From: Chryseobacterium sp. VAUSW3
GTDB lineage: Bacteria > Bacteroidota > Bacteroidia > Flavobacteriales > Weeksellaceae
DNA length: 64,000 nucleotides
NCBI RefSeq assembly: GCF_002205795.1
Contig: NZ_NIUY01000003.1
Location: 124,001 to 188,000 of the forward strand
Reading direction: 5' to 3'
Numbering within the stretch: position 1 is the stretch's first letter; every line of letters begins with the position of its first letter. Positions 1-64,000 of the stretch are shown here, piece by piece. Both the position numbers and the translations under genes were made by a program. The notes under the pieces are model-generated. The model had not been told where the DNA came from and did no database searches. It saw only the letters and a list, made by a program, of their open reading frames with translations.

Positions 1-513
1 GATTTTGTTACTACAAAAGAAAATTACCTTAAATTATTAGAAAAAGGAGAAAAAACCTGGGAAACTTATACCATTTTGGGCGACTGCGAATTTCACCTGG
101 GAAACTCAGAAGATGCGATTGCCTATTACCGGAAAGCCCAGGAGAAAAACCCCGTGTATGCAGGCCTTTATTTACGCATGGGAAATGTTTTGAGGAAGCA
201 AGGAAAGTTTGAGGAAGCAATCATCAATTTCCGGAAGATGACGATTACAGAACCCGAAAATCCACAGATTTACAATATGATTTCCAGTACGTATTATGAA
301 AATGGCGAATTTCTGGCGGCTTTAGATGCGATTGATATGATGGTGAAATTTGGCGGAGAAAATTTAGATTCAAGCTATGGGCGATCTCTTGCTTATATTA
401 AATTGAACAGAATTCCAGAAGCTTGCATCGAGCTTGAAAAGGCCGATCAATTGGATAAGCAGAATGAACGCCGGGACATTGATGTGATGAAAGCCCTGCA
501 TTGCGTTAAATAG
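1..513 (+). CDS. TPR-repeat protein, 5' end outside window
   Basis: The frame is open from base 1, so the gene starts upstream of the window; the visible part is 170 codons. The sequence is a series of 34-residue helical hairpins of the tetratricopeptide type, with motifs such as AIAYYRKAQEKNP, LYLRMGNVLRKQGKFEEAI and IYNMISSTYYENGEFLAALDAI. TPR arrays hold protein partners together; no catalytic domain is visible in this part. The TTG near position 76 lies inside the repeat array and is not a credible start. The specific role cannot be told from the C-terminal part alone. Confidence 0.85.
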   Translation, partial: DFVTTKENYLKLLEKGEKTWETYTILGDCEFHLGNSEDAIAYYRKAQEKNPVYAGLYLRMGNVLRKQGKFEEAIINFRKMTITEPENPQIYNMISSTYYENGEFLAALDAIDMMVKFGGENLDSSYGRSLAYIKLNRIPEACIELEKADQLDKQNERRDIDVMKALHCVK

Positions 514-567
514 TTCTGTATTTCTGGCTCAAAGAAAAATGAATGCAATTACAGTCGCATTCAAAAA

Positions 568-1146
568 TTACTTAAGTTCGTTCACGGTTTTTGCGACCGC
601 GTCCGAATTGATTCCGGAGCCTTCTTCCTGGCTTACCAGTTCGCCGTTTCGGTTGAAAACACTGATGATATTGGAGTGTGAAAACTCGATTGGAGAAATT
701 TTCTTGTATTTCACCGCAAGTACATTCGCAAACTCGCGGGTAGATTCTTCATCACTTTTCAGGAAAATCCACGGTTCGGAATCCATATTTCTTTCTGCTG
801 CGAATTTTTTCAGTACTTCTGGTGTATCGTTCGTCGGATCTATGGAAATAAGAACCAGTGAAGTGTCCTTCAGTTTGTTTTTTTCAATTTTAGCATGAAT
901 TTTCTTCATATCGCCAACAAGAATAGGGCACGCCGTTCTGCAGCTGGTGAAAATCATGACCATGACGAGATTCTTTCCTTTCAAATCTTTTAACTGAAGT
1001 TCCTCGGCATCCTGATTCTGCCATTTTGAATCGAGCAAAAAGATAGAACTGTTCGCATTTTCTTTATTCTGAGCAGTTTGTTCCGTATTTTCTTTGCACG
1101 ATAAAATGGTAAGTACCGAAAAAAGGAAGAGCAATATATTTTTCAT
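568..1146 (-). CDS. SCO1/SenC family copper-binding lipoprotein
   Basis: A 192-residue thioredoxin-fold protein of the SCO family, which delivers copper to, or keeps reduced, copper centres of cuproenzymes outside the cytoplasm. Seen: an SPII signal with lipobox ending at Cys17, the copper-binding CxxxC pair at Cys69 and Cys73 (TSCRTACP), and a histidine near 157 (FSHSN) where the family has its third ligand. The start at 1146 is preferred over one at 1188 because it gives a clean lipoprotein signal and does not overlap the gene upstream. It is the last gene of nirK-FGE-SCO, so the copper of NirK is its likely target (inference). SCO proteins more often serve cytochrome oxidase, but no oxidase gene is nearby. 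Confidence 0.85.
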   Translation of the reverse strand: MKNILLFLFSVLTILSCKENTEQTAQNKENANSSIFLLDSKWQNQDAEELQLKDLKGKNLVMVMIFTSCRTACPILVGDMKKIHAKIEKNKLKDTSLVLISIDPTNDTPEVLKKFAAERNMDSEPWIFLKSDEESTREFANVLAVKYKKISPIEFSHSNIISVFNRNGELVSQEEGSGINSDAVAKTVNELK

Positions 1147-1147
1147 G

Positions 1148-1984
1148 TTATTGAAGGTTTTTGGCGCATCTGAACCCGAGGTTTTCAACGGTATAATTCG
1201 CTTTTAAACTCGATCGGAATGCATAGCGCATGAATGAAGCGTAATTTAGCACGTCGGTGGCACTTGTTGCAGCAGATGCGCAGAAAAGTCCCTTGTCATC
1301 GTACTCCCCGGTTCTCGAATCACTGGTAGTCATGATTGAATTAAAATCATCCGTCCATTCCCAAACCAGATCGAACATGTTGTAGACACGCCAGTAATTG
1401 GGTTTTGAAATTTTTACTTTGTTCCGCTCCCTGAATTTTTCGTTATAAAGATTGATGAGGTGTGCAGAATAATTCGGTTTGTTTCTGGCGTTGGCAGTTT
1501 CTTCGTCGGCCATGGCGACATATTCCCATTCATCCATGGTAGGCAGGCGTTTGCCGGCACTTTTTGCATAAGCTTTCGCTGCAAACCAGGAAACAAAAGT
1601 TACGGGCGCATCAGGGTCAGCATTTTTTGGTAATGTTTCGTCATTCTGCCAGTCTCTGAGGTAAGTTTCGTCAGCAAAAATGGCTTTTACATTGCTGCGT
1701 TTCCACTTGGGGTTTTTCTTTACAAAATCCAGAAATTCCTGGTTGGTAACGGGTCTTTCATCCAGTAAAAAATCCTGAACTTCTACCAGAGCACTGTCGC
1801 TTCCATAAAAAGGCTGGTATTTTCCTCCTTTTATGGTAACCATCTTCACATCAGGATTTATTTTTACTTCCTTTGTTTGTGTGATTACTTCTTTGGAGGT
1901 GTTTTCTGCAGCCGTTTCTGTGCAGCTTTGTAAAATAAAAAAGAAACCGCTGAAGTAGAGGACTGTTTTTAAAATTGCGTACAT
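1148..1984 (-). CDS. FGE/SUMF1-fold lipoprotein next to nirK
   Basis: A 278-residue protein with an SPII signal (lipobox ending at Cys21) and one formylglycine-generating-enzyme fold: GGKYQPFYGSDSA and RPVTNQEFLDFVKKNP in the N-terminal half, PVTFVSWFAAKAYAKSAGKR and LPTMDEWEYVA in the middle, and SLKANYTVENLGFRC at the end. Aligned by eye to the C-terminal motif of FGE, the two catalytic cysteines appear replaced (Ala and Tyr), so it is probably a binding or assembly factor rather than a sulfatase-modifying enzyme. It lies between nirK (30 bp upstream) and the SCO gene (1 bp downstream) and is probably co-transcribed. The role in nitrite reductase maturation is inference. Confidence 0.8.
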   Translation of the reverse strand: MYAILKTVLYFSGFFFILQSCTETAAENTSKEVITQTKEVKINPDVKMVTIKGGKYQPFYGSDSALVEVQDFLLDERPVTNQEFLDFVKKNPKWKRSNVKAIFADETYLRDWQNDETLPKNADPDAPVTFVSWFAAKAYAKSAGKRLPTMDEWEYVAMADEETANARNKPNYSAHLINLYNEKFRERNKVKISKPNYWRVYNMFDLVWEWTDDFNSIMTTSDSRTGEYDDKGLFCASAATSATDVLNYASFMRYAFRSSLKANYTVENLGFRCAKNLQ

Positions 1985-2014
1985 AGCAGTTTCTTTTTTA
2001 TTGATGATTTATAA

Positions 2015-3049
2015 TTACTGAACCTTATTGTAAACCTGTGGATTTTTCTCTCCGGTAACTTTCAGTTTTCCAATTGCACCTTTATTGAATGCTCGGAAGA
2101 TGGAGTGGTCTACAAGTACATATTCGCCGGGTTCTTCTACTTTAAACTCTACGATTACCGCTCCACCAGCTGGAATTAATGTGGTTTGAACGTTTTCGTT
2201 GATTTTAGAGCCACCTTCAACATACACTCTGTCGAAAATTTCGCCGATTACGTGGAAAGATGAAGCAAGGTTTGGTCCTGCGTTTCCTACATAAAGTCTT
2301 ACGGTTTCACCTACTTTAGCTTCAAGCATTTTGTCGCCCATCAGTGCATTTTTCTTACCGTTGAAGACTACATACGTTGGGTTTTCGTCAACACCTTTGT
2401 CCTGATCGAAGTCCTGAAGACCTTTTTCATCAGTTTTTCCTTTGGTATAGAATTCACTCTGCATGATGTAATATTCGCGGTCAACTTTTGGCAATCCGCC
2501 TGCAGGTTCCACTAAAATCAAACCATACATCCCGTTGGCAATGTGCATCGGAACGGGTGCAGCAGCACAGTGATAAACATACAGTCCAGGATTAAGGGCT
2601 TTGAAATTAAAAATTGCGGTTTTTCCAGGGGCCACATTTGTAGCTTCTGCACCGCCACCAGGACCGTTCACAGCATGAAGGTCGATATTATGAGGCATTA
2701 CGCTGTTACTTGCGTTTTTCAGGTGAAGTTCTACTTCGTCACCAACGCGGATTCTGATGAAAGTTCCGGGAACTGTACTGTTGAAAGTCCAGAATTTGTA
2801 GGTAACGCCATCGGCCAGTTCGCCTTCTTCTTCAGTTGCTTCCAGATGAACAATTACTTTTTTTGCAGCTCTGTCGCCAACGGGTGCCGGAACTGTAGGT
2901 GGATTTACTTTCTGCTGGGTTTCAGTTTCTCCGCTTACTTTAATTTCCATGGTGTTCTCGGAAGACTTTGCCGATGAATCTGTCGGGTTCTGTTTGCACG
3001 CCTGAAGGGTTAAAAGGGCCACTGCAAAGGTTGTGAAAATCTGTTTCAT
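2015..3049 (-). CDS. nirK: Copper-containing nitrite reductase NirK (lipoprotein)
   Basis: Reduces nitrite to nitric oxide in the periplasm. The 344-residue protein has two cupredoxin domains. All expected metal ligands are visible: type 1 copper His120, Cys161, His169 and Met174 ([19 protein letters not shown]); type 2 copper His125, His160 and the His of [10 protein letters not shown]; catalytic Asp123 and the His of [10 protein letters not shown] are also there. The signal peptide carries a lipobox ending at Cys18, so the enzyme is probably membrane-anchored, as in other Bacteroidota. It leads the unit nirK-FGE-SCO. No nitric oxide or nitrous oxide reductase gene lies nearby. A palindrome overlapping its predicted -7 box suggests repression control. 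Confidence 0.95.
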
Positions 3050-3077
3050 TTATAATATTCTTTTTGTTGTTTTTTAA

Positions 3078-3095
3078 TAGGACAAATTTATCCTA
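3078..3095 (-). promoter_or_regulatory. Candidate nirK operator overlapping -7 box
   Basis: TAGGACAAATTTATCCTA is an 18-bp palindrome with one mismatched pair, 28 bp upstream of the nirK start. Read on the minus strand it contains TAAATTTG, a perfect match to the flavobacterial -7 box TAnnTTTG (3083-3090). A dimeric regulator bound here would cover the promoter core, which suggests repression, for example by a nitric-oxide-responsive protein (inference). No clear -33 box is seen. Confidence 0.5.
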
Positions 3096-3179
3096 ATTAA
3101 ATCATTTCTGGAAATTATGCCTTATGAGTTTTATCATTTTAATCTTCTGAACTAATTTTTCTTGGTTCATTTAGCAAAA

Positions 3180-3629
3180 TCAGGGGGCAGAAAGTTTCAG
3201 AATAAGCGGCTCATTAATCAATTTTTGAGAATAATATTTGGATTCGCATACATTAGATCGCATCGTATAAGATCCTTTGGCTATTTTAAAATGATTTTTG
3301 CTGTTTTTCGGAACCGGCAGATTGTAAATTTCATTTCCCTTTACCGCTACCAGCCTTACGATGATATTGCACCCGGACAGGTTGTCGATGACCGCAACCG
3401 TGTAGGGATCTGCAGGATCTGTATCATTAAGAAGATAAGTAAGCACTTCGGCGGTTTTCTTGTTTTTATCGATTTGGTCTTTTTCCATCAGGTCTGCGAA
3501 TTCTTTTTTCTCACTGGATTCAGGAGAAACTGAAGGAGCGGAATAGGAGCCGGAATTTGTACGCAATCCGTTGCAGTTAAACAACAGTAATTGGGTGAGA
3601 AATAAAGAGATCGTTTTGAAGTATTTCAT
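3180..3629 (-). CDS. Small lipoprotein, possibly DUF6759-like
   Basis: A 149-residue protein with an N-terminal hydrophobic segment ending in a lipobox-like LLFNC (Cys19). A Ser/Pro-rich linker follows, then a charged helix (KKEFADLMEKDQIDKNKKTAEVLTYLL) and a compact domain with YTVAVIDNLSGCNIIVRLV. It resembles a lipoprotein family common in Chryseobacterium that I recall as DUF6759, whose function is unknown; the assignment is from memory. It stands alone, with no operon partner. Confidence 0.6.
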   Translation of the reverse strand: MKYFKTISLFLTQLLLFNCNGLRTNSGSYSAPSVSPESSEKKEFADLMEKDQIDKNKKTAEVLTYLLNDTDPADPYTVAVIDNLSGCNIIVRLVAVKGNEIYNLPVPKNSKNHFKIAKGSYTMRSNVCESKYYSQKLINEPLILKLSAP

Positions 3630-3795
3630 GTGACCTAATTTATGAAAATAATTTAAATGTAATATGTAAAGCTCAGTACGAAAAATTATGATTAGATTAA
3701 TATGAAATAGGATTATTTATTTTAACTTTGTTAAAAATCACATCAAAATGATTTTTCATCAATAATACCCATATTAAACTATTAAAAAAAGAATC

Positions 3796-4377
3796 ATGAA
3801 AAAAACTTTACTTACGTTATTGCTGGTATCTTCCGCCATTAATATTAAAGCACAAGCTGAGCCATTTTTAGGACAGATTGCATTTGTTGCATTTAATTTT
3901 GCTCCTCAAGGTTGGGCGGAGTGCAATGGACAGTTGTTATCAATCAGCCAGAACACGGCTTTATTCTCCCTTCTTGGAACTATGTATGGCGGAAACGGAC
4001 AAACTACTTTTGCTTTACCGGATATGCGTGGAAGGGTTATTGTTCATGCGGGAACAGGTAATGGCCTTTCTCCCAAAACACAGGGACAAATTGGCGGAGC
4101 GGAAACGCATACATTAATTACGACTGAAATGCCTACGCACAGCCATATTGTAAGAGCAACCAGTGATGAAGGAAATGCAAATTTACCAACTGGAGCTGTA
4201 CCTGCGAATACAAAAGCGCTGGATAAAGAATACAGCACGGGTACAAATCTGGATGTTACCATGAATCAGCAGATGGTGGGAGTAGCTGGTGGAAGCCAAC
4301 CACATAACAACATGCAACCTTACCTTTCTTTGAAATGCATTATTGCTACTCAGGGTATTTATCCGTCAAGACCATAA
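3796..4377 (+). CDS. Secreted phage tail-collar-like protein
   Basis: A 193-residue protein with a Sec signal peptide ending near residue 20 (NIKAQA), followed by a tail-collar fold: EPFLGQIAFVAFNFAPQGWAECNGQLLSI, LFSLLGTMYGGNGQTTFALPDMRGR and a C-terminal HNNMQPYLSLKCIIATQGIYP. This family includes the so-called microcystin-dependent proteins. A Sec signal and no phage genes nearby argue that it is an exported structural or adhesive protein and not prophage debris. The next gene begins 3 bp after its stop, so the two are probably one operon. Confidence 0.8.
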   Translation: MKKTLLTLLLVSSAINIKAQAEPFLGQIAFVAFNFAPQGWAECNGQLLSISQNTALFSLLGTMYGGNGQTTFALPDMRGRVIVHAGTGNGLSPKTQGQIGGAETHTLITTEMPTHSHIVRATSDEGNANLPTGAVPANTKALDKEYSTGTNLDVTMNQQMVGVAGGSQPHNNMQPYLSLKCIIATQGIYPSRP

Positions 4378-4380
4378 GCT

Positions 4381-5073
4381 ATGAAGAAGATTTTTAGCTT
4401 TTTAACAGTAGCAGCGGGTACATTTTTCTTCGCTCAGAGTACCATTAACTTCAATGGGTGTCATAATCTGTTTGAAAATCAGGATTTTATCTTTACCCAA
4501 ACAGGAGTCAGTACCAATAATAAAAAGATCTACATCACTACTCCCGTAAACGGTGATCAGGAATGTGGAGGGTTGGGTACCTGCGAATTTAAAATAGAGT
4601 GGAATACTACGCAGAACCGGTGGGAATTTCTAGCCGATAGTGGTAACGGAGATTTCGTGAACCCTTATCTGCTTTATTACAACTCCACAGGCAACAGCAG
4701 TGCACTGAACCCGCCCAGTAATACTGTAGGAACGTGGGTTGAAAATGTTGCCATCACTGAAGGCGCCTGTGGTGGAAATCTTACTGATACCAACTCAACA
4801 ATTAGTGGAGATGTACATACTTCTATACTCGGAGCAACAGCAGTAAAAAAAGGGAAAATACAGATGTTTCCGAATCCGGTTTCGGATTTTATGACTATTA
4901 CTGGTGTTTCGAATGCAAGTTCGCTTCAGATCTTCAATTCTGGAGGACAACTTGTGAAATCTTTAGATTTTACCACCAAACTTAATTTAAGTAGTTTGAA
5001 ATCTGGACTTTATATTCTGAAGGTTATTTCATCAGATTCTACCACTACCGAACTGAAATTTATTAAAAAGTAA
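4381..5073 (+). CDS. T9SS type A sorted secreted protein
   Basis: A 230-residue protein with a signal peptide (cut near FFFAQS) and a C-terminal type A sorting domain from about residue 160, starting MFPNPVSDFMTITG and ending LKSGLYILKVISSDSTTTELKFIKK. This domain directs export through the type IX system. The middle (residues 20-150) has four to five cysteines and no domain that I recognise. It follows the tail-collar gene by 3 bp and shares the terminator at 5091, so both products are likely exported together. Confidence 0.8.
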   Translation: MKKIFSFLTVAAGTFFFAQSTINFNGCHNLFENQDFIFTQTGVSTNNKKIYITTPVNGDQECGGLGTCEFKIEWNTTQNRWEFLADSGNGDFVNPYLLYYNSTGNSSALNPPSNTVGTWVENVAITEGACGGNLTDTNSTISGDVHTSILGATAVKKGKIQMFPNPVSDFMTITGVSNASSLQIFNSGGQLVKSLDFTTKLNLSSLKSGLYILKVISSDSTTTELKFIKK

Positions 5074-5090
5074 TTTTTAAATCATTTATT

Positions 5091-5125
5091 AAAAAGGCGG
5101 CCACAGGATTCTGTGGCCGCCTTTT
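5091..5125. terminator. Bidirectional intrinsic terminator
   Basis: An 11-bp perfect stem GGCGGCCACAG / CTGTGGCCGCC with a 4-nt loop, preceded by five A and followed by four T. It sits between two convergent genes (T9SS protein and guaB) and can serve both strands. Confidence 0.9.
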
Positions 5126-5142
5126 GTATGTTTTTAATGTTC

Positions 5143-6603
5143 CTAAAGCGAATAATTCGGAGCTTCTTGAGTAATAATAACATCATGAGGATGAGATTCT
5201 TTCAGTCCGCTTCCCGTGATCATCACCATCTTGCCGTCTTTCTGTAAAGTGTCGATGTCTTTTGTCCCGCAATAGCCCATACCAGCGCGGATTCCGCCGG
5301 TCAATTGGAAAACAACTTCTTCTAATTTTCCCTTGTGAGGAACTCGCCCTTCAATCCCTTCTGGAACGAATTTTTTGGCTTCACTTTGGAAATATCTTTC
5401 TTTTCCACCACGTCTCATTGCCGAGAGTGAACCCATTCCTTGATATGATTTGAATTTTCTTCCCTGGAAAATAATTTCCTCACCTGGAGCTTCATCAGTA
5501 CCCGCAAGAAGTGAACCGAGCATCACAGCATTTGCACCGGAAGCCAGAGCTTTCACGATATCTCCGGAAAGTTTGATTCCACCATCTGCGATTACGGCTA
5601 CATTTTTTGTCTTAGCATATTCAAAAACATTATAAATAGCAGAAAGTTGAGGAACACCAACTCCCGCAACAACTCTTGTAGTACAGATTGAGCCAGGACC
5701 AACACCTACTTTCAGCACATTTGCGCCAGCTTCGATGAGGTCTTTTGCAGCGTCTGCAGTCACGATATTACCACCTACAATATCCAGATCTGGGAAAGCC
5801 GTACGGATTTCTTTAATTTTATCTAAAACTCCTTTCGAATGGCCATGAGCAGAATCAACTGCGATAATGTCGACACCGGCTTTTACCAATGCAGCAACGC
5901 GATCCATCGTATCTTCGCCAACACCAACGCCTGCTCCAACGATGAGGCGACCGTTTTGGTCTTTATTGGCATTGGGATATTCCAATTGATTGTCGATATC
6001 TTTAATGGTGATTAAACCCACCAATTTGAATTCTTTGTCCACAATTGGAAGTTTTTCCACTCGGTTTTGAAGAAGAATCGCTTTAGCTTGTTCGAGATTG
6101 GTTTCTTTGTCGGAAGTGATGAGTTGTTCTTTGGTCATCAGTTCTTCCACCTTTGCATCGAGGTTTTCCTGGTATTTTACATCTCTGTTGGTGATGATTC
6201 CGATAAGTTTGTTATCAGCATCAACCACGGGCAGTCCGGAAATTTTGAAATTAGCCATCATTTCTTTTGCCTGAGCTAAAGTATGATCTTTGGATAAAGT
6301 CACCGGATCGGAAATCATTCCGTTTTCCGAACGTTTTACGCGGTAAACTTGCTCGGCCTGTTCGGTAATGGGCATGTTTTTGTGGATGAAACCAATACCT
6401 CCAACTCTCGCCATTGCAATGGCCATTTCGGCTTCGGTAACTGTATCCATCGCAGCGGAAACGATCGGTGCATTGAGCGTAATTTTATCGGAAAGTCTTG
6501 ATTTAAGGGAAACCTGATTAGGCAGAACTTCTGAGTAAGAAGGGATAAGTAGAACGTCATCGAAAGTGATGGCAGTTTCTACGATTTTGTTGTGAATAGA
6601 CAT
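5143..6603 (-). CDS. guaB: IMP dehydrogenase
   Basis: Oxidises IMP to XMP with NAD+, the committed step of GMP synthesis, in the cytoplasm. The 486 residues have the usual layout: start of the barrel ([18 protein letters not shown]), two CBS domains at about 95-205 ([27 protein letters not shown]), then the catalytic loop [11 protein letters not shown] with nucleophile Cys307, the substrate loop [14 protein letters not shown] and the flap [13 protein letters not shown]. Full length, single gene, converging on the terminator at 5091. Confidence 0.97.
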
Positions 6604-6616
6604 CTTTACTTTCTTG

Positions 6617-6624
6617 CAAAATTA
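6617..6624 (-). promoter_or_regulatory. guaB -7 promoter box
   Basis: Reads TAATTTTG on the minus strand, matching TAnnTTTG, 13 bp before the guaB start. No good -33 box was found. Confidence 0.4.
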
Positions 6625-6697
6625 TGGTTTTTTTTTGGAAAATCGAAATTGAGTTTTTCTTTCGTATTAAAAAAAGCGATCACGCAATGTTATCTTC

Positions 6698-6726
6698 AAA
6701 AAAAATAACAGCAATAGCGTTGCTGT
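6698..6726 (-). terminator. Intrinsic terminator after DUF4252 gene
   Basis: On the minus strand ACAGCAA and TTGCTGT form a 7-bp stem with a 5-nt loop, followed by a T-rich run. It lies just beyond the stop of the gene at 6739. Confidence 0.65.
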
Positions 6727-6738
6727 CATTTCTAATTT

Positions 6739-7260
6739 TTATTTCAAAGTCATTTTTTTTACATCATTTTTCTCAGAATAATTGATGATTCGTGAGATGT
6801 CGTCGGGGGTGAATTTTCCTGTGACATCTACAAAAACCAGTTCTTTTCCGGAATGCACGGTGATGAGGAGTTTTTTAATCACATCGCCGCTGTGTTTTGC
6901 TTGGAAATTAATGGTTTCATTGGCCTTTTTTACAGTCATCCATTCTTCAAAATTATTGGAAGTAAGGTATTTGGCAAAATCACCCAACATTTCCTTGTTG
7001 CCATTTTCCACGGTCATCACCTTCACATCTGAAACTTTTTTGATGAGGTTGATGAGTTCTTCGCTTTCGCCATCTTCTTTCAAAGCTTTTTTCACGATAG
7101 GTTTAGCGAGAAACATGGGTACATTAACACTGGTAAATTTTGCACCGCCGTAGTCGTAATGAGGATTATCGAAAAAGCCCATTTTTGGTGTCCTCGATAC
7201 GATGCAGGATTGCAGACTCAGCAGTAATAAAGCTAAAGGAATAAGGATCAAATTTTTCAT
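6739..7260 (-). CDS. DUF4252 lipoprotein
   Basis: A 173-residue protein with a lipobox ending at Cys19 (LSLQSC) and a DUF4252 domain: a helical first half (LAKPIVKKALKEDGESEELINLIKKVSDVKVMTVENG) and a beta-rich second half ending DVTGKFTPDDISRIINY. Function of the family is unknown. It lies 11 bp after the DUF4252-GIN gene and is the last of four genes read from a sigma factor (9701) down to 6739, which suggests an envelope role under that sigma factor. Confidence 0.8.
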   Translation of the reverse strand: MKNLILIPLALLLLSLQSCIVSRTPKMGFFDNPHYDYGGAKFTSVNVPMFLAKPIVKKALKEDGESEELINLIKKVSDVKVMTVENGNKEMLGDFAKYLTSNNFEEWMTVKKANETINFQAKHSGDVIKKLLITVHSGKELVFVDVTGKFTPDDISRIINYSEKNDVKKMTLK

Positions 7261-7271
7261 GGTGAAAGTTT

Positions 7272-8537
7272 TTACAAAGGTTTCATTGACGCTCCGCCAG
7301 TGAGTGATGCATTACGCTTTACATTATTATTGCTGCGGTATCTTACACTCGCACCCGAGGTTCCGGTAACGTTAATGTTTTCAGTTGCGTTCACCTTTAT
7401 ATTTGCTGCTGATGAAGCGTTGATTTGTGATTTCTGTGTTTCCAGATCCTGTGCGTTCACTGTAGCCGCGCTGGAAACATCGAAAGTTGTTTCTTTTATT
7501 TTTCCGTATAATGTTGCCGAAGAACCGCTGGTCGCACTCATTTCGAGCTCGTCTGCATTTACATTTAGTCTTACGTTTGAACCTGAAGTTGTGGAGAGTT
7601 CTACTTTTCCCGTGGTTTCCAGATCGGCTTTCAGATTTGCTCCCGAAGTTGTGGCAATCTGAAAATAATTGCTTTTTACGGTATTCAGGGTGTTAAAATT
7701 TGCGCCTGAATTTACCGCGATTTTGCTCAGTTCCGGAGCAGAGACAGTCACACTCAGTTTTTTGAATTTCAGATTTCGGTTATTGTTGTTATCGACATAA
7801 ATTTTCAAAATATCACCTACAACTTCGGTCTTTACCAATTCCGGTCTGTCGGAATCTACCACTACTTTTTGTTTAGAATCCTGAGTGAAGGAAACATTGA
7901 TTCCTGATGAAACCTGAATGCCGCTGAAACTGGCAACTTTACGTACTTCTTCTCTTGCCGAGCCGGATGAAGTTGAAGAGTTATTGCCATCCGATCCACC
8001 CGTTGCATATATTTGCGTCTCGTTGATCAGCTTGTTCACATCATCCATAGAAATTTTCCCATCGAGCATCATTAAAACGGTATTCCCTTCAGAGCTGATA
8101 TTTAAAAGCAAATTGTCTAAAATTCCGTTGGTTGCATCAGAAGAAAGGAATTTAATTTTATTGTCTTTGCTGTTCACAGTCATCAATTCCTCATATTTCA
8201 TGTTTTTAATGGAATTGTGAATGTCGGATTGAAGACTTTGAAAATTCCCTAAATTGAGTTTGTTTTGGCTTCCCGTATTGTTTGCTACGGTCGGTTTTTC
8301 TACAATAAGGATTCGTAAACCATTAATTTTGCTGAGCAAAGGTTTTATTTGCTCGAGTTCGGAATCGTTAATATTCAGCTTGTTGAGCATGTTGAACATC
8401 GGTTTTGCAATTTTGATGGAGGTAACCCCTTCGGATTCCTGGTATTTATCAAAAAGCTGATCTAATTTGTCTTTCTGGGCATTTATTTGGATAAAATACG
8501 AGAAAGTAAGGGCGAATATTAAGAGTAATTTTTTCAT
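7272..8537 (-). CDS. Secreted DUF4252-GIN (DUF2807) fusion protein
   Basis: A 421-residue protein with a signal peptide (cleavage near NAQ, residue 21), an N-terminal DUF4252-like part (about 22-175, with KLNINDSELEQIKPLLSKI and DGKISMDDVNKLI) and a C-terminal GIN domain from about 200. The latter is a right-handed beta-helix-like repeat rich in Ser, Ala and Asn, seen as FSGIQVSSGINVSF, IAVNSGANF, TTSGANLKA, TTSGSNVRL and GTSGASVRY. GIN domains occur in exported surface proteins of Bacteroidota. The fusion of the two domains and the neighbouring stand-alone DUF4252 gene point to a shared function that is not known. Confidence 0.8.
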   Translation of the reverse strand: MKKLLLIFALTFSYFIQINAQKDKLDQLFDKYQESEGVTSIKIAKPMFNMLNKLNINDSELEQIKPLLSKINGLRILIVEKPTVANNTGSQNKLNLGNFQSLQSDIHNSIKNMKYEELMTVNSKDNKIKFLSSDATNGILDNLLLNISSEGNTVLMMLDGKISMDDVNKLINETQIYATGGSDGNNSSTSSGSAREEVRKVASFSGIQVSSGINVSFTQDSKQKVVVDSDRPELVKTEVVGDILKIYVDNNNNRNLKFKKLSVTVSAPELSKIAVNSGANFNTLNTVKSNYFQIATTSGANLKADLETTGKVELSTTSGSNVRLNVNADELEMSATSGSSATLYGKIKETTFDVSSAATVNAQDLETQKSQINASSAANIKVNATENINVTGTSGASVRYRSNNNVKRNASLTGGASMKPL

Positions 8538-8548
8538 GATTTTAAATT

Positions 8549-9217
8549 TTAGTAATCTGTAATAAAGCTGTTCACTGCTTCAGTCGAAGCTACTGTTTTA
8601 GATACATTTTCAGAAAGAATTCGGAACGAATATTTCGTTAGATCGATGGCTTCCTGTTCGTTTTCTATTTTTTGCCCGTTGATAATCACGTAGTTGGATT
8701 TGTACTCGGGATTTTGGGCAGTTTTGCCCCTTGCAGATTTTTCTGGTGTGGAATTATCGACAAACTGCGGCCGCGTCTGTCTTTTTATCCTTCCTCTTTT
8801 CGGAAGAATTTTTTCTATTACATCATCACCATCGTTGATGGATACTGAGTCGGTAACCAAACTATCAGCAGCTGTTTTCAGAGAATCTTTCGAGCTATTG
8901 ATCGCGACAATCTCGTTGCCTTTACCGAAATCATTTTTTTGTTTTAAGATTTCATTTTTTACCAATTGATCTTGTTCATCCATCTTACTTTGGTCGGAAA
9001 TTTTATAGAAAACTCCCATGGAAACAAGCAGTACTACACTCGCTGCCATCCAATAAAACTTCGGGAAAGACGCGCTTTTCTTTTCTGAAATTTTAGTGGT
9101 AAGGTTTTTTTCTTTTTCAGCTTCCGCCAAGAAATCTTCGAAATCCCAGTTCATCTTTTCTTCCCTGAGCTCTTGGAAGATTTCGTTGTATTTATCCTGT
9201 GATTTGTCGGTTTTCAT
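8549..9217 (-). CDS. Putative anti-sigma factor, single membrane span
   Basis: A 222-residue protein. Residues 1-50 are charged and helical (MKTDKSQDKYNEIFQELREEKMNWDFEDFL is the start of this part in two pieces: KYNEIFQEL and NWDFEDFLAEAEKE). One transmembrane helix follows at about 54-70 (FYWMAASVVLLVSMGVFY), then a low-complexity periplasmic part. Its start overlaps the end of the sigma-factor gene by 26 bp, the usual arrangement for an ECF sigma factor and its membrane anti-sigma factor. There is no recognisable zinc-binding anti-sigma motif, so the role rests on context. Confidence 0.65.
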   Translation of the reverse strand: MKTDKSQDKYNEIFQELREEKMNWDFEDFLAEAEKEKNLTTKISEKKSASFPKFYWMAASVVLLVSMGVFYKISDQSKMDEQDQLVKNEILKQKNDFGKGNEIVAINSSKDSLKTAADSLVTDSVSINDGDDVIEKILPKRGRIKRQTRPQFVDNSTPEKSARGKTAQNPEYKSNYVIINGQKIENEQEAIDLTKYSFRILSENVSKTVASTEAVNSFITDY

Positions 9218-9701
9218 AATTCATCAGTTTGGTGATTTGTTCTTTAATTTTTTGTCGGGCACGCATTAAATTTATTCTTACTGCGTTTTCTTCCATTTCC
9301 AACATTTTTGCGATTTCCGAGATTTCATATTCTTCAACATCTTTCAGGTGAATCACGGCTTTTTGTTTCTCCGGCAGTTGCCTGATGAAGCCTAGAATTT
9401 GATCTTTCAAATTATTGGTTTCGATTTGGTAAAGCTCGCTCCGGTGAAATTGAAAATCTGCAAAACCCATTTTCACATCGTGGTGCTTTAGCCGGTTCAG
9501 ACATTCGTTTTTCACCGATTTCATCGCGTATGATTTCAGGTTTCCGAATGTGGGCAATTCTTCTTTTTTTTGCCAGAATTTTATCATTAAATCCTGTACA
9601 ATATCTTCGGCTTCGTCACTGCTCATCACAAATCTTTTTGCAAAACGATACATCTCATCCTTGAGACAGAATACCGTTTCTTTAAAGATTGCGTGAGTCA
9701 T
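9192..9701 (-). CDS. ECF RNA polymerase sigma factor
   Basis: A 169-residue sigma-70 family protein of the extracytoplasmic-function type. Region 2 is visible as MYRFAKRFVMSSDEAEDIVQDLMIKFWQK (in part: DEAEDIVQDLMIKFW), and region 4 as LPEKQKAVIHLKDVEEYEISEIAKML followed by NAVRINLMRARQKIKE, which is the helix-turn-helix for the -35 element. It overlaps the putative anti-sigma gene and is followed by the two DUF4252 genes, which may be part of its regulon. Confidence 0.9.
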   Translation of the reverse strand: MTHAIFKETVFCLKDEMYRFAKRFVMSSDEAEDIVQDLMIKFWQKKEELPTFGNLKSYAMKSVKNECLNRLKHHDVKMGFADFQFHRSELYQIETNNLKDQILGFIRQLPEKQKAVIHLKDVEEYEISEIAKMLEMEENAVRINLMRARQKIKEQITKLMNYENRQITG

Positions 9702-9752
9702 AGTTTAGTTTATAGGTAAGACAACGAAGTTCGGAAATATGTTACATCGAAA

Positions 9753-9785
9753 TAAAAAAAACTTCAAAAATTGTTTTTTGAAGTT
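9753..9785 (-). terminator. Intrinsic terminator after higA
   Basis: On the minus strand AACTTCAAAAA pairs with TTTTTGAAGTT across a short loop and is followed by a T run. It lies about 30 bp beyond the higA stop. Confidence 0.6.
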
Positions 9786-9811
9786 GAGTTTTGAAAATTA
9801 ATTTCTAAAAT

Positions 9812-10168
9812 TTAATAGGCCTGAATGAGCACTTCTGTGGGAATTTTCATGATGGAATGCAGGTTTCTGATCATTTCCAAAGAAAGTTTTCTTTTCTTAT
9901 TTAAAATTTCACTGGCCCGGCTTTTCAAACCGATAACTTTTGCCAAATCATTTTGGGAATAATCCATTTGTTCCATCCGGAATTTTATTGCTTCAATAGG
10001 ATCTGGCAAATCAATCGGAAAGTTTTCATCTTCATATTTTTCAATGAGAATTCCTAAAACTTCTAATTCATCGCCTTCTTTTGTTCCTTTTTTTGCATCA
10101 AAAATTTCTTCCAATCTCATTAATGCATCGGAATAATCTTGTTCAGTTTTGATTGGTTTAATTTCCAT
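9812..10168 (-). CDS. higA: HigA-type antitoxin
   Basis: A 118-residue antitoxin with an acidic N-terminal half (EQDYSDALMRLEEIFDAKKGTKEGDE) and a C-terminal XRE helix-turn-helix (MDYSQNDLAKVIGLKSRASEILNKKRKLS). It should bind and neutralise the HigB toxin encoded directly upstream and repress the pair. The start at 10168 is chosen because an upstream in-frame start (10219) would push the gene 60 bp into the toxin gene and add non-homologous residues. With this start the overlap with higB is 11 bp, typical for HigBA pairs. Confidence 0.85.
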   Translation of the reverse strand: MEIKPIKTEQDYSDALMRLEEIFDAKKGTKEGDELEVLGILIEKYEDENFPIDLPDPIEAIKFRMEQMDYSQNDLAKVIGLKSRASEILNKKRKLSLEMIRNLHSIMKIPTEVLIQAY

Positions 10169-10466
10169 TTTTTTTAATTTCGTTGGCGTCAATTTTATCA
10201 TATTCGGCGTGAGTACCAATAAATCGAATCCAAATCATTTGATAATCGTAATTGAGTTTCACAATGAGGCGATAATGATTTCCTTTAATATTAAAGACGA
10301 TTCTTTGATCATTTAAAATACTTGCACTTGGATATTCACTTTTGATATCGTGAGCATTTTTCCACTCTGCAACGCTTGCTTCCTTAAACCACGATTTTAG
10401 TTGCTGCTCACAATCATTGTGTTTTTCCCAAAATTCACGAAGAATTTTTTTTGCTATCACTCTCAA
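10158..10466 (-). CDS. higB: HigB-type mRNA interferase toxin
   Basis: A HigB/RelE-superfamily toxin of about 102 residues, expected to cut mRNA at the ribosome. Seen: VIAKKILREFWEKHNDCEQQLKSWF, the usual start of the HigB family, then IKGNHYRLIVKLNYDYQMIWIRFIGTHAEYDKI, the family's core strands. No ATG fits; the ATG at 10508 lies inside a terminator hairpin of the gene upstream, so the TTG at 10466 (giving MRVIAKK) is preferred. The toxin gene precedes the antitoxin gene, as is normal for hig loci. Confidence 0.85.
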   Translation of the reverse strand: MRVIAKKILREFWEKHNDCEQQLKSWFKEASVAEWKNAHDIKSEYPSASILNDQRIVFNIKGNHYRLIVKLNYDYQMIWIRFIGTHAEYDKIDANEIKKNGN

Positions 10467-10483
10467 AACCAAATAATTTGATA

Positions 10484-10491
10484 CAAATATA
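10484..10491 (-). promoter_or_regulatory. higBA -7 promoter box
   Basis: TATATTTG on the minus strand matches TAnnTTTG. It is 17 bp before the chosen TTG start of higB and downstream of the ATG at 10508, which supports the TTG start. Confidence 0.5.
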
Positions 10492-10518
10492 ACAAAAAAA
10501 ATTCCCAAAATGGGAATT
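10492..10518 (-). terminator. Intrinsic terminator after paaI
   Basis: On the minus strand AATTCCCA and TGGGAATT form a perfect 8-bp stem with a 3-nt loop, followed by seven or more T. It separates paaI from higBA. Confidence 0.75.
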
Positions 10519-10544
10519 GTGAAATATTTTTATAAGAATTGAAT

Positions 10545-10958
10545 TTACAAATCCGTCACTTTTTTATCAATTTTATACACCGTTCCGCGAAAAGCAGCGA
10601 CCAATTCCTGTTTTTGATTGGTGATTTTGATATCGTAAATTCCGGTTTTTCGAGTATCGGAAATTAAGACGCTATCTGCTCTCAAAATATCGCCCATTTT
10701 CACGGCTTTGGTGAAATTAATGGTGCAATTCAATGCGACCGAAGCTTCGTTGGTATTGTTGCTTGAAAAAGCCAGTGCTGAATCGGCGAAGGAAAAAGTA
10801 ATACCGCCGTGAACGGTTTTCAATCCGTTGATCATTTCCTGTTTTACCGGCATTTCTATTAAGCAATATTTTTCGCGGACCTCAATCAGTTTTATTCCCA
10901 TCCATTGGGAGAAATGGTCTTGATTGAGCATATATTGAGCGGTTTCGAGTGGGGTCAT
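10545..10958 (-). CDS. paaI: Hotdog-fold acyl-CoA thioesterase PaaI
   Basis: A 137-residue hotdog thioesterase, expected to release CoA from stalled (hydroxy)phenylacetyl-CoA intermediates. Seen: the 4HBT-type motif NGLKTVHGGITFSFADSALAFSSN (as GLKTVHGGITFSFADSA), then INFTKAVKMGDILRADSVLI and the closing strand ELVAAFRGTVYKI. Its place at the end of a run of phenylacetate genes supports PaaI over a general thioesterase. Confidence 0.88.
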   Translation of the reverse strand: MTPLETAQYMLNQDHFSQWMGIKLIEVREKYCLIEMPVKQEMINGLKTVHGGITFSFADSALAFSSNNTNEASVALNCTINFTKAVKMGDILRADSVLISDTRKTGIYDIKITNQKQELVAAFRGTVYKIDKKVTDL

Positions 10959-10981
10959 TTATAAATAAAAGTTTAATGAAA

Positions 10982-11182
10982 TTATTTTCTGTTGCTGAAA
11001 AAGTGTTTGTAGCCTACAAAAACGACCACAATAGCCAGCGTCACTAACCATTTTTCCTCGAAAAATGTCATAAAATCCTGGTTAGAATTCAATAAAAATT
11101 TTGTCATGAAAAAACTGAGAACAGTAAGAACGATGAAAGAAACAACAACAGAAATAAGCGCCGGAAGTATTTTTGGATTCAT
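10982..11182 (-). CDS. Small two-span membrane protein
   Basis: A 66-residue protein with two predicted membrane helices, ILPALISVVVSFIVLTVLSF and WLVTLAIVVVFVGYKHFF, joined by a short loop with several acidic residues. No family was recognised. It lies between paaH (19 bp) and paaI (23 bp) on the same strand and is probably co-transcribed. It is not part of the classical phenylacetate set. Confidence 0.6.
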   Translation of the reverse strand: MNPKILPALISVVVSFIVLTVLSFFMTKFLLNSNQDFMTFFEEKWLVTLAIVVVFVGYKHFFSNRK

Positions 11183-11201
11183 AAATTTTAATTTTTATCA
11201 G

Positions 11202-12392
11202 TTACATTTTCTTCAGGAGCGGACTTTGTCGGTAACGTTCTTCCTGATAAGTTTCGTAAAGATTTTGAAGCGTTTTTGAAACTTTTTCGTAGCCAATTTC
11301 ATTTCCCCAAGCAAGTAAACCTTTTGGATAATTCACACCTTTTTGCATCGCTAATTCCAAATCTTCATCATTGGCAATTTCGAGTCTTTTTGCTTCTACA
11401 GCTTCGTTGATGAGCATGGAAATAATCCTGTTGAAAATGGTTTGGTACAATTCGTCGTCTTTTTCTAGAGCAGGTTTTTCCGCATTTTCCGCATAATCAT
11501 AAAATCCTTTTCCGGTTTTTCTGCCCAAAAATTTCGCCTCGCTCATTCTCTGCTGAAGCAAACTCGGTTTGTATTTTGGATCGTAAAAATAATCCTGATA
11601 TACCGTTTTTGTTACCGCAAAATTCACATCAATTCCAATTAAATCCATCAATTCAAAAGGTCCCATTTTGAAGTTTCCCAAAGTCCGCATTGCATCGTCG
11701 ATTTGTTCAGGAGTGGCGATTTGTTCTTCGGCAATTCTTAATGCTTCACCATAAAAAGGTCGGGCAATTCGGTTCACAATAAATCCGGGAACATCTTTCG
11801 CAATAACCGGAGTTTTGCCCCAATTTTCCATTAAAGAATACATTTTTCTCGCTAAAGTTTTCTCCGTTAAAAGTCCAGGAATAACTTCCACCAAAGGCAT
11901 GAGCGGCGCAGGATTGAAAAAATGAATTCCTATAAACCTTTCCGGATTTTTTAATTCTGATGATAGGGAAGTGATCGAAATCGAAGAAGTATTGCTCGAA
12001 ATCACGCAGTTTTCCGAAACAATTTTTTCTAAATTTTGAAAAACATTGGTTTTGATTTCTTTGTTTTCAATGATGGCTTCAATGACCAAATCGCAATTTT
12101 TAAAGTCTGAAAGTTCAGTACATGGTTTTATTTTGTTGAAAATTTCTTCGCTTTTTTCTGAAGATATTTTTTGTTTTTCAACCAATTTGTCCAGGACTTT
12201 TTTAAGGTTTGTTAATGATTTTTCTGTTTGAGCAGCATTTGCATCATACAAAAAAACCTCACAGCCACAAGTTGCCGCAACCTGCGCAATGCCGATTCCC
12301 ATGGTTCCGGAACCGATAATTCCTACTTTTGAGATCTGAGGTTTGAAATTTGAGATTGCAGGATTCTGGCTTTCGCTTCTTGGTTCTTGCAT
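11202..12392 (-). CDS. paaH: 3-hydroxyacyl-CoA dehydrogenase PaaH
   Basis: NAD-dependent dehydrogenase acting on 3-hydroxyadipyl-CoA in the lower phenylacetate pathway. The 396 residues show the Rossmann motif VGIIGSGTMGIGIAQ at about 23-37, the catalytic-region motif RFIGIHFFNPAPLMPLVEVI, and the C-terminal domain DVPGFIVNRIARPFYGEALRI and FKMGPFELMDLIG. A second C-terminal half (MLINEAVEAKRLEIANDEDLELAMQKGVNYPKG, read in part) matches the family. Residues 1-20 look like a non-homologous extension; a later start is possible. It follows paaG by 7 bp. Confidence 0.9.
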   Translation of the reverse strand: MQEPRSESQNPAISNFKPQISKVGIIGSGTMGIGIAQVAATCGCEVFLYDANAAQTEKSLTNLKKVLDKLVEKQKISSEKSEEIFNKIKPCTELSDFKNCDLVIEAIIENKEIKTNVFQNLEKIVSENCVISSNTSSISITSLSSELKNPERFIGIHFFNPAPLMPLVEVIPGLLTEKTLARKMYSLMENWGKTPVIAKDVPGFIVNRIARPFYGEALRIAEEQIATPEQIDDAMRTLGNFKMGPFELMDLIGIDVNFAVTKTVYQDYFYDPKYKPSLLQQRMSEAKFLGRKTGKGFYDYAENAEKPALEKDDELYQTIFNRIISMLINEAVEAKRLEIANDEDLELAMQKGVNYPKGLLAWGNEIGYEKVSKTLQNLYETYQEERYRQSPLLKKM

Positions 12393-12399
12393 TTTTTAT

Positions 12400-13197
12400 C
12401 TATTTCCCTTGATAATTTGGTTTTCTTTTTTCCAGAAACGCTGCAACACCTTCGCGGAAATCTTCCGTTTCCGCAGCTTCTTGCTGAAGGATTCCTTCCA
12501 GATCGAGCTGTTGACTCAGGTTGTTGTCGTAAGATTCATTAAATGCTTTTTTCGTAAGCGAAATGGCTTTTGTAGGTAAATAAGAAAGCGTTTTAAGAAC
12601 TTCCAGTGACTGGTCGGTGAAATTGGCGTCTTCAAAAACATCGGCAATCAAACCCATATTTTTTGCTTCCGGAGCGGCAATTTTCTTTCCGGTGAAGGCC
12701 AGATAATTTGCCTGCTGACGGCCTAAAAGTTTCGGTAACCAATACGTTCCGCCGGTATCCGGAATTAAACCGATGTTCACGAAAGCCTGAGAAAAATAGG
12801 CGGATTCTGTTGCCAAAGTAATATCACAAATCAAAGCCAACATCGCGCCGGCGCCTACCGCCGGACCGTTTACCAAAGAAACAACCGGTTTTCTGCATTT
12901 GGAAATTTCCTTTACCAAAGGGTTGTAATAATCGATCACAATTCTCTGAATCACTCTTTCTTCACCTTCATCACCGTAAGAAAGCGCATCTTTTAGGTTC
13001 TGTCCGGAACAGAACGCTTTCCCGCGGCCTGAGATTGCGATACAGCGCACTTCTGGGTTTTTCGAGGAGTCATGAACAAATGTCCGGAGCTCTTTCAGTA
13101 AAGTTTTGTTTAAACTGTTATACGTTTCAGGCTGGTTGAGGTAAGCGATCTGAAGTTTGCCTTCAAGATGGGTTTCTATTTCGAGATGAGTGTACAT
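12400..13197 (-). CDS. paaG: Enoyl-CoA hydratase/isomerase PaaG
   Basis: A 265-residue crotonase-fold protein. PaaG isomerises the epoxide of phenylacetyl-CoA to the oxepin and later shifts double bonds. Seen: NQPETYNSLNKTLLKELR, the oxyanion-hole motif GRGKAFCSGQNLKDAL, VNGPAVGAGAMLALICDITL, and FVNIGLIPDTGGTYWLPKL with the catalytic Asp. The start at 13197 is chosen because upstream in-frame residues run through the paaD region and show no homology. It lies between paaD and paaH. Confidence 0.9.
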   Translation of the reverse strand: MYTHLEIETHLEGKLQIAYLNQPETYNSLNKTLLKELRTFVHDSSKNPEVRCIAISGRGKAFCSGQNLKDALSYGDEGEERVIQRIVIDYYNPLVKEISKCRKPVVSLVNGPAVGAGAMLALICDITLATESAYFSQAFVNIGLIPDTGGTYWLPKLLGRQQANYLAFTGKKIAAPEAKNMGLIADVFEDANFTDQSLEVLKTLSYLPTKAISLTKKAFNESYDNNLSQQLDLEGILQQEAAETEDFREGVAAFLEKRKPNYQGK

Positions 13198-13273
13198 ATT
13201 TTTGAGTTTATATGGCTCCAATTTACCAATATTTTTTAAGTCCGGAAGAATTAAAACTATGCAGTAAATTAAA

Positions 13274-13738
13274 TCAGTGGCATTTAAAATAGTCGAAAGG
13301 TTCCAGGCAGTCGTTGCACTGATAGCTGGCTTTGCAGAGTGTAGAGCCGAAGCGGCTGATCTGTCTGGTGTTTTCTGAACCGCATCTCGGACATTTTTTC
13401 GGAATGTTGAGGTGATCTTCGTGAGCGCCTTTTTCCGGAGGTGTAATCCCGTAAATGCGGAGTTTTTCCCGCGCTTCATCGGTGATCCAGTCGGTCGTCC
13501 ATATTGGGGAAATTTTGGTGATGACTTTTGCATTAATTCCTTTTTCTTTGAAAAGTTTAATGATGTCTTCTTCAATATTAAACATCGCCGGACAAGCAGA
13601 ATAAGTCGGTGTAATCACGATTTTCGCTTCATTTTCGGAAATCATTTTTGCATCGCGCACAATTCCGAGCTCCACGATGTTGATCACGGGGATTTCGGGA
13701 TCGGGGATTTCAGCCAGTATGTCGAGAAGGTTGTACAT
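13274..13738 (-). CDS. paaD: Phenylacetyl-CoA epoxidase subunit PaaD
   Basis: A 154-residue protein: a MIP18/DUF59-type N-terminal domain (LAEIPDPEIPVINIVELGIV; TPTYSACPAM) and a C-terminal four-cysteine zinc-ribbon-like end (CPRCGSENTRQISRFGS, then CKASYQCNDCLEPFDYFKC). PaaD is needed for the epoxidase, probably for iron-sulfur or diiron cofactor assembly. It follows paaC by 20 bp, and the order paaB-paaC-paaD matches other bacteria. Confidence 0.93.
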   Translation of the reverse strand: MYNLLDILAEIPDPEIPVINIVELGIVRDAKMISENEAKIVITPTYSACPAMFNIEEDIIKLFKEKGINAKVITKISPIWTTDWITDEAREKLRIYGITPPEKGAHEDHLNIPKKCPRCGSENTRQISRFGSTLCKASYQCNDCLEPFDYFKCH

Positions 13739-13758
13739 TATTTACTTTTGATGAAAGA

Positions 13759-14508
13759 TTACCAAACACAATTCGGATACGTTCGCTGCATATATTGTAA
13801 TTCGCAAAGAATATAACCAAAATATTCTGTGTGATAGCCGGTTCTGGAACCTTTCTGCATGAATTCGTTTTCCGGAATTTCAATACCGAAATTTCTGAAA
13901 TCCTCTGCAACCAAAAATTTCCAGTTTTCATAGAGATCCTGTGCATTTGGCGCGATTCCGAGTTGGCTAAGATCCTTTTCGCCTTCGGTTTCTGCAAACA
14001 TTCCGGCGGTATATTCCCAAAGGTTTTCTACTGCATTTTTCAGCAGTGTCTTGCTTTCTTCTGTCCCGCCGGCAAACATTTTAATCCATGTTGAAGTGTG
14101 CGTGTAATGGTATTTTACTTCTTTCAGGGATTTTTCTGCAATCGCAGCCAACTGGGCATCTTCACTCACCTGTAAAATGGTATACAGAATTTTCTGATAA
14201 ACGGAGAAGAAATATACTTTCAAAATTGTCTGTGCATAATCACCGTTTGGTATTTCCGAAAGCTGGCAGTTTAAATATTCTTTTTCCAAACGCAGGAAAG
14301 CAAGATCGTCTACTGTTTTTCCCAAATCCTGAACCTTTGCAGCATATTGATACAGATTGTTACTTTGCCCAAGATAATCGAGTGCGATATTGGTGAGTGC
14401 GATATCTTCTTCCAGATAAGGTCCTTGTCCGCAGAGTTCGCCCAATCGTTGCCCGAAAATCAGCGTGTCATCGGCAAGTTTTAAAAGATAATTAAAGAGT
14501 GGATTCAT
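13759..14508 (-). CDS. paaC: Phenylacetyl-CoA epoxidase subunit PaaC
   Basis: A 249-residue ferritin-like helical subunit that scaffolds the catalytic PaaA subunit of the ring-epoxidising multicomponent oxygenase. Seen: LLKLADDTLIFGQRLGELCGQGPYLEEDIALTNIALDYLGQ (in part), LRLEKEYLNCQLSEIPNGDYAQTIL, EVKYHYTHTSTWIKMFAGGTEES and the end FGYILCELQYMQRTYPNCVW. The ATG at 14508 is preferred to the TTG at 14532. It is downstream of paaB; paaA is not in the window. Confidence 0.93.
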   Translation of the reverse strand: MNPLFNYLLKLADDTLIFGQRLGELCGQGPYLEEDIALTNIALDYLGQSNNLYQYAAKVQDLGKTVDDLAFLRLEKEYLNCQLSEIPNGDYAQTILKVYFFSVYQKILYTILQVSEDAQLAAIAEKSLKEVKYHYTHTSTWIKMFAGGTEESKTLLKNAVENLWEYTAGMFAETEGEKDLSQLGIAPNAQDLYENWKFLVAEDFRNFGIEIPENEFMQKGSRTGYHTEYFGYILCELQYMQRTYPNCVW

Positions 14509-14579
14509 TTTTATTTGAGATTTAAGAGCCAAGATTTAAGAGTTTTCATTGTTTGTTCTTGAATCTTGTTTCTAAGAAT

Positions 14580-14861
14580 TTACATGTTTTTTACGTCATT
14601 CGGGATTTCGTAAAAAGTGGGATGGCGGTATAATTTATCGTCTGCCGGATCGAAAAATGCTTCCTTGTCTATGCCCTCGGATGTTACCATATATTTGCTC
14701 GGAACTACCCAAATCGAGGTTCCTTCCATTCTTCTGGTATATACGTCGCGTGCGTTCTGTAAAGCCATTTCGGAAGTAGCCGCCTGTACTGTACCTGCGT
14801 GTTTGTGGGAAAGTCCGGGTTTTGTTTGGATGAAAACTTCCCACATTTCTAAGTTGCTCAT
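14580..14861 (-). CDS. paaB: Phenylacetyl-CoA epoxidase subunit PaaB
   Basis: A 93-residue subunit of the epoxidase; it bridges PaaAC units. Seen: MWEVFIQTKPGLSHKHAGTVQAATSEMALQNARDVYTRR (in part) and SIWVVPSKYMVTS, which are typical for PaaB. In most bacteria paaA lies directly upstream; here the upstream neighbour is hutI, 36 bp away on the same strand, so paaB may be read from the hutI promoter. Confidence 0.93.
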   Translation of the reverse strand: MSNLEMWEVFIQTKPGLSHKHAGTVQAATSEMALQNARDVYTRRMEGTSIWVVPSKYMVTSEGIDKEAFFDPADDKLYRHPTFYEIPNDVKNM

Positions 14862-14897
14862 TGTATTATTTTTGAGGCGTTAAGATAATTATTTTTA

Positions 14898-16121
14898 TTA
14901 AATTTTTTCTCCGTCAATAAAAACGCGTTCTGCTTTCAAACTTCCTTGTTGGTACAAAACGTTTTGAAAATTATCGGTTTTGAAGGTTACAAAATCTGCT
15001 TTTTTGCCTTTTTCCAGTTTCCCGCGATCTTCCAAACCGAGCGCAAAAGCCGAACGGAACGTAATTCCCGCCAAAACTTCTGCTGTGGAAAGTTTCTCGA
15101 AAGTGGCCAAAATTGAAGCTTGGGTAATAAGATTTCCCATAGGCGCGGAACCCGGATTCCAGTCGGATGCGATGGCTAAAATGCCATTTTTGTCTAAAAT
15201 TTTTCTTGCCGGTGAAAATCTTTCTCCCAAACCTAAACTTGCTCCGGGAAGTGCAATCGCAACGGTTTCCGAGGAGGCGATAAAATCGATGTCTTCATCC
15301 GCTGTAGCTTCCAAATGGTCGGCCGATTTTGCGCCAACTTCCACAGCAATCCTCGAACTTCCGGGTGTAAACTGATCAGCGTGAACGGTAATTTCAAAGC
15401 CCATTTCTTTGGCTTTCATAAGGAAATCTTGGCTTTCTTCCGGTTGAAATGCAGATTTTTCAATAAAAATATCTACGCGGTTCGCAAGCTTTTCTTCTTT
15501 TACTTGCGGTAAAATTTCATTTAAAATATATTGAAGATATTCCACATTATCACCTTCGAAATCTCGTGGTTTCAAGTGGGCGGAAAGGCAAGTCGGAACT
15601 AAAGTTGCTTTGGTAAAATTTTGCGCTTTCTTGATCACGCGGAGCATTTTTAGCTCGTTTTCCACATCCAAACCGTAACCGGATTTTATCTCGATCGTGG
15701 TAATTCCCAGAGAAATTAAAAAATTAATTCTTTCTAAAGTGGTTTTCAGCAATTCATCCTCCGAAGCTGCTCGCGTATGTTGCACGGAACTCCAGATTCC
15801 GCCGCCACTTTCGGCAATTTCCAAATAGGTTTTTCCGGCATTTCGCATCGCAAAATCATTGGCGCGGTTTCCACCGAAACAAATGTGCGTATGTGCATCG
15901 GTGAAAGCAGGAAGAGCAACTTGCGACCCTGTGATATTTTCAATTTGAGCGGTTGGATATGCTGTTTTTAAACCATTAAAATTTCCAACATCAACGATCT
16001 TTCCGTTTTCGGAGAGAATTCCTCCATTTTCGATGATTTCGAGTTGTTCATCTGCCAATTTCCCCCGCAAAGGCAGATTGGCAAGCGTAACGATTTGTTT
16101 GAAAGGTCCAGTAATTTTCAT
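14898..16121 (-). CDS. hutI: Imidazolonepropionase
   Basis: Opens the imidazolone ring in histidine breakdown to give N-formimino-glutamate. The 407-residue amidohydrolase shows the metal motif FTDAHTHICFGGNR (His77, His79), IEIKSGYGLDVENELKML, ITVHADQFTPGSSRIA, ADHLEATADEDI and LAIASDWNPGSAPMGNL. Other histidine-degradation genes (hutH, hutU, hutG) are not in the window. It directly precedes the phenylacetate cluster, without a visible terminator between. Confidence 0.95.
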   Translation of the reverse strand: MKITGPFKQIVTLANLPLRGKLADEQLEIIENGGILSENGKIVDVGNFNGLKTAYPTAQIENITGSQVALPAFTDAHTHICFGGNRANDFAMRNAGKTYLEIAESGGGIWSSVQHTRAASEDELLKTTLERINFLISLGITTIEIKSGYGLDVENELKMLRVIKKAQNFTKATLVPTCLSAHLKPRDFEGDNVEYLQYILNEILPQVKEEKLANRVDIFIEKSAFQPEESQDFLMKAKEMGFEITVHADQFTPGSSRIAVEVGAKSADHLEATADEDIDFIASSETVAIALPGASLGLGERFSPARKILDKNGILAIASDWNPGSAPMGNLITQASILATFEKLSTAEVLAGITFRSAFALGLEDRGKLEKGKKADFVTFKTDNFQNVLYQQGSLKAERVFIDGEKI

Positions 16122-16237
16122 ATTGGTAAATTTAACATTTAAACATTATGCCAGCAAAGTTTTTTATCAATGGATAAACTAAGCCTTATGTATGATGGAT
16201 TTATTTAGGGTCTTGTGTTTAGATAATTAAAATGAAT

Positions 16238-16245
16238 TATCTTTG
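16238..16245 (+). promoter_or_regulatory. ruvB -7 promoter box
   Basis: TATCTTTG matches TAnnTTTG, 24 bp before the ruvB start. The -33 region is not clear. Confidence 0.4.
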
Positions 16246-16269
16246 ATTCTTAAAATTTAAAACAAAAAA

Positions 16270-17292
16270 ATGCCAGATTTTCTTCACCCAGATCAAGAAA
16301 ATTTTTCCGACGAAGAATTGTTACAAGAAGAAAAAATCCGTCCCCAGAGTTTTCAGGATTTTGCCGGACAACGAAAAACATTGGACAATCTAGAAGTTTT
16401 CGTGGCGGCGGCCAAAAATCGAGGCGGCTCGCTGGATCATGTGCTTTTGCATGGTCCGCCGGGATTGGGAAAAACGACTTTGGCACATATTATTGCGAAT
16501 GAATTGGGAGTGGGCTGTAAAATAACTTCGGGGCCGGTTTTGGATAAACCCGGAAGTTTGGCCGGACTTTTAACCAATCTTGAAGAAAACGATGTCCTTT
16601 TCATTGATGAAATCCACCGATTGTCGCCGATTGTGGAAGAATATCTGTATTCCGCGATGGAAGATTTTAAAATCGATATCATGCTGGAGAGCGGTCCCAA
16701 TGCGCGTTCCGTACAAATTGGCTTAAATCCCTTTACCTTGGTTGGCGCAACCACTCGTTCCGGTATGCTCACCAAACCGATGTTGGCAAGATTCGGAATC
16801 CAATCGCGGTTGGAATACTACACCGTTGAACTTTTAGGAATGATCATCGAAAGAAGTGCGCGAGTTCTTGGCGTTCCGATTTATGAAGATGCTGCATTGG
16901 AAATAGCCCGAAGAAGCCGTGGAACACCGAGAATTGCAAACGCTCTGCTAAGAAGAGTTCGGGATTTTGCGGAAATAAAAGGCAATGGTGAAATCGAAAT
17001 TGAAATTACCAAATTCGCATTAAATTCATTAAATGTTGATGAATTCGGATTGGATGATATGGACAATAAAATTATGCGCGTGATGATCGAAAATTTCCGT
17101 GGAAAACCAGTGGGAATTTCCGCTTTGGCTACTTCGATTGGCGAAAATCCGGAGACCTTGGAGGAGGTTTATGAACCATTTCTCATTCAGGAAGGTTTCA
17201 TTATCAGAACGCCGAGAGGACGGGAAGTGACGGAGAAAGCCTATAAACATTTGAATATTTCCATACCGAAAAGACCGGATCAGCTTTTTTAA
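16270..17292 (+). CDS. ruvB: Holliday junction helicase subunit RuvB
   Basis: The hexameric AAA+ motor that drives branch migration with RuvA. The 340 residues contain the Walker A motif GPPGLGKTT (62-70), Walker [10 protein letters not shown], sensor and arginine-finger segment [18 protein letters not shown], and the winged-helix end [20 protein letters not shown] and RTPRGREVT. Length is normal. It is the first gene of a run with the PaiB-like gene 4 bp downstream. Confidence 0.97.
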
Positions 17293-17296
17293 CCGT

Positions 17297-17902
17297 ATGT
17301 ACATTCCTAAACTTTATAAAAGCGAAGACCAAGAACTGATGAAAAAAATCATTAGTGAAAACGGTTTTGCACTTTTAATTTCAGATAAAGAAAAATTAGC
17401 CGCGACGCATTCCATGTTTTTGGCGAATGAAAATGAAGGGAATTTTTATCTGGAAACTCATATTTCAAAAGCCAATTTTCAGGCAAAAGTTCTGAAAGAT
17501 GGCGACGAAGTTTTGTGCGATTTTCTTGGCGCGCATTCTTATATTTCGTCATCTTGGTATGATCACAAAAATGTTTCAACTTGGAATTACGAGGCGGTTC
17601 AGGTACGTGGAAAGGTGAAATTGATGAATGATGATGAACTTTATGAACATCTACGAAAGCTGACTTTTAAATATGAAAAAGACCAGAAATGCCCAATGCT
17701 GGTTGAAAATATGGAAGATGAATATGTGAAAAATGAAATGAAAGGCGCTTTCGGAATCCATATTTTTCCTACGGAAATATTCATTGTTAATAAATTAAGT
17801 CAGAACAGAAATGAAAGTGATTTCAGAAATATCATTAAAGAATTAGAGGAATCTTCGGACGGAAATTCGCAGCGTATTGCTGAGAAAATGAGAAACCTAT
17901 AA
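17297..17902 (+). CDS. PaiB-like FMN-binding protein
   Basis: A 201-residue split-barrel FMN-binding protein of the PaiB family (FMN-binding negative transcriptional regulators). Seen: MYIPKLYKSEDQELMKKII at the start, ATHSMFLANENEGNFYLETHISKANFQ in the barrel, CDFLGAHSYISSSWYD and VSTWNYEAVQVRGKVKL, all typical of the family. Whether it acts as a regulator or as an FMN enzyme is not settled for most members. It follows ruvB by 4 bp and is likely co-transcribed. Confidence 0.85.
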   Translation: MYIPKLYKSEDQELMKKIISENGFALLISDKEKLAATHSMFLANENEGNFYLETHISKANFQAKVLKDGDEVLCDFLGAHSYISSSWYDHKNVSTWNYEAVQVRGKVKLMNDDELYEHLRKLTFKYEKDQKCPMLVENMEDEYVKNEMKGAFGIHIFPTEIFIVNKLSQNRNESDFRNIIKELEESSDGNSQRIAEKMRNL

Positions 17903-18003
17903 CGAAGTTCTTTGTGTTAAAAATAAGCGAAAAGGAGAGCCGCCAAGTCCGTTGAAATAAAATAAATTGCTAAATTAGAAACGGAAAATCAAAAACAAAA
18001 TAT

Positions 18004-18870
18004 ATGAAGCTATATCCAATACAATGTGGGAAATTTAAATTAGACGGCGGCGCTATGTTTGGAGTCGTTCCGAAAACCCTGTGGGAAAAGACCAATCCGG
18101 CCGACGAAAGAAATTTAATAGAACTAGGAACCCGCTCCCTTTTAGTGGAGGACGGTAAAAAACTCATTCTCATCGACTGCGGCCTCGGCAATAAGCAGGA
18201 CGAAAAATTCTTCGGACATTATTCACTTTGGGGCGATGATTCTCTGGATAAAAACCTGCAGAAATACGGTTTCGTGCGCGATGATATTACCGATGTTTTT
18301 CTTACGCATCTTCATTTTGACCATTGCGGGGGCGCGATAGAGTGGAATGATGATAAAACCGGCTATCGTCCTGCTTTCAAAAATGCACATTTCTGGACCA
18401 ACGAAAATCACTGGCAGTGGGCTACAGAACCCAATCCGCGCGAGAAAGCAAGTTTCTTAAAAGAAAATATTTTGCCAATGCAGGAAAGCGGACAACTCAA
18501 TTTTCTGCCTACACCGAATAGCGGGAATTACGGTTTCGCACCAGATCTGAAAATGGATGTGATTTTTGTAGACGGACACACCGAAAAACAGATGCTTCCC
18601 GTGATTCAGTATCAGGAAAAAACGATTGTTTTCGCGGCAGATCTTATCCCTACCGTTGGTCATATCCCCCAGGTTTATGTCATGGGTTACGATACGCGAC
18701 CGCTGCTGACGATGGAAGAAAAAGCAAAATTCCTGAAACAGTGTGTTGATAATGAATATCTGTTGTTTTTCGAACACGATGCCCACAACGAACTAGCCAG
18801 CCTGAAGATGACTGAAAAAGGTGTTCGTCTGGATGAAACTTTCTCCATGAACGAAGTTTTTGGCTATTAA
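18004..18870 (+). CDS. MBL-fold metallo-hydrolase
   Basis: A 288-residue metallo-beta-lactamase-fold hydrolase without a signal peptide, so cytoplasmic. The two-metal motif HxHxDH is at 102-107 (THLHFDHCGG), and later ligands are visible in VDGHTEKQMLP and VFAADLIPTVGHIP. Substrate unknown; it resembles the quorum-lactonase-like and glyoxalase-II-like branches, but neither can be claimed. coaE begins 12 bp downstream. Confidence 0.85.
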   Translation: MKLYPIQCGKFKLDGGAMFGVVPKTLWEKTNPADERNLIELGTRSLLVEDGKKLILIDCGLGNKQDEKFFGHYSLWGDDSLDKNLQKYGFVRDDITDVFLTHLHFDHCGGAIEWNDDKTGYRPAFKNAHFWTNENHWQWATEPNPREKASFLKENILPMQESGQLNFLPTPNSGNYGFAPDLKMDVIFVDGHTEKQMLPVIQYQEKTIVFAADLIPTVGHIPQVYVMGYDTRPLLTMEEKAKFLKQCVDNEYLLFFEHDAHNELASLKMTEKGVRLDETFSMNEVFGY

Positions 18871-18882
18871 CCTGAAAACAGC

Positions 18883-19503
18883 ATGGAAGAAGAATATTTT
18901 AATCACAACAAAAAAATTATCGGTCTCACCGGCGGAATCGGTTCGGGCAAAACTACAGTTGCCGAATTTATTGAGGAACTGGGATTTCCGGTGTATTATT
19001 CGGATGTGAGGGCTAAAGAAATCGTGAATGATAACGAAAATCTGAAAAATGACATCAGCAAACTTCTGGGCGAAAATGCTTACGATGAATCGGGCAGATA
19101 TAACAGGAAATATGTGGCAGATCTCGTTTTCAATAATGAAGAACTGCTAAAGCAGCTGAACGGACTAATTCATCCTGCCGTGAGGCTGGATTTCGAAAAC
19201 TGGGTTGCCAGTCAAAGCGCTGAATTTCTCTTTAAAGAAACCGCTCTTTTATTTGAACTGAAGCTTCATGAAAGCTGCTATAAATCTCTTCTTGTTACGG
19301 CAGATGATAATATCAGAATCAAACGTGTAATGGACCGCGACGACAAAACTTACCGCGAAGTTGAAGCGGTGATGGATAAACAGATGCCCGAAAAAGATAA
19401 AGTGAAAAAAGCAGATTTTGTCATCTACAACAACAGCAATATTGAAGACCTCAAGGCTGAAACCGAAAAAACAGTCATGAAATTAACCGATTTGGTTGAT
19501 TAA
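18883..19503 (+). CDS. coaE: Dephospho-CoA kinase
   Basis: Catalyses the last step of coenzyme A synthesis, phosphorylating the 3'-hydroxyl of dephospho-CoA. The 206 residues have the P-loop GLTGGIGSGKTT (14-25), the motif YYSDVRAKEIV, IHPAVRLDFENWV, and the substrate-lid motif DDNIRIKRVMDRD. The other end of the window holds coaD, the preceding enzyme of the pathway, but the two genes are 44 kb apart. Confidence 0.95.
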   Translation: MEEEYFNHNKKIIGLTGGIGSGKTTVAEFIEELGFPVYYSDVRAKEIVNDNENLKNDISKLLGENAYDESGRYNRKYVADLVFNNEELLKQLNGLIHPAVRLDFENWVASQSAEFLFKETALLFELKLHESCYKSLLVTADDNIRIKRVMDRDDKTYREVEAVMDKQMPEKDKVKKADFVIYNNSNIEDLKAETEKTVMKLTDLVD

Positions 19504-19520
19504 TAATTTACTTAGAAAAA

Positions 19521-19552
19521 AAAAGCCTGAATTCATCGGATTCAGGCTTTTT
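19521..19552. terminator. Bidirectional intrinsic terminator
   Basis: AAGCCTGAAT and ATTCAGGCTT form a perfect 10-bp stem with a 7-nt loop, flanked by A and T runs. It separates coaE (+) from the large surface-protein gene (-). Confidence 0.9.
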
Positions 19553-19571
19553 GATTATAGTGGGAGAGCAG

Positions 19572-22500
19572 TTATTCTCTGTTTTTTACAAGAACCCAAC
19601 CGCTATATTCGGTAACCGCAGTGAATCCCGGTTCTTTCCAGCTCATTACGTACCAGAAAGTTCCTGTGCCTACACCTTTTCCGACGATTCGTCCGTCCCA
19701 AGTAAATCGGTTGTTTTGATCACCAGTAAACACCAGCTTTCCGTAACGGTCGAAAATCTGTAGGAACGGCTCTTCTTTCTGGAGAAGTGCCGAATAATTC
19801 AGCACATCATTAATTCCGTCTCCATTCGGTGTAATGGCATTGTAAAGCTCAATTACGTTAATGGTTGCGGTAACCGGTGAACAGTTATCAGCAGAAATTA
19901 CGGAAATGATATGGTCGCCGCCTCTTACATTCGTAAATATATTTGATGATTGGTAGGTTCCACCGTCAATGGCATATTGATAAGGCGGGTTACCCCCTGT
20001 GACGGTTACGGTTACTGTACTTCCCTGGATTTGTACGCTTGTGATTTCCGGAAGTGAAACCGCGGTTACCGAAACTGTTTGCCTGTACGTGCAGCCATTA
20101 TGCGTAAGATCTACCCAATAATTACCCACCGGTACTGTTACCGATGATGTGGTAGCTCCATTGCTCCAGAGGTAGGCGTCGAATCCAGGACCGGCATCCA
20201 ATACCGTCGTAGTTCCCGGACAGATTTCCTTATCTGCTAGTTCTGTAGATTTCTTTGGAATCTGAACATTTACCGTCAATTGCCCAATCACATCACAGAA
20301 ATTATTTTTATGGAATCTCAGATAATAAGTTGCAGTACCGGAAATACTTACCTGATTCGAAATTCCATTTACGTTATTTTGTGCATCAGCTAAAGTCAAA
20401 TAATAAGAGGCTGTTACTCCCGAATCTGCGGTGAACTCCTTAAGATAATTCGCCAAATTAACTGATTTAACAGCGTCGGAATCATCATCGCACACTTTTA
20501 CCGCAGCACTCGCGTGCAGAAGCGGCAAAGAATTTCCGACTTTGAAATCAATCTGTTTTACTTCAGCGGGACAAACTGTTGAATAGGCTCTTACAAATAC
20601 TGTGGCGTCTGCAGAATAAGTCCAGTCATTAGGCAAAAGTGTCCTAAAGTCTGAGAAAAGTGAGTATTCCACGGTAAAGAGCGCAGCGTTCTGTATAATC
20701 AATGGGGTTATGGTAGCGAATTTCACATTAATGATACCGTCAAAATTATCATCACAGTTCACTGCATTGTAAGCTGTGATATTCCATTGAGGTTTAGGCG
20801 AATCAGTGACCGTAATGGTTTTCGTGAAAACACAGCCTGAAGCATTTGTAAATGATACCGTGTAAACTCCTGCAGTTAAGACAGCAGTCTGTGTGGTAGA
20901 AACTGTCGTTGTTCCTTTTCTCCAGAGCCAGGCGGTATAGCTTGATTCTGCATTAAGGGTGATCGAACTTCCCTGACAAACCGTATAGGAATCCAGCAAT
21001 GCAGTGGGTGTCGCAGCTTTCAGTTCCAGATTTAAAGTCCCGATCACATCGCAGAACCCTGCTTTACTGAATCGATAATAAAAAGTTTTGTTTCCGGTAA
21101 GTGCCTGTGCAGCACTTATTGTCGGAGTGTTTGCTTCAGCGTTTGCCAGCGTTGCGAAATATCTTACGGTTGCCGCAGCATCTGTGGTGAAAAGGTTTCT
21201 GTAGGTTGCCAGGTTGATGTTTTCCGTGCCGTTCACGTCACTGTCGCACACTGTTACTGTGGTGGCAGGAGTAAGGAGCGGAAGTGTATTCCCGATTTTT
21301 AAATCAATCTGCTTTACTTCAGCGGGACAAACCGTTGAATACGCTCTTACAAATACTGTGGTGTCTGCAGCATAAGTCCAGTCATTAGGCAAAAGTGTTC
21401 TAAAGTCTGAGAAAAGTGAATATTCCACGGTAAAGAGCGCGGAGTTCTGTACGATCAGCGGGGTAATGTTGGAGAATCTCACATTAATGATGCCGTCGAA
21501 ATTATCATCACAGTTTGTGGCGTTATAAGCTGTGATATTCCATTGAGGTTTTGGAGAATCGACAACCGTTACAGTCTGTCTGTACACACATCCGGACGCA
21601 TTGGTAAGATCTACCCAATACGTACCAGCACCTGCGTTTATCGTCGTAGTAGTAGCACCCGTACTCCAGGAAATGGCGGTATATCCGGTTCCGACATTTA
21701 AAGTAGTTGTTGCTCCCTGACATACATTTACCGTTGCCGGAAGTGTTGTGGAAGGTGTTCCCGCAGAAAGTTTCAGATTCAGTGTTCCAATGTTTGCACA
21801 TGAACTGGGCACCGTAATACGGTAAAAAAAACTGCGGTCAGCGGTAATGGTCTGGTTGGCCGTAACAGGATTCTGATTGTTCTGTGCATCAGCAATGGTG
21901 TTGAAGTAAGTTACTGCGGTTCCGCCAGCTCCAGTAAAGAAACTGAGGTAGTCCGCAAGATTCACCGCTTCCGAATTGTCCAGATTAAGATCGCAGACGT
22001 CTTTGGTTACCGATGAGGTGATCAATGTACTTTTGGCACCGGTCTTTAACTGAATTTCTTTAGTTACAGACGGGCATCCGTTGGGCGCATCAACTTTAAT
22101 CCAGATCGAAGTATCTCCTGTAAAGCTGTAAACCCCGGTAATGTTGTTGCTTAAGCCGGCATCCGAATAGTATTTTACCACAAAGTTGGAAGCCTGAACC
22201 AAAACAACAGGTGTAATGGTAGCCAGGTCTACTTTATAAATTCCGTCAATCTTTCCGTCAACATCTTCGTCGCAGTGGAGTTTGGTGTAGAGATTTTCCT
22301 TTACCTCGGGGGCCAGTTTTGCGCGAAGATCAATTTTTGCCACGGCAACGCAGCCAATACTGTTTTTAATGCGGACATATACTGAGGTATTCGCTGAGGG
22401 ATAAGCAGTGAAATTAAGAATGCGGTCACCTGCGATGTCATTTTCAGCACCGTTCTGGGTGGTAAAATAAGTCTTGGTAATATCAGTGTCAGGAGAAACC

Positions 22501-24461
22501 GGCGCCAGGGATAGATTATAGGTAGCGATGCCGTTGATTGAGCATTCTTCAAGAATCCTGTCGTATTTCTCGATCATTTTAATGGTGATCTGTACCGTTT
22601 CGCAGTCCGGAATAGGTCCGATTCCACAGAAGGAAAATTTAAAGGTATCAATTCCGCTTACGCCCGGATTGGCAGTATAAATCACTTTTCCGTCAGCTGC
22701 AATCGTTAGGGTACCTTTTGTTGGTGGCGTAACGATTTGAACAGTTGAAGGATTCACAGCCTGGCTGCTAAGCGCAAAAGCAGGCGTAATAATCTCATTT
22801 CCGCAGCTGTTGTAATCGTAGTTGGTAAAGGTGGTACAGTTATAGAATTTAAAATCCTGAGTCTGAATTTCCGCACACGATCCCTGTTTTACTTTTACCG
22901 CGTAAATTCCGGCCTGCGGTGGAATGTATGTAAAAGTATTGTTGGTTCCTGGTGCCGGACTGTACGTTCCGTCGGGATTTTTAATCAGCCATTCGTAAGA
23001 ATCGAAACCTTCAGTCACCTCAAGTTTTACTCCCGGCAAACAGTCGCCTTCGGTTTTGGTAATCGCCGGAATAAAAGAGAATCCAGCGAAATATCCGCCG
23101 TAACCTACGGCATCGTTTCCCGCGGAAATTCCGGCAGTAACAGCTTTTGAAGAAAAAACTGCGATATTGCCATAAACACCCGGAATAGAATAGGTTACCC
23201 AATTTGCATTACCTACGACGTTAAAGGGGCCGTTCAGCGCGCTGAGTACTATAGATGTGCCATTCCGCTTAACGTCCACTGTTGCACCTCTTTCGGTGAT
23301 AATATTAAGTTTAGTAGGTACAGTGGCACTATAGGAAACTCCGTTGGAAGAATATTCGTTCTCATCAATTCTGCCAATCTCATCAATTTTTTTTGGTAAA
23401 TAACAGCTTAAAGGCGGGATATAATTGAATCCACCCGTCGCAACCATAGAACTGCCGCTATCGCCAGCCAGTAACTGGTAAACATATATGTTCTTGGTGG
23501 ATTTAATGTGCATGTTATAATGGTTAAATCCTTGGTTAATGTATGCGCTGTTGTCGGTGGTATAGAACTGCCCGGTATTAAGAGTGGCAACGGGAGTGAC
23601 TGAGCCGTTAACGTAGATTTGAGTGTTATCTTCGGTAGCCACAATAATGGCTTTCTCCATATTTGAAACGGTTGTCCCATTTCCCTTCATCAAAACGAAT
23701 TCCTGACCAAGTTTCTCTACAGGAACTCCCTGATCCATCAGAATGTCTGAAGAAGTCGAATGACTCCCCGCATACTGCCCGTTAAAGTTACCGTTTGTTA
23801 TGGAGACCGGTTTATTGGCGACAATTTTTGCACCGATAAATCCAGTATAATTCTGGAAGTTATTTCCCCTTCCATCAATAATATAAGATTGTCCCTTATT
23901 TAGTATGAAATTAATCTGACTACGCGGAACATTATCCGAAAATCCAACATTGGGATTAAATTCGGTAACGGTTACCGTGGTATTGTCTTCGGTAGCCATC
24001 ACACTCGTCATAAAATTCAGAATGCTGTTGTTTACGGTAATTGGTGCCATTACTGCGCGGAATTCCGTTCCTATCCCCGCGGTTCCTTTTGAGGTTAAAA
24101 TTTCACCATGGTTCATAATAGAAAATCTTAGACTTGCAAAGAAAGGTTTGTCTCCTTTAAGATAGATTCCCTTAGTGACCGGCCTGAAAAGATCGCTCTG
24201 GAAAGTGGTTATAATCATGCTTCTCGTTACATTGAATTTTGCAGGATTATTTTTGCTTATCATAACGGAACCGATAACAACATTATTATTGTAAACATCA
24301 ACCTTAAATGGAGTAGTTTCATTGGTTGACATATATATCGATTGGAATTGCGATCCGTTACCAACACGGTCCACCATTGGCGCAAACCAGTGTTCGCGGT
24401 CGAGCTGTGCTGAGGTAGCTATGGATATGAAGGCAAGGAGAAGGAGTAGAAGTTTTTTCAT
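19572..24461 (-). CDS. Large T9SS type B surface protein with IgGFc-binding-like domain
   Basis: A 1629-residue exported protein. It has a signal peptide (about 1-18, ending ATSAQ), an N-terminal beta-rich IgGFc-binding-like domain (about 20-460, with SSDILMDQGVPVEKLGQEFVLMKG), a string of Ig-like or cell-surface repeats, and a C-terminal type B sorting domain (NAITPNGDGINDVLNY and ending YSGWVLVKN), as in gliding-motility-associated proteins. Two internal blocks of about 90 residues are nearly identical (see repeat entries). Many IDLKxG and CDxDxxG segments recur about every 120 residues. A surface adhesin is likely; the ligand cannot be told. Confidence 0.9.
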   Translation of the reverse strand: MKKLLLLLLAFISIATSAQLDREHWFAPMVDRVGNGSQFQSIYMSTNETTPFKVDVYNNNVVIGSVMISKNNPAKFNVTRSMIITTFQSDLFRPVTKGIYLKGDKPFFASLRFSIMNHGEILTSKGTAGIGTEFRAVMAPITVNNSILNFMTSVMATEDNTTVTVTEFNPNVGFSDNVPRSQINFILNKGQSYIIDGRGNNFQNYTGFIGAKIVANKPVSITNGNFNGQYAGSHSTSSDILMDQGVPVEKLGQEFVLMKGNGTTVSNMEKAIIVATEDNTQIYVNGSVTPVATLNTGQFYTTDNSAYINQGFNHYNMHIKSTKNIYVYQLLAGDSGSSMVATGGFNYIPPLSCYLPKKIDEIGRIDENEYSSNGVSYSATVPTKLNIITERGATVDVKRNGTSIVLSALNGPFNVVGNANWVTYSIPGVYGNIAVFSSKAVTAGISAGNDAVGYGGYFAGFSFIPAITKTEGDCLPGVKLEVTEGFDSYEWLIKNPDGTYSPAPGTNNTFTYIPPQAGIYAVKVKQGSCAEIQTQDFKFYNCTTFTNYDYNSCGNEIITPAFALSSQAVNPSTVQIVTPPTKGTLTIAADGKVIYTANPGVSGIDTFKFSFCGIGPIPDCETVQITIKMIEKYDRILEECSINGIATYNLSLAPVSPDTDITKTYFTTQNGAENDIAGDRILNFTAYPSANTSVYVRIKNSIGCVAVAKIDLRAKLAPEVKENLYTKLHCDEDVDGKIDGIYKVDLATITPVVLVQASNFVVKYYSDAGLSNNITGVYSFTGDTSIWIKVDAPNGCPSVTKEIQLKTGAKSTLITSSVTKDVCDLNLDNSEAVNLADYLSFFTGAGGTAVTYFNTIADAQNNQNPVTANQTITADRSFFYRITVPSSCANIGTLNLKLSAGTPSTTLPATVNVCQGATTTLNVGTGYTAISWSTGATTTTINAGAGTYWVDLTNASGCVYRQTVTVVDSPKPQWNITAYNATNCDDNFDGIINVRFSNITPLIVQNSALFTVEYSLFSDFRTLLPNDWTYAADTTVFVRAYSTVCPAEVKQIDLKIGNTLPLLTPATTVTVCDSDVNGTENINLATYRNLFTTDAAATVRYFATLANAEANTPTISAAQALTGNKTFYYRFSKAGFCDVIGTLNLELKAATPTALLDSYTVCQGSSITLNAESSYTAWLWRKGTTTVSTTQTAVLTAGVYTVSFTNASGCVFTKTITVTDSPKPQWNITAYNAVNCDDNFDGIINVKFATITPLIIQNAALFTVEYSLFSDFRTLLPNDWTYSADATVFVRAYSTVCPAEVKQIDFKVGNSLPLLHASAAVKVCDDDSDAVKSVNLANYLKEFTADSGVTASYYLTLADAQNNVNGISNQVSISGTATYYLRFHKNNFCDVIGQLTVNVQIPKKSTELADKEICPGTTTVLDAGPGFDAYLWSNGATTSSVTVPVGNYWVDLTHNGCTYRQTVSVTAVSLPEITSVQIQGSTVTVTVTGGNPPYQYAIDGGTYQSSNIFTNVRGGDHIISVISADNCSPVTATINVIELYNAITPNGDGINDVLNYSALLQKEEPFLQIFDRYGKLVFTGDQNNRFTWDGRIVGKGVGTGTFWYVMSWKEPGFTAVTEYSGWVLVKNRE
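20541..20812 (-). repeat. Internal repeat copy 1 in surface-protein gene
   Basis: About 270 bp, repeated with high identity 756 bp further on (21297-21568). It encodes the block with SPKPQWNITAYNAVNCDDNF, FTVEYSLFSDFRTLLPNDW and FVRAYSTVCPAEVKQIDFK. The spacing of exactly 252 codons keeps frame. Confidence 0.8.
21297..21568 (-). repeat. Internal repeat copy 2 in surface-protein gene
   Basis: The second copy of the block at 20541-20812, encoding SPKPQWNITAYNATNCDDNF and the same Phe-Arg-rich centre. Near-identity at DNA level points to a recent duplication or gene conversion. Confidence 0.8.
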
Positions 24462-24482
24462 GGCAAAATATAGAGTTCTTTA

Positions 24483-24540
24483 CAAATGTAATATTTTATT
24501 AATAATTTCTGAAATATAGTTAATAAATGTTAACTATATT
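24483..24540 (-). promoter_or_regulatory. Palindrome and -7 box of surface-protein gene
   Basis: A perfect inverted repeat, AATATAGTTAA / TTAACTATATT with a 6-nt spacer, lies at 24513-24540. On the minus strand it is followed after exactly 22 bp by TACATTTG (24483-24490), a TAnnTTTG -7 box, and then the gene start 21 bp further on. This is the layout of an activator site. Confidence 0.5.
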
Positions 24541-24640
24541 TACGTAAAATGCACCTCAAGCTTGCTGAAGCTAAAATTTTTCTTAATTTTTTTCTAACCC
24601 ATATTAGCTGAACTTGACCTTAACTCATCACAATTTCAAT

Positions 24641-24648
24641 TAAATTTG
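24641..24648 (+). promoter_or_regulatory. -7 promoter box of phosphodiesterase gene
   Basis: TAAATTTG matches TAnnTTTG, 16 bp before the start at 24665. Confidence 0.4.
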
Positions 24649-24664
24649 CACGATAAATTAAGTT

Positions 24665-25930
24665 ATGAAACGATTATTTTTAGTATTGTTTATCGTACTG
24701 TCTGTTTTAGGGTTTTCTCAAACCGATACTGCGCAAGTCGTGGTTCCGAACCGAAAAAATACAGACGCTTCTCTTACAAAACCTTATGTGATTTTAATTT
24801 CTGCGGATGGTTTCAGATATGATTATGCAAAAAAATACCATGCGAAAAACATACTGAAACTTGCCGAAAAAGGTGTTTCCGCAAAAGCGATGATTCCTTC
24901 TTATCCTTCGATTACGGGGCCGAATCATTATACGATGATCACCGGACTTTTCCCTTCGCATACCGGTTTTGTTGATAATTATTTCTATGATAAAAAAAGG
25001 AATGATCTTTTCGGAATGAGCATGCAGTCAAAGATTTCCGACGGTTCCTGGCTTGGCGGAATTCCACTTTGGAGTCTCGCCGAGAAGCAGGGAACACTTG
25101 CTGCTTCGTTGTTTTGGGTAGCTTCCAACAGTGATGCGGGAGGAACTCGGCCAACCTATTATTACCAATATCATGAAAAATTTACGGCAGATGAAAAAAT
25201 CAATATTGTCCTCAACTGGCTGAAACTTCCGGAAGATAAGAGGCCACATCTGATCACTTTTTATTTCCCTGAAGTGGATAAAAAAGGACATCTTTATGGT
25301 ACAGAATCTCCCGAATTGCGCCAAGCAGTTGAGTTTGTAGATGATGCTGTAGGGAAATTAATTCAGAAAGTAAATGAATTGCAGCTTCCGAATGTAAATT
25401 TCATTTTTGTATCGGACCACGGGATGATTGATGTCGATTTGGAAAATCCCCTGGAAATTCCTGAACTACTTTTGAATAAGAACCGTTTCACCTATTTCAA
25501 TGCTCAAACTTTACTTCGTGTTATGGTGAAAAATGAAGCTGAAGTAAAGCAAGTTTATCGTGAATTAAAGAAAAATAAAACCAGAGATTACCAAGTCTAT
25601 CTTACCGATAAATTTCCTAAAAAATTGCATTATCGTACTTCTGATGACCGTTTCGGAAGGATTGGGCAGATTCTTTTAGTTCCTAATGCTCCGAAGGTTT
25701 TCTTGGAATCCGGATCTAAAAAAACACCTGGAAAGCATGGTTACAATCCATTTAAAGTTCCGGAAATGAGGGCGACTTTCGCTGCATTCGGTCCGGCTTT
25801 TAAAGAAGGAAAAAAAATCGGAAAGTTTCGGAATGTGAATCTTTATCCGATGGTTGCTGAAATTTTAGGATTAAAAGTTTCCCAAACTATTGACGGTTCA
25901 CCGAAAACGGCAAAAAAGGTTTTGAAATAG
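24665..25930 (+). CDS. Exported nucleotide pyrophosphatase/phosphodiesterase (NPP type)
   Basis: A 421-residue alkaline-phosphatase-superfamily enzyme with a signal peptide (cut near GFSQ, residue 19). Seen: the metal-binding ISADGFRYDY (Asp48), the nucleophile region YPSITGPNHYTMITGLFPSHTG (in part; Thr84), FPEVDKKGHLYG and VSDHGMIDVD. The set of metal ligands matches the ecto-nucleotide pyrophosphatase branch, which hydrolyses phosphodiester or pyrophosphate bonds of nucleotides outside the cytoplasm. Single gene, with its own promoter and terminator. Confidence 0.88.
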   Translation: MKRLFLVLFIVLSVLGFSQTDTAQVVVPNRKNTDASLTKPYVILISADGFRYDYAKKYHAKNILKLAEKGVSAKAMIPSYPSITGPNHYTMITGLFPSHTGFVDNYFYDKKRNDLFGMSMQSKISDGSWLGGIPLWSLAEKQGTLAASLFWVASNSDAGGTRPTYYYQYHEKFTADEKINIVLNWLKLPEDKRPHLITFYFPEVDKKGHLYGTESPELRQAVEFVDDAVGKLIQKVNELQLPNVNFIFVSDHGMIDVDLENPLEIPELLLNKNRFTYFNAQTLLRVMVKNEAEVKQVYRELKKNKTRDYQVYLTDKFPKKLHYRTSDDRFGRIGQILLVPNAPKVFLESGSKKTPGKHGYNPFKVPEMRATFAAFGPAFKEGKKIGKFRNVNLYPMVAEILGLKVSQTIDGSPKTAKKVLK

Positions 25931-25940
25931 ACTTTATATA

Positions 25941-25983
25941 AAAATATCCGGCTGAGCAATCAACCGGATATTTCATTTTTTTT
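25941..25983. terminator. Bidirectional intrinsic terminator
   Basis: AAATATCCGG and CCGGATATTT pair around a 12-nt loop that can pair further; an A run precedes and a T run follows. It lies between convergent genes (phosphodiesterase and alcohol dehydrogenase). Confidence 0.75.
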
Positions 25984-25993
25984 AGCTAAAAAA

Positions 25994-27052
25994 TTATTTT
26001 TTCAGAGATTGCATATCAATCACAAAACGATAGCGCACATCGCTTTTCAGCATTCTTTCGTAAGCTTCGTTGATGTTTTGCATATTGATCATTTCTATTT
26101 CCGGAAGGATATTTTTCTCGCCACAGAAATCGAGCATTTCTTGGGTTTCTTTGATTCCTCCGATCACAGAACCTGCTACAGATCTTCTTCCACCAATCAT
26201 GGGTGGAGTGAAAAGTGCATCTTCCATTTTTCCGATGTAACCTACCAATACGAGAGTTCCACTGATATTTAAGGTGCTGATATACGGATTAATATCGTGG
26301 TCGTAAGGAACAGTATCAATAATTAAATCAAACTTTCCTTTTACGGCCTTCATTTCATTTTCATACGTTGAAATTACTACAGCATCGGCGCCCAAATCCA
26401 GGGCATCCTGAATTTTGTCGGGGCTTCTGGAAAATAAAGTAACATTGGCGCCTAAACCTTTGGCAAGTTTAATCGCCATGTGTCCCAAACCGCCTAATCC
26501 TACTACTGCAACTTTACTCCCTTCCTTCACGTCCCAATGTTTCAGAGGAGACCACGTAGTAACGCCAGCGCAAAGTAGTGGTGCAACAGCCTTTAAATCT
26601 AAATTTTCCGGGATATGTAGCCCAAAAGCCTCATCAACAACAACTTTTTCGGAGTAACCTCCAAAAGTATGACCACCCAAAAATGGATCTTTTCCGTTGT
26701 AAGTTCCTGTAGAGCCATTGAGACAATATTGCTCCAGGTTTTGTTTGCAGCTCTCACATTCTCGGCAAGAATCTACCAGGCAGCCAACACCGGCTAAATC
26801 GCCTACTTTGAATTTAGTTACCGCAGAACCTACTTTTGTAATTCGGCCAATGATCTCGTGTCCCGGAACAGAAGGATATTTGGTTCCGCCCCAGTCGTTT
26901 CTTGCCGTATGGAGGTCGCTATGGCAAACTCCGCAGTACAAGATATCGATTTCAATATCTGTAGGTGTTACTTCTCTTCTTTCAATTTGCATCAGTTGCA
27001 AATCTTTATCTTTTGCTTCGGTTCCGAAGGCTTTTACAGAGGATGTATTCAT
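25994..27052 (-). CDS. Zinc-dependent NAD(P) alcohol dehydrogenase
   Basis: A 352-residue medium-chain dehydrogenase of the cinnamyl-alcohol / YahK-like branch, interconverting aldehydes and alcohols. Seen: catalytic zinc ligands Cys40 and His65-Glu66 (YCGVCHSDLHTA, PGHEIIG), the structural zinc loop SCRECESCKQNLEQYC, and the cofactor motif VVGLGGLGHMAIKLAKGLG. Substrate unknown. It is a single gene that ends against the terminator at 25941. Confidence 0.9.
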   Translation of the reverse strand: MNTSSVKAFGTEAKDKDLQLMQIERREVTPTDIEIDILYCGVCHSDLHTARNDWGGTKYPSVPGHEIIGRITKVGSAVTKFKVGDLAGVGCLVDSCRECESCKQNLEQYCLNGSTGTYNGKDPFLGGHTFGGYSEKVVVDEAFGLHIPENLDLKAVAPLLCAGVTTWSPLKHWDVKEGSKVAVVGLGGLGHMAIKLAKGLGANVTLFSRSPDKIQDALDLGADAVVISTYENEMKAVKGKFDLIIDTVPYDHDINPYISTLNISGTLVLVGYIGKMEDALFTPPMIGGRRSVAGSVIGGIKETQEMLDFCGEKNILPEIEMINMQNINEAYERMLKSDVRYRFVIDMQSLKK

Positions 27053-27153
27053 ATAGATTTTTTAAGACTTCAAATTTATAAAATAGAAAAATGGAGTTGT
27101 CATAATTTCTTCTTAAAGTTTTAACTATTATGAATAAAACGTTGGGAGAAAAT

Positions 27154-28731
27154 TTATTTCCCGAGACTTAGTCTCTCTTCCTGAAGATCAATCAATCTTA
27201 AATGTTTTCGAACAATTTCTTCATCGAGAAGAAGTTCTTCTCGGTTTTTATTGATGAGCCACATTCTTTGATGCTCCAAAATATCAGCAAAAATCTGTTG
27301 GTATTCGGGGTAATTAATGATGATTTCGGAACTGTTAATTCTGTTTTCCCAGCTTTGAAATTGCTCTTTGAGCGCTGGGAATTGTTCCAACTTTTCGGGA
27401 TACTCTTTTTTAATTTTTTCGACGGCAATTTTTGCTAATTCGCTTCGAATTTCATAGTCGATTTCTTTTTCGGATTTAATGAAATCTTTATCTTTTAATT
27501 TGACTTTTTTCAGTAAAAGAGGAAGCGTTAAACCTTGCAAAACTAAAGTAAGTAAAATCACAACAAAAGTGATGAAAAGGATGAGGTTACGGTGAGGAAA
27601 AGGGCTTCCGTCTGCCAAAGTCACAGGTATTGAAAGTGCTGCTGCCAACGAAACCACCCCGCGCATTCCGGTCCAACCGAGAACGATTGGGACTTTCCAA
27701 CCGGGAGATTCGGCATCTGCAACATTGATGAAATTTCGCATAATTAACGTGAAAACAACCGCTCCATAACTGGCGAACATTCTAATGATAATAAGAACTA
27801 CGGTGATTATCACCCCATACATCGTTGCTTGATAGATGCTGGTGTCGCCAAGCCCCGAAACAATTAGCGGAAGATCTAGCCCAATCAGCATAAATACCAT
27901 TCCGTTGAGTAAAAAACTGAAACTTTGCCAAACATTTATGCTGTGAAGCCGCGATGCGCCACTAAGAAAGTGATGTCGGCGAACTGATAAAAATAATCCA
28001 CCGCTTACGACCGACAGTACGCCGGAAGCATGAAATTCTTCCGCAGCGAGATACATGATAAACGGAGCTGCAAGGGTGAAAATGGTATCCATATTGGCGT
28101 CAGTCGGTAGTATTTTATGCATTTTCATAAAGAGAAAAGCAATTAAAATCCCAATTCCTGCTCCGCCTACACACATCCAAACGAAATCGATAATAGCTTG
28201 ATGCCATATGAATTGTCCTGTTGCCACAGCAATTAATGCAAACCGAAAAATAATGAGGGACGATGCATCATTCAACAAACTTTCTCCTTCTAAAATAGAT
28301 TGGAATCTTTTCGGGATTTTTACAAATTTTAAAATAGCTCCTGCACTCACTGCATCTGGTGGAGATACGATTCCGCCTAACAAAAAACCTAATGCCAAAG
28401 AAAATCCAGGAATAAGATAGTTTGCAGCAAAAGCTACCACAACTGCAGTAAAAAAAACAACTACAAACGCAAAACTAAAGACAATTCTTCGCCATCTCCA
28501 AAGTTCTTTCCAAGAAGAATTCCATGCGGCTTCATAAAGCAAGGGCGGTAAGAAAATAAAGAAGATGAGTTCTGGCTCGATCTCTACAATTGGAGTACCT
28601 GGAATAAAACTAATTCCCAATCCCGCTAAAACCAAAAGAACAGGGTACGCTACTTTTATCTTTTGCCCAAGCATGATTAGAAGCACAATGATAATGACTA
28701 ACGTAAGATAGAAGGCCAAATTTTGCAACAT
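27154..28731 (-). CDS. Na+/H+ antiporter, CPA1 family
   Basis: A 525-residue inner-membrane antiporter. About twelve hydrophobic spans fill residues 1-410, including the transport-site segment SILEGESLLNDASSLIIF and the start of the exchanger fold GIVSPPDAVSAGAILK. A C-terminal cytoplasmic tail of about 110 charged residues follows. It exports sodium in exchange for protons, serving pH and salt homeostasis. Stand-alone gene. Confidence 0.9.
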   Translation of the reverse strand: MLQNLAFYLTLVIIIVLLIMLGQKIKVAYPVLLVLAGLGISFIPGTPIVEIEPELIFFIFLPPLLYEAAWNSSWKELWRWRRIVFSFAFVVVFFTAVVVAFAANYLIPGFSLALGFLLGGIVSPPDAVSAGAILKFVKIPKRFQSILEGESLLNDASSLIIFRFALIAVATGQFIWHQAIIDFVWMCVGGAGIGILIAFLFMKMHKILPTDANMDTIFTLAAPFIMYLAAEEFHASGVLSVVSGGLFLSVRRHHFLSGASRLHSINVWQSFSFLLNGMVFMLIGLDLPLIVSGLGDTSIYQATMYGVIITVVLIIIRMFASYGAVVFTLIMRNFINVADAESPGWKVPIVLGWTGMRGVVSLAAALSIPVTLADGSPFPHRNLILFITFVVILLTLVLQGLTLPLLLKKVKLKDKDFIKSEKEIDYEIRSELAKIAVEKIKKEYPEKLEQFPALKEQFQSWENRINSSEIIINYPEYQQIFADILEHQRMWLINKNREELLLDEEIVRKHLRLIDLQEERLSLGK

Positions 28732-28787
28732 TTCAAAAAAATTTCAGTAAAAATAATGCAAAGGCGGCAAATTTTTTCGATTAATTT

Positions 28788-29177
28788 TTAATTATTAATT
28801 ACTGTAATATTGTCGTGATCGGAAATGATTTCCAAGATAATTTCGAAGAAAGTAAGTCCTACACCATGATGCAGTTCATCTATTTTGCTTAGAACAAATT
28901 TACGGTTAAAAATTTCTGGAGATTTCAATTTGTTTTGATAAAACTCCAAGGTAGTTTGAAAGCCCAGTGATTTCTGGTTTTCTTCGATATCTTTCCAAAT
29001 CAGCTGGATTTTTTCTTTTCCTTTAATCTCACCGAAAGATCCGTATAATAGATCATTGAAAGCATCTAAGCTCTGCGCAATTTTCCAGTTTTCTTGTGAC
29101 ATAAACACTCGGTTTACTTCCTCGTAGAAGGTCTCGATGTTATTAATGTTTTTGCCTTCGATAATAATTTTTTTCAT
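28788..29177 (-). CDS. Barstar-like ribonuclease inhibitor family protein
   Basis: A 129-residue protein. Its first 60 residues follow the barstar pattern: a strand and helix (KKIIIEGKNINNIETFYEEVNRVF) and then SLDAFNDLLYGSFGEI, the place where barstars have the inhibitory helix and loop. The C-terminal part is longer than in classical barstar (about 90 residues). No ribonuclease gene lies next to it, so it is an orphan; it may protect against a toxin encoded elsewhere or delivered by neighbours. It precedes no gene other than the antiporter gene 56 bp downstream and follows the amylase gene by 14 bp. Confidence 0.75.
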   Translation of the reverse strand: MKKIIIEGKNINNIETFYEEVNRVFMSQENWKIAQSLDAFNDLLYGSFGEIKGKEKIQLIWKDIEENQKSLGFQTTLEFYQNKLKSPEIFNRKFVLSKIDELHHGVGLTFFEIILEIISDHDNITVINN

Positions 29178-29191
29178 CTGAATTTTTTCAC

Positions 29192-30664
29192 CTATTCAGG
29201 AACCCAAACCGAGACATTTCCTGCCGGAACCGGAAAATTTCCCCATCCGTTTTCGTCAATGGTTACTTTTTCGGGAAACCATCCCATAAAATCATAAAAT
29301 TGCTTCCCTGAATATTTTTCACCCATTTCCATTGGTTTTTCGTAAGCATCTTTATTACTTAAAACTACTGCGCAACCAGCGTGTTCGTCGTCACCTTCCC
29401 GGGTCCAGGCAAGACAGTTCGCGTCTTCAAAATAATCTTTTTGCGCTCCGTAAGCGAATTGTTGTCGCGCTTTCAACAGTTCTTCTATTTTTTCTACTTT
29501 GTCCAGAAATATTTCCTGATCGTTTCCTTCCTTGTCTTTATCGGTATAGTGCGCTCCGAATAAATCCGGATAAAACACACAAGGATATCCGTTTTCTCGA
29601 AGAAGAATAAGGGCATAAGCCAATGGTTTGAACCATTTTTCAACAGGAGCTTCCAAAGCTTGTAGCGGTTGTGTATCGTGATTATCGACCACGGTTACAG
29701 AAAATGCGGGATTCAGTAAAGTCAAGGTTTCATCAAATATTTTTCTTAAATCATAATCTGCACCTTCTTTCGAAGCAATGTGAAAATTTTGTTGAAGAGA
29801 AGAATCGAACAAACTCATGCAACCTTCGGTGGCATTTATATAATCTTGCAAAAGATTCACTTCGCCAGGAGCCCAATACTCACCGACGGCGAAAATATTT
29901 TTAGCAGTATTTTCCCGAAGTTTGTAAAGCCATTCTTTGTAAAAGACCGGAGATTGATGTTTCACCGCGTCTAAACGAACTCCATCGAAATGAATCTGGT
30001 CGTGATACCATTTGCCCCATTTGTCGAGTTCTTCCCGAACGAATGGGTTTCTGTGGTCGATATCGTTGTACATCAGATAATCATAATTCCCTTTTTCGGT
30101 ATCGATCATTTCTTCCCAGCCATCGCCGAAATCGTGGATGATTTGGTAAATTCCGTCTTCCTGACCTTCCGCATAATCTACGCCAGAAAAGCAGGTGAAA
30201 TTCCATTCGAAGTCTGAATATTTCTTTTCACGATTCGGAAAAGTGAATTTTGTATAACTTTCAATTTCGAAAGGTTCTGAAATGTTTTCTTGTCGGTTTT
30301 CGGGATTTACTTTTACGGCATGGAACTTTTCTTTTTCGTCGCCGCCGGCTTTATGATTCAAAACGATATCGGCAATTACAGAAATGCCGCTTTCTTGTAA
30401 AGTTTTGCAAGCGTTCACATATTGTTCTTTAGTACCGTATTTTGTAGGGATGGTACCTTTCTGGTCAAATTCGCCTAAATCATAAAGGTCATAAGGATCG
30501 TAACCAACAGAATAACCGCCGCCATTAGCCTTATATGCAGGTGGAAACCACACCGCAGAAATCCCGAGTTCCTTTAAATAATCAGCCGCCTTAGCAGCTT
30601 CGTCATATAATTTACAGTCTCCCTCCGAATACCAGTGGAAAAATTGAATTATTGTTGCATTCAT
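29192..30664 (-). CDS. Cytoplasmic alpha-amylase (GH13)
   Basis: A 490-residue GH13 enzyme of the cytoplasmic (GH13_5-like) type, without a signal peptide; it cuts alpha-1,4 links in maltodextrin or glycogen. The four conserved regions are visible: VIADIVLNHK; GVRLDAVKH with nucleophile Asp232; FAVGEYW with the acid/base Glu262; and VTVVDNHDTQ with Asp330. The all-beta C-terminal domain ends FPVPAGNVSVWVP. It is probably read with the barstar-like gene 14 bp downstream. Confidence 0.92.
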   Translation of the reverse strand: MNATIIQFFHWYSEGDCKLYDEAAKAADYLKELGISAVWFPPAYKANGGGYSVGYDPYDLYDLGEFDQKGTIPTKYGTKEQYVNACKTLQESGISVIADIVLNHKAGGDEKEKFHAVKVNPENRQENISEPFEIESYTKFTFPNREKKYSDFEWNFTCFSGVDYAEGQEDGIYQIIHDFGDGWEEMIDTEKGNYDYLMYNDIDHRNPFVREELDKWGKWYHDQIHFDGVRLDAVKHQSPVFYKEWLYKLRENTAKNIFAVGEYWAPGEVNLLQDYINATEGCMSLFDSSLQQNFHIASKEGADYDLRKIFDETLTLLNPAFSVTVVDNHDTQPLQALEAPVEKWFKPLAYALILLRENGYPCVFYPDLFGAHYTDKDKEGNDQEIFLDKVEKIEELLKARQQFAYGAQKDYFEDANCLAWTREGDDEHAGCAVVLSNKDAYEKPMEMGEKYSGKQFYDFMGWFPEKVTIDENGWGNFPVPAGNVSVWVPE

Positions 30665-30772
30665 CGTTAAAGTTTAATACGACGCATGAGCAAAAATCAT
30701 CCCAATATTCAGGACCTCTTATTCAGATTTATTTTTCTTCTGAAGATTTTCTTGTGTAGTTCAATGTTAGAA

Positions 30773-30970
30773 CCGGGACCTGCGCTTTTTATCATCTGTA
30801 TAAACAGCTATGGCCTTAACCTTACTGAAGCAAACATTATCCCGACCATGAGCCGCGAAGGCAGGTTGGATGAACCGCGCGAAGTAGCACAGGGATTACT
30901 GTTCCTGAGTTCTGCTTCGGCAAGTTATGTACATGGTACTGTGCTGCATGGAGGTTTCGAACTTCTTTAA
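30773..30970 (+). pseudogene. Short-chain dehydrogenase C-terminal remnant
   Basis: The last 65 codons of an open frame here match the C-terminal end of a short-chain dehydrogenase: LTEANIIPTMSREGRLDEPREVA, then GLLFLSSASASYVHGTVLHGG, the usual segment before the final strand. The Rossmann half, catalytic Ser-Tyr-Lys and about 180 residues are missing, and what precedes it is unrelated. It is a decayed gene end that has kept its own stop just before the terminator at 30981. Confidence 0.7.
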
Positions 30971-30980
30971 GCCAAATTGA

Positions 30981-31013
30981 AAAAAAATGCACAGTTCGGG
31001 GCTGTGCATTTTT
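30981..31013. terminator. Bidirectional intrinsic terminator
   Basis: AATGCACAG and CTGTGCATT form a perfect 9-bp stem with a 7-nt loop, preceded by seven A and followed by T. It now serves the PPOX gene (-), and formerly the SDR gene (+). Confidence 0.85.
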
Positions 31014-31050
31014 ATTTGGATAAGTCTTTAATTACCGGTGTTAACCAGAT

Positions 31051-31470
31051 TTATTCTGCTCTGTATTCGCCGTCGCCGTTTTTGCCCCAGAACTGGATCC
31101 TGTGTGCCGAAACTTTAATCAGGCAGATTCCTTCGGTTTCAATGCCGTCGGGAAACCACATTTCCAACCCTTTCACCCATTTTTCTTCAAGCATTTTGCG
31201 GTTTTCAGTGATGGTTGCCATGCCGTAGCAGTCAACAAAAGTCATATCATCCGTCTGGAAAATCAGTGAAATCATCGGATTATTTTCGATCTGTTTTACT
31301 TTGTTGGAATCACGGTAAGAGAAAAACCACGAATCTCCGTCGTATTCAACTTTCCCGTTGTTGCTCATGGGGCGGGAATGAAGCGTGTTGCGCCCGTCTT
31401 TGGTCACCATCATGCAAAAATCAAGATTTTTCATCATGGCTGCTACTTTTTTTAAGGATACTTTTTCCAT
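31051..31470 (-). CDS. Pyridoxamine 5'-phosphate oxidase-like protein
   Basis: A 139-residue split-barrel protein of the general-stress (YzzA/GSP26-like) PPOX branch, binding a flavin or related cofactor. Seen: MMKNLDFCMMVTKDGRNTLHSRPMSNN (in part), DSWFFSYRDSNKVKQIENNP and ISLIFQTDDMTFVDCYGMATI. The start at 31470 is chosen because the upstream in-frame part (to 31551) has no homology and crosses the leader. Substrate unknown; single gene. Confidence 0.82.
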   Translation of the reverse strand: MEKVSLKKVAAMMKNLDFCMMVTKDGRNTLHSRPMSNNGKVEYDGDSWFFSYRDSNKVKQIENNPMISLIFQTDDMTFVDCYGMATITENRKMLEEKWVKGLEMWFPDGIETEGICLIKVSAHRIQFWGKNGDGEYRAE

Positions 31471-31622
31471 TGGGTAGAGGTTTTTAGAGTTACTGACTTT
31501 TTTCTTACTAAAGAATAAATTATCCGTTTCAGTAATCAAATGTTTTACCAAAAATTAAAAAAATAGTCTGTTAATTTACCTTAATATCTGCTGAATGTGG
31601 AATCCACTGTTTTTGCCGCCAC

Positions 31623-31650
31623 AAAAAAAAGACCGCAAAAAGCGGTCTTT
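31623..31650 (-). terminator. Intrinsic terminator after yceI-family gene
   Basis: AAAGACCGC and GCGGTCTTT form a perfect 9-bp stem with a 5-nt loop; on the minus strand a T run follows. It lies 22 bp beyond the stop at 31672. Confidence 0.85.
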
Positions 31651-31671
31651 ATGATATTTGATGACAGGATA

Positions 31672-32346
31672 TTATTTACCTGCAACTACGTTAAGTTCAA
31701 GGTCAACTTCCTGAGAGATCATCCAGTCTTTAGGATCTCCTTCAGTTCCGTAAGCCAATCCCCAGTCCTGTCTGTTGATGGTGAAGTTTGAAACCATTGT
31801 CAGTCCGTTTTCAGTAACTTCTACTTTCGCAGGGAAGCTTACGTTTACGGTTTTGTCTTTAATAGTAAGGTTTCCGCTTACTGTTTTGTTGGCACCTGCA
31901 ACTTTGCTTTGAGTTCCTGCTGCAAGGTCTTCCACTTTAGTGATGTCGAATTTCACGCTTGGGTATTTTGCAGTATCAAAGAAATCTGCACTTTTCAGGT
32001 GGGCATCAAGGTCAGCAGAAGTTTTTCCGTCGCTCATTGCAGGATCTACCGCAGCCGGGTCAGTAGTTAAAGTGTTAAGATCTGAAGTGAGGCTTCCGGA
32101 TACCAGGTTTCCGTTTTCTACAGAAAATGTTCCTGTGGTTTTGGTCGTTCCGAATCTTGGGTTCAATCCGCCTTTATGATAAGCAGTCCATTTTACAGTA
32201 GTGCTGTCGGTATTTACGGTAAAAGTTTCGCCGGTTTGTTCAGCTACAGCCTGCTCAGTTGCAGTGGTAACGCTGTCGGTTTTTGATTCTTTACATGATA
32301 CGGCAAGCAGAACTGCTGAAAGGGCCAAAATTGATAATTTTTTCAT
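31672..32346 (-). CDS. YceI-family lipoprotein
   Basis: A 224-residue protein with an SPII signal (lipobox ending at Cys18, LLAVSC) and a YceI lipocalin-like barrel from about residue 45: FTVNTDSTTVKWTAYHKGGLNPRFGTTKTTG (in part), DAHLKSADFFDTAKYPSVKFDI, VSGNLTIKDKTVNVSFPAKV. The family binds polyisoprenoid lipids in some members; the ligand here is unknown. Single gene with its own promoter box. Confidence 0.87.
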   Translation of the reverse strand: MKKLSILALSAVLLAVSCKESKTDSVTTATEQAVAEQTGETFTVNTDSTTVKWTAYHKGGLNPRFGTTKTTGTFSVENGNLVSGSLTSDLNTLTTDPAAVDPAMSDGKTSADLDAHLKSADFFDTAKYPSVKFDITKVEDLAAGTQSKVAGANKTVSGNLTIKDKTVNVSFPAKVEVTENGLTMVSNFTINRQDWGLAYGTEGDPKDWMISQEVDLELNVVAGK

Positions 32347-32726
32347 TGTATAAATAATTAGTTGTTTAATTCGAGTGCAAAAGTAGCCTTTGAAAACTGC
32401 CCCCGAATTGATGTATGATAAGAAACGCTCAGGAATTTTTAAAGTTTACAGAAATGAACCTGTTGCATCCTCCAGTTCTTCCACCCGTTCGCGCAAGATT
32501 CCAAAAGGACGTATTTTAGGCAAAGTTAAAAATTTGGTGGAACCATATATCTGCCGGCAGTTATTTTGGGGCAGATCTGAGGTAAGAGATATCGGATTTT
32601 TTAACGTGTGGTGTAATCTGAGGCAACGTGAATATCACCTGATTCCGGGAAATATATTAGCATAAAGTAATCTCACCGATAAAAGCAATAATTTGCTATT
32701 TTTGATAAGGACTTAAAATTTTATGC
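32347..32726 (+). other. Intergenic region without a supported gene
   Basis: This 380-bp stretch between divergent genes (YceI, minus; histidine kinase, plus) holds a -7 box for the first gene and nothing else that I can identify. An open frame of 91 codons starts inside the promoter region and reads as low-complexity, so it was not called. Confidence 0.5.
32378..32385 (-). promoter_or_regulatory. -7 promoter box of the YceI-family gene
   Basis: TACTTTTG on the minus strand, matching TAnnTTTG, about 30 bp before the gene start. Confidence 0.4.
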
Positions 32727-34115
32727 ATGAACATCGATTACCGTGATCCCTGGGTACTGTTGCTGAACCTCACCGTCATATTCATCCTCATCCTGCTGAT
32801 TGTTCCCACGCTCCTCAACACGAAGGAAAGACTGGGTGTCAGGCTTTCGTTCTCTGCAATTTTTATGATCGTGGCAGTAAACTGCATGGCCAATCTGGCC
32901 CTGTTTTACACTCAGGATGTGGCGTATTTTGATTTTCTCTTTCTGCAGGCGTTTATTCCGTTACTTTTTGGTCCGGCCATTTATTTTTATGTGTTGCTGA
33001 ACAATGGCGGAGAAATCAAAAGACCCTGGATTCATTTTATTATTCCTTTTTTGGCCATTCTGTACGGAATTTATCATGTTCAGATGGATCAGGGAGATAA
33101 AATGCGGGTTTTCCGGGAAGTGAACGCGGCCCAGAATCTTTCGTACAATATCCTAAACATACTGGTAATGAGCATCCCGCTGATCTATTTTTACTTTTCA
33201 AAACGCTATCTCAAGCGTCTGCATATTCAACCTGCCGATCCCCTGGCTATGCTCAAAAAGATCAAAATCCAATGGTCGCACGAATTCATCAATCTTCTTC
33301 TTTTCTGCGTTTTTTCTTTTCTTGTGATTATAATTGTTGCTACCTACTTTTATCAGGTGCCGCAACCTTACCTGGATCTTATCGGGATGCCCATTTATTT
33401 TCCGCTGATTTATGCGGTGATCGCGGTGCGAAGTAATATGATCTCGAAACAGCTGGAAATGCAGTACGCAGTTTCCAAAGCTGAGGAAGACAACCGGCTT
33501 CGCGATCAGCGCATCGCCATTTCGCGGGACCTTCATGACAATATAGGCGCCTATGCCACCAGCCTGATTTCAAAGATCGACTATCTTGCGGTGGAGGAGA
33601 AAGCGGGGAAGGGAGCACTGGAGGACCTCCGCGAACATGCCGAAAGTATTCTGGGTCTGCTGCGGCAAACCCTCTGGGTGCTGAACAATGACACCATCAC
33701 CGTAGAAGATTTTTATGATCATGTAAAGCAGTACGCGCTGAAAAGCTTCAGAAACAGCGGCATAACCATCCGTTTTGAGGAAGACATAAGGGACAACCGG
33801 ATTCTGCCATCAGAAATCACCATAAACCTTTTCAGAATCCTGCAGGAAGGCCTGCAGAATGTCATGAAACATTCCGGTGCCACCGAGGCCGAACTTTATA
33901 TGATTTCCAGGGATACGGTAAGAATCAGTTTGCGGGATAACGGAAAGGGATTTATTGCGGATGATCATCATGAAGGCTATGGGCTTGGAAATATAAAGGC
34001 CAGAGCCGCAAATATCGGCTTTACTGCAACACTGTCATCAGAGGAAGGTAAGGGGAGCATTCTGGTTCTGGAAGAAATACGCCCAACCGCGTATAGAAAG
34101 CCGGAAGTCATTTAA
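32727..34115 (+). CDS. Membrane sensor histidine kinase (HisKA_3 type)
   Basis: A 462-residue sensor kinase. About six to seven hydrophobic segments fill residues 8-235; no large extracellular domain. The dimerisation segment carries the phosphoacceptor His270 in SRDLHDNIGAYATSL, and the ATP-binding domain shows VMKHSGATEAEL, LRDNGKGFIADDHHEGYGLGNI. HisKA_3 kinases pair with NarL-type response regulators, and one follows 19 bp downstream. The signal is unknown. This is the first of two kinase/regulator pairs within 8 kb. Confidence 0.9.
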   Translation: MNIDYRDPWVLLLNLTVIFILILLIVPTLLNTKERLGVRLSFSAIFMIVAVNCMANLALFYTQDVAYFDFLFLQAFIPLLFGPAIYFYVLLNNGGEIKRPWIHFIIPFLAILYGIYHVQMDQGDKMRVFREVNAAQNLSYNILNILVMSIPLIYFYFSKRYLKRLHIQPADPLAMLKKIKIQWSHEFINLLLFCVFSFLVIIIVATYFYQVPQPYLDLIGMPIYFPLIYAVIAVRSNMISKQLEMQYAVSKAEEDNRLRDQRIAISRDLHDNIGAYATSLISKIDYLAVEEKAGKGALEDLREHAESILGLLRQTLWVLNNDTITVEDFYDHVKQYALKSFRNSGITIRFEEDIRDNRILPSEITINLFRILQEGLQNVMKHSGATEAELYMISRDTVRISLRDNGKGFIADDHHEGYGLGNIKARAANIGFTATLSSEEGKGSILVLEEIRPTAYRKPEVI

Positions 34116-34134
34116 CTAATTTTACATCAAAAAC

Positions 34135-34788
34135 ATGAGACTCGCAATCGTTGACGACAGCTTCCTTAACCGGAAAACCCTCAAGGAAAAGCTTTTGCCT
34201 TACGCGGAAGTGGAACTCGTGCTGGAGGCAGATAACGGTGCTGATTATCTGGAAAAACTGAAAGAACTTGCACCCGCTCAACATCCGCAAATCGTACTCA
34301 TGGATCTGGAGATGCCTTTCTTGGACGGGATCTCGGCTATTTCAATTTCAAAAGTTAAATATCCTGAGCTCAAGTTTATTGTGCTCACCATCTACGAAGA
34401 TACAGACCGTATTTTCGAGGCCATAAAGGCGGGTGCCAACGGCTATCTGCTGAAGGAAGACAAGGCCGTGAATATTGTGGAAGCTCTGGAAAGTGTGCTG
34501 AATTACGACAATATCCCCATGAGTCCGGCCATTGCGCGAAGTGCGATGCGTCTTTTATGTGAAGAAAACCGGCCCAACATCACCCCCTCCGAAAGCCAGC
34601 TGCTATCCGACCGGGAAATGGATGTCCTGAAACTGATGGTGAAAGGGCACCGCTATTCCGATATCGCCGCACGGCTCTTCATCAGTCCCAATACAGTGCG
34701 TACCCATGTGAACAATGTGTATAAGAAGCTTCATCTTTCGTCGAAGAGCGAGATGATGGAGCTGGCGCGTAAAAATAACTGGCTGTAA
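34135..34788 (+). CDS. NarL/LuxR-type response regulator
   Basis: A 217-residue regulator. The receiver domain has the acidic pair Asp7-Asp8 and the phosphorylation site Asp57 (IVLMDLEMPF), and a Lys of LLKEDK; the C-terminal LuxR helix-turn-helix is at about 155-215 (LSDREMDVLKLMVKGHRYSDIAARLFISPNTV). It is the partner of the kinase upstream. The palindrome at 34808, 19 bp downstream, is a good candidate for its DNA site. Confidence 0.92.
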   Translation: MRLAIVDDSFLNRKTLKEKLLPYAEVELVLEADNGADYLEKLKELAPAQHPQIVLMDLEMPFLDGISAISISKVKYPELKFIVLTIYEDTDRIFEAIKAGANGYLLKEDKAVNIVEALESVLNYDNIPMSPAIARSAMRLLCEENRPNITPSESQLLSDREMDVLKLMVKGHRYSDIAARLFISPNTVRTHVNNVYKKLHLSSKSEMMELARKNNWL

Positions 34789-34807
34789 GCAGATTAATTC
34801 AACATAA

Positions 34808-34855
34808 ATACGCTGTTCAGCGTATGTACTGCGCGGAAATAATTATACAACTTTG
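34808..34855 (+). promoter_or_regulatory. NarL-type 7-2-7 operator and promoter, copy A
   Basis: ATACGCTGTTCAGCGTAT (34808-34825) is a perfect 18-bp palindrome readable as TACGCTG-2-CAGCGTA, the 7-2-7 form that NarL-family regulators bind. After 22 bp comes CAACTTTG (34848-34855), close to the -7 box. It is in front of the gene cluster 35002-37736. A near copy with the same spacing is at 37829. Confidence 0.6.
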
Positions 34856-34873
34856 TACTGTAGGGCAGTGAGA

Positions 34874-34969
34874 ATGATGATTTTACCGCTTCAAAACAAA
34901 AAATACACTCAGGCTTTCCATAAAGACAAAGCGCAATTCTTTTCGTATCAAACATTATGGTTATTATAA
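34874..34969 (+). CDS. Possible 31-residue leader peptide
   Basis: An ATG 18 bp after the -7 box at 34848 opens a 31-codon frame starting MMILPLQNKKYTQAF and ending QTLWLL before a stop, 32 bp ahead of the next gene. A second 31-codon frame ending KTLWVP sits in the same place behind the twin operator at 37829. The repeated layout and the shared TLW near the end make this worth recording, but neither frame has homology evidence; both may be chance. Confidence 0.25.
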   Translation: MMILPLQNKKYTQAFHKDKAQFFSYQTLWLL

Positions 34970-35001
34970 ACTGACTTAAAAAAACCAAATTTTAATTAAT
35001 T

Positions 35002-35412
35002 ATGTTTTTCATGATGGGATTTTCAGCCTTTGCGCAAACTGCGTTCCGTGAAGGCGTAACCTTTAAAGGGAAGGCAGACGCAGACTGCGTTCCTAGAAAG
35101 CGAAATTATCATTATCCGGCCACCGAAGAAACAGTATCAATCGAAAATGGCAGCATTACAAAAATAGTGAATCCAGCCGCAGACCGTACGAAAGCCGCAA
35201 TGCAACAGACAAATGATGCGCATACCGCCACGACCTGTACCCGCTGTAATGGAAAAGAGGTTGCAGGATATTCAAGGGTAAGTATAACCAATTCATCAAA
35301 AAATTTCAGCGTAGACCGATACCTGAATGGCCACTACACCACGACCACAAGATATGGTGATATTCTATTCCCAAATATCTGCACAGAATGCGGTGGAAAA
35401 GGAGTAAAATAA
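35002..35412 (+). CDS. Unrecognised small exported protein with Cys-pair ends
   Basis: A 136-residue protein starting with a very short hydrophobic segment (MFFMMGFSAFAQ), which looks like the tail of a signal peptide; an in-frame stop 6 bp upstream of the ATG prevents a longer start. Two CxxC pairs, CTRCNGKE at about 74 and CTECGGKG near the end, resemble a DnaJ-type zinc-binding pair. The function is unknown. First in a run of five genes on the plus strand. Confidence 0.65.
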   Translation: MFFMMGFSAFAQTAFREGVTFKGKADADCVPRKRNYHYPATEETVSIENGSITKIVNPAADRTKAAMQQTNDAHTATTCTRCNGKEVAGYSRVSITNSSKNFSVDRYLNGHYTTTTRYGDILFPNICTECGGKGVK

Positions 35413-35436
35413 TATAAATAAACAAATAAACAAAGG

Positions 35437-36033
35437 ATGAAAACAATCACCAATTACCGAAAGCACATGCTCTGTTTTTTAATCTCAGCGATTACCTTCC
35501 TTACTGGAATGTTTTTTCCTACTGTCGTTACTGCCCAAAACCCCGCACCTGCAAACACGGCGACCGCACATTTACAGATGAATGTCAACGGTAAGTCCAT
35601 GCAGTTTGACCAGGGAAAAATTCAGGCGTTTACCATTAAAGAGGACGGTTCGGTCGGTATTCTTGCACAGACCACTTCAGATATTCTCACTGCCAATATT
35701 GTGGTATTGAATATAACCCCCGCTGACAGCAGCAAAACCATTACGAAAGGAGAATATAAAATTTTACCGGAAGATGTTGTATCAGATTTCATGGTCAGGG
35801 CAGAATATGGTGAAAATAAAAATTTTCTGTTCTGGTGGAGCGATGCCAGTAAGGTAAAAGGAGGCTCAGTTTCTATTGATGAAATTACCGCTTCAAGGAT
35901 CAAAGGCAGGTTCTCATTTACCGGTGTATTGCAGAAAGAGGATGGCAGCATGGACACTAAAAACCTGGTGAAAATATCCAATGGCGTTTTTGATCTTCCC
36001 TTGGAAGTTAAAAGTCGGTTGGATTCCAGATAA
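35437..36033 (+). CDS. Unrecognised secreted protein
   Basis: A 198-residue protein with a signal peptide (hydrophobic 11-30, cut near VVTAQ) and a beta-rich mature part: HLQMNVNGKSMQFDQGKIQAFTIKEDGS (in part) and TASRIKGRFSFTGVLQKEDGS. The pattern resembles small exported proteins that bind or mimic a carrier fold, but I do not recognise the family. 24 bp after the preceding gene. Confidence 0.65.
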   Translation: MKTITNYRKHMLCFLISAITFLTGMFFPTVVTAQNPAPANTATAHLQMNVNGKSMQFDQGKIQAFTIKEDGSVGILAQTTSDILTANIVVLNITPADSSKTITKGEYKILPEDVVSDFMVRAEYGENKNFLFWWSDASKVKGGSVSIDEITASRIKGRFSFTGVLQKEDGSMDTKNLVKISNGVFDLPLEVKSRLDSR

Positions 36034-36065
36034 CGAAACATAATTTCCTGGCAAATATTGTCAAG

Positions 36066-36305
36066 ATGAAAAAACTAAAACGCTGGCTTTACGCAATTGC
36101 CATCCTCATTTTTTCAACTTTACTGGTTGCATTTGCTTACGATATGGAACAAGGCACGCCCATCGCACTGTCGAGCACGCAGGCTGGCAGGCAGGAAATG
36201 CTGATGTGGGTGGCTGAGGTATTAGGATTTAAAGGCAGCATTGTAGTAGGGGTGCTGGCAACGGGTTTCGGTTTGTATTATGCCATTAGTCAACACTTCA
36301 GGTAG
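36066..36305 (+). CDS. Small two-span membrane protein
   Basis: A 79-residue protein with two hydrophobic segments, LYAIAILIFSTLLVAFAY and KGSIVVGVLATGFGLYYAI, separated by a polar loop with EQGTPIALSSTQAGRQEM. No family recognised. 32 bp after the preceding gene and probably in the same operon. Confidence 0.6.
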   Translation: MKKLKRWLYAIAILIFSTLLVAFAYDMEQGTPIALSSTQAGRQEMLMWVAEVLGFKGSIVVGVLATGFGLYYAISQHFR

Positions 36306-36349
36306 ATAGAGAAGAAACAGTGATATAACAGTGCAAAAATTAATCAATA

Positions 36350-36847
36350 TTGTTGAGTAACGCTATAAAATTTATTGGCATCATATTCATTATACTCGGC
36401 ATCATCTCCGGCCTGCTGGGCGTGCGCTCCTACCTGCGTGATGATGCTTATGCAAAAGCAAGTGTGGTGGTGAAATCATCGGTAAAGTGGGCGGAAGTAA
36501 TACCCAATCCCTGGAAAAGTACGGTGAGTATTAAATTGATGCTGAGCTACATGCGGGACGGCGTACCGGACAGTTTAGAACACAATTATTCCCTGTTTTA
36601 TTCCCAGCACGAACCGTTGCCGACTGTAGAACAATTAAAAGCAGCAACGCCGTATATTCGATACGTGCCAAAAGAAAAAAGAAGTAAAAACATCCCGGAT
36701 TGGGTGATGGTGGGCAGCAAGGATCAGCATGATGGGGTATATGGTTACACAGGGTTTACTTGGATGTTCCGGTTTTTGCTGTCGGGAACAGCCCTGATGA
36801 TTTACAGCAAAGTCAGGAAGCAGAACAGGGGGCCTTTCCAATTATGA
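36350..36847 (+). CDS. DUF3592-like membrane protein
   Basis: A 165-residue protein with a membrane helix at each end (IKFIGIIFIILGIISGLLG; WMFRFLLSGTALMIYS) and between them a soluble part with an SVVVKSSVKWAEV strand, IKLMLSYMRDGV and FYSQHEPLPTVEQL, a layout seen in DUF3592 proteins. Function unknown. The only start is TTG (36350). The gene sits 44 bp after the previous one. Confidence 0.6.
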   Translation: MLSNAIKFIGIIFIILGIISGLLGVRSYLRDDAYAKASVVVKSSVKWAEVIPNPWKSTVSIKLMLSYMRDGVPDSLEHNYSLFYSQHEPLPTVEQLKAATPYIRYVPKEKRSKNIPDWVMVGSKDQHDGVYGYTGFTWMFRFLLSGTALMIYSKVRKQNRGPFQL

Positions 36848-36872
36848 AAAATACATCATCAACATCATTTTC

Positions 36873-37736
36873 ATGAATACATTTCTAAAAACTGCTAAGC
36901 GTCACCTGGCAATAGTGGTGGATTTCCGGAATTATTATAAAAAACCAAACAGTTCCGGACTGCTGCTGCTGTTATTGCTTTTTGCGAACAGCCTGTATGC
37001 CATATCACCGGGGAATTATCCAGCATCCACTACCCCTGCTGAAATACTCAATGATTTGCTGGACGGTGAATACCAGGCCACTCAAAAGGCAGTAAAATGG
37101 TTGGCCACGCCCGGCGATGTACATGAATTTAACGGGCAGCTTGGGGAGAACAGCGTTTTATATTCTTTTATTGACACCACAATGACCGTCAAGCGTGGAA
37201 ATGAGAATGTATATTATACAGTTTTCCGAACATCGCCAATGGTTTCCAATGAAGATGGAGAATTTGTGAATGCCAACAGCTGCCACATGTGCGGAGTTAG
37301 TCTTGGATATTTTTCTTACACCATAGAGAATGACAGCATTTATATTCAGAAGTTCAAACGCAATTTTGCGACACACGGCTCCTTTGGCGAAAAGTCATAT
37401 ACCTTATCAATGATCAACTTAGGCGACGGCTACGAGCTTTTAAAGGTGGATGATCCGTACGAAGGAATGGGAATCAATTCGGTGGGCACCAAATTCTACC
37501 GGGAAGGTGAACTGATGCTGAGCCTGATTACCGAAGAAAACAACCGGGGCAACCGAAACAGGAACCACAAAGGGTACTATGAATTTAATACCGACTTTGC
37601 TTATAGCAATAAGGCGCACAGCATCACTGTAAAACAGACCGGGTATACGATAGATGAAGAGTCGGGAAAAAGAAAGAACATCAGTAAAATCAGAAAAATT
37701 AAGGTGGGAGATGACAGTCTTCAGTTCCAGCAGTGA
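36873..37736 (+). CDS. Unrecognised membrane-anchored or exported protein
   Basis: A 287-residue protein. A long charged N-terminal segment (about 28 residues) precedes a single hydrophobic stretch (GLLLLLLLFANSLYAISPG) that could be a signal peptide or an anchor. The remainder is beta-rich (LGENSVLYSFIDTTMTVKRG; YYTVFRTSPMVS) with a CHMC pair near residue 133. No family recognised. The gene follows the previous one by 25 bp and closes this cluster of five. Confidence 0.55.
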   Translation: MNTFLKTAKRHLAIVVDFRNYYKKPNSSGLLLLLLLFANSLYAISPGNYPASTTPAEILNDLLDGEYQATQKAVKWLATPGDVHEFNGQLGENSVLYSFIDTTMTVKRGNENVYYTVFRTSPMVSNEDGEFVNANSCHMCGVSLGYFSYTIENDSIYIQKFKRNFATHGSFGEKSYTLSMINLGDGYELLKVDDPYEGMGINSVGTKFYREGELMLSLITEENNRGNRNRNHKGYYEFNTDFAYSNKAHSITVKQTGYTIDEESGKRKNISKIRKIKVGDDSLQFQQ

Positions 37737-37828
37737 TTGACGGATACAGCACTTATTTCAGCTTCAAACCGCAGACACGAGGAAAAAATAGCACGAAGCG
37801 CATAATCTTTAAAGCATTCTGTTTTAAT

Positions 37829-37876
37829 ATACGCTCAAAAGCGTATTTTTACCTTACACCAGTTTGTACATCTTTG
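37829..37876 (+). promoter_or_regulatory. NarL-type 7-2-7 operator and promoter, copy B
   Basis: ATACGCTCAAAAGCGTAT (37829-37846) has perfect ATACGCT / AGCGTAT half-sites with a 4-bp centre. Exactly 22 bp later comes CATCTTTG (37869-37876). The spacing, and seven bases on each side of the centre, equal copy A at 34808. It controls the TPR kinase gene. Confidence 0.6.
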
Positions 37877-37888
37877 TCCTGAATCATC

Positions 37889-37984
37889 ATGCCGGAAAAA
37901 GAAGGCCGGAAAGAACCACTGAAATATGAAAACAGCTCTCCCCACGTCCTGTTCAACTCACCGAAAACCCTCTGGGTGCCGTAG
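37889..37984 (+). CDS. Possible 31-residue leader peptide
   Basis: An ATG 12 bp after the -7 box opens a 31-codon frame (MPEKEGRKEPLKYEN... ending PKTLWVP). It overlaps the annotated start of the kinase gene in another frame and ends 10 bp before a TTG at 37995 that would give the kinase a normal signal peptide. It matches, in length and position, the small frame at 34874. Support is from layout only. Confidence 0.25.
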   Translation: MPEKEGRKEPLKYENSSPHVLFNSPKTLWVP

Positions 37985-39941
37985 ATTATATGAATTGCGG
38001 CTGACCAAAGTCGTTGGCTTCCGTGCGTTATTATTCGTGTTTTTATTTGCGTTCCCTGTTCTACAGGCACAGAATCTTTCTGAGGTCATCAGCAACCTAA
38101 AATCGGAACTCACCAAAAATCCAGACGATAAGAAACGCGCATCGGTGTATGCCGATCTCACCTGGTATTACGCCAGTGTTTCTGTGGATTCTGCGCTCAG
38201 CTACGGTAAAAAAGCCATTGCAGCCACCGAAAAACTTCAGGATTCCGTATTACTTGCCCAGGTTCACAGCGATCTGGGAGCGGTTCATTTCCGGAATAAT
38301 GATTTTAAGAAATCCGAACAGCATTATCTGAAATCCTATCAGATCCGGAAAAAGCATAAGAATGCTGCGGGGATTGCCAAACTTAATAATAACCTTGCTT
38401 CCGTGTACCAAAGCAGCTTTCAGTACACCAAAGCGATGAAAATGTATCTGGAAGCCCTTAAATATTTTGAAGCAAAGGGTGATGCCAGAAATGCGAACAT
38501 TACAAAGGCGAATATCGGGCTTCTGTTTGTGGATCTGAAAGACAATCCTAATGCGGTGAAATATATCGGTGAAGCCGTAAAATATTTTGAGTCTCAGGAA
38601 AGAAGCGTGGAAATCGAGAACAAACTCTGCGAAAATTACCTGAACCTTGGAAAAGCATTCCAGATGCAGAAAAAATATACGGAGGCAGAACTGCAGTATC
38701 AGAAAAGTTCGGAGATCTGTAATAAAGTCGGCAACAAACAGGGTTTTTCGTTCGCCAACAGAAACCTGGGCAACCTGTATACCCTTCAGCGAAAAGATTC
38801 CCTGGCCGCCGTAAACCTGCAGGTGTCTCAGGAAGTTCGTGAAGAATTCAATTCCAAAATCGATCAGGAAAGCAACAGTATCGACGTCGCGCAGCATCTC
38901 ATTGTACAGGGAAAATATCCGGAGGGAAAGCGCATGCTTTTAAAAATCCTGCCGCTATTCGAAAAAGAAAATTCAAAGGAAAACCAGCTTTCCACCTACA
39001 AACTGCTTACGAATGTGTATCATCACCTGGCAAAGCCGGACAGCGCAGAGTATTATTTTGAGAAATACATCGCGCTCGATAATGAGCTCGTAAATGTGGG
39101 AGTAAGCAGCAGCACGGCTGAACTTGAAAAGAAATACCAGACCCTGAAGAAAGACAGTGAAATCCTTCAGCAGAAATCCAAAATCCTGAAAAGAAACGTG
39201 GCCCTGCTCTCGCTGGTAGGCGTACTGCTGCTGGGCGCAGTGTTCTACCGCAACCGCCAGCACCGCCAGAAAGCCGAACTTCAGAAAGCCATTCTGCACC
39301 AGCAGGATCTGGCCACCCGGGCGGTCATTACCGCGGAAGACAATGAGCGCAAAAGAATGGCCAGCCACCTTCACGACGGTGTTGGGCAGCTTTTAACGGC
39401 GGCCAACATGAATGTGAGCGTGCTGAATGACTATAAAAATGATCCGGAGAATTTTAATACGATCATTCACAGGACTTCGGGTATCCTGGCAGACGCCATC
39501 AACGATGTCCGTACCCTTTCTCATCAGATGATGCCTAACATGCTCATTAAAAATTCGCTTACCAATGCCTTAAGGTATCTCATTGAGAAAATCTCATCGC
39601 CCAAACTTACCGTGAACCTTCAGATTGAGGGGCTCAACAACGATCTTGACCAGAATATCCAGGTTACGCTCTACCGCATCATTCAGGAATGCATCAACAA
39701 TACCATTAAACATTCCGGTGCTGATAAAATTGACATCTCCGTCATCCAGACCGATCAAAGAATCACCACAGAAATTGCAGACAACGGCAAAGGCTTTGAC
39801 CCTGCGAAAGTGATGGACAAGAGAGACGGCCTCGGACTTCAGAATATGAACGCACGCATTGAACTGCTGAAAGGGCAGGTGCGTATAGACAGTGCGGCGG
39901 GCGAGGGCACCCGAATATTCATCCAGATTCCAACCGTTTAA
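37926..39941 (+). CDS. TPR-containing sensor histidine kinase
   Basis: A 671-residue sensor kinase: signal peptide region, TPR repeats (about 50-400: QVHSDLGAVHFRNNDFKKSE, AKLNNNLASVYQSSFQYTKAM and others), one membrane helix (about 420-440, VALLSLVGVLLLGAVFY), a coiled linker, HisKA_3 dimerisation segment with His483 (MASHLHDGVGQLLTAA) and an ATPase domain (IKHSGADKIDIS, IADNGKGFDPAK, GLGLQNMNARI). TPRs in the periplasm should sense a partner or ligand. The ATG at 37926 gives an unusually long charged start; a TTG at 37995 (MRLTKVVGF) gives a normal signal peptide. The response regulator follows 12 bp later. Confidence 0.9.
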   Translation: MKTALPTSCSTHRKPSGCRRLYELRLTKVVGFRALLFVFLFAFPVLQAQNLSEVISNLKSELTKNPDDKKRASVYADLTWYYASVSVDSALSYGKKAIAATEKLQDSVLLAQVHSDLGAVHFRNNDFKKSEQHYLKSYQIRKKHKNAAGIAKLNNNLASVYQSSFQYTKAMKMYLEALKYFEAKGDARNANITKANIGLLFVDLKDNPNAVKYIGEAVKYFESQERSVEIENKLCENYLNLGKAFQMQKKYTEAELQYQKSSEICNKVGNKQGFSFANRNLGNLYTLQRKDSLAAVNLQVSQEVREEFNSKIDQESNSIDVAQHLIVQGKYPEGKRMLLKILPLFEKENSKENQLSTYKLLTNVYHHLAKPDSAEYYFEKYIALDNELVNVGVSSSTAELEKKYQTLKKDSEILQQKSKILKRNVALLSLVGVLLLGAVFYRNRQHRQKAELQKAILHQQDLATRAVITAEDNERKRMASHLHDGVGQLLTAANMNVSVLNDYKNDPENFNTIIHRTSGILADAINDVRTLSHQMMPNMLIKNSLTNALRYLIEKISSPKLTVNLQIEGLNNDLDQNIQVTLYRIIQECINNTIKHSGADKIDISVIQTDQRITTEIADNGKGFDPAKVMDKRDGLGLQNMNARIELLKGQVRIDSAAGEGTRIFIQIPTV

Positions 39942-39953
39942 AGGAGAGGCGTT

Positions 39954-40592
39954 ATGAAAGTCGTTATTATTGATGACCATCAGATCATTATCGACGGGAT
40001 TGAAATGCTTCTCGGTCTGGAGAAAAATATCTCAATCCTGAAAACCTATACCGATGCCTTTGATTTTCTTCACGAACTGAGGGCAGAGGAAATACATCCC
40101 GATCTCATCCTGATGGATTTAATGATGCCCACGATCAACGGATTTGAATGTGCCAAAATCCTTAAGCGGGATTTCCCGGCTATCAAAATCATTATCCTCT
40201 CGATGAACTGCGACCCGAAGACGGTTTATGAACTGACAGAAAAAGTAAAGATTGACGGTTATCTTTCTAAAAAAGTAAGCCGCCAGGATCTGGTGAAAGC
40301 GCTGGAGGATGTACATTTAGGATATATGCACCTCAGCACCGAGGCAGAGACTGCGCTGAAGCAGTTTAAGAGCAAAGTCATCGTTTATCCGGAAATAAAA
40401 CTCACGCTGCGCGAAAAGCAGATCGTGAAACTGATGATCGACGGGTGTACCAATAAGGAGATTTCCACCGCTCTTTTCATCAGCGAAAGCACGGTAGAAA
40501 CCCACCGCAAAAACATCTACCGAAAAACGGAAACCCATTCCGTTCCCAAGCTCATACAGGCCGTAGCTGATCTCGACCTGCTGGCCGACTGA
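39954..40592 (+). CDS. NarL/LuxR-type response regulator
   Basis: A 212-residue regulator with receiver acidic pair Asp7-Asp8, phosphorylation site Asp55 (LILMDLMMPT) and a LuxR helix-turn-helix (LTLREKQIVKLMIDGCTNKEISTALFISESTV). Partner of the TPR kinase directly upstream. Together with the regulator at 34135 this is the second NarL-type protein in the region; either could bind the 7-2-7 palindromes, and copy B in front of its own kinase suggests autoregulation. Confidence 0.92.
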   Translation: MKVVIIDDHQIIIDGIEMLLGLEKNISILKTYTDAFDFLHELRAEEIHPDLILMDLMMPTINGFECAKILKRDFPAIKIIILSMNCDPKTVYELTEKVKIDGYLSKKVSRQDLVKALEDVHLGYMHLSTEAETALKQFKSKVIVYPEIKLTLREKQIVKLMIDGCTNKEISTALFISESTVETHRKNIYRKTETHSVPKLIQAVADLDLLAD

Positions 40593-40623
40593 GCTTAAAA
40601 AATTCTCACTTACCGTCCTCAAA

Positions 40624-40670
40624 ATACCCACTGCCGGGTAGATCGCCGTGTGGCTTTTGCTCTACCTTTA
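40624..40670 (+). promoter_or_regulatory. Weaker 7-2-7-like site and promoter, copy C
   Basis: ATACCCACTGCCGGGTAG (40624-40641) keeps the ATAC / GTA ends of copies A and B around a TACCC / GGGTA inverted repeat. TACCTTTA (40663-40670) follows after 21 bp, and a TAnnTTT box is preserved. The match is weaker than for A and B, so the assignment is tentative. Confidence 0.35.
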
Positions 40671-40688
40671 CTGCAACAAAAAACCCAA

Positions 40689-42575
40689 ATGATGAAAAAA
40701 AAATCTCTTCTGTTTGCATCGTTTGTTCTGGCAGGTTCGTTTGCGACTGCGCAACAAACGACTTTCAATGTTCTTGAAAAAGATTACGAAATTTCCCGCA
40801 AAGCCAAGAAAGGCTATCTGGGTGGTGTAGAAGCCAAGGAAAACGGCGGTTTCGAGATGGTGTACTTTCTGCCCTCGAGCCGTAGAAAAGTGAAGGTGGA
40901 AGCCTATACGTTCGACAAAGATGCCAACCTTACCAACACCATGAAAGACGAATGGGACGTAGAGAAAGTAAAGAAAAAATGGAAATTCTTCAACTTTAAA
41001 GGCGATGAATATACCACGACGGCAGCTTCTGTAAGCACCAACCTCACAGGAAAAATGATGTTCAAAAAGCGTGAAATCAAGGCGAAATACAACTGGCTTG
41101 CCGGGGATTACGTGAAGAGAGTGAAGCTGCTCGACCGCCAGAAACTCACCAGTGAAAACGGTGAAGAGTACCTTTTTAGCGGCGCGTACGAGGTAGAACG
41201 GGACAGCACGATTTACGCCCTGGCTTATCCTTATACCAAAGGTGCGGCCATGCAGAGCCTGGACCTGGTGAAGATTTCGAATACGGGTGAGTCCAGAAAA
41301 ATAGCGTCTGTTGCCACGCCAAGCCCTGTAAAACCTATATTCTCCAAACCGCTGCTCGATGAAAACAGCCGCGATGTTTCGAACGATGATTTCCCACGGG
41401 ACTGGATCGTGGTTCTGGCACCTACCAAAATCTACGGCAAAGGCAGCGCAGGAAATCCAAATCAGCTGACTTATCTCCGGATTTCTCCGGAAGGAAATGT
41501 TAAAGAGCAGTTCAATTTCACGGCGCCTTCTGCGGGATACCGCATCCTCAATGCTTATGCAAAAGGAAATGAGGTGATTTTGTACGGTATGGGCATTAAA
41601 AAAGAGGGCAAGTATGCCGATGAAATCTTAGGAGCCACTGTATCTCCATCCAGTATGGATGATAATGAGCAGGCGGCGGCCAAGTCCACCGGCGGTATGC
41701 TGGGCGGCCTCGGGAAAATGGCCAACATGGTTTCCGGAAAAGACGATATGGCACCGTCTCAACAGTCGCTGGACAATGCCTTGGATGAAAAAAAATATGA
41801 TGACTTCATTATCGCCAAGATTTCCGGGCAGCAGCTGTCGGTGATCAGAGCCACGCCAATGGCAGAACTGAACAGCAAAGCTGTAGCCGGACCCGATATG
41901 AAGAAAGCCCTGGAGTTTGACGGTAAGAAATTTGTGACCAACAACTTCCAGATTCTTAAAGATGGCTCCATGATGCTGAGTGTTCAGGATTACAAGCCCG
42001 AAGGAAAAGGAATCGGGTTGCCGGGCGGTAAAATGCTGGGCGCACTGGCCGGAGTTTCCACCAGCAGAAGCGGCGACAGCTACGACCGGATTTACAAAGG
42101 AATGTATCTGCTTCACTTTTCACCGGAGGGCAATCTTGTAAGAAATTATACGGTGCAGCTGGATCAGAAAAACAAAAAAGGATTCTTTAACAATTCACCC
42201 ATGACGGCAGATAATTTTCCTGCCATCGGTTATCTGATCGAAAGTAAGGACGGCAAGTCAGTAAACTGGGTGATGGAAATTGTAAAAGCCATTGATGTGG
42301 ATACGGATGTAAGCACCTTCAGTAATTTCTTTTCAGGAACTTCCACAACTACGACAACCAAATCCTATTCTCCTTTCTACAGCATTGAATATGGCAAGCT
42401 CGACCTGGCTACCGGCAAATCTTCGGAATTCAGAACGCTGGGCGACCTAGAGAAGAAGAAATACTACCTGTACCCTAAGCATAACCGATTGCAGATTGGT
42501 GATTACACGTACTTCTTCAGCGAAACCCCGAACGGCGACCGCCTGCTCGTTTCGAGAATGGACGTTAAACAGTAA
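40689..42575 (+). CDS. Unrecognised secreted protein, about 628 residues
   Basis: A large exported protein with a signal peptide (MMKKKSLLFASFVLAGSFATAQ) and no domain that I recognise. The mature part is rich in beta strands, with a glycine- and methionine-rich insert (GGMLGGLGKMANMVSGKDDM, about 360) and GGKMLGALAGVSTSRSGDSY (about 470). No sorting domain is seen at the C-terminus, so it stays in the periplasm or outer membrane. The start at 40689 is chosen because it gives the signal peptide. It is preceded by a possible response-regulator site. Confidence 0.65.
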   Translation: MMKKKSLLFASFVLAGSFATAQQTTFNVLEKDYEISRKAKKGYLGGVEAKENGGFEMVYFLPSSRRKVKVEAYTFDKDANLTNTMKDEWDVEKVKKKWKFFNFKGDEYTTTAASVSTNLTGKMMFKKREIKAKYNWLAGDYVKRVKLLDRQKLTSENGEEYLFSGAYEVERDSTIYALAYPYTKGAAMQSLDLVKISNTGESRKIASVATPSPVKPIFSKPLLDENSRDVSNDDFPRDWIVVLAPTKIYGKGSAGNPNQLTYLRISPEGNVKEQFNFTAPSAGYRILNAYAKGNEVILYGMGIKKEGKYADEILGATVSPSSMDDNEQAAAKSTGGMLGGLGKMANMVSGKDDMAPSQQSLDNALDEKKYDDFIIAKISGQQLSVIRATPMAELNSKAVAGPDMKKALEFDGKKFVTNNFQILKDGSMMLSVQDYKPEGKGIGLPGGKMLGALAGVSTSRSGDSYDRIYKGMYLLHFSPEGNLVRNYTVQLDQKNKKGFFNNSPMTADNFPAIGYLIESKDGKSVNWVMEIVKAIDVDTDVSTFSNFFSGTSTTTTTKSYSPFYSIEYGKLDLATGKSSEFRTLGDLEKKKYYLYPKHNRLQIGDYTYFFSETPNGDRLLVSRMDVKQ

Positions 42576-42651
42576 AACCGGGAAGGTCATTTAGTTTTGA
42601 AGCTGTGAACCGGTATCTTGTGTCAGTGAAATCATTTTAAAAATTCCTCTT

Positions 42652-43098
42652 ATGAAAAAGTTACATTACGTGTTTTTCTCCCTGTTTTTAGTCACCTTAC
42701 TGATGACGGGATGCGAAAGAGACAGTGAGCCGGAAAGCACCACACCGCCTGCCTCCGCAGGATTTAGCTGGCGTGAGAACTCCACCACGGCACCTCTGAA
42801 AACCGCAGGATCTTCGGAAGTGCGTACGCAGTACAAATCTATTTTTGCCTTTACGGGTGCCACGGCAACTTCGGGAACGGTGTTTGAGTTCAACCTTTCC
42901 GGACTTTCCCCTGCGACCTATCCCGTGAATGCCACCAATGCGTTTTATTTTAACGGAAATACAGCCACTCCCGCAACCGGCGAAGTGGTCATCACCGCCA
43001 ATGCAAACGGCAAAGCTTCCGGCACCTTTAACGCGACCTGGACGAGCGGAACCGTTACCTCAGTGTACGGCACCTTTACCGATATTCCGGTGAAATAA
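42652..43098 (+). CDS. Small lipoprotein, function unknown
   Basis: A 148-residue protein with an SPII signal (lipobox LLMTGC, Cys21). The mature part is Thr/Ala-rich and beta-rich (VFEFNLSGLSPATYPVNATNAFYFNGNTATPATGEVVI, read in part). No family recognised. It sits 76 bp after the previous gene, and the ELWxxDGT-repeat gene follows after a terminator-like hairpin. Confidence 0.65.
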   Translation: MKKLHYVFFSLFLVTLLMTGCERDSEPESTTPPASAGFSWRENSTTAPLKTAGSSEVRTQYKSIFAFTGATATSGTVFEFNLSGLSPATYPVNATNAFYFNGNTATPATGEVVITANANGKASGTFNATWTSGTVTSVYGTFTDIPVK

Positions 43099-43115
43099 AT
43101 TTTGATGTATTCCTA

Positions 43116-43150
43116 CCCGGGCGGACCCTGAAATCCGCTGGGTTTTTTAC
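43116..43150 (+). terminator. Probable intrinsic terminator
   Basis: GCGGA / TCCGC with further CCC / GGG pairing around an 8-nt loop, followed by six T. The stem has unpaired bases, so it is weaker than the others. Confidence 0.5.
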
Positions 43151-43168
43151 CTTTTAAAATATTCAGAC

Positions 43169-45520
43169 ATGAAAAAAATTCTACTTTTCAGTTTAATGAT
43201 GCTGGGCATTACAGGCAGCGCCCAGCTTACAGTTGTGAAAGACGTATCTGCAACGGGTTTAAGACCTACCGATAACGAGCACTTTATATGGCAAAACAAC
43301 CGCTGGAACGGCAAGCACTACTACGGGGTAACAGTATCGCCCAGTGTCGCTATAGCAGTAACCGACGGAACCGACGCGGGAACAAAGGTGATTAAAAATT
43401 TAGGGCATTCCGGTGTTCTAAGTGCTGCAATAAAGGCCATAATTCCTGCAAAGGATCACTTTTATATTCACGTCTATGTATATAAAAGTTGGAGTCCCTA
43501 TGTTCAGTATGATGAACTGTGGAAGTCGGATGGTACAGACGCAGGAACTGTATTGCTGAAACGGTTCGATGAACGGGGAGCGACTACTGAAGGCATATCC
43601 ATCACCACTGACCAATATGAAGCAGTAAACCGCTCCCTCAGTGGTAATGAAATGTACTTTTACGGATATACAGGTAGTAATGGCAGAAAAATATGGAAAA
43701 CGGACGGCACTGCTGCTGGTACCTCAATGATTGCTGATAAATCCGGTAATGCACTGACAAGACTGAATAATGACGTTTATTTTGCTTCCGATTTTAAATT
43801 GTGGAAAATCAGCGGCAATACGGGAAGCGTAGAACTGATTGATGTTCCGAATATTTTTATTGTAGCTACTATGCGCATGGCGGCGTTTAAAAACAAACTC
43901 TATTTTATGGGTTTTGATGAAACCAATGGGGTAGAGTTATGGTCCTCCGACGGTACGCCTTCCGGAACAAAAATTTTTACCAATACATCCCCGCTTACCA
44001 ATAATGTGTACAGTCTCACAACTTTTAATCTCACATCAACGGATGATTATCTCTTATTTTCAACTTTGCATAACGCTTCCGACAACACCCGGCATACGCT
44101 ATACCGTACCGATGGGACGCTCGGCGGCACCGTGCAGATTTCGCCTGCTGACGCCATAGATGCGGGAACGAGCTCGGGCTCCATGTTTTCCAAAACCAAT
44201 CAGAATTTTTACTGTTTTAATATGAGCCAGAAAACCATCTTCCGGACCAATTATCAGGAAAACGGTTACTCAATTGTTTCTACAGGTGCCTATAATGCAG
44301 GAAATCTCGTCGATTACAAAGGTACAGCCTGGTATGCTGGTGGAACCGCCAATATGTCCGGAAATAATGATTTCGCGGAACCGCACCGCACCGACGGCGT
44401 TCAGACCGTAAAAACCTTTGATATCATTACGCTGATGCAGGGAACTAATAACATCGGCTCCAATCCTTTTGGCTTTCATGAATTAAACGGGAATCTGTAT
44501 TTTTTTGCAGGACTGGGAAATGCGATGAAACTGTACCAGTTTCAGGGTGACTATACCTTCAACAGGTCAGCCGGCAATTCGTGGAACGCTCCCGGCAACT
44601 GGAATACTGGGGTGGTGCCGCTTTCTTCTGAAGACACTCTGGTTCCTGCTGGTTCGGATGTTGAAATTTCATCTGCAGCATCAGCAAGAAATCTTGCGCT
44701 CAATGCGCCACTTCATATTGTTTCCGGCAGTTTAAACCTTGCAGGGGACTTAGATTTAAATTCAAGAATTACGCTGAATAACAATGCTGTGAATCTCAAG
44801 GGAACATCTTCCGCCATCACCGGCGGTAACACCAATAATTACATAGTCACTAACGGTACCGGCACCGTGAATGTTGAAAATGTAAATGCCGGTCGAGGAA
44901 CGGTAAACCTTCCGGTTGGAACAGCGAACAATTACAATCCCCTTACGCTGGCGAACTCCGGAACTTCTGATACTTTTTCAGTGAAAGTCTCTGAAGGAAT
45001 TGCGAACGCGCCAGGCGGTGCGGTGAATGCAACCTGGGACATCTCGGAAGGTACGCCAGGCGGAAGCAATGCCACCATTTCCTTAGGCTGGAATGCTTCC
45101 CAACAGAACGGAACCTTTAACCCGAACAATGCCACCGTCGGACATTATGTAAACGGTGTCTGGACGGCCGAAAACTCCGGTGCGGTGAGCGGCAGCAATC
45201 CTTACACCATCACCGGAACAGGAATCACCAGTTTTTCTCCTTTCGCGGTGATGAATCTTGGTGCGCTCGCAACTGCAGATCCGCTGAAAAAGAACATCTC
45301 CGTATATCCAAATCCGTTCAGGGAGATACTTACCGTTACTTCACAGGATAAAGCCACCGTACATTTCTACGATATGACAGGCAAAATGGTGGGCAGCCAC
45401 GCTTTGGTGAAAGGAACCAATGTGCTGAACCCGGCAGCACTCAAACCCGGCGTTTACCTTTATCAAGTGAAAAATACTTCCGGAAATGTGATGGCTTCAG
45501 GCAAAGTGATTAAGAAATAA
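43169..45520 (+). CDS. T9SS type A protein with ELWxxDGT repeats
   Basis: A 783-residue exported protein with a signal peptide (about 1-18, SAQ). Residues 20-450 carry repeats with the ELWxxDGTxAGT signature: ELWKSDGTDAGT, IWKTDGTAAGT, ELWSSDGTPSGT and LYRTDGTLGGT. The repeats probably form a beta-propeller. A stretch rich in GGN and NNY follows, then a type A sorting domain (VYPNPFREILTVT; LKPGVYLYQVKNTSGNV). It is probably a surface or released binding protein; the ligand is unknown. Confidence 0.87.
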   Translation: MKKILLFSLMMLGITGSAQLTVVKDVSATGLRPTDNEHFIWQNNRWNGKHYYGVTVSPSVAIAVTDGTDAGTKVIKNLGHSGVLSAAIKAIIPAKDHFYIHVYVYKSWSPYVQYDELWKSDGTDAGTVLLKRFDERGATTEGISITTDQYEAVNRSLSGNEMYFYGYTGSNGRKIWKTDGTAAGTSMIADKSGNALTRLNNDVYFASDFKLWKISGNTGSVELIDVPNIFIVATMRMAAFKNKLYFMGFDETNGVELWSSDGTPSGTKIFTNTSPLTNNVYSLTTFNLTSTDDYLLFSTLHNASDNTRHTLYRTDGTLGGTVQISPADAIDAGTSSGSMFSKTNQNFYCFNMSQKTIFRTNYQENGYSIVSTGAYNAGNLVDYKGTAWYAGGTANMSGNNDFAEPHRTDGVQTVKTFDIITLMQGTNNIGSNPFGFHELNGNLYFFAGLGNAMKLYQFQGDYTFNRSAGNSWNAPGNWNTGVVPLSSEDTLVPAGSDVEISSAASARNLALNAPLHIVSGSLNLAGDLDLNSRITLNNNAVNLKGTSSAITGGNTNNYIVTNGTGTVNVENVNAGRGTVNLPVGTANNYNPLTLANSGTSDTFSVKVSEGIANAPGGAVNATWDISEGTPGGSNATISLGWNASQQNGTFNPNNATVGHYVNGVWTAENSGAVSGSNPYTITGTGITSFSPFAVMNLGALATADPLKKNISVYPNPFREILTVTSQDKATVHFYDMTGKMVGSHALVKGTNVLNPAALKPGVYLYQVKNTSGNVMASGKVIKK

Positions 45521-45530
45521 TAATCACGGA

Positions 45531-45566
45531 AAAGCGGAGTGATTGGGAAGAGTGTTGCTCCGCTTT
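45531..45566 (+). terminator. Possible weak terminator hairpin
   Basis: AAAGCGGAG and CTCCGCTTT form a 9-bp stem around an 18-nt loop just after the stop at 45520, with only a short T end. Confidence 0.35.
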
Positions 45567-45612
45567 CATCACGCTTTGGCTTTGGGTAAGTCAGTACATT
45601 TTTTGATTTTAC

Positions 45613-45649
45613 AAAACCGGCTGATAACTGTTCAGCCGGTTTCTTTTTT
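45613..45649 (+). terminator. Intrinsic terminator
   Basis: AAACCGGCTGA and TCAGCCGGTTT form a perfect 11-bp stem with a 7-nt loop, followed by CTTTTTT. It ends the transcript of the ELWxxDGT gene. Confidence 0.85.
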
Positions 45650-45678
45650 CAGGATTGAGGGGTTTTGTTGCAGACTTG

Positions 45679-45759
45679 TTCGGGACTCCTTGCGGAACTG
45701 TTGCCAAAACACCCTTCTTTTGGCAAGCTTGCGGCAACAACTCCGCAACAACTCCCGAA
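45679..45759. repeat. Long imperfect inverted repeat
   Basis: Two 27-nt arms (45679-45705 and 45733-45759) share three matching blocks in inverted order: TTCGGGA, TTGCGGA and TGTTGCC against GGCAACA, TCCGCAA and TCCCGAA. Inside lies a second, perfect 9-bp hairpin, TTGCCAAAA / TTTTGGCAA (45701-45726). The two can form alternative structures that share the TTGCC segment. Confidence 0.55.
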
Positions 45760-45772
45760 GAAAATCTTCATT

Positions 45773-45894
45773 ACTTTGTCAAAGTTTTAAACAGCATGAC
45801 TATTACTTTGACAAAGTTCGAATAAGAACCTCCATCCATTCTCAAAATAAACTTTGTTAAAGGTTGATGCGCATGTAAAGAACTTTGACAAAGT
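45773..45894. repeat. Array of four ACTTTG-N-CAAAGT palindromes
   Basis: Perfect 13-bp palindromes at 45773-45785 (central T), 45805-45817 (central A) and 45882-45894 (central A), and a degenerate one at 45851-45863 (ACTTTGTTAAAGG). Three perfect copies within 122 bp are not expected by chance. They lie upstream of the truncated WYL gene and may be binding sites for a dimeric regulator, or an intergenic repeat family. Confidence 0.6.
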
Positions 45895-45948
45895 AATACG
45901 GGAGCATCACTCAAAAGATGATTGAAAATTCTGAGGTTGTCAGTTTCC

Positions 45949-46452
45949 ATGGAGTACCAAAAGACCGTTGTGCTCGAGCCTTACGCACTTAAAGAGTTTC
46001 GTTACCGCTGGTATCTCCTGGCAAAGGAATTCAGCAGAGAGGCTACGACTTCAGCTGATCATGAGCTAAAAATAAAAGCTTACGGTCTTGACAGGATGAC
46101 CGAACTGGAAATCAAAAACACGACCTTTAAGCGTAAGAAATATAGTGTGGCAGAAGAATACAGTAATCTTTTCGGCATTATTTCCGGCAACGGTCATGCG
46201 CCGGAAGATATCATATTAAGTTTCGATGCCCATCAGGGTCAGTATATCAAATCCCTGCCGCTGCATCATTCTCAGGAGATTGTAACAGATGATGAAAACG
46301 AACTCCGCATCCGGCTGAAACTCTGTCCGACCTACGATTTCAAACAGGAAATACTCTCTTACGGCGAAAGGGTCACTGTGATTTCCCCGGAAAGTTTTCG
46401 TAACGAAATTGCCGGGGAGTACAGAAGAATTCTCATGAAATACGCGAATTAA
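45949..46452 (+). CDS. WYL-domain protein lacking DNA-binding half
   Basis: A 167-residue protein that begins directly in the WYL domain: VVLEPYALKEFRYRWYLLAKEF and IKAYGLDRMTELEIKN, then the WCX-like end with ISPESFRNEIAGEYRRIL. Complete family members are about 330 residues and have a winged helix in front of the WYL domain; here an in-frame stop just before a TTG at 45922 rules out a longer form. It may be a decayed gene or a functional stand-alone ligand-binding domain. It follows the palindrome array. Confidence 0.7.
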   Translation: MEYQKTVVLEPYALKEFRYRWYLLAKEFSREATTSADHELKIKAYGLDRMTELEIKNTTFKRKKYSVAEEYSNLFGIISGNGHAPEDIILSFDAHQGQYIKSLPLHHSQEIVTDDENELRIRLKLCPTYDFKQEILSYGERVTVISPESFRNEIAGEYRRILMKYAN

Positions 46453-46899
46453 TAGAATCTTCACACTATGCCTGCTGTACCCGAAGAGGTGGAGTTTTTA
46501 TTAATTCCACTAACTTCTTTTTCCACATTTTTCCTTACCTTTAAAACTCAGTTACTGTACAACGGCCTTGGTTTTCAATAAGATCAACTGAAGTCTGTAA
46601 AAACGCTAGAATATCACCATTTAAAACTCCTGTAACGCTTTACTGAAAACACATCCCGGAGGTTGAGCCGTAGTTGCACTGTACCAAAGGTTGGTCTCCT
46701 TAAAGGGTAAGGAAAGTCTCCCTAAGATATAAGGCATCAGTAAGAAATCCCATAGCCATCGAATACTTTGGTAAAAAGAACCAAGCACTCCCCGGAAAGA
46801 TACGCATGCGCAGCCCTTGATTGAGCGTCATATCATAGCGCAGTTGGCTTAATTTCAATTTCAAAAAACATTAATAAATTTACAGGCAAACTATTTCCC
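46453..46899 (+). other. Intergenic region without a supported gene
   Basis: These 447 bp between the WYL gene and the zinc-ribbon gene show no promoter box or hairpin that I trust. On the minus strand a 69-codon frame without a usable start (46621-46827) stays open, and could be the remnant of a gene or of a repeat element. Confidence 0.4.
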
Positions 46900-47346
46900 A
46901 TGACCCAACGTTTCCAGGACCAGAACCACCGCCTCAGCCATTTCCAGGATCACGTCGATGTGGTATGTCCGGGTTGCGGCAAAAAGGCAACGGTCACTGC
47001 AGACCACGAAAAGAAAGAGGCCCGAATCAACTGTCTGCACTGTGGCTATTCGAAAATCACCGGTACAGCGATAGAAGTGCTGGGCATGCGTGGACATCTG
47101 AAGGTGGCAGCAAATGCATATTTCGACGCGGAACTGTGGTACACGGCACCCTTCAAAAGTGAAGAGTTCGTCGCATTTAACCGCGAACATCTGGATTATC
47201 TGGAAGCTTATATTTCTGCCACGTTGCGCGAACACAAAGACCGTACTCACTTTACCCTTCTTGAAAAACTGCCGCGCTTTTACCACGAGGCCAAAAACCG
47301 GGATGCCCTGCTGAAGCTGGTTGCCAAACTTCAAAACAAAAAATAA
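46900..47346 (+). CDS. Unrecognised protein with a zinc ribbon
   Basis: A 148-residue cytoplasmic protein. Residues 20-50 hold two CxxC pairs, CPGCGKKATVT and NCLHCGYSK, a zinc ribbon; the rest is helical, with YLEAYISATLREHKDRTHFTLLEKLPRFY. I do not recognise the family. It starts the region that leads into the sulfur island. Confidence 0.7.
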   Translation: MTQRFQDQNHRLSHFQDHVDVVCPGCGKKATVTADHEKKEARINCLHCGYSKITGTAIEVLGMRGHLKVAANAYFDAELWYTAPFKSEEFVAFNREHLDYLEAYISATLREHKDRTHFTLLEKLPRFYHEAKNRDALLKLVAKLQNKK

Positions 47347-47375
47347 AACTCAGGCAGTCTTTTATTTTCCTTTAT

Positions 47376-47419
47376 GTAACCCAGGTAACAGGAAACCTCA
47401 GGGATTTAAGCGAACTTTG
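47376..47419 (+). promoter_or_regulatory. Candidate Crp/Fnr operator and promoter of rhodanese gene
   Basis: GTAACCCAGGTAAC (47376-47389) is an imperfect version of the GTAAC-N4-GTTAC palindrome. After 22 bp comes GAACTTTG (47412-47419), a -7 box with one change, and the start codon 12 bp later. Same layout as at 52743-52786 and 53525-53568. Confidence 0.6.
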
Positions 47420-47430
47420 TAAAAAAAGAA

Positions 47431-47880
47431 ATGAATACCATCTGTCCCTCCCACCTTGCTTCTTTAGGAGAAGATTTTCTGCTCCTCGATATCCGCGAGC
47501 GGTTTGAATTCAATACCTATCGCGGAGTTTTTCCAAATCTGAAGAATATCCCTTTCAGTGAATTCGATGAGGAACTTCCGACTTTGGATAAAAGCAGGAA
47601 AACATTACTCATCTGTAACAACGGCCTGCGCAGCAGAACAGCGGTTCAGTTTCTTGCTGAAAGGGGTTTTGCGGACGTATCATCCGTGATGGGCGGTCTG
47701 GTGAAATGGCAGCAGAACGGTCTGCCGATGACGGGTACGCCGCCGGATTCATATCGCATTCCTTATCAGATTCTAAGGAATGTTCTGCCTAAAAAATCAG
47801 CGATTGAACTTAAAATAATTTTGGGAAAAATCTTCCGGTCCTCCTGCGGTAGTCCGCATAGGTGGGATATTTCTTCATGA
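47431..47880 (+). CDS. Rhodanese-domain protein
   Basis: A rhodanese of 149 residues; the domain covers about 1-105, with ERFEFNTYRGVFPNLKNIPF and the active-site loop LLICNNGLRSR, where Cys carries the persulfide. The last 25 or so residues (from about 125) are antisense to a decayed methyltransferase gene (47810) and are unlikely to be ancestral, so the natural C-terminus may have been lost. It handles sulfane sulfur and matches the other rhodanese domains of the island. It has its own copy of the candidate regulator site. Confidence 0.8.
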   Translation: MNTICPSHLASLGEDFLLLDIRERFEFNTYRGVFPNLKNIPFSEFDEELPTLDKSRKTLLICNNGLRSRTAVQFLAERGFADVSSVMGGLVKWQQNGLPMTGTPPDSYRIPYQILRNVLPKKSAIELKIILGKIFRSSCGSPHRWDISS

Positions 47881-47985
47881 GCTGCTTTTCCACGTAAGTG
47901 GATTTCAGACAGAAGAGCAGCAGCGGCGATAGCAACTACCATAGCCGAAAACCATCCCGTAACGGTAAGTGCAGCCGGCATTTTT
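47810..47985 (-). pseudogene. Methyltransferase-like (DUF1295/ICMT) C-terminal remnant
   Basis: The minus strand encodes LKSTYVEKQLMKKYPTYADY, then RRRTGRFFPKLF and a stop, which is the C-terminal signature of DUF1295 or isoprenylcysteine-methyltransferase-like membrane enzymes. Upstream, a hydrophobic stretch VTGWFSAMVVAIAAAALL lies in a different frame, so a frameshift separates the two parts. Most of the protein is missing. It overlaps the 3' end of the rhodanese gene on the other strand. Confidence 0.6.
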
Positions 47986-48086
47986 ACCCGCTGCAGCCAT
48001 TCCTACACATACCCGGCGAAAAGTATAAACTGCAGCCCAACGAAATCCTGCGCCGTTTACTTCATAGTCAGTCGTTTTGGATGAGG

Positions 48087-48683
48087 TTACGGATTTATCG
48101 CGATGCTGAAAATTCCTCTCAGTTCATCCACGCCATAACCGGTGGCTTTGTCTTGTGGGTAAAGGGATTTAATTTTCAGATGGGTCTTCTCCGCCAGCTC
48201 TTTTCCGGGTGTTCCGTGGCATTGAAGACACATGGCGTTCGTGACGATCGGGGCATAATAATGATTGTCTTTTAGCAGGCCTTCAGGCATTTTACCCGCG
48301 GCAAGCATGGCTTTGTACGTGGTAATAACCGCAAGTTCAGCTGGATTTGCGGCATTGTCGGGATTCCGGTATTTATCCGACACTCTTTTAATGCTGACGC
48401 TATATTTTTTAGAAATACTGTCAGTCAGCGGTATCGCGTTGATGTTGCAGAATTGCAGGGCATTTTCGGGTCCGCCTTCCGCAATCTTCTGTTTCAGCTG
48501 CGAGCCGAGGAGCTGCTGGGCTTCTGCTGCATAATTTTTCAGAATTTCCCCGTCCGGAATCGCTTCACTTTTCCCCGCCGGTATTTCAGTTGTTGTGTTT
48601 TCAGTGACGTTGGTCTGCTCTTTCTGGCAGCTTAAAGCCGTGACTATAAAAGCTCCAACTGCAAAAATGGTTACCTTGTTCAT
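48087..48683 (-). CDS. DUF3365 c-type heme lipoprotein
   Basis: A 198-residue lipoprotein (lipobox ending at Cys19, TALSC) with a DUF3365 (Tll0287-like) domain: AQQLLGSQLKQKIAEGGPENALQFCNINAIP (in part), SIKRVSDKYRNPDNAAN and a single heme site CLQCH at 152-156. Such domains bind heme c and are used as redox or gas sensors or electron carriers. It is the last gene on the minus strand of the sulfur island, 72 bp after the TlpA-like gene, so co-transcription is possible. Confidence 0.87.
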   Translation of the reverse strand: MNKVTIFAVGAFIVTALSCQKEQTNVTENTTTEIPAGKSEAIPDGEILKNYAAEAQQLLGSQLKQKIAEGGPENALQFCNINAIPLTDSISKKYSVSIKRVSDKYRNPDNAANPAELAVITTYKAMLAAGKMPEGLLKDNHYYAPIVTNAMCLQCHGTPGKELAEKTHLKIKSLYPQDKATGYGVDELRGIFSIAINP

Positions 48684-48755
48684 GGTTGTGTTTTTTTGTT
48701 AAAATATTAAAATATGTCAATCAGATTAATTTATAAGAGACCGATTTTTGGATTA

Positions 48756-49358
48756 TTATTCATTTAAAAGCCCATCAATCTCTTCAAAAAAAGAAGCTTT
48801 GCTGTAATCCGCCATCCCGGCGTGGTGAAGGCGGATTTTTCCGGTTTTGTCGAGTACGACTGTTGTCGGAAGTGACCCGTTGAAATAAGCCGTAGGAATG
48901 TTCCCTGCCGGAACGAGGAGCGGAAGGGTGTAATTTTCCTTTTTAAGGTAGTTTTCACCCAATGAAACCTGGTCATCCAGATTCACGGTAAGGAAAACGA
49001 CGCCCGGATTGTTTTTGTATTTATCGTAAAACTTCTGGATCGAAGGAAATTCAGCCCGACAGGGCGGGCACCATGAGGCCCAGAAATTCATGAACACGAC
49101 TTTTCCTTTCAGGTCTGCAGTACTGATGGTGTTACCGGACTGGTCTGCTACGGTGAAATTTTCAGTAATGGTGTTAGTATCGCCGGCTTCGGTCTCCTTT
49201 TCAGTTTTCTTTTCCACGCTGGAATTCATAATTCCTGTAGAAATAATCTGGCGCATGAACCAGGCTTTCGCGTCGGGACTTAGCAGCAGCAGGACGAAGA
49301 AGGCAAAAAGAATTGCAGTACTCCAGTTTTTCCTGAACCATATTTTAATTTTCTCCAT
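48756..49358 (-). CDS. TlpA-like membrane-anchored thiol-disulfide protein
   Basis: A 200-residue thioredoxin-fold protein with an N-terminal membrane anchor (ILFAFFVLLLLSPDAKAWF) and the periplasmic active site ASWCPPCRAEFPSIQKFY. TlpA/ResA-type proteins reduce disulfides or maintain thiols outside the cytoplasm. The start at 49358 is preferred because the upstream residues (to 49436) have no homology. It is 20 bp after the rhodanese-thioredoxin fusion gene. Confidence 0.88.
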   Translation of the reverse strand: MEKIKIWFRKNWSTAILFAFFVLLLLSPDAKAWFMRQIISTGIMNSSVEKKTEKETEAGDTNTITENFTVADQSGNTISTADLKGKVVFMNFWASWCPPCRAEFPSIQKFYDKYKNNPGVVFLTVNLDDQVSLGENYLKKENYTLPLLVPAGNIPTAYFNGSLPTTVVLDKTGKIRLHHAGMADYSKASFFEEIDGLLNE

Positions 49359-49378
49359 TTTAAAGTAGTGTTGATATG

Positions 49379-50086
49379 TTATTTCAGGAGCTGTTTTCGC
49401 ACTTCGGCTTCTTCTACAAAGCCCAGGCTCTCCCAAATGATTTCGTTGTTTTTATATAATTTAAGAACCGGCAGCGCAGAAACGTTCATCGCTTTGCACA
49501 GTTCCGTATTGTCGTCGGCATTCACTCTTACAATTTTTACTTTTTCGGGCATTTCTGCAGCGATTTTGCTGAGGTAAGGTTCCATCTTTTTACACGGCGC
49601 GCACCAGTCTGCATAAAAATCGACAAGAACGAGGCGGTCGCTTTTCAGCTCCTCATTATACTGCTGCAGGCTCATGCCTTCAGTAGCAGCTGCGGATTTC
49701 AATTCTGGCAGATTTTTGCTGCGCCATTCCATCATTCCTCTGTTCATCTCATAGATTTCTGTGTAACCCATTTCTCTAAGTTTTTCAGCTGCCGCAGCAC
49801 TTCGAGGTCCACTGAGGCAGTAGACGAAAACAGGTTTTGCCGGATCGAGGGTGGCGGCTTTCTCTGCGAAATCGTCAGCATTCCAGTCGATGTTTACCGC
49901 ATTCTGAATATGCCCTTTTTTATATTCGTTAAGGGTTCTTACATCCACCACTTGGGCATTAGGAGTTTTTTTTAGTTTTTCTGAAAACTCGGTCGCAGAA
50001 AGTGATGTTGTGCTTGCGGTGTTCTGGGCTTTGCTGCAGCTGATCATGACCAGAGCGAAAAGAGCGATGATGATGTTTTTGTACAT
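49379..50086 (-). CDS. Rhodanese-thioredoxin fusion lipoprotein
   Basis: A 235-residue lipoprotein (lipobox MISC, Cys17). A rhodanese domain (about 30-135, active-site VYCLSGPRSAAA) is fused to a thioredoxin domain (about 140-235, DFYADWCAPCKKMEPYLSKI). Such a fusion can pass sulfane sulfur from a persulfide on the rhodanese Cys to the CxxC pair of the thioredoxin. It lies 2 bp before the thioredoxin gene in transcription order (upstream trxA at 50089) and faces the periplasm. Start at 50086 chosen for the signal. Confidence 0.9.
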   Translation of the reverse strand: MYKNIIIALFALVMISCSKAQNTASTTSLSATEFSEKLKKTPNAQVVDVRTLNEYKKGHIQNAVNIDWNADDFAEKAATLDPAKPVFVYCLSGPRSAAAAEKLREMGYTEIYEMNRGMMEWRSKNLPELKSAAATEGMSLQQYNEELKSDRLVLVDFYADWCAPCKKMEPYLSKIAAEMPEKVKIVRVNADDNTELCKAMNVSALPVLKLYKNNEIIWESLGFVEEAEVRKQLLK

Positions 50087-50088
50087 CT

Positions 50089-50385
50089 TTAAATATTTTC
50101 TTTGATTAAACGTTCGAGTTCTTCGGCAGGAAATACACCGGACTGTTTCCATTTTATTTCGCCGTTTTTGAAGATCATCAGCGTAGGAACACTTCTGATT
50201 CCGTATTTTGCTGCAACGCCCTGGTTTTTATCGACATCGATTTTAATGATGGTCGCCTGGTCGTTCACCCGTTTTTTAAGGTCTTCCAGAATGGGAGCCT
50301 GCATTTTGCACGGGCCGCACCATTCTGCAAAAAAGTCTACCAAAACAGGTTTGTCCTGACTGATAAGTTCGTGAAATTTTGACAT
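50089..50385 (-). CDS. Thioredoxin
   Basis: A 98-residue cytoplasmic thioredoxin with the active site FFAEWCGPCKMQAP (Cys23, Cys26), cis-Pro region VPTLMIFKNGE and the usual strand KPVLVDFFAEWC. The sequence is complete. Inside this operon it should recycle disulfides or take sulfane sulfur from the persulfide enzymes; a general thioredoxin elsewhere is likely. 10 bp after the DUF2892 gene. Confidence 0.93.
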   Translation of the reverse strand: MSKFHELISQDKPVLVDFFAEWCGPCKMQAPILEDLKKRVNDQATIIKIDVDKNQGVAAKYGIRSVPTLMIFKNGEIKWKQSGVFPAEELERLIKENI

Positions 50386-50395
50386 GTCTTTTACT

Positions 50396-50635
50396 TTATT
50401 TTGATTTTACTTCTTCGAATTGTACTTCATCCGTATCTGAGCCGGATGATTTACGGTCCGGAACCGAACAGTTCCCGCCGGCACAGCAGCCGATGTTCAG
50501 CAGGGCCATGATTGCCGCGGCAAATATCGTCATGAACCATACGCCGGTTCTGATGGCTTCTGTCATCAGGAAAAGGCCGAGTGCGAGACGGAGAATTCGG
50601 AAGATATTCCAGTTTTTTGTGATATTCTGAATCAT
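50396..50635 (-). CDS. DUF2892 small membrane protein
   Basis: A 79-residue protein with two membrane helices (FRILRLALGLFLMTEAIR, VWFMTIFAAAIMALLNIGC) and a CC pair with a polar tail. DUF2892 (YgaP-type) domains are known from proteins that also have rhodanese domains and take part in sulfur handling. A related gene is at 59811. The start at 50635 is chosen over the longer frame from 50677. It is 8 bp after the CstB-like gene. Confidence 0.85.
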   Translation of the reverse strand: MIQNITKNWNIFRILRLALGLFLMTEAIRTGVWFMTIFAAAIMALLNIGCCAGGNCSVPDRKSSGSDTDEVQFEEVKSK

Positions 50636-50643
50636 TTTGGTTT

Positions 50644-52035
50644 TTAAGATGTTACGGGATTTCCTTTTTCGCGCCATTCCTTCATCCCACCGGAATAGTT
50701 TTTTACGTGATTAAATCCGTATTTCTTTAAGAGCGAATATGCAATTGCCGAACGGTCGCCGCTCTGGCAGTGAATGATCACCTGCTTGTCTTTGCTTATT
50801 TTATCAAGGTTTTGAGGAAGCGTTCCTACAAAAACATTTTCCGCGCCTTCAATATGTCCATCTTCATATTCGGTTTTCCCTCTTACATCGACGATCTGCA
50901 CCTCTTCCTTGCCAAGATAGGTTTTAAATTCCTCGATATTGATAACGTCGGCTTGCTCGAGTTTAATCCCCGATAAATTGACTTCGGAAATAAATCCGGC
51001 AATCCGGTCGAGACCGATGCGCATGAGTTTTCTGGTAATTTCATCCATTTCTTCTTCGGGAGCTACGATCACGAAATCTTCATCATAATTCAGCAACCAG
51101 CCCGCCCAAGTACTCAGCGTTTTGTTGTTCTGGATGTTGATGCTTCCGGGAATAAATCCTTTGGCGAACTCCACTTTATTGCGGGTATCGATTACTTTTA
51201 TCCCTTCATTATATTTTTGGAGAAACTCTGTTTCGGAAAGTTTCGGATGTTTGGGAACCTCGGTCAGTAAAAGGCGTTCCACTTTGTTGAGCTTTTTCAT
51301 CATGGCAAAATATTTCGGTGGTTCCGGCTGACCTTCCAGCAGGTATTGCACAAAACCTTCTTTATCACTTTCGAATTGGAATGCCCAGTTTCTGATTTTC
51401 TCGTACCCTACGGTGGAACTTGGAACGGAGCCCAAAGCTTTACCACAGGCTGAACCGGCACCATGTCCCGGCCATACCTGAATATGAGGCGGCAGTTTTG
51501 AAAAATCCTGTACAGAACGGTACATTTCGTGAGCTCCTTTTTCCTGAGTTCCGGTAATTCCGGCTGCCTTTTCGAGCAGGTCGGGACGCCCGATATCGCC
51601 TACAAAAACAAAGTCTCCTGTGAAAATCATCACGGGTTCATCTGTTGCAGGATGGTCGGTGAGCAGGAAACTGATGCTTTCCGGCGTGTGACCGGGTGTA
51701 TGGATAACTTCCAAGGTCAGGTTTCCGACTTTAATTTTATCGCCGTGTTTCAAACTTTCATGGGGAAATTCGTATTGCCAGTCCGCGCCGCCCTCATCGG
51801 AAAGATACAGTTGTGCTCCGGTAATTTCTGCCAGTTCGTGGGAACCCGAAAGGAAATCGGCGTGAATATGCGTTTCGGTAATATGGGTAATGGTAAGGTT
51901 ATTTTCTTTAGCGATCTCCAGATAGGTATCCACATCACGCTTCGCGTCGATTACAATCGCTTCACCTTTTGCCTGACAGCCGATTAAATAGCTGCCCTGT
52001 GCTAAACTTGTATCATAAATGTGTTTAAAGAACAT
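50644..52035 (-). CDS. CstB-like persulfide dioxygenase-rhodanese fusion
   Basis: A 463-residue fusion: an ETHE1/persulfide-dioxygenase MBL domain (1-240) with iron-binding THIHADFLSG (His56, His58, Asp60), HTPGHTPES (His116), and TGDFVFVGDIGRPDL (Asp141); a first rhodanese domain (about 270-355) whose Cys loop is replaced by APEEEM and so is inactive; and a C-terminal rhodanese domain with active-site Cys423 (IIHCQSGDRS). This is the domain order of CstB, which oxidises low-molecular-weight persulfides to thiosulfate. It is probably read with the methyltransferase and the following thioredoxin genes. Confidence 0.92.
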   Translation of the reverse strand: MFFKHIYDTSLAQGSYLIGCQAKGEAIVIDAKRDVDTYLEIAKENNLTITHITETHIHADFLSGSHELAEITGAQLYLSDEGGADWQYEFPHESLKHGDKIKVGNLTLEVIHTPGHTPESISFLLTDHPATDEPVMIFTGDFVFVGDIGRPDLLEKAAGITGTQEKGAHEMYRSVQDFSKLPPHIQVWPGHGAGSACGKALGSVPSSTVGYEKIRNWAFQFESDKEGFVQYLLEGQPEPPKYFAMMKKLNKVERLLLTEVPKHPKLSETEFLQKYNEGIKVIDTRNKVEFAKGFIPGSINIQNNKTLSTWAGWLLNYDEDFVIVAPEEEMDEITRKLMRIGLDRIAGFISEVNLSGIKLEQADVINIEEFKTYLGKEEVQIVDVRGKTEYEDGHIEGAENVFVGTLPQNLDKISKDKQVIIHCQSGDRSAIAYSLLKKYGFNHVKNYSGGMKEWREKGNPVTS

Positions 52036-52092
52036 ATATTTTAATTTTAAATTGTTGTTACGTGTTTTTGTTAAGGCATCAAAACGGATACC

Positions 52093-52719
52093 TTATTTTT
52101 TAACGGCGAAAATCCGGATCACCGAGGCTTCACCCTGATGAAATTCTCCTTCAGCAAGAACTACTTTCTCTTCTGTTGCTTCGATGAATTCAAAATCATT
52201 GAAATCTTTTTTCAGTTCTTCGAGGTCATACAGCATCCCAACGTCGCGCGGATCGCCTGATTTTGGGTTGAGTTGCTGAAAAGTGGCTTGTTTCTTTGAA
52301 AACCCTTCGATAACAAGATGTCCACCGGGTTTCAGAAATCTGCTCAGCTTCCGGTGCTCAATTCTTCTGTCTTCTCCCGGAAAGTGCGCAAAGATGAGCG
52401 CCAAAGCATCAAAACTGTTTTCGGGATATCGTATGTTTTCAACATCTGAAATGGTATAACTGATCTTAACATCACTATGTTCTGCAAGAAGAAGCGCCTT
52501 GTTTTTCCCCGCTGTACTTTGGTCAAAGGCTTCGACTTCCCAACCTAATTTTGCCATAAATACGGCATTCCGGCCTTCGCCTTCCGCAGGAAGCAGAATT
52601 TTTCCGGGACGTAGATCCGCAGATTTTTCCTTTAAATAATCATTGGGTAACGTTCCGTAAGCATAGTGTTCATCGGCGTAACGCTGGTTCCAGAAGTTCT
52701 GTTGATTCATAGTCATCAT
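52093..52719 (-). CDS. Class I SAM-dependent methyltransferase
   Basis: A 208-residue methyltransferase, complete: a first motif LLPAEGEGRNAVFMAKLGWEVEAFDQS (in part; the Gly-rich loop binds SAM), then YPENSFDALALIFAHFP and LKPGGHLVIEGFSKKQ. It resembles the thiol/selenol/tellurite methyltransferase branch (TehB-like, thiopurine-like), so methylation of a sulfur species is plausible but not shown. It is the first gene of the minus-strand unit, 57 bp before cstB. Its promoter carries the candidate operator at 52773. Confidence 0.85.
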   Translation of the reverse strand: MMTMNQQNFWNQRYADEHYAYGTLPNDYLKEKSADLRPGKILLPAEGEGRNAVFMAKLGWEVEAFDQSTAGKNKALLLAEHSDVKISYTISDVENIRYPENSFDALALIFAHFPGEDRRIEHRKLSRFLKPGGHLVIEGFSKKQATFQQLNPKSGDPRDVGMLYDLEELKKDFNDFEFIEATEEKVVLAEGEFHQGEASVIRIFAVKK

Positions 52720-52742
52720 ATTAAGTCCTAAATACTGTAGTG

Positions 52743-52786
52743 CAAAATTAGTGAATCTGAAATGCCGGATTGGTAACCTGTGTTAC
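52743..52786 (-). promoter_or_regulatory. Candidate Crp/Fnr operator and promoter of sulfur operon
   Basis: GTAACCTGTGTTAC (52773-52786) is a perfect GTAAC-N4-GTTAC palindrome. On the minus strand it is followed after exactly 22 bp by TAATTTTG (52743-52750), a TAnnTTTG -7 box, 23 bp before the methyltransferase start. An activator centred about 41 bp before the transcription start fits class II Crp/Fnr activation. Weak -33 sequence also fits activator dependence. Confidence 0.7.
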
Positions 52787-52840
52787 TTAAGGTTTGAATG
52801 ATGGCTGTGAGAAAGAACTTTATTTCCGTAATTTTGTAAG

Positions 52841-53470
52841 ATGGAAATCACTGAATCAATTAAAGACCTTTTCGAGCCAGAACTGATGGAGGAGATCCTT
52901 GCCGTCGGTAAAAAGAAAACAGCCAAAGAAGGTGAAGTAATCATCAGTATTGGGCAGCGTTTGCTTTTCATGCCGATTGTACTTCAGGGAACCTTAAAAG
53001 TATCCATGATGCAGCCCGACGGGCGTGAACTCCTAATGTATTACCTGAATGCAAATCAAGGCTGTGCCATGTCGTTCACCTGCTGCATGCAGGAAGCCAA
53101 AAGTGAAATTATGGCCGTAGCAGAAGACGATGTGGAAATGTGGATGATTCCGGTAGAGTACATGGACTCCTGGATGCATAAATATCCCAGCTGGAAAAGT
53201 TTCGTGATGCGCACCATGCAAAACCGCTTTTACGAGATGCTGAGAGCGCTGGACATGGTAGTTTTCAACGGTCTTGATGTACGCCTCACCAATTATCTCA
53301 GAGAAAAATCAAAGATCACCGGAAAAACCGTACTTAATGTTTCTCATGAAGAGATTGCCAACGATTTGGCCAGCTCCCGCGTCGTGATCAGCCGCCTTCT
53401 TAAAAAACTGGAGAACGACGGTAAAGTGCTGCTGTACCGTAACCAGATCAAGCTGCTGAAGGATTTTTAA
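52841..53470 (+). CDS. Crp/Fnr-family transcriptional regulator
   Basis: A 209-residue regulator: N-terminal cNMP-binding-fold sensor domain (1-120), dimer helix (about 125-145) and a winged helix-turn-helix (VSHEEIANDLASSRVVISRLLKKL, in part, 167-190). Three cysteines lie together in the sensor domain (Cys75, Cys81, Cys82), without the four-Cys FeS pattern of FNR, which suggests a thiol or persulfide switch. It is divergent from the sulfur operon, next to the palindrome that recurs in front of three units. It is the likely regulator of the island (inference). Confidence 0.87.
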   Translation: MEITESIKDLFEPELMEEILAVGKKKTAKEGEVIISIGQRLLFMPIVLQGTLKVSMMQPDGRELLMYYLNANQGCAMSFTCCMQEAKSEIMAVAEDDVEMWMIPVEYMDSWMHKYPSWKSFVMRTMQNRFYEMLRALDMVVFNGLDVRLTNYLREKSKITGKTVLNVSHEEIANDLASSRVVISRLLKKLENDGKVLLYRNQIKLLKDF

Positions 53471-53494
53471 GAAATTTAAAATAGAAAACAGTAC

Positions 53495-53521
53495 ACACGG
53501 CCAGTCGGCCGTGTTTTTTTG
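53495..53521 (+). terminator. Intrinsic terminator after crp-like gene
   Basis: ACACGGCC and GGCCGTGT form a perfect 8-bp stem with a 4-nt loop, followed by six T. Confidence 0.85.
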
Positions 53522-53524
53522 TAT

Positions 53525-53568
53525 GTAACTCAGGTTACGTTCTCTGCTCCGTATAGCAGGTACATTTG
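53525..53568 (+). promoter_or_regulatory. Candidate Crp/Fnr operator and promoter of efflux operon
   Basis: GTAACTCAGGTTAC (53525-53538) is a perfect GTAAC-N4-GTTAC palindrome; exactly 22 bp later TACATTTG (53561-53568) matches TAnnTTTG. The TolC-type gene starts 18 bp after it. Same geometry as at 52743 and 47376. Confidence 0.7.
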
Positions 53569-53586
53569 CACAAAATTATACGGAAC

Positions 53587-54891
53587 ATGAGAAAACTATT
53601 GATTGCCGCATTTGCAATGTTCTCGAGTACAGTCCTTTGGGCTCAGGAAACAGTGCAGGTTTCCAGGCAGGATCTGGAAGAGAAAATAGAGCGTAACAAC
53701 CTTCAGCTTAAAATTGCGTCTGCAGAAGTACATTCTGCTGAGGCCGATCTGCTAATGTCCCGCGCGATGCATTTGCCTAACATAAAAGCCAGCTATACGG
53801 GGATCTCTACCAACAATCCGCTGATGGCCTTTGGTTCCAAACTCAATCAGGAACGGGTGACGATGGAGGATTTTAATCCCGCCAACCTCAACAATCCCAA
53901 GAATATTTTCAACTTCGCCACCAAGCTCGAAGTGCAGCAGCCCATTTACAATAAAGATGCGGTGTACATGAAGAAAGCCGGTGAAGTAAAGGTGGAAGTG
54001 CTGAAACTGAAACAGGAGCGCACCCGCGAATATCTGAAATTTGAACTGAACAAAGCTTATATGCAGCTCCAGATGGCATATAAAAACGTGGAAGTGTTGG
54101 AAGGCGCAAGAGCCACCGTTCTGGCCAATAAAAAAGTCATCGACAATTATTTTAAAAACGGAATGATTCAGAAATCTGATGTACTGGATATGAACGTGCG
54201 CGTTGCAGAAATCGACAGCCAGATCCGTTTTGCAAATTCGAATGTGCAGAACGCCTCCGATTATCTTTTCTATCTGCTGGATGAATCTCCGGAAAATAAA
54301 GTGATGAAACCTTCCGAAACCCTCGAATATCAGGAAGATCTTCTTACACCGGATCCTGTATTGAGTAAGGAGCGAAAAGACCTTCAGGCTTTCCGTAAAT
54401 CCCTGGAATCCTATGATTATTTGGTGAAATCTTCAGAAGCTAAATTTTTGCCCAGGTTGAACGCATTCGGAAGTTTTGAACTTTATGATAATAAACCCTA
54501 TCAGTTCAATGCCAAAGGTTATTTGGTAGGAGTTGAACTTTCCTGGAATATTTTCGACGGCATGAAAGCCAAAAGTGAAATCGCTAAATACAAAGCCGAT
54601 ATGGCGAAATCTGAAACAGAAGTTGCACAGTACCAAAAACAGAGCACCCTTGAACTCACCAAAGCTTACCGCCAAGTAACCGATGCCGACCACAAAGTGA
54701 AACTCAGCAAACAGGCGTGGGAGCAAACTGCAGAAGCGTACCGAATCCGCAAGAACCGATATGAGCAGGGGCTTGAGAAAGCTTCCGATGTTCTGAATGC
54801 AGAAACGCTGATGTCTAAAAAAGAACTCGAATATCATCAGTCTGTTCTGGAATACAATACTGCTTTGGAATATTATAAATTTTTGAAGTAA
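53587..54891 (+). CDS. TolC-family outer-membrane efflux channel
   Basis: A 434-residue outer-membrane factor with a signal peptide (1-20, ending LWAQ) and long helices typical for TolC: about 100-200 and 300-430, with LKFELNKAYMQLQMAYKNV and YEQGLEKASDVLNAETLMSK. It forms the exit duct for the pump encoded downstream. The start at 53587 is preferred because it gives the signal peptide; upstream in-frame residues come from the promoter. First gene of the unit tolC-adaptor-permease. Confidence 0.9.
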   Translation: MRKLLIAAFAMFSSTVLWAQETVQVSRQDLEEKIERNNLQLKIASAEVHSAEADLLMSRAMHLPNIKASYTGISTNNPLMAFGSKLNQERVTMEDFNPANLNNPKNIFNFATKLEVQQPIYNKDAVYMKKAGEVKVEVLKLKQERTREYLKFELNKAYMQLQMAYKNVEVLEGARATVLANKKVIDNYFKNGMIQKSDVLDMNVRVAEIDSQIRFANSNVQNASDYLFYLLDESPENKVMKPSETLEYQEDLLTPDPVLSKERKDLQAFRKSLESYDYLVKSSEAKFLPRLNAFGSFELYDNKPYQFNAKGYLVGVELSWNIFDGMKAKSEIAKYKADMAKSETEVAQYQKQSTLELTKAYRQVTDADHKVKLSKQAWEQTAEAYRIRKNRYEQGLEKASDVLNAETLMSKKELEYHQSVLEYNTALEYYKFLK

Positions 54892-54976
54892 AATATCGCA
54901 GATTTTACAGATCAATCTTTAATGTTACCGTTATCATCGATTTCTCAAAAAAACTAAACTCAGAAAATAATCTCTT

Positions 54977-56062
54977 ATGAAAAAACATATTTATCTTTCA
55001 TTACTGCTTGGTTCAGCCCTTCTTGCAAGCTGTTCCTCCGATCCCGCAGCAATTGCCGACAACACCAAGCCGGTTCAGGTAACCCTTAGCAGCACGGGAA
55101 CAACCGACGCATTGGGATACGTTAATGCAAGTGGGACACTTGTGGCAAAAAACTCCGTCAATGTATCGACCAGAATGATGGGCTATATTACAATGCTCAG
55201 AGCGGATGTGGGAGATTTCGTAAGTGCAGGTCAGTCCCTTGTAAGCATCAATAATACTGATATTCAGGCGAAAGGCGGACAGGCGAATGCCCAGATTGCA
55301 CAGGCGCAGGCGGCTTTTAACAGTGCTTCGAAGGATTATCAGCGTTTCCAGAATTTGTATAACTCACAAAGTGCTTCCCAAAAAGAGCTTGATGATATGC
55401 GTGCCCGTTACGAAATGGCGAAAGCTACATTGGATGGCGCGAGAATGATGAAAAGCGAAGTGAATTCACAGTATCGTTACACCAACATCAGTGCTCCGAT
55501 TTCCGGAGTCGTGACCGCAAAATATGCGAGTCAGGGCGATCTTGCCAATCCGGGAATGCCGATCCTTACGATTGAAAGTTCCGGGAACTTACTTGCACAG
55601 GTTCTGGTTTCTGAGCAGCACATCACCTTAATCAAACCGGGTATGCCGGTAAAAGTTCTGATGAAATCTACCAATAAGGAAGTTGCAGGTCAGGTCTCGG
55701 AAGTAAGTCTTTCAGCAACAAATACCGGCGGACAGTACGTTGTGAAAATCAGTGTTCCCCAAAGCAAGGAATATCTGCCGGGAATGTATGTGAATGTGCA
55801 GTTTCCGTTCAAAAGAAGCGGAAGCGTCAATCAGGACTTTCAGGAATCCGTAACCGTACCGAAATCAGCACTGGTTGAAAACGGACAGCTCACCGGAATC
55901 TACACCGTAAGCTCAAGCAATACCGCGCTTCTCCGCTGGGTGAAAACTGGGAAAGTGATGGGCGATCAGGTGGAAATTCTTTCAGGCCTTTCCGCCAAAG
56001 AACCTTATATCGTTTCCGCCAACGGAAAACTGTTTAACGGTGCAAAAGTAACCACAAAATAA
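54977..56062 (+). CDS. RND efflux periplasmic adaptor (lipoprotein)
   Basis: A 361-residue membrane-fusion protein with a lipobox ending at Cys19 (LLASCSS). Seen: a lipoyl-like segment MMGYITMLRADVGDFVSAGQ (in part), an alpha-helical hairpin (about 100-150) and beta-barrel parts (VSEQHITLIKPGMPVKVLM, QSKEYLPGMYVNVQFPFK). It bridges the permease and the TolC channel. 85 bp after the channel gene. The substrate of the pump is unknown. Confidence 0.9.
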   Translation: MKKHIYLSLLLGSALLASCSSDPAAIADNTKPVQVTLSSTGTTDALGYVNASGTLVAKNSVNVSTRMMGYITMLRADVGDFVSAGQSLVSINNTDIQAKGGQANAQIAQAQAAFNSASKDYQRFQNLYNSQSASQKELDDMRARYEMAKATLDGARMMKSEVNSQYRYTNISAPISGVVTAKYASQGDLANPGMPILTIESSGNLLAQVLVSEQHITLIKPGMPVKVLMKSTNKEVAGQVSEVSLSATNTGGQYVVKISVPQSKEYLPGMYVNVQFPFKRSGSVNQDFQESVTVPKSALVENGQLTGIYTVSSSNTALLRWVKTGKVMGDQVEILSGLSAKEPYIVSANGKLFNGAKVTTK

Positions 56063-56151
56063 TGTGATGATCTGATGATCGCATGATCTGCTGATTTGTT
56101 ATCAGCATTTAATGATCTTATCAGCACACTAACTAATTACCTGATTATATT

Positions 56152-59100
56152 ATGGAAAAAGGAATCGCAGGACGTATAGCCGAGTTTTTTATCAATTCAA
56201 AATTAACCATTCTGTTAATGATTGCATTGATGATTATCGGGGTGTACAGTTCTACATTAATACCAAGAGAAGAAGAACCGCAGATCATTGTGCCGATGGC
56301 CGATGTAATGGTGGGATATGCCGGCGCCAGTCCCAAAGAAGTGGAAAGCCGCGTGGTTAAACCTTTAGAGAAAATTATCTCCAATATTAAAGGAGTAGAG
56401 CATGTGCATGCCATGGCGATGAACGGCCGTGCTATGATCATCGTTCAGTTTTATGTAGGTGAAGATACCGAACGTTCTTATGTGAAGCTGTATGACGAGC
56501 TCATGAAGAATAAAAATATTTTTCCTCCGGGTATTTCGGAACCCATGGTGAAAACCCGTTCCATCGATGATGTTCCGATGTTGGGACTCACGTTGTGGAG
56601 CGAAAAATACAATGATTTTGAGTTGAGACAGATTACTGAAGAACTGGCTTCCGAAATCAAAAAAGAAAAAGATGTTTCTCAAACCAACGTGATCGGAGGC
56701 CGCCCACGACAGCTGAAAATCATCCTCGACCGTGAAAAAATGGCTGAAAGTGCTGTAGATCCGCTGACGGTAATGCAGATGATTCAGGCCAACAACGGCA
56801 GCGCACAGAGCGGAAGTTTTGTGAGCAACGATACTGAATATTTGCTGAAAACCGGCCAGTTCCTCACTTCTCAGGAAGATGTTGAAAATCTGGTGGTCGG
56901 AACTTCGCAATCAATGCCGGTGTATCTGAAACAGATCGCAACCGTGACGGACGGACCTGCTTCGCCTGCCAATTACGTAAGCATGGGCTTCGGGAAAGGA
57001 ACTGAAAAAGGAACAAAAAATCCTTCAGAATATCCTGCAGTTACGCTTTCTGTTTCAAAAGTGAAAGGGGCGGATGCGATGAAAATTTCGGAGCAGCTTC
57101 TGGAGAAAGTGGAATCTTTAAAGAAAACTTTAATCCCCAATGATGTTCACGTGGAAGTCACCAGAAACTATGGTGAAACGGCTTCGCATAAAGTATCCGA
57201 ACTTTTGCTTCACTTAGGTGTGGCGATTGTTGCAGTAACCATTCTTGTAATGCTGGCGATGGGTTGGCGTGGTGGTTTGGTCGTATTCCTTTCAGTACCG
57301 CTTACGTTTGCCCTTACGCTTTTCAGCTACTATATGTTGGGATACACGCTGAATAGAATTACGCTTTTTGCCCTTGTTTTTGTGGTGGGAATTGTAGTGG
57401 ATGACAGTATCATCATTGCCGAAAATATGCACAGGCATTTCCACATGAAGAAACTGCCGTTTAAACAGGCTGCAATTTATGCGATTAATGAAGTTGGAAA
57501 CCCAACCATCCTGGCGACCTTTACGGTAATCGCTGCAATTTTACCGATGGCCTTTGTATCCGGAATGATGGGTCCTTATATGTCGCCGATGCCGATTGGA
57601 GCGTCGATTGCCATGTTGCTTTCACTTTTCGTTGCATTGACGGTAACTCCATATCTGGGTTATCATCTGCTTAAAGTGAAAGATGAAAAAGAACATCAGG
57701 AAGAACAGGGATTGGAAACCGGTTTCATCTATAAATGGTACAAAAAAATTGAGCAGCCGTTCCTGGACAGTTCAAAAAGAAGATGGGTAATGTTGGGAAT
57801 TACCGGAGTTTTGCTGCTGATTTCTATGCTCGCCTTCTTTACCAAATGGGTAGCGGTAAAAATGCTTCCGTTCGACAATAAAAATGAAATCCAGGTGGTG
57901 ATTGATATGCCTGAAGGGACTACGCTTGAGAAAACATCAGTGGTGGCCAAAGAGGTTTCACAGTATCTGAGAACCGTTCCGGAAGTGGTGAATTACCAGA
58001 ATTATGTTGGAGCTTCATCACCGATTACCTTCAACGGACTTGTTCGTCATTATGATTTGCGGGGTGCGAGCAATACTGCGGATATCCAGGTTAATTTACT
58101 TAACAAAGGCGAACGCTCAAAACAGAGTCATGATGTTGCTAAAACCATCCGTCCGGAAATCCAAAAGATTGCGAAAAAATATGGAGCCAACATCAAGATT
58201 GTTGAGGTTCCGCCAGGGCCGCCGGTACTTTCTACCATTGTTGCAGAAGTGTACGGACCGGATTATCAGGAACAGATCAGAATCGCAGATGAGGTTCAGA
58301 AAATCCTTATTAATACAGAAGATGTTGTAGATGTTGACTGGATGGTGGAGGCGCCACAGGGTGAATTCAAAATCATTCCTGATAAAGAAAAAAGCATGCT
58401 GAACGGCATCGCGCCGCAGCAACTTGTTGGAAATCTGAATTATCTTTTAGGAGAATATCCGGTTTCTACACTTTATGATGAAAAAAGCAGCCAGCCTGTA
58501 AATATGGTGATGAAACTGGATAACAGTGAAAAATCAAACATACAGGATATCACTGCGCTGAAAGTGAAAGGTGCTGCAGGAAATATGATGCCGGTAAGCG
58601 ACGTGGCAAAAGTGGAAAGAGGTCCTTTGGAAAAAAGCATCTACCGCAAAGACCAGAAAAGAGTAGTATATGTTCTTGCTGACATGGCAGGAGCACTGGA
58701 AAGTCCGGCGTATGCGATTCTTGGAATGGAAGAAAAACTTAAAAACATTAAGCTTCCGGCCGGTTATAAAATCAACGAACTGTATATGGAGCAGCCAAAA
58801 GATGAAAGCGACTATACGGTGAAATGGGATGGAGAATGGCAGATTACGCTCGAAGTCTTCCGTGATCTGGGAGTTGCTTTTGCTGTAGTAATTATCATTA
58901 TTTATATGCTGATTGTGGGCTGGTTCCAGAATTTCAAAACACCGTTGGTGATGATGGCCGCAATTCCGCTTTCTTTGGTGGGAATCGTGTTGGGTCACTG
59001 GTTATTGGGCGCATTCTTTACCGCGACTTCATTTATCGGGATGATTGCGTTGGCAGGAGTTATGGTAAGAAATTCTGTTCTTCTCATCGACTTTATCGAA

Positions 59101-59409
59101 ATCCGTCTGAACGAAGGAATTCCTATGAAGCAGGCCATTATTGAAGCCGGTGCGGTGCGTACAACCCCAATTTTACTGACAACTGGAGCAGTCGTTATCG
59201 GAGCTGTGATTATTCTATTTGATCCTATCTTCCAGGGGCTTGCGATCTCTCTGGTGTTCGGAGCGATCGTTTCTACAGTGCTTACGCTGATTGTAGTTCC
59301 ATTGATCTATTACATGACCGAAAAGAAGAAATGGGAGAAAATACATGCAGCAAATGTGTCTGATGAAGAAGAATTTAATCACAACCTAAATCTTAATTTA
59401 CCTGAATAA
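56152..59409 (+). CDS. RND efflux pump permease
   Basis: A 1085-residue inner-membrane proton-driven transporter with twelve spans in two halves and two large periplasmic loops. Seen: TM1 (LTILLMIALMIIGVYS), TM4-like segment LFALVFVVGIVVDDSIIIAENMHRHF with the Asp pair needed for proton transfer, the second-half segments VAFAVVIIIIYMLIVGWFQ and SFIGMIALAGVMVRNSVLL. Compared with AcrB (about 1050) the length is usual. It follows the adaptor by 89 bp, and a strong terminator follows. Together with the regulator site in front of tolC this suggests export of a sulfur-related compound or a metal-thiol adduct (inference). Confidence 0.93.
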   Translation: MEKGIAGRIAEFFINSKLTILLMIALMIIGVYSSTLIPREEEPQIIVPMADVMVGYAGASPKEVESRVVKPLEKIISNIKGVEHVHAMAMNGRAMIIVQFYVGEDTERSYVKLYDELMKNKNIFPPGISEPMVKTRSIDDVPMLGLTLWSEKYNDFELRQITEELASEIKKEKDVSQTNVIGGRPRQLKIILDREKMAESAVDPLTVMQMIQANNGSAQSGSFVSNDTEYLLKTGQFLTSQEDVENLVVGTSQSMPVYLKQIATVTDGPASPANYVSMGFGKGTEKGTKNPSEYPAVTLSVSKVKGADAMKISEQLLEKVESLKKTLIPNDVHVEVTRNYGETASHKVSELLLHLGVAIVAVTILVMLAMGWRGGLVVFLSVPLTFALTLFSYYMLGYTLNRITLFALVFVVGIVVDDSIIIAENMHRHFHMKKLPFKQAAIYAINEVGNPTILATFTVIAAILPMAFVSGMMGPYMSPMPIGASIAMLLSLFVALTVTPYLGYHLLKVKDEKEHQEEQGLETGFIYKWYKKIEQPFLDSSKRRWVMLGITGVLLLISMLAFFTKWVAVKMLPFDNKNEIQVVIDMPEGTTLEKTSVVAKEVSQYLRTVPEVVNYQNYVGASSPITFNGLVRHYDLRGASNTADIQVNLLNKGERSKQSHDVAKTIRPEIQKIAKKYGANIKIVEVPPGPPVLSTIVAEVYGPDYQEQIRIADEVQKILINTEDVVDVDWMVEAPQGEFKIIPDKEKSMLNGIAPQQLVGNLNYLLGEYPVSTLYDEKSSQPVNMVMKLDNSEKSNIQDITALKVKGAAGNMMPVSDVAKVERGPLEKSIYRKDQKRVVYVLADMAGALESPAYAILGMEEKLKNIKLPAGYKINELYMEQPKDESDYTVKWDGEWQITLEVFRDLGVAFAVVIIIIYMLIVGWFQNFKTPLVMMAAIPLSLVGIVLGHWLLGAFFTATSFIGMIALAGVMVRNSVLLIDFIEIRLNEGIPMKQAIIEAGAVRTTPILLTTGAVVIGAVIILFDPIFQGLAISLVFGAIVSTVLTLIVVPLIYYMTEKKKWEKIHAANVSDEEEFNHNLNLNLPE

Positions 59410-59436
59410 TTTAAGTATAACTCATCACTAATCTCA

Positions 59437-59472
59437 GGACACGGCCGGATTTTGTGCCGGCCGTGTCCTTTT
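59437..59472 (+). terminator. Intrinsic terminator after RND permease gene
   Basis: GGACACGGCCGG and CCGGCCGTGTCC form a perfect 12-bp stem with an 8-nt loop, followed by TTTT. It separates the pump from the PII-like gene and may reduce its expression rather than stop it. Confidence 0.88.
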
Positions 59473-59485
59473 AAATTTCAAAACA

Positions 59486-59791
59486 ATGAAACTCATTCAT
59501 ATTATTGCAGTAAAGGAATTCGAGAAAAAAGTAAAAGATATTTTGCTGCATTCAGGAGTTCAGGCATTTTCTTACGGCGAAGTCCGCGGATTTAAGTCCA
59601 ACGGTTCGGTATCTTCTTCCGAAAACTGGTTTGCCTCTTCAGGCGCAGAAACCGAATCTTTATTGTTTACCGTATTTGCAGATGACGAAGTGCTTGAAAA
59701 GATTACTGAACGCATCCGTAAATTCAATACACAACAGGAGTTCGAGTCCAGGATTCACCTGGCTGCCGTAGCAGTAGAACAGATTATTTAA
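59486..59791 (+). CDS. PII-like nitrogen-regulatory-family protein
   Basis: A 101-residue protein with the PII/CutA-like ferredoxin fold: LIHIIAVKEFEKKVKDILLHSGVQAFSYGEVRGF (in part), SLLFTVFADDEVLEKITERIRKF and HLAAVAVEQI. PII-like proteins next to RND pumps or bicarbonate and metal transporters sense small ligands and control the transporter by direct contact. The uridylylation Tyr loop of GlnB is not seen. It follows the permease gene past a terminator. Confidence 0.8.
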   Translation: MKLIHIIAVKEFEKKVKDILLHSGVQAFSYGEVRGFKSNGSVSSSENWFASSGAETESLLFTVFADDEVLEKITERIRKFNTQQEFESRIHLAAVAVEQII

Positions 59792-59810
59792 TAATAAAAA
59801 CAGAACAATT

Positions 59811-60020
59811 ATGAAAACAAGAACGATTCACGCCGTAGCCGGCACCATGATTTTAGTAAGCCTGCTTTTGGGGAATTTTGTACACCAGAATTGGTTTTTC
59901 CTTACCGGATTTGTAGGCATTAACCTTTTTCAGTCGGCTTTTACCAACTGGTGTTTGCTTGGGAATATTCTGGAGAAATTCGGAATTAAAGACAGCGCCG
60001 GCGACAGCTGCTGCTCGTAA
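59811..60020 (+). CDS. DUF2892 small membrane protein
   Basis: A 69-residue protein with two hydrophobic spans (AVAGTMILVSLLLGNFV; WFFLTGFVGINLFQSAF) and an end with CLLGNILEKFG and CC (DSCCS). It is related in layout to the DUF2892 gene at 50396. 19 bp after the PII-like gene, and probably transcribed with it. Confidence 0.8.
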   Translation: MKTRTIHAVAGTMILVSLLLGNFVHQNWFFLTGFVGINLFQSAFTNWCLLGNILEKFGIKDSAGDSCCS

Positions 60021-60050
60021 TTTAAGTCATTTAAATATCCAGATTTCCGT

Positions 60051-61133
60051 TCACTCAAATTCTTCGAAAGGGATTTTGAGCTGAACGGAAATCTGTTTTT
60101 TTTCCTGGGTGTTGAGGTTAGAAAGTGAAAGGCCGAGCAAGCGTACCGGTTTGTCGAAAGGGCGAAGCTCCCAGAGTTTCTGTGCGGTTTCAAAGAAATC
60201 CGTCGCACCGTCAAAATATACTTCCTGGGTTTTACTGCGGGTGTATTGGGTAAAATCTTTGTACTTGATTTTCAGCGTTAAAGATTTTCCTTTGATCTCT
60301 TTTTTCGCTAGCCGGATTTCCAGTTCTTCACTGATGAGCTGAAGCTGTTTAAAAACCGAATCTTCATCGAGCAGATTCTCCCAAAAAGTTTCTTCCACCG
60401 CGACACTTTTCTGGATACGGTGCGGTTTTACCTCACTTTTATGAATGCCGCGCACCACATTGTAGTAATAGTTTCCGGATTTTCCGAAAAGGCGGATAAG
60501 TTCTTCCAGAGATTTTTTCTTAAGGTCTGCACCTTTGAAGATGTGCATTTCGTGCATTCTGTTGGCGGTTACTTTTCCGATTCCGTAGAATTTCTCTATG
60601 GGAAGTTCTTCCATAAACTTCAGAATTTGGGTGGGATGAATGGTTTTCTGCCCGTTGGGTTTGTTGTAATCTGAAGCGACTTTTGCCAGAAATTTATTCA
60701 CCGAAATTCCTGCCGAAGCCGTGAGACCGGTTTCCTCAAAAATCCTTTGTCTGATTTCTCTGGCGATGTCGTTGGCCGATTCTATTCCTTTTTTATTTTC
60801 AGTAACATCCAGATACGCTTCGTCCAGCGACAGCGGTTCCACCAGATCGGTGTATTCATAAAATATGGTCCGGATTTGCTGCGAAATTTCTTTGTACCGC
60901 TGAAATCTTGGCTTTACGACGATAAGTTGCGGACATTTCTCGAGCGCCATTCTCCCCGGCATTGCAGAACGGACTCCGAATTTCCGGGCTTCATAACTTG
61001 CAGCTGCCACCACGCCATACTGGCCGCCACCCACCGCAATGGGTTTTCCGCGGAGCTCCGGATTGTCGTGCTGTTCTACGGAGGCGTAGAACGCGTCCAT
61101 ATCGACATGAATGATTTTGCGTTGGGGTAGCAT
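60051..61133 (-). CDS. dinB: DNA polymerase IV
   Basis: A 360-residue Y-family polymerase that bypasses lesions. Seen: IIHVDMDAFYASVEQHDNPEL (in part), the second metal motif LSLDEAYLDVTENKKG, GISVNKFLAKVASDYNKPNG and the little-finger region. Length is normal. No beta-clamp motif was checked closely. Single gene. Confidence 0.94.
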   Translation of the reverse strand: MLPQRKIIHVDMDAFYASVEQHDNPELRGKPIAVGGGQYGVVAAASYEARKFGVRSAMPGRMALEKCPQLIVVKPRFQRYKEISQQIRTIFYEYTDLVEPLSLDEAYLDVTENKKGIESANDIAREIRQRIFEETGLTASAGISVNKFLAKVASDYNKPNGQKTIHPTQILKFMEELPIEKFYGIGKVTANRMHEMHIFKGADLKKKSLEELIRLFGKSGNYYYNVVRGIHKSEVKPHRIQKSVAVEETFWENLLDEDSVFKQLQLISEELEIRLAKKEIKGKSLTLKIKYKDFTQYTRSKTQEVYFDGATDFFETAQKLWELRPFDKPVRLLGLSLSNLNTQEKKQISVQLKIPFEEFE

Positions 61134-61387
61134 GAAGCAAAATTAAGAAATTTGCTTTTCGGAAAAGAGCATAAAAAAAAAACTGATGATCCGACGGTTG
61201 AACTTTTGCAAATTCTGTCGCTGAATCATCGGTTGAAGTTTTTAGTTATGTTTGGGCTTCAGGTACTGATTTCAGATTAAATTCAAATTCCTCAGTTTTT
61301 GGGGTTTAGTTTTTTGTATCTGCAGAATCTTAAATCCCTAATCAATTTCCTGACTTGAATAAGCTGAATAATTAAAAGTGATAAATT
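61134..61387. other. Intergenic region, nothing identified
   Basis: 254 bp between dinB and lpxK with no gene, hairpin or repeat recognised apart from the short leader of dinB. Confidence 0.5.
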
Positions 61388-62416
61388 TTACCGGTTTTTC
61401 TCCACATAGCTGAGTACGGTGTTATTGAAGTCTTCTCTTTTATCGATATTTACGTTGATTGGCCAGTAATAAACCAGATCACGCAGATAATCAAAAGTTT
61501 TCAGCCTTACGTAATCTTTCTCGGTGGTAAGGATGATTTTATATTCGCCAAGTTTTTTGTATTCTGCGACAATGTTTTTAATGTCCTGATCGGTGAAATT
61601 ATGATGGTCTTTGAATTTGAGATGTTTCACCCGTTGAGAGAATTTCGCCAGGTGGTTGATTAAAGGCTTTGGATTGGCAATTCCTGTAATCAGCAGGATG
61701 TCGTAATAACTCAGATTATTATCGGGCAGCATTTTATCTCTGCTGTAAACATTCTCGTCGTAGCCAATGCTCGAAAAAAATACTTTCTGGTAATGCTGCG
61801 GTTTGATTCTCGAAATATAATACTGCTTGTTCTCTTCCGTTAAATCCTCCGGACATTTAGAGACCATGATGATCTGTGCGCGAGCTGCACCACTTCGGCT
61901 TTCGCGTAAGTCGCCTGCAGGAAGTACAAAATCTTTAAAATATGGATCGTTATAATCGGTCATCAGAATGTTGAATCCCGCTTTTATTTTACGGTGCTGG
62001 TATGCGTCATCCAGAATCAGAACATCTAGATCCATATCGTCAATCATCTTTTTAGCACCGGGCACCCTTTCTTCCGAAACCCCTATGACAAAACGGTTTT
62101 TGAAACGTTCGAACAACTGCATCGCCTCGTCTCCCACTGTTTTATAATTGCTGTCGTAATTGGTAATGCCGTAGCCTTTGGTCAGTCTTCCGTAACCGCG
62201 GGACAGGACTCCGGTTCTGTAATTTTTGGAGAGCAATTCTGCCAGATACATTACCATAGGAGATTTTCCGCTTCCGCCCACAGAAAGATTTCCGACATTG
62301 ATGATCGGAGTTTTAAATTTCGTCGATTTAGAAATTCCCCAATCATACATTACGTTTCTGATGCTTGTTACGAAATGATAACCAAGGGAAAAAGGGTAGA
62401 GATACCATCTTTTCAT
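61388..62416 (-). CDS. lpxK: Tetraacyldisaccharide 4'-kinase
   Basis: Phosphorylates the 4' position of the lipid A disaccharide, in the inner membrane. A 342-residue protein with P-loop NVGNLSVGGSGKSPMVMYLAELL (in part), an N-terminal amphipathic start (YPFSLGYHFVTSIRNV), LDVLILDDAYQHRK and IKAGFNILMTDYNDPYF. The start at 62416 (ATG) is preferred to the TTG at 62425, which would fall within the promoter box. Single gene. Confidence 0.93.
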   Translation of the reverse strand: MKRWYLYPFSLGYHFVTSIRNVMYDWGISKSTKFKTPIINVGNLSVGGSGKSPMVMYLAELLSKNYRTGVLSRGYGRLTKGYGITNYDSNYKTVGDEAMQLFERFKNRFVIGVSEERVPGAKKMIDDMDLDVLILDDAYQHRKIKAGFNILMTDYNDPYFKDFVLPAGDLRESRSGAARAQIIMVSKCPEDLTEENKQYYISRIKPQHYQKVFFSSIGYDENVYSRDKMLPDNNLSYYDILLITGIANPKPLINHLAKFSQRVKHLKFKDHHNFTDQDIKNIVAEYKKLGEYKIILTTEKDYVRLKTFDYLRDLVYYWPINVNIDKREDFNNTVLSYVEKNR

Positions 62417-62422
62417 AGGCTG

Positions 62423-62430
62423 CAAAAATA
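62423..62430 (-). promoter_or_regulatory. lpxK -7 promoter box
   Basis: TATTTTTG on the minus strand, matching TAnnTTTG, 6 bp before the lpxK ATG; the transcript would be almost leaderless. Confidence 0.35.
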
Positions 62431-62553
62431 GGGATTTTTCGGAGTAAAGAAAAGTCAGGTTTCACTAATTTTTCATGAAATGACGATGTTTTATTTTTGA
62501 GGATCTTAAGGATAATAATTAGGCGCTACCACGCTAATTTTAAACATTTTGTT

Positions 62554-62561
62554 TAAATTTG
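62554..62561 (+). promoter_or_regulatory. ddl -7 promoter box
   Basis: TAAATTTG, matching TAnnTTTG, 19 bp before the ddl start. Confidence 0.4.
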
Positions 62562-62580
62562 CTAGATTAGATTAAAAGGC

Positions 62581-63567
62581 ATGAAAAAGAAAAATGTAGC
62601 CGTAGTAATGGGTGGATATTCCGATGAGTACAAGGTTTCCCTGAAAAGCGGACAGCTTATTTACGATTCCCTGGACCGTGATTTATACAACGTATATAAA
62701 GTCGTAATCCTGAAAGACGAATGGTATTTCGTAGACGACAGAGACCAGAATCTGCCCATCAATAAAGCAGATTTTTCGGTCACCCTTGAAAGTGATTACA
62801 AAGTGAAATTTGATGTATGTTTCAATATCATTCATGGGAAACCGGGCGAAAATGGTGAACTGCAGGCTTATTGGGACACTATCGGACAAAAATATACCGG
62901 CTGCGGTTTTTACCAAAGTGCCTTAACTTTCAATAAAAAAGATACCCTCGCGGTGCTTTCAAAATACGGAATCCCTTCTGCCAAAAGTGTTTATCTGAGA
63001 AAAGGAGACTCATATAATGCTGATGAAATTATCGCAGAGCTGAACCTTCCACTGTTTGTAAAGCCCAATCAAAGCGGTTCTTCCCTTGGTATTTCTAAAG
63101 TAAAAGTAAAAGAAGATTTTGCTAAAGCAGTAGATTTTGCCTTTGCGGAGGACGACGAAATTTTAATAGAAAGTTTCCTGAACGGTATGGAGGTTTCGGT
63201 GGGCGTTGTAGATTTCAATGGGGAAACCATTGTTCTGGGAATTACAGAAATTGTTCCCCATAAAGAGTTTTTCGATTACGAAGCCAAATACGAAGGCGCT
63301 TCCGAAGAAATTACGCCGGCAAGAATTGATGAAGAAACCCGCAAAAAAGTGGAGGAAATTGCTAAAAAAGCCTATAATTCTTTAGGCATGAGCGGTTTCT
63401 CCCGAAGCGAATTCATCATTATGAACGGAATTCCGTACATGTTGGAAATGAATACCAATCCCGGATTTTCACCGGCTTCAATCCTGCCGCAGCAGGCAAA
63501 AATCTATGGAATATCCATTAAAGATTTATGCGGAAATGAGGTACAAAAAGCTTTGCAAAAAAATTAA
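62581..63567 (+). CDS. ddl: D-alanine--D-alanine ligase
   Basis: Joins two D-alanines for peptidoglycan. The 328-residue ATP-grasp enzyme has VVMGGYSDEYKVSLKSG at its N-terminus, FNIIHGKPGENGELQAYWDTIG (in part), LFVKPNQSGSSLGISKVK, and the metal-binding end YMLEMNTNPGFSPASILP. Length usual. coaD starts 11 bp after its stop, so the two are probably one operon. Confidence 0.96.
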   Translation: MKKKNVAVVMGGYSDEYKVSLKSGQLIYDSLDRDLYNVYKVVILKDEWYFVDDRDQNLPINKADFSVTLESDYKVKFDVCFNIIHGKPGENGELQAYWDTIGQKYTGCGFYQSALTFNKKDTLAVLSKYGIPSAKSVYLRKGDSYNADEIIAELNLPLFVKPNQSGSSLGISKVKVKEDFAKAVDFAFAEDDEILIESFLNGMEVSVGVVDFNGETIVLGITEIVPHKEFFDYEAKYEGASEEITPARIDEETRKKVEEIAKKAYNSLGMSGFSRSEFIIMNGIPYMLEMNTNPGFSPASILPQQAKIYGISIKDLCGNEVQKALQKN

Positions 63568-63578
63568 ACTGAAAAACT

Positions 63579-64000
63579 ATGAAAGTAGCTGTTTTTCCGG
63601 GTTCGTTTGACCCGATTACGCTTGGTCATTACGATATTGTGGAAAGAGCTGCCCCGCTTTTCGATAAGATCATTATTGCGATTGGCCAGAATTCACAGAA
63701 AAAATATATGTTCTCGCTGGAACAACGCGTAGAATTCATCAAGAAAACATTTGAAAAATTCCCGAATGTGGAGGTGGATCATTTTGAAGGTCTCACTATC
63801 GATTATTGCCACAGCAAAAATGTGAACTTTATTCTCCGCGGACTAAGAAATCCCGCAGATTTTGAGTTTGAAAAAGCCATTGCCCAAACAAACCGGGAAC
63901 TTACTAAAGAAAATAAGATTGAAACAATTTTTCTTTTAACTTCAGCGGGAAAATCATTTATCAGCAGCAGTATTGTACGAGAAATTATTACCTTCGGTGG
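63579..64000 (+). CDS. coaD: Phosphopantetheine adenylyltransferase, 3' end outside window
   Basis: The fourth step of CoA synthesis, adenylating phosphopantetheine. The first 140 codons are visible; the family has about 155. Seen: VFPGSFDPITLGHYDIVERA (nucleotidyltransferase HxGH site as TLGHYD), FEGLTIDYC, NFILRGLRNPADFEFEKAIAQTNREL (in part) and SSSIVREI near the end. The gene continues past the right edge. Confidence 0.95.
   Translation, partial: MKVAVFPGSFDPITLGHYDIVERAAPLFDKIIIAIGQNSQKKYMFSLEQRVEFIKKTFEKFPNVEVDHFEGLTIDYCHSKNVNFILRGLRNPADFEFEKAIAQTNRELTKENKIETIFLLTSAGKSFISSSIVREIITFG

Follow-up and report, generated by a model that had tools for sequence, protein, structure and literature searches.

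In Escherichia coli, activation requires no more than one NarL 7-2-7 site, with its centre 32 bp upstream of the -10 element, at -44.5 (PMC9314961, PMC7419079). The palindromes described here resemble the NarL operators of E. coli (TACYYMT-N2-AKRRGTA, as at ogt and yeaR) in their inverted half-sites, TAC...GTA ends and 16-bp span. NarL activates from a single site centred about 43-45 bp upstream; the sites studied here share that position, and activation from it is our prediction. Of the two operator classes that we distinguish, class B (TACCCNN-N2-NNGGGTA) fits the outer letters of the NarL heptamer, whereas class A has GY/RC in place of CC/GG. In contrast to E. coli, the promoter is of the Bacteroidota type (TAnnTTTG) and the regulators come from a different phylum. 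By sequence, the closest solved relatives of both regulators, RR1 and RR2, are VraR/LiaR-type proteins (PDB 5hev, 4gvp), with a receiver and a LuxR/NarL helix-turn-helix domain. The likeness between the proteins is distant (best E 1.4e-26, for RR1), and no cell-wall regulon is evident at the locus. Known Bacteroidota pairs of a TPR sensor kinase and a LuxR-type regulator share the domain layout and gene order of 37926-40592, but here the pair lies under the predicted operator of a neighbouring regulator and has its own predicted operator on the next gene. Our searches of the open-access literature brought up no operator described for NarL-type regulators of this family.

We consider it very probable that the palindromes at 34808 and 37829 are activator-binding sites of RR1 and that the 40624-type element is the site of RR2, the two forming a two-tier cascade with two operator classes. 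All positions refer to the window, that is, the whole 64-kb stretch of DNA analysed.

Gene content of the cluster

The cluster reads, on the + strand throughout, HK1, RR1, five orphan genes, a TPR kinase, RR2 and a secreted 627-aa protein (Table 1). As the earlier note on this DNA had recognised, both regulators are of the NarL/LuxR type, with Response_reg (PF00072) and GerE (PF00196) above cut-off in each; their phospho-acceptor aspartate motifs are MDLEMP (RR1) and MDLMMP (RR2). The closest named relative of RR1 is from Chryseobacterium sp. HSC-36S06 (93%).

Table 1. Genes, predicted operators and promoter boxes of the cluster
Feature	Position	Strand	Basis or remark
HK1, membrane histidine kinase	32727..34115	+	Pfam PF07730 (HisKA_3), PF02518 (HATPase_c); orthologs directly 5' of RR1 in relatives
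Class A operator 3, ATACGCCCAACCGCGTAT, in HK1 3' end, predicted RR1 autoregulation site	34077..34094	+	same place in relatives
-7-like box TAATTTTA	34117..34124	+	22 bp after operator 3
RR1, NarL/LuxR-type response regulator, predicted class A binder	34135..34788	+	Pfam Response_reg and GerE; co-occurrence
Class A operator 1, ATACGCTGTTCAGCGTAT	34808..34825	+	
-7-like box CAACTTTG	34848..34855	+	exactly 22 bp after operator 1
Insert gene 1, 136 aa, CxxC pairs, no family	35002..35412	+	no match at the equivalent locus of relatives
Insert gene 2, 198 aa, DUF6252 sub-threshold	35437..36033	+	
Insert gene 3, 79 aa, small membrane protein	36066..36305	+	read from sequence
Insert gene 4, 165 aa, membrane	36350..36847	+	
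Insert gene 5, 287 aa, no family	36873..37736	+	this genome only, among 321
Class A operator 2, ATACGCTCAAAAGCGTAT, also terminator-like	37829..37846	+	identical sequence between RR1 and TPR kinase in G005
-7-like box CATCTTTG	37869..37876	+	exactly 22 bp after operator 2
TPR histidine kinase	37926..39941	+	Pfam TPR_12, HisKA_3, HATPase_c
RR2, NarL/LuxR-type response regulator, predicted class B binder	39954..40592	+	Pfam; co-occurrence with class B
Class B operator ATACCCACTGCCGGGTAG	40624..40641	+	before the 40692 ortholog in 18/18 RR2+ genomes having that gene
-7 box TACCTTTA	40663..40670	+	21 bp after class B operator
Predicted RR2 target, 627-aa secreted protein, no assigned family	40692..42575	+	

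Class A sites in the window and in the genome

The earlier note had described duplicate palindromes at 34808 and 37829, each 22 bp from a promoter box. Both match the sequence exactly, and the observation is stronger than was then claimed: the search of the whole genome that the note had suggested places exact copies of ATACGCT-N4-AGCGTAT at these two positions and nowhere else in 2.63 Mb, with about 0.011 predicted from base composition. Up to two mismatches add just two places genome-wide, of which one, at 34077, belongs to this cluster. This third site, which had been overlooked, is probably an RR1 autoregulation site; it lies within the final codons of HK1, and 10 bp separate its box from the RR1 start. 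Within the window alone, three matches with up to three mismatches against 1.35 expected are not significant, and the case therefore rests on genome-wide and comparative counts. The relaxed core WTACGYN6RCGTAW occurs three times in the window (0.04 expected), all inside 3.8 kb.

Between the copies at 34808 and 37829 the loop and the spacer sequence differ, while the arms, the 22-bp length and the box are kept, a pattern that looks as selection on an operator would leave it. A motif scattered without relation to promoters, which would have spoken against an operator, is not what we found; the boxes stand at fixed spacing and the sites track RR1.

Promoter geometry

From the variants at orthologous loci we defined class A as WTACGY-N6-RCGTAW with a spacer of N22 and the box pattern NANNTTTR; class B is ATACCC-N6-GGGTAK with N21 and TANNTTTR. 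When cores were counted without selecting on the box, it stood at exactly 22 bp in 12 of 14 distinct class A cores and at exactly 21 bp in 7 of 8 distinct class B cores, the local box rate being about 0.6% per position. The exceptions are G036 (23 bp), G289 (22 bp) and a terminator-like hairpin in G023. The boxes agree with TAnnTTTG or depart from it at one to two bases. In flavobacteria this sigma-A -7 box occupies -12 to -5 (PMC9723704). The class A centre lies 31 bp before the -7 box and the class B centre 30 bp, so that, with start positions taken from the published box location, the centres fall at about -43.5 and -42.5.

These positions, together with weak core promoters, lead us to infer activation rather than repression. 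The window class A promoters have no TTG at -33 and imperfect -7 boxes (two have CAnCTTTG in place of TAnnTTTG, and the box of the 34077 site has A as its last base), which suits an activator, and the site position matches NarL activation at ogt (PMC7419079). That RR1 and RR2 are instead repressors, blocking the -33 element at these sites, we regard as unlikely, even though the right half-site overlaps the -33 position and several relatives' class A sites end in TATTG, which puts TTG at -33.

Both classes have the 7-2-7 form, that is, two inverted 7-bp half-sites with TAC outer ends and a 2-bp gap: TACGYNN-NN-NNRCGTA in class A and TACCCNN-NN-NNGGGTA in class B. The comparison with NarL binding sites made earlier thus stands for the 16-bp TAC...GTA geometry but not for the heptamer TACYYMT: class A has G at position 4, and class B follows it through positions 1-5 and is variable further in. 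By analogy, class A would work like a NarL site, yet it is not a NarL consensus site.

The recognition helices read NTVRTHVNN in RR1 and TVETHRKN in RR2, each invariant within its class and different from the other. This difference suits two non-overlapping operator classes, with the deciding residues predicted. As a lead only, in a comparison at the putative equivalents of E. coli NarL positions 188 and 192, RR2 keeps K at 192 and RR1 has N.

Class A sites track RR1 across relatives

Of 321 family genomes, 17 have an RR1 ortholog. Five of the 321 contain the exact motif, all of them with RR1 and every site beside it (naive P ~2e-7). Class A with N22 and box, at zero mismatches, is present in 16/17 genomes with RR1 vs 0/17 without (Fisher 1.5e-8; this test, like that for class B and RR2 below, ignores shared ancestry, and the patterns are patchy within one genus). 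The sole RR1+ genome lacking such a match, G036, has the site at a spacing of 23 bp.

Class A sites precede RR1 in G005, G023, G004, G007, G010, G013 and G033 and, in degenerate form, in genus g8; directly before RR1 none was found in G285, G288 and G289. They precede the TPR kinase in G005, G004, G007, G010, G013, G033 and G285, and follow RR1 in G036, G288 and G289, with a variant in G228. Where RR1 is absent from a genome or lies elsewhere in it, no class A site stands at the TPR-kinase promoter. The sites are kept before RR1 and the TPR kinase though the proteins are just 55-65% identical between species, and the spacer sequences differ. A link to a regulator of the cluster had been proposed before, with either regulator as candidate; the link holds, but the distribution across genomes ties the ATACGC/GCGTAT sites to the 34135 product alone. 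Near more distant RR1 homologs (Chitinophagaceae L013, Lewinella L014) and near some regulators of marine Flavobacteriaceae (L023, L024, L026) we found no class A-like site with a promoter box, and we therefore claim the operator assignment within this family, the Weeksellaceae.

RR1-type sites elsewhere precede genes for secreted proteins, a CNNM/CBS membrane protein and a nucleotide-sugar-epimerase-like gene. In genus g8 (L126, L127, L128, L150) class A stands before a 268-aa secreted protein, twice in tandem in G225 and G227, and also about 300 bp 5' of the CNNM/CBS membrane protein gene. The predicted RR1 regulon of genus g8 differs from that of the window.

A second, putative operator class tracks RR2

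The element at 40624 had been taken for a weaker version of the same palindrome with 21-bp spacing. The element and its spacing are real, but it belongs to a distinct class tied to the 39954 product and is not a weak copy. Class B with N21 and box is found in 18/19 genomes with RR2 vs 0/19 without (Fisher 1.1e-9), and the reversed pattern, used as a control, has no match in all 38 genomes. The one RR2+ genome without a match, G289, has a class B site at a spacing of 22 bp. Among the RR2+ genomes with a 40692 ortholog (Table 1), G021 and G015 carry the site before that gene with one mismatch (GGTGTA right arm). One genome, G023, has the 40692 ortholog without RR2; there class A stands instead, 22 bp from AAAATTTG. 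We read this as a single case of putative operator exchange, in the predicted direction.

TAC...GTA ends and 16-bp geometry are common to the two classes, and both regulators are NarL-type, so one could propose that both, or RR2 alone, bind the ATACGCT sites and that the 40624 element is a decayed version of that operator. We hold this to be improbable: the loci and searches made for genomes with RR2 and without RR1 (G018, G022, G032, G226, G258, G273) gave class B and no class A, G023, with RR1 and without RR2, has class A only, and class B is itself sharply conserved at a spacing of its own.

Class B sites elsewhere precede ELWxxDGT-like, FGE-sulfatase-like and other secreted-protein genes. 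In the window, 42652-45520 holds two genes, one lipoprotein-like and one for an ELWxxDGT-repeat protein with a T9SS sorting tail, whose relatives bear their own class B sites in other genomes (L161, L166, L167). These two genes may join the RR2 regulon here too, perhaps via read-through from 40692.

A predicted two-tier cascade

In the cascade that we favour, a phosphorylated RR1 dimer would bind the TACGY-N6-RCGTA inverted repeat; the bound class A site would overlap a weak or absent -33 element, and RR1 would recruit sigma-A RNA polymerase there. RR1 would activate its own gene (34077) and the TPR-kinase-RR2 operon (37829) and, in this genome alone, the five-gene block (34808). RR2 would recognise ATACCC-N6-GGGTAK, one base nearer its promoter, and activate the secreted-protein gene 40692. 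The predicted order runs from HK1-RR1 to RR1 itself and TPR-kinase-RR2, and from there to the secreted protein. We infer binding and its dependence on phosphorylation; what we read directly from the sequences is where the sites lie, how they are spaced and conserved, and with which regulator each class co-occurs.

The predicted system would be a further, unusually clean instance of known NarL-type regulation. A wider interpretation, which might prove right or wrong with about equal chance, is that of an insulated cascade of paralogous NarL-type regulators whose orthogonal operators, 2 bp per half-site and one base of spacing apart, are rewired by operator exchange, with the G023 target coming under the first-tier operator after loss of the second tier and the orphan block being captured in the window. 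From sequence alone, two operators could be assigned to two regulators, with fixed promoter geometry and target genes predicted in 26 genomes. The RR1/RR2 pair provides a natural test of how paralogous regulators separate their targets and how a target gene changes master.

Terminator-like palindromes

The palindromes could also be intrinsic terminators of the genes upstream, RR1 and the last insert gene. The copy at 37829 has a 7-bp stem followed by TTTT and was picked up by a terminator scan, and G023 has a similar hairpin after RR1 (L075), with a TTCG loop and a T run and no promoter box. As a general explanation this is highly improbable, because no + strand T run follows at 34808 or 34077 (of the three sites, 37829 alone has the terminator form), the site at 34077 sits in a coding region 5' of RR1, and termination leaves the exact box spacing and the tracking with RR1 unexplained. 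The 37829 copy may be both operator and terminator.

The L075 hairpin, AATACGCC-TTCG-GGCGTATTTTTTTT, is a class A-like palindrome in the form of a textbook terminator and lies 48 bp upstream of the 40692 ortholog's class A operator. Either an operator may have become a terminator here or a terminator an operator.

The five-gene block

G005, whose RR1 is 98% identical, lacks the block: between its RR1 and TPR kinase stands a single palindrome with the sequence of the 37829 copy. Profile searches gave no family above cut-off for the insert genes, and the 287-aa protein has no relative in the 320 other family genomes. The G+C content of the block is 0.42 vs 0.44-0.47; besides this slightly lower value the block shows no sign of mobility, and no integrase or transposase was found in it. 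That 34808 and 37829 are end repeats of a mobile element that carried in the five genes would fit the position of the block, exactly between both copies, and its absence from G005, where the only palindrome corresponds to the right-hand one, but this is very unlikely indeed given that G005 and others have the palindrome without the block, that copies also stand before RR1 and before unrelated genes, and that the block has neither integrase nor transposase. On the best reading, RR1 has brought five genes that its closest relative lacks under a predicted first-tier operator.

Sequence variation at individual genes

In G005 and G023, HK1 ends in a TGA directly past the class A site (GCG TAT TGA). 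A T to A change in the window (34092-34115) makes AGA of this TGA; HK1 is seven residues longer and the RR1 promoter loses the TTG at -33. The TPR-kinase ortholog of G258 (L122) matches in two pieces that overlap, which points to a frameshift around residue 405, and the 40692 ortholog of G225 (L119) is split by about 1.3 kb near residue 500, possibly by an insertion. At only about 4-13 nt, the leaders predicted for RR1 (34124-34135) and, in several relatives, for the TPR kinase would make these transcripts nearly leaderless.
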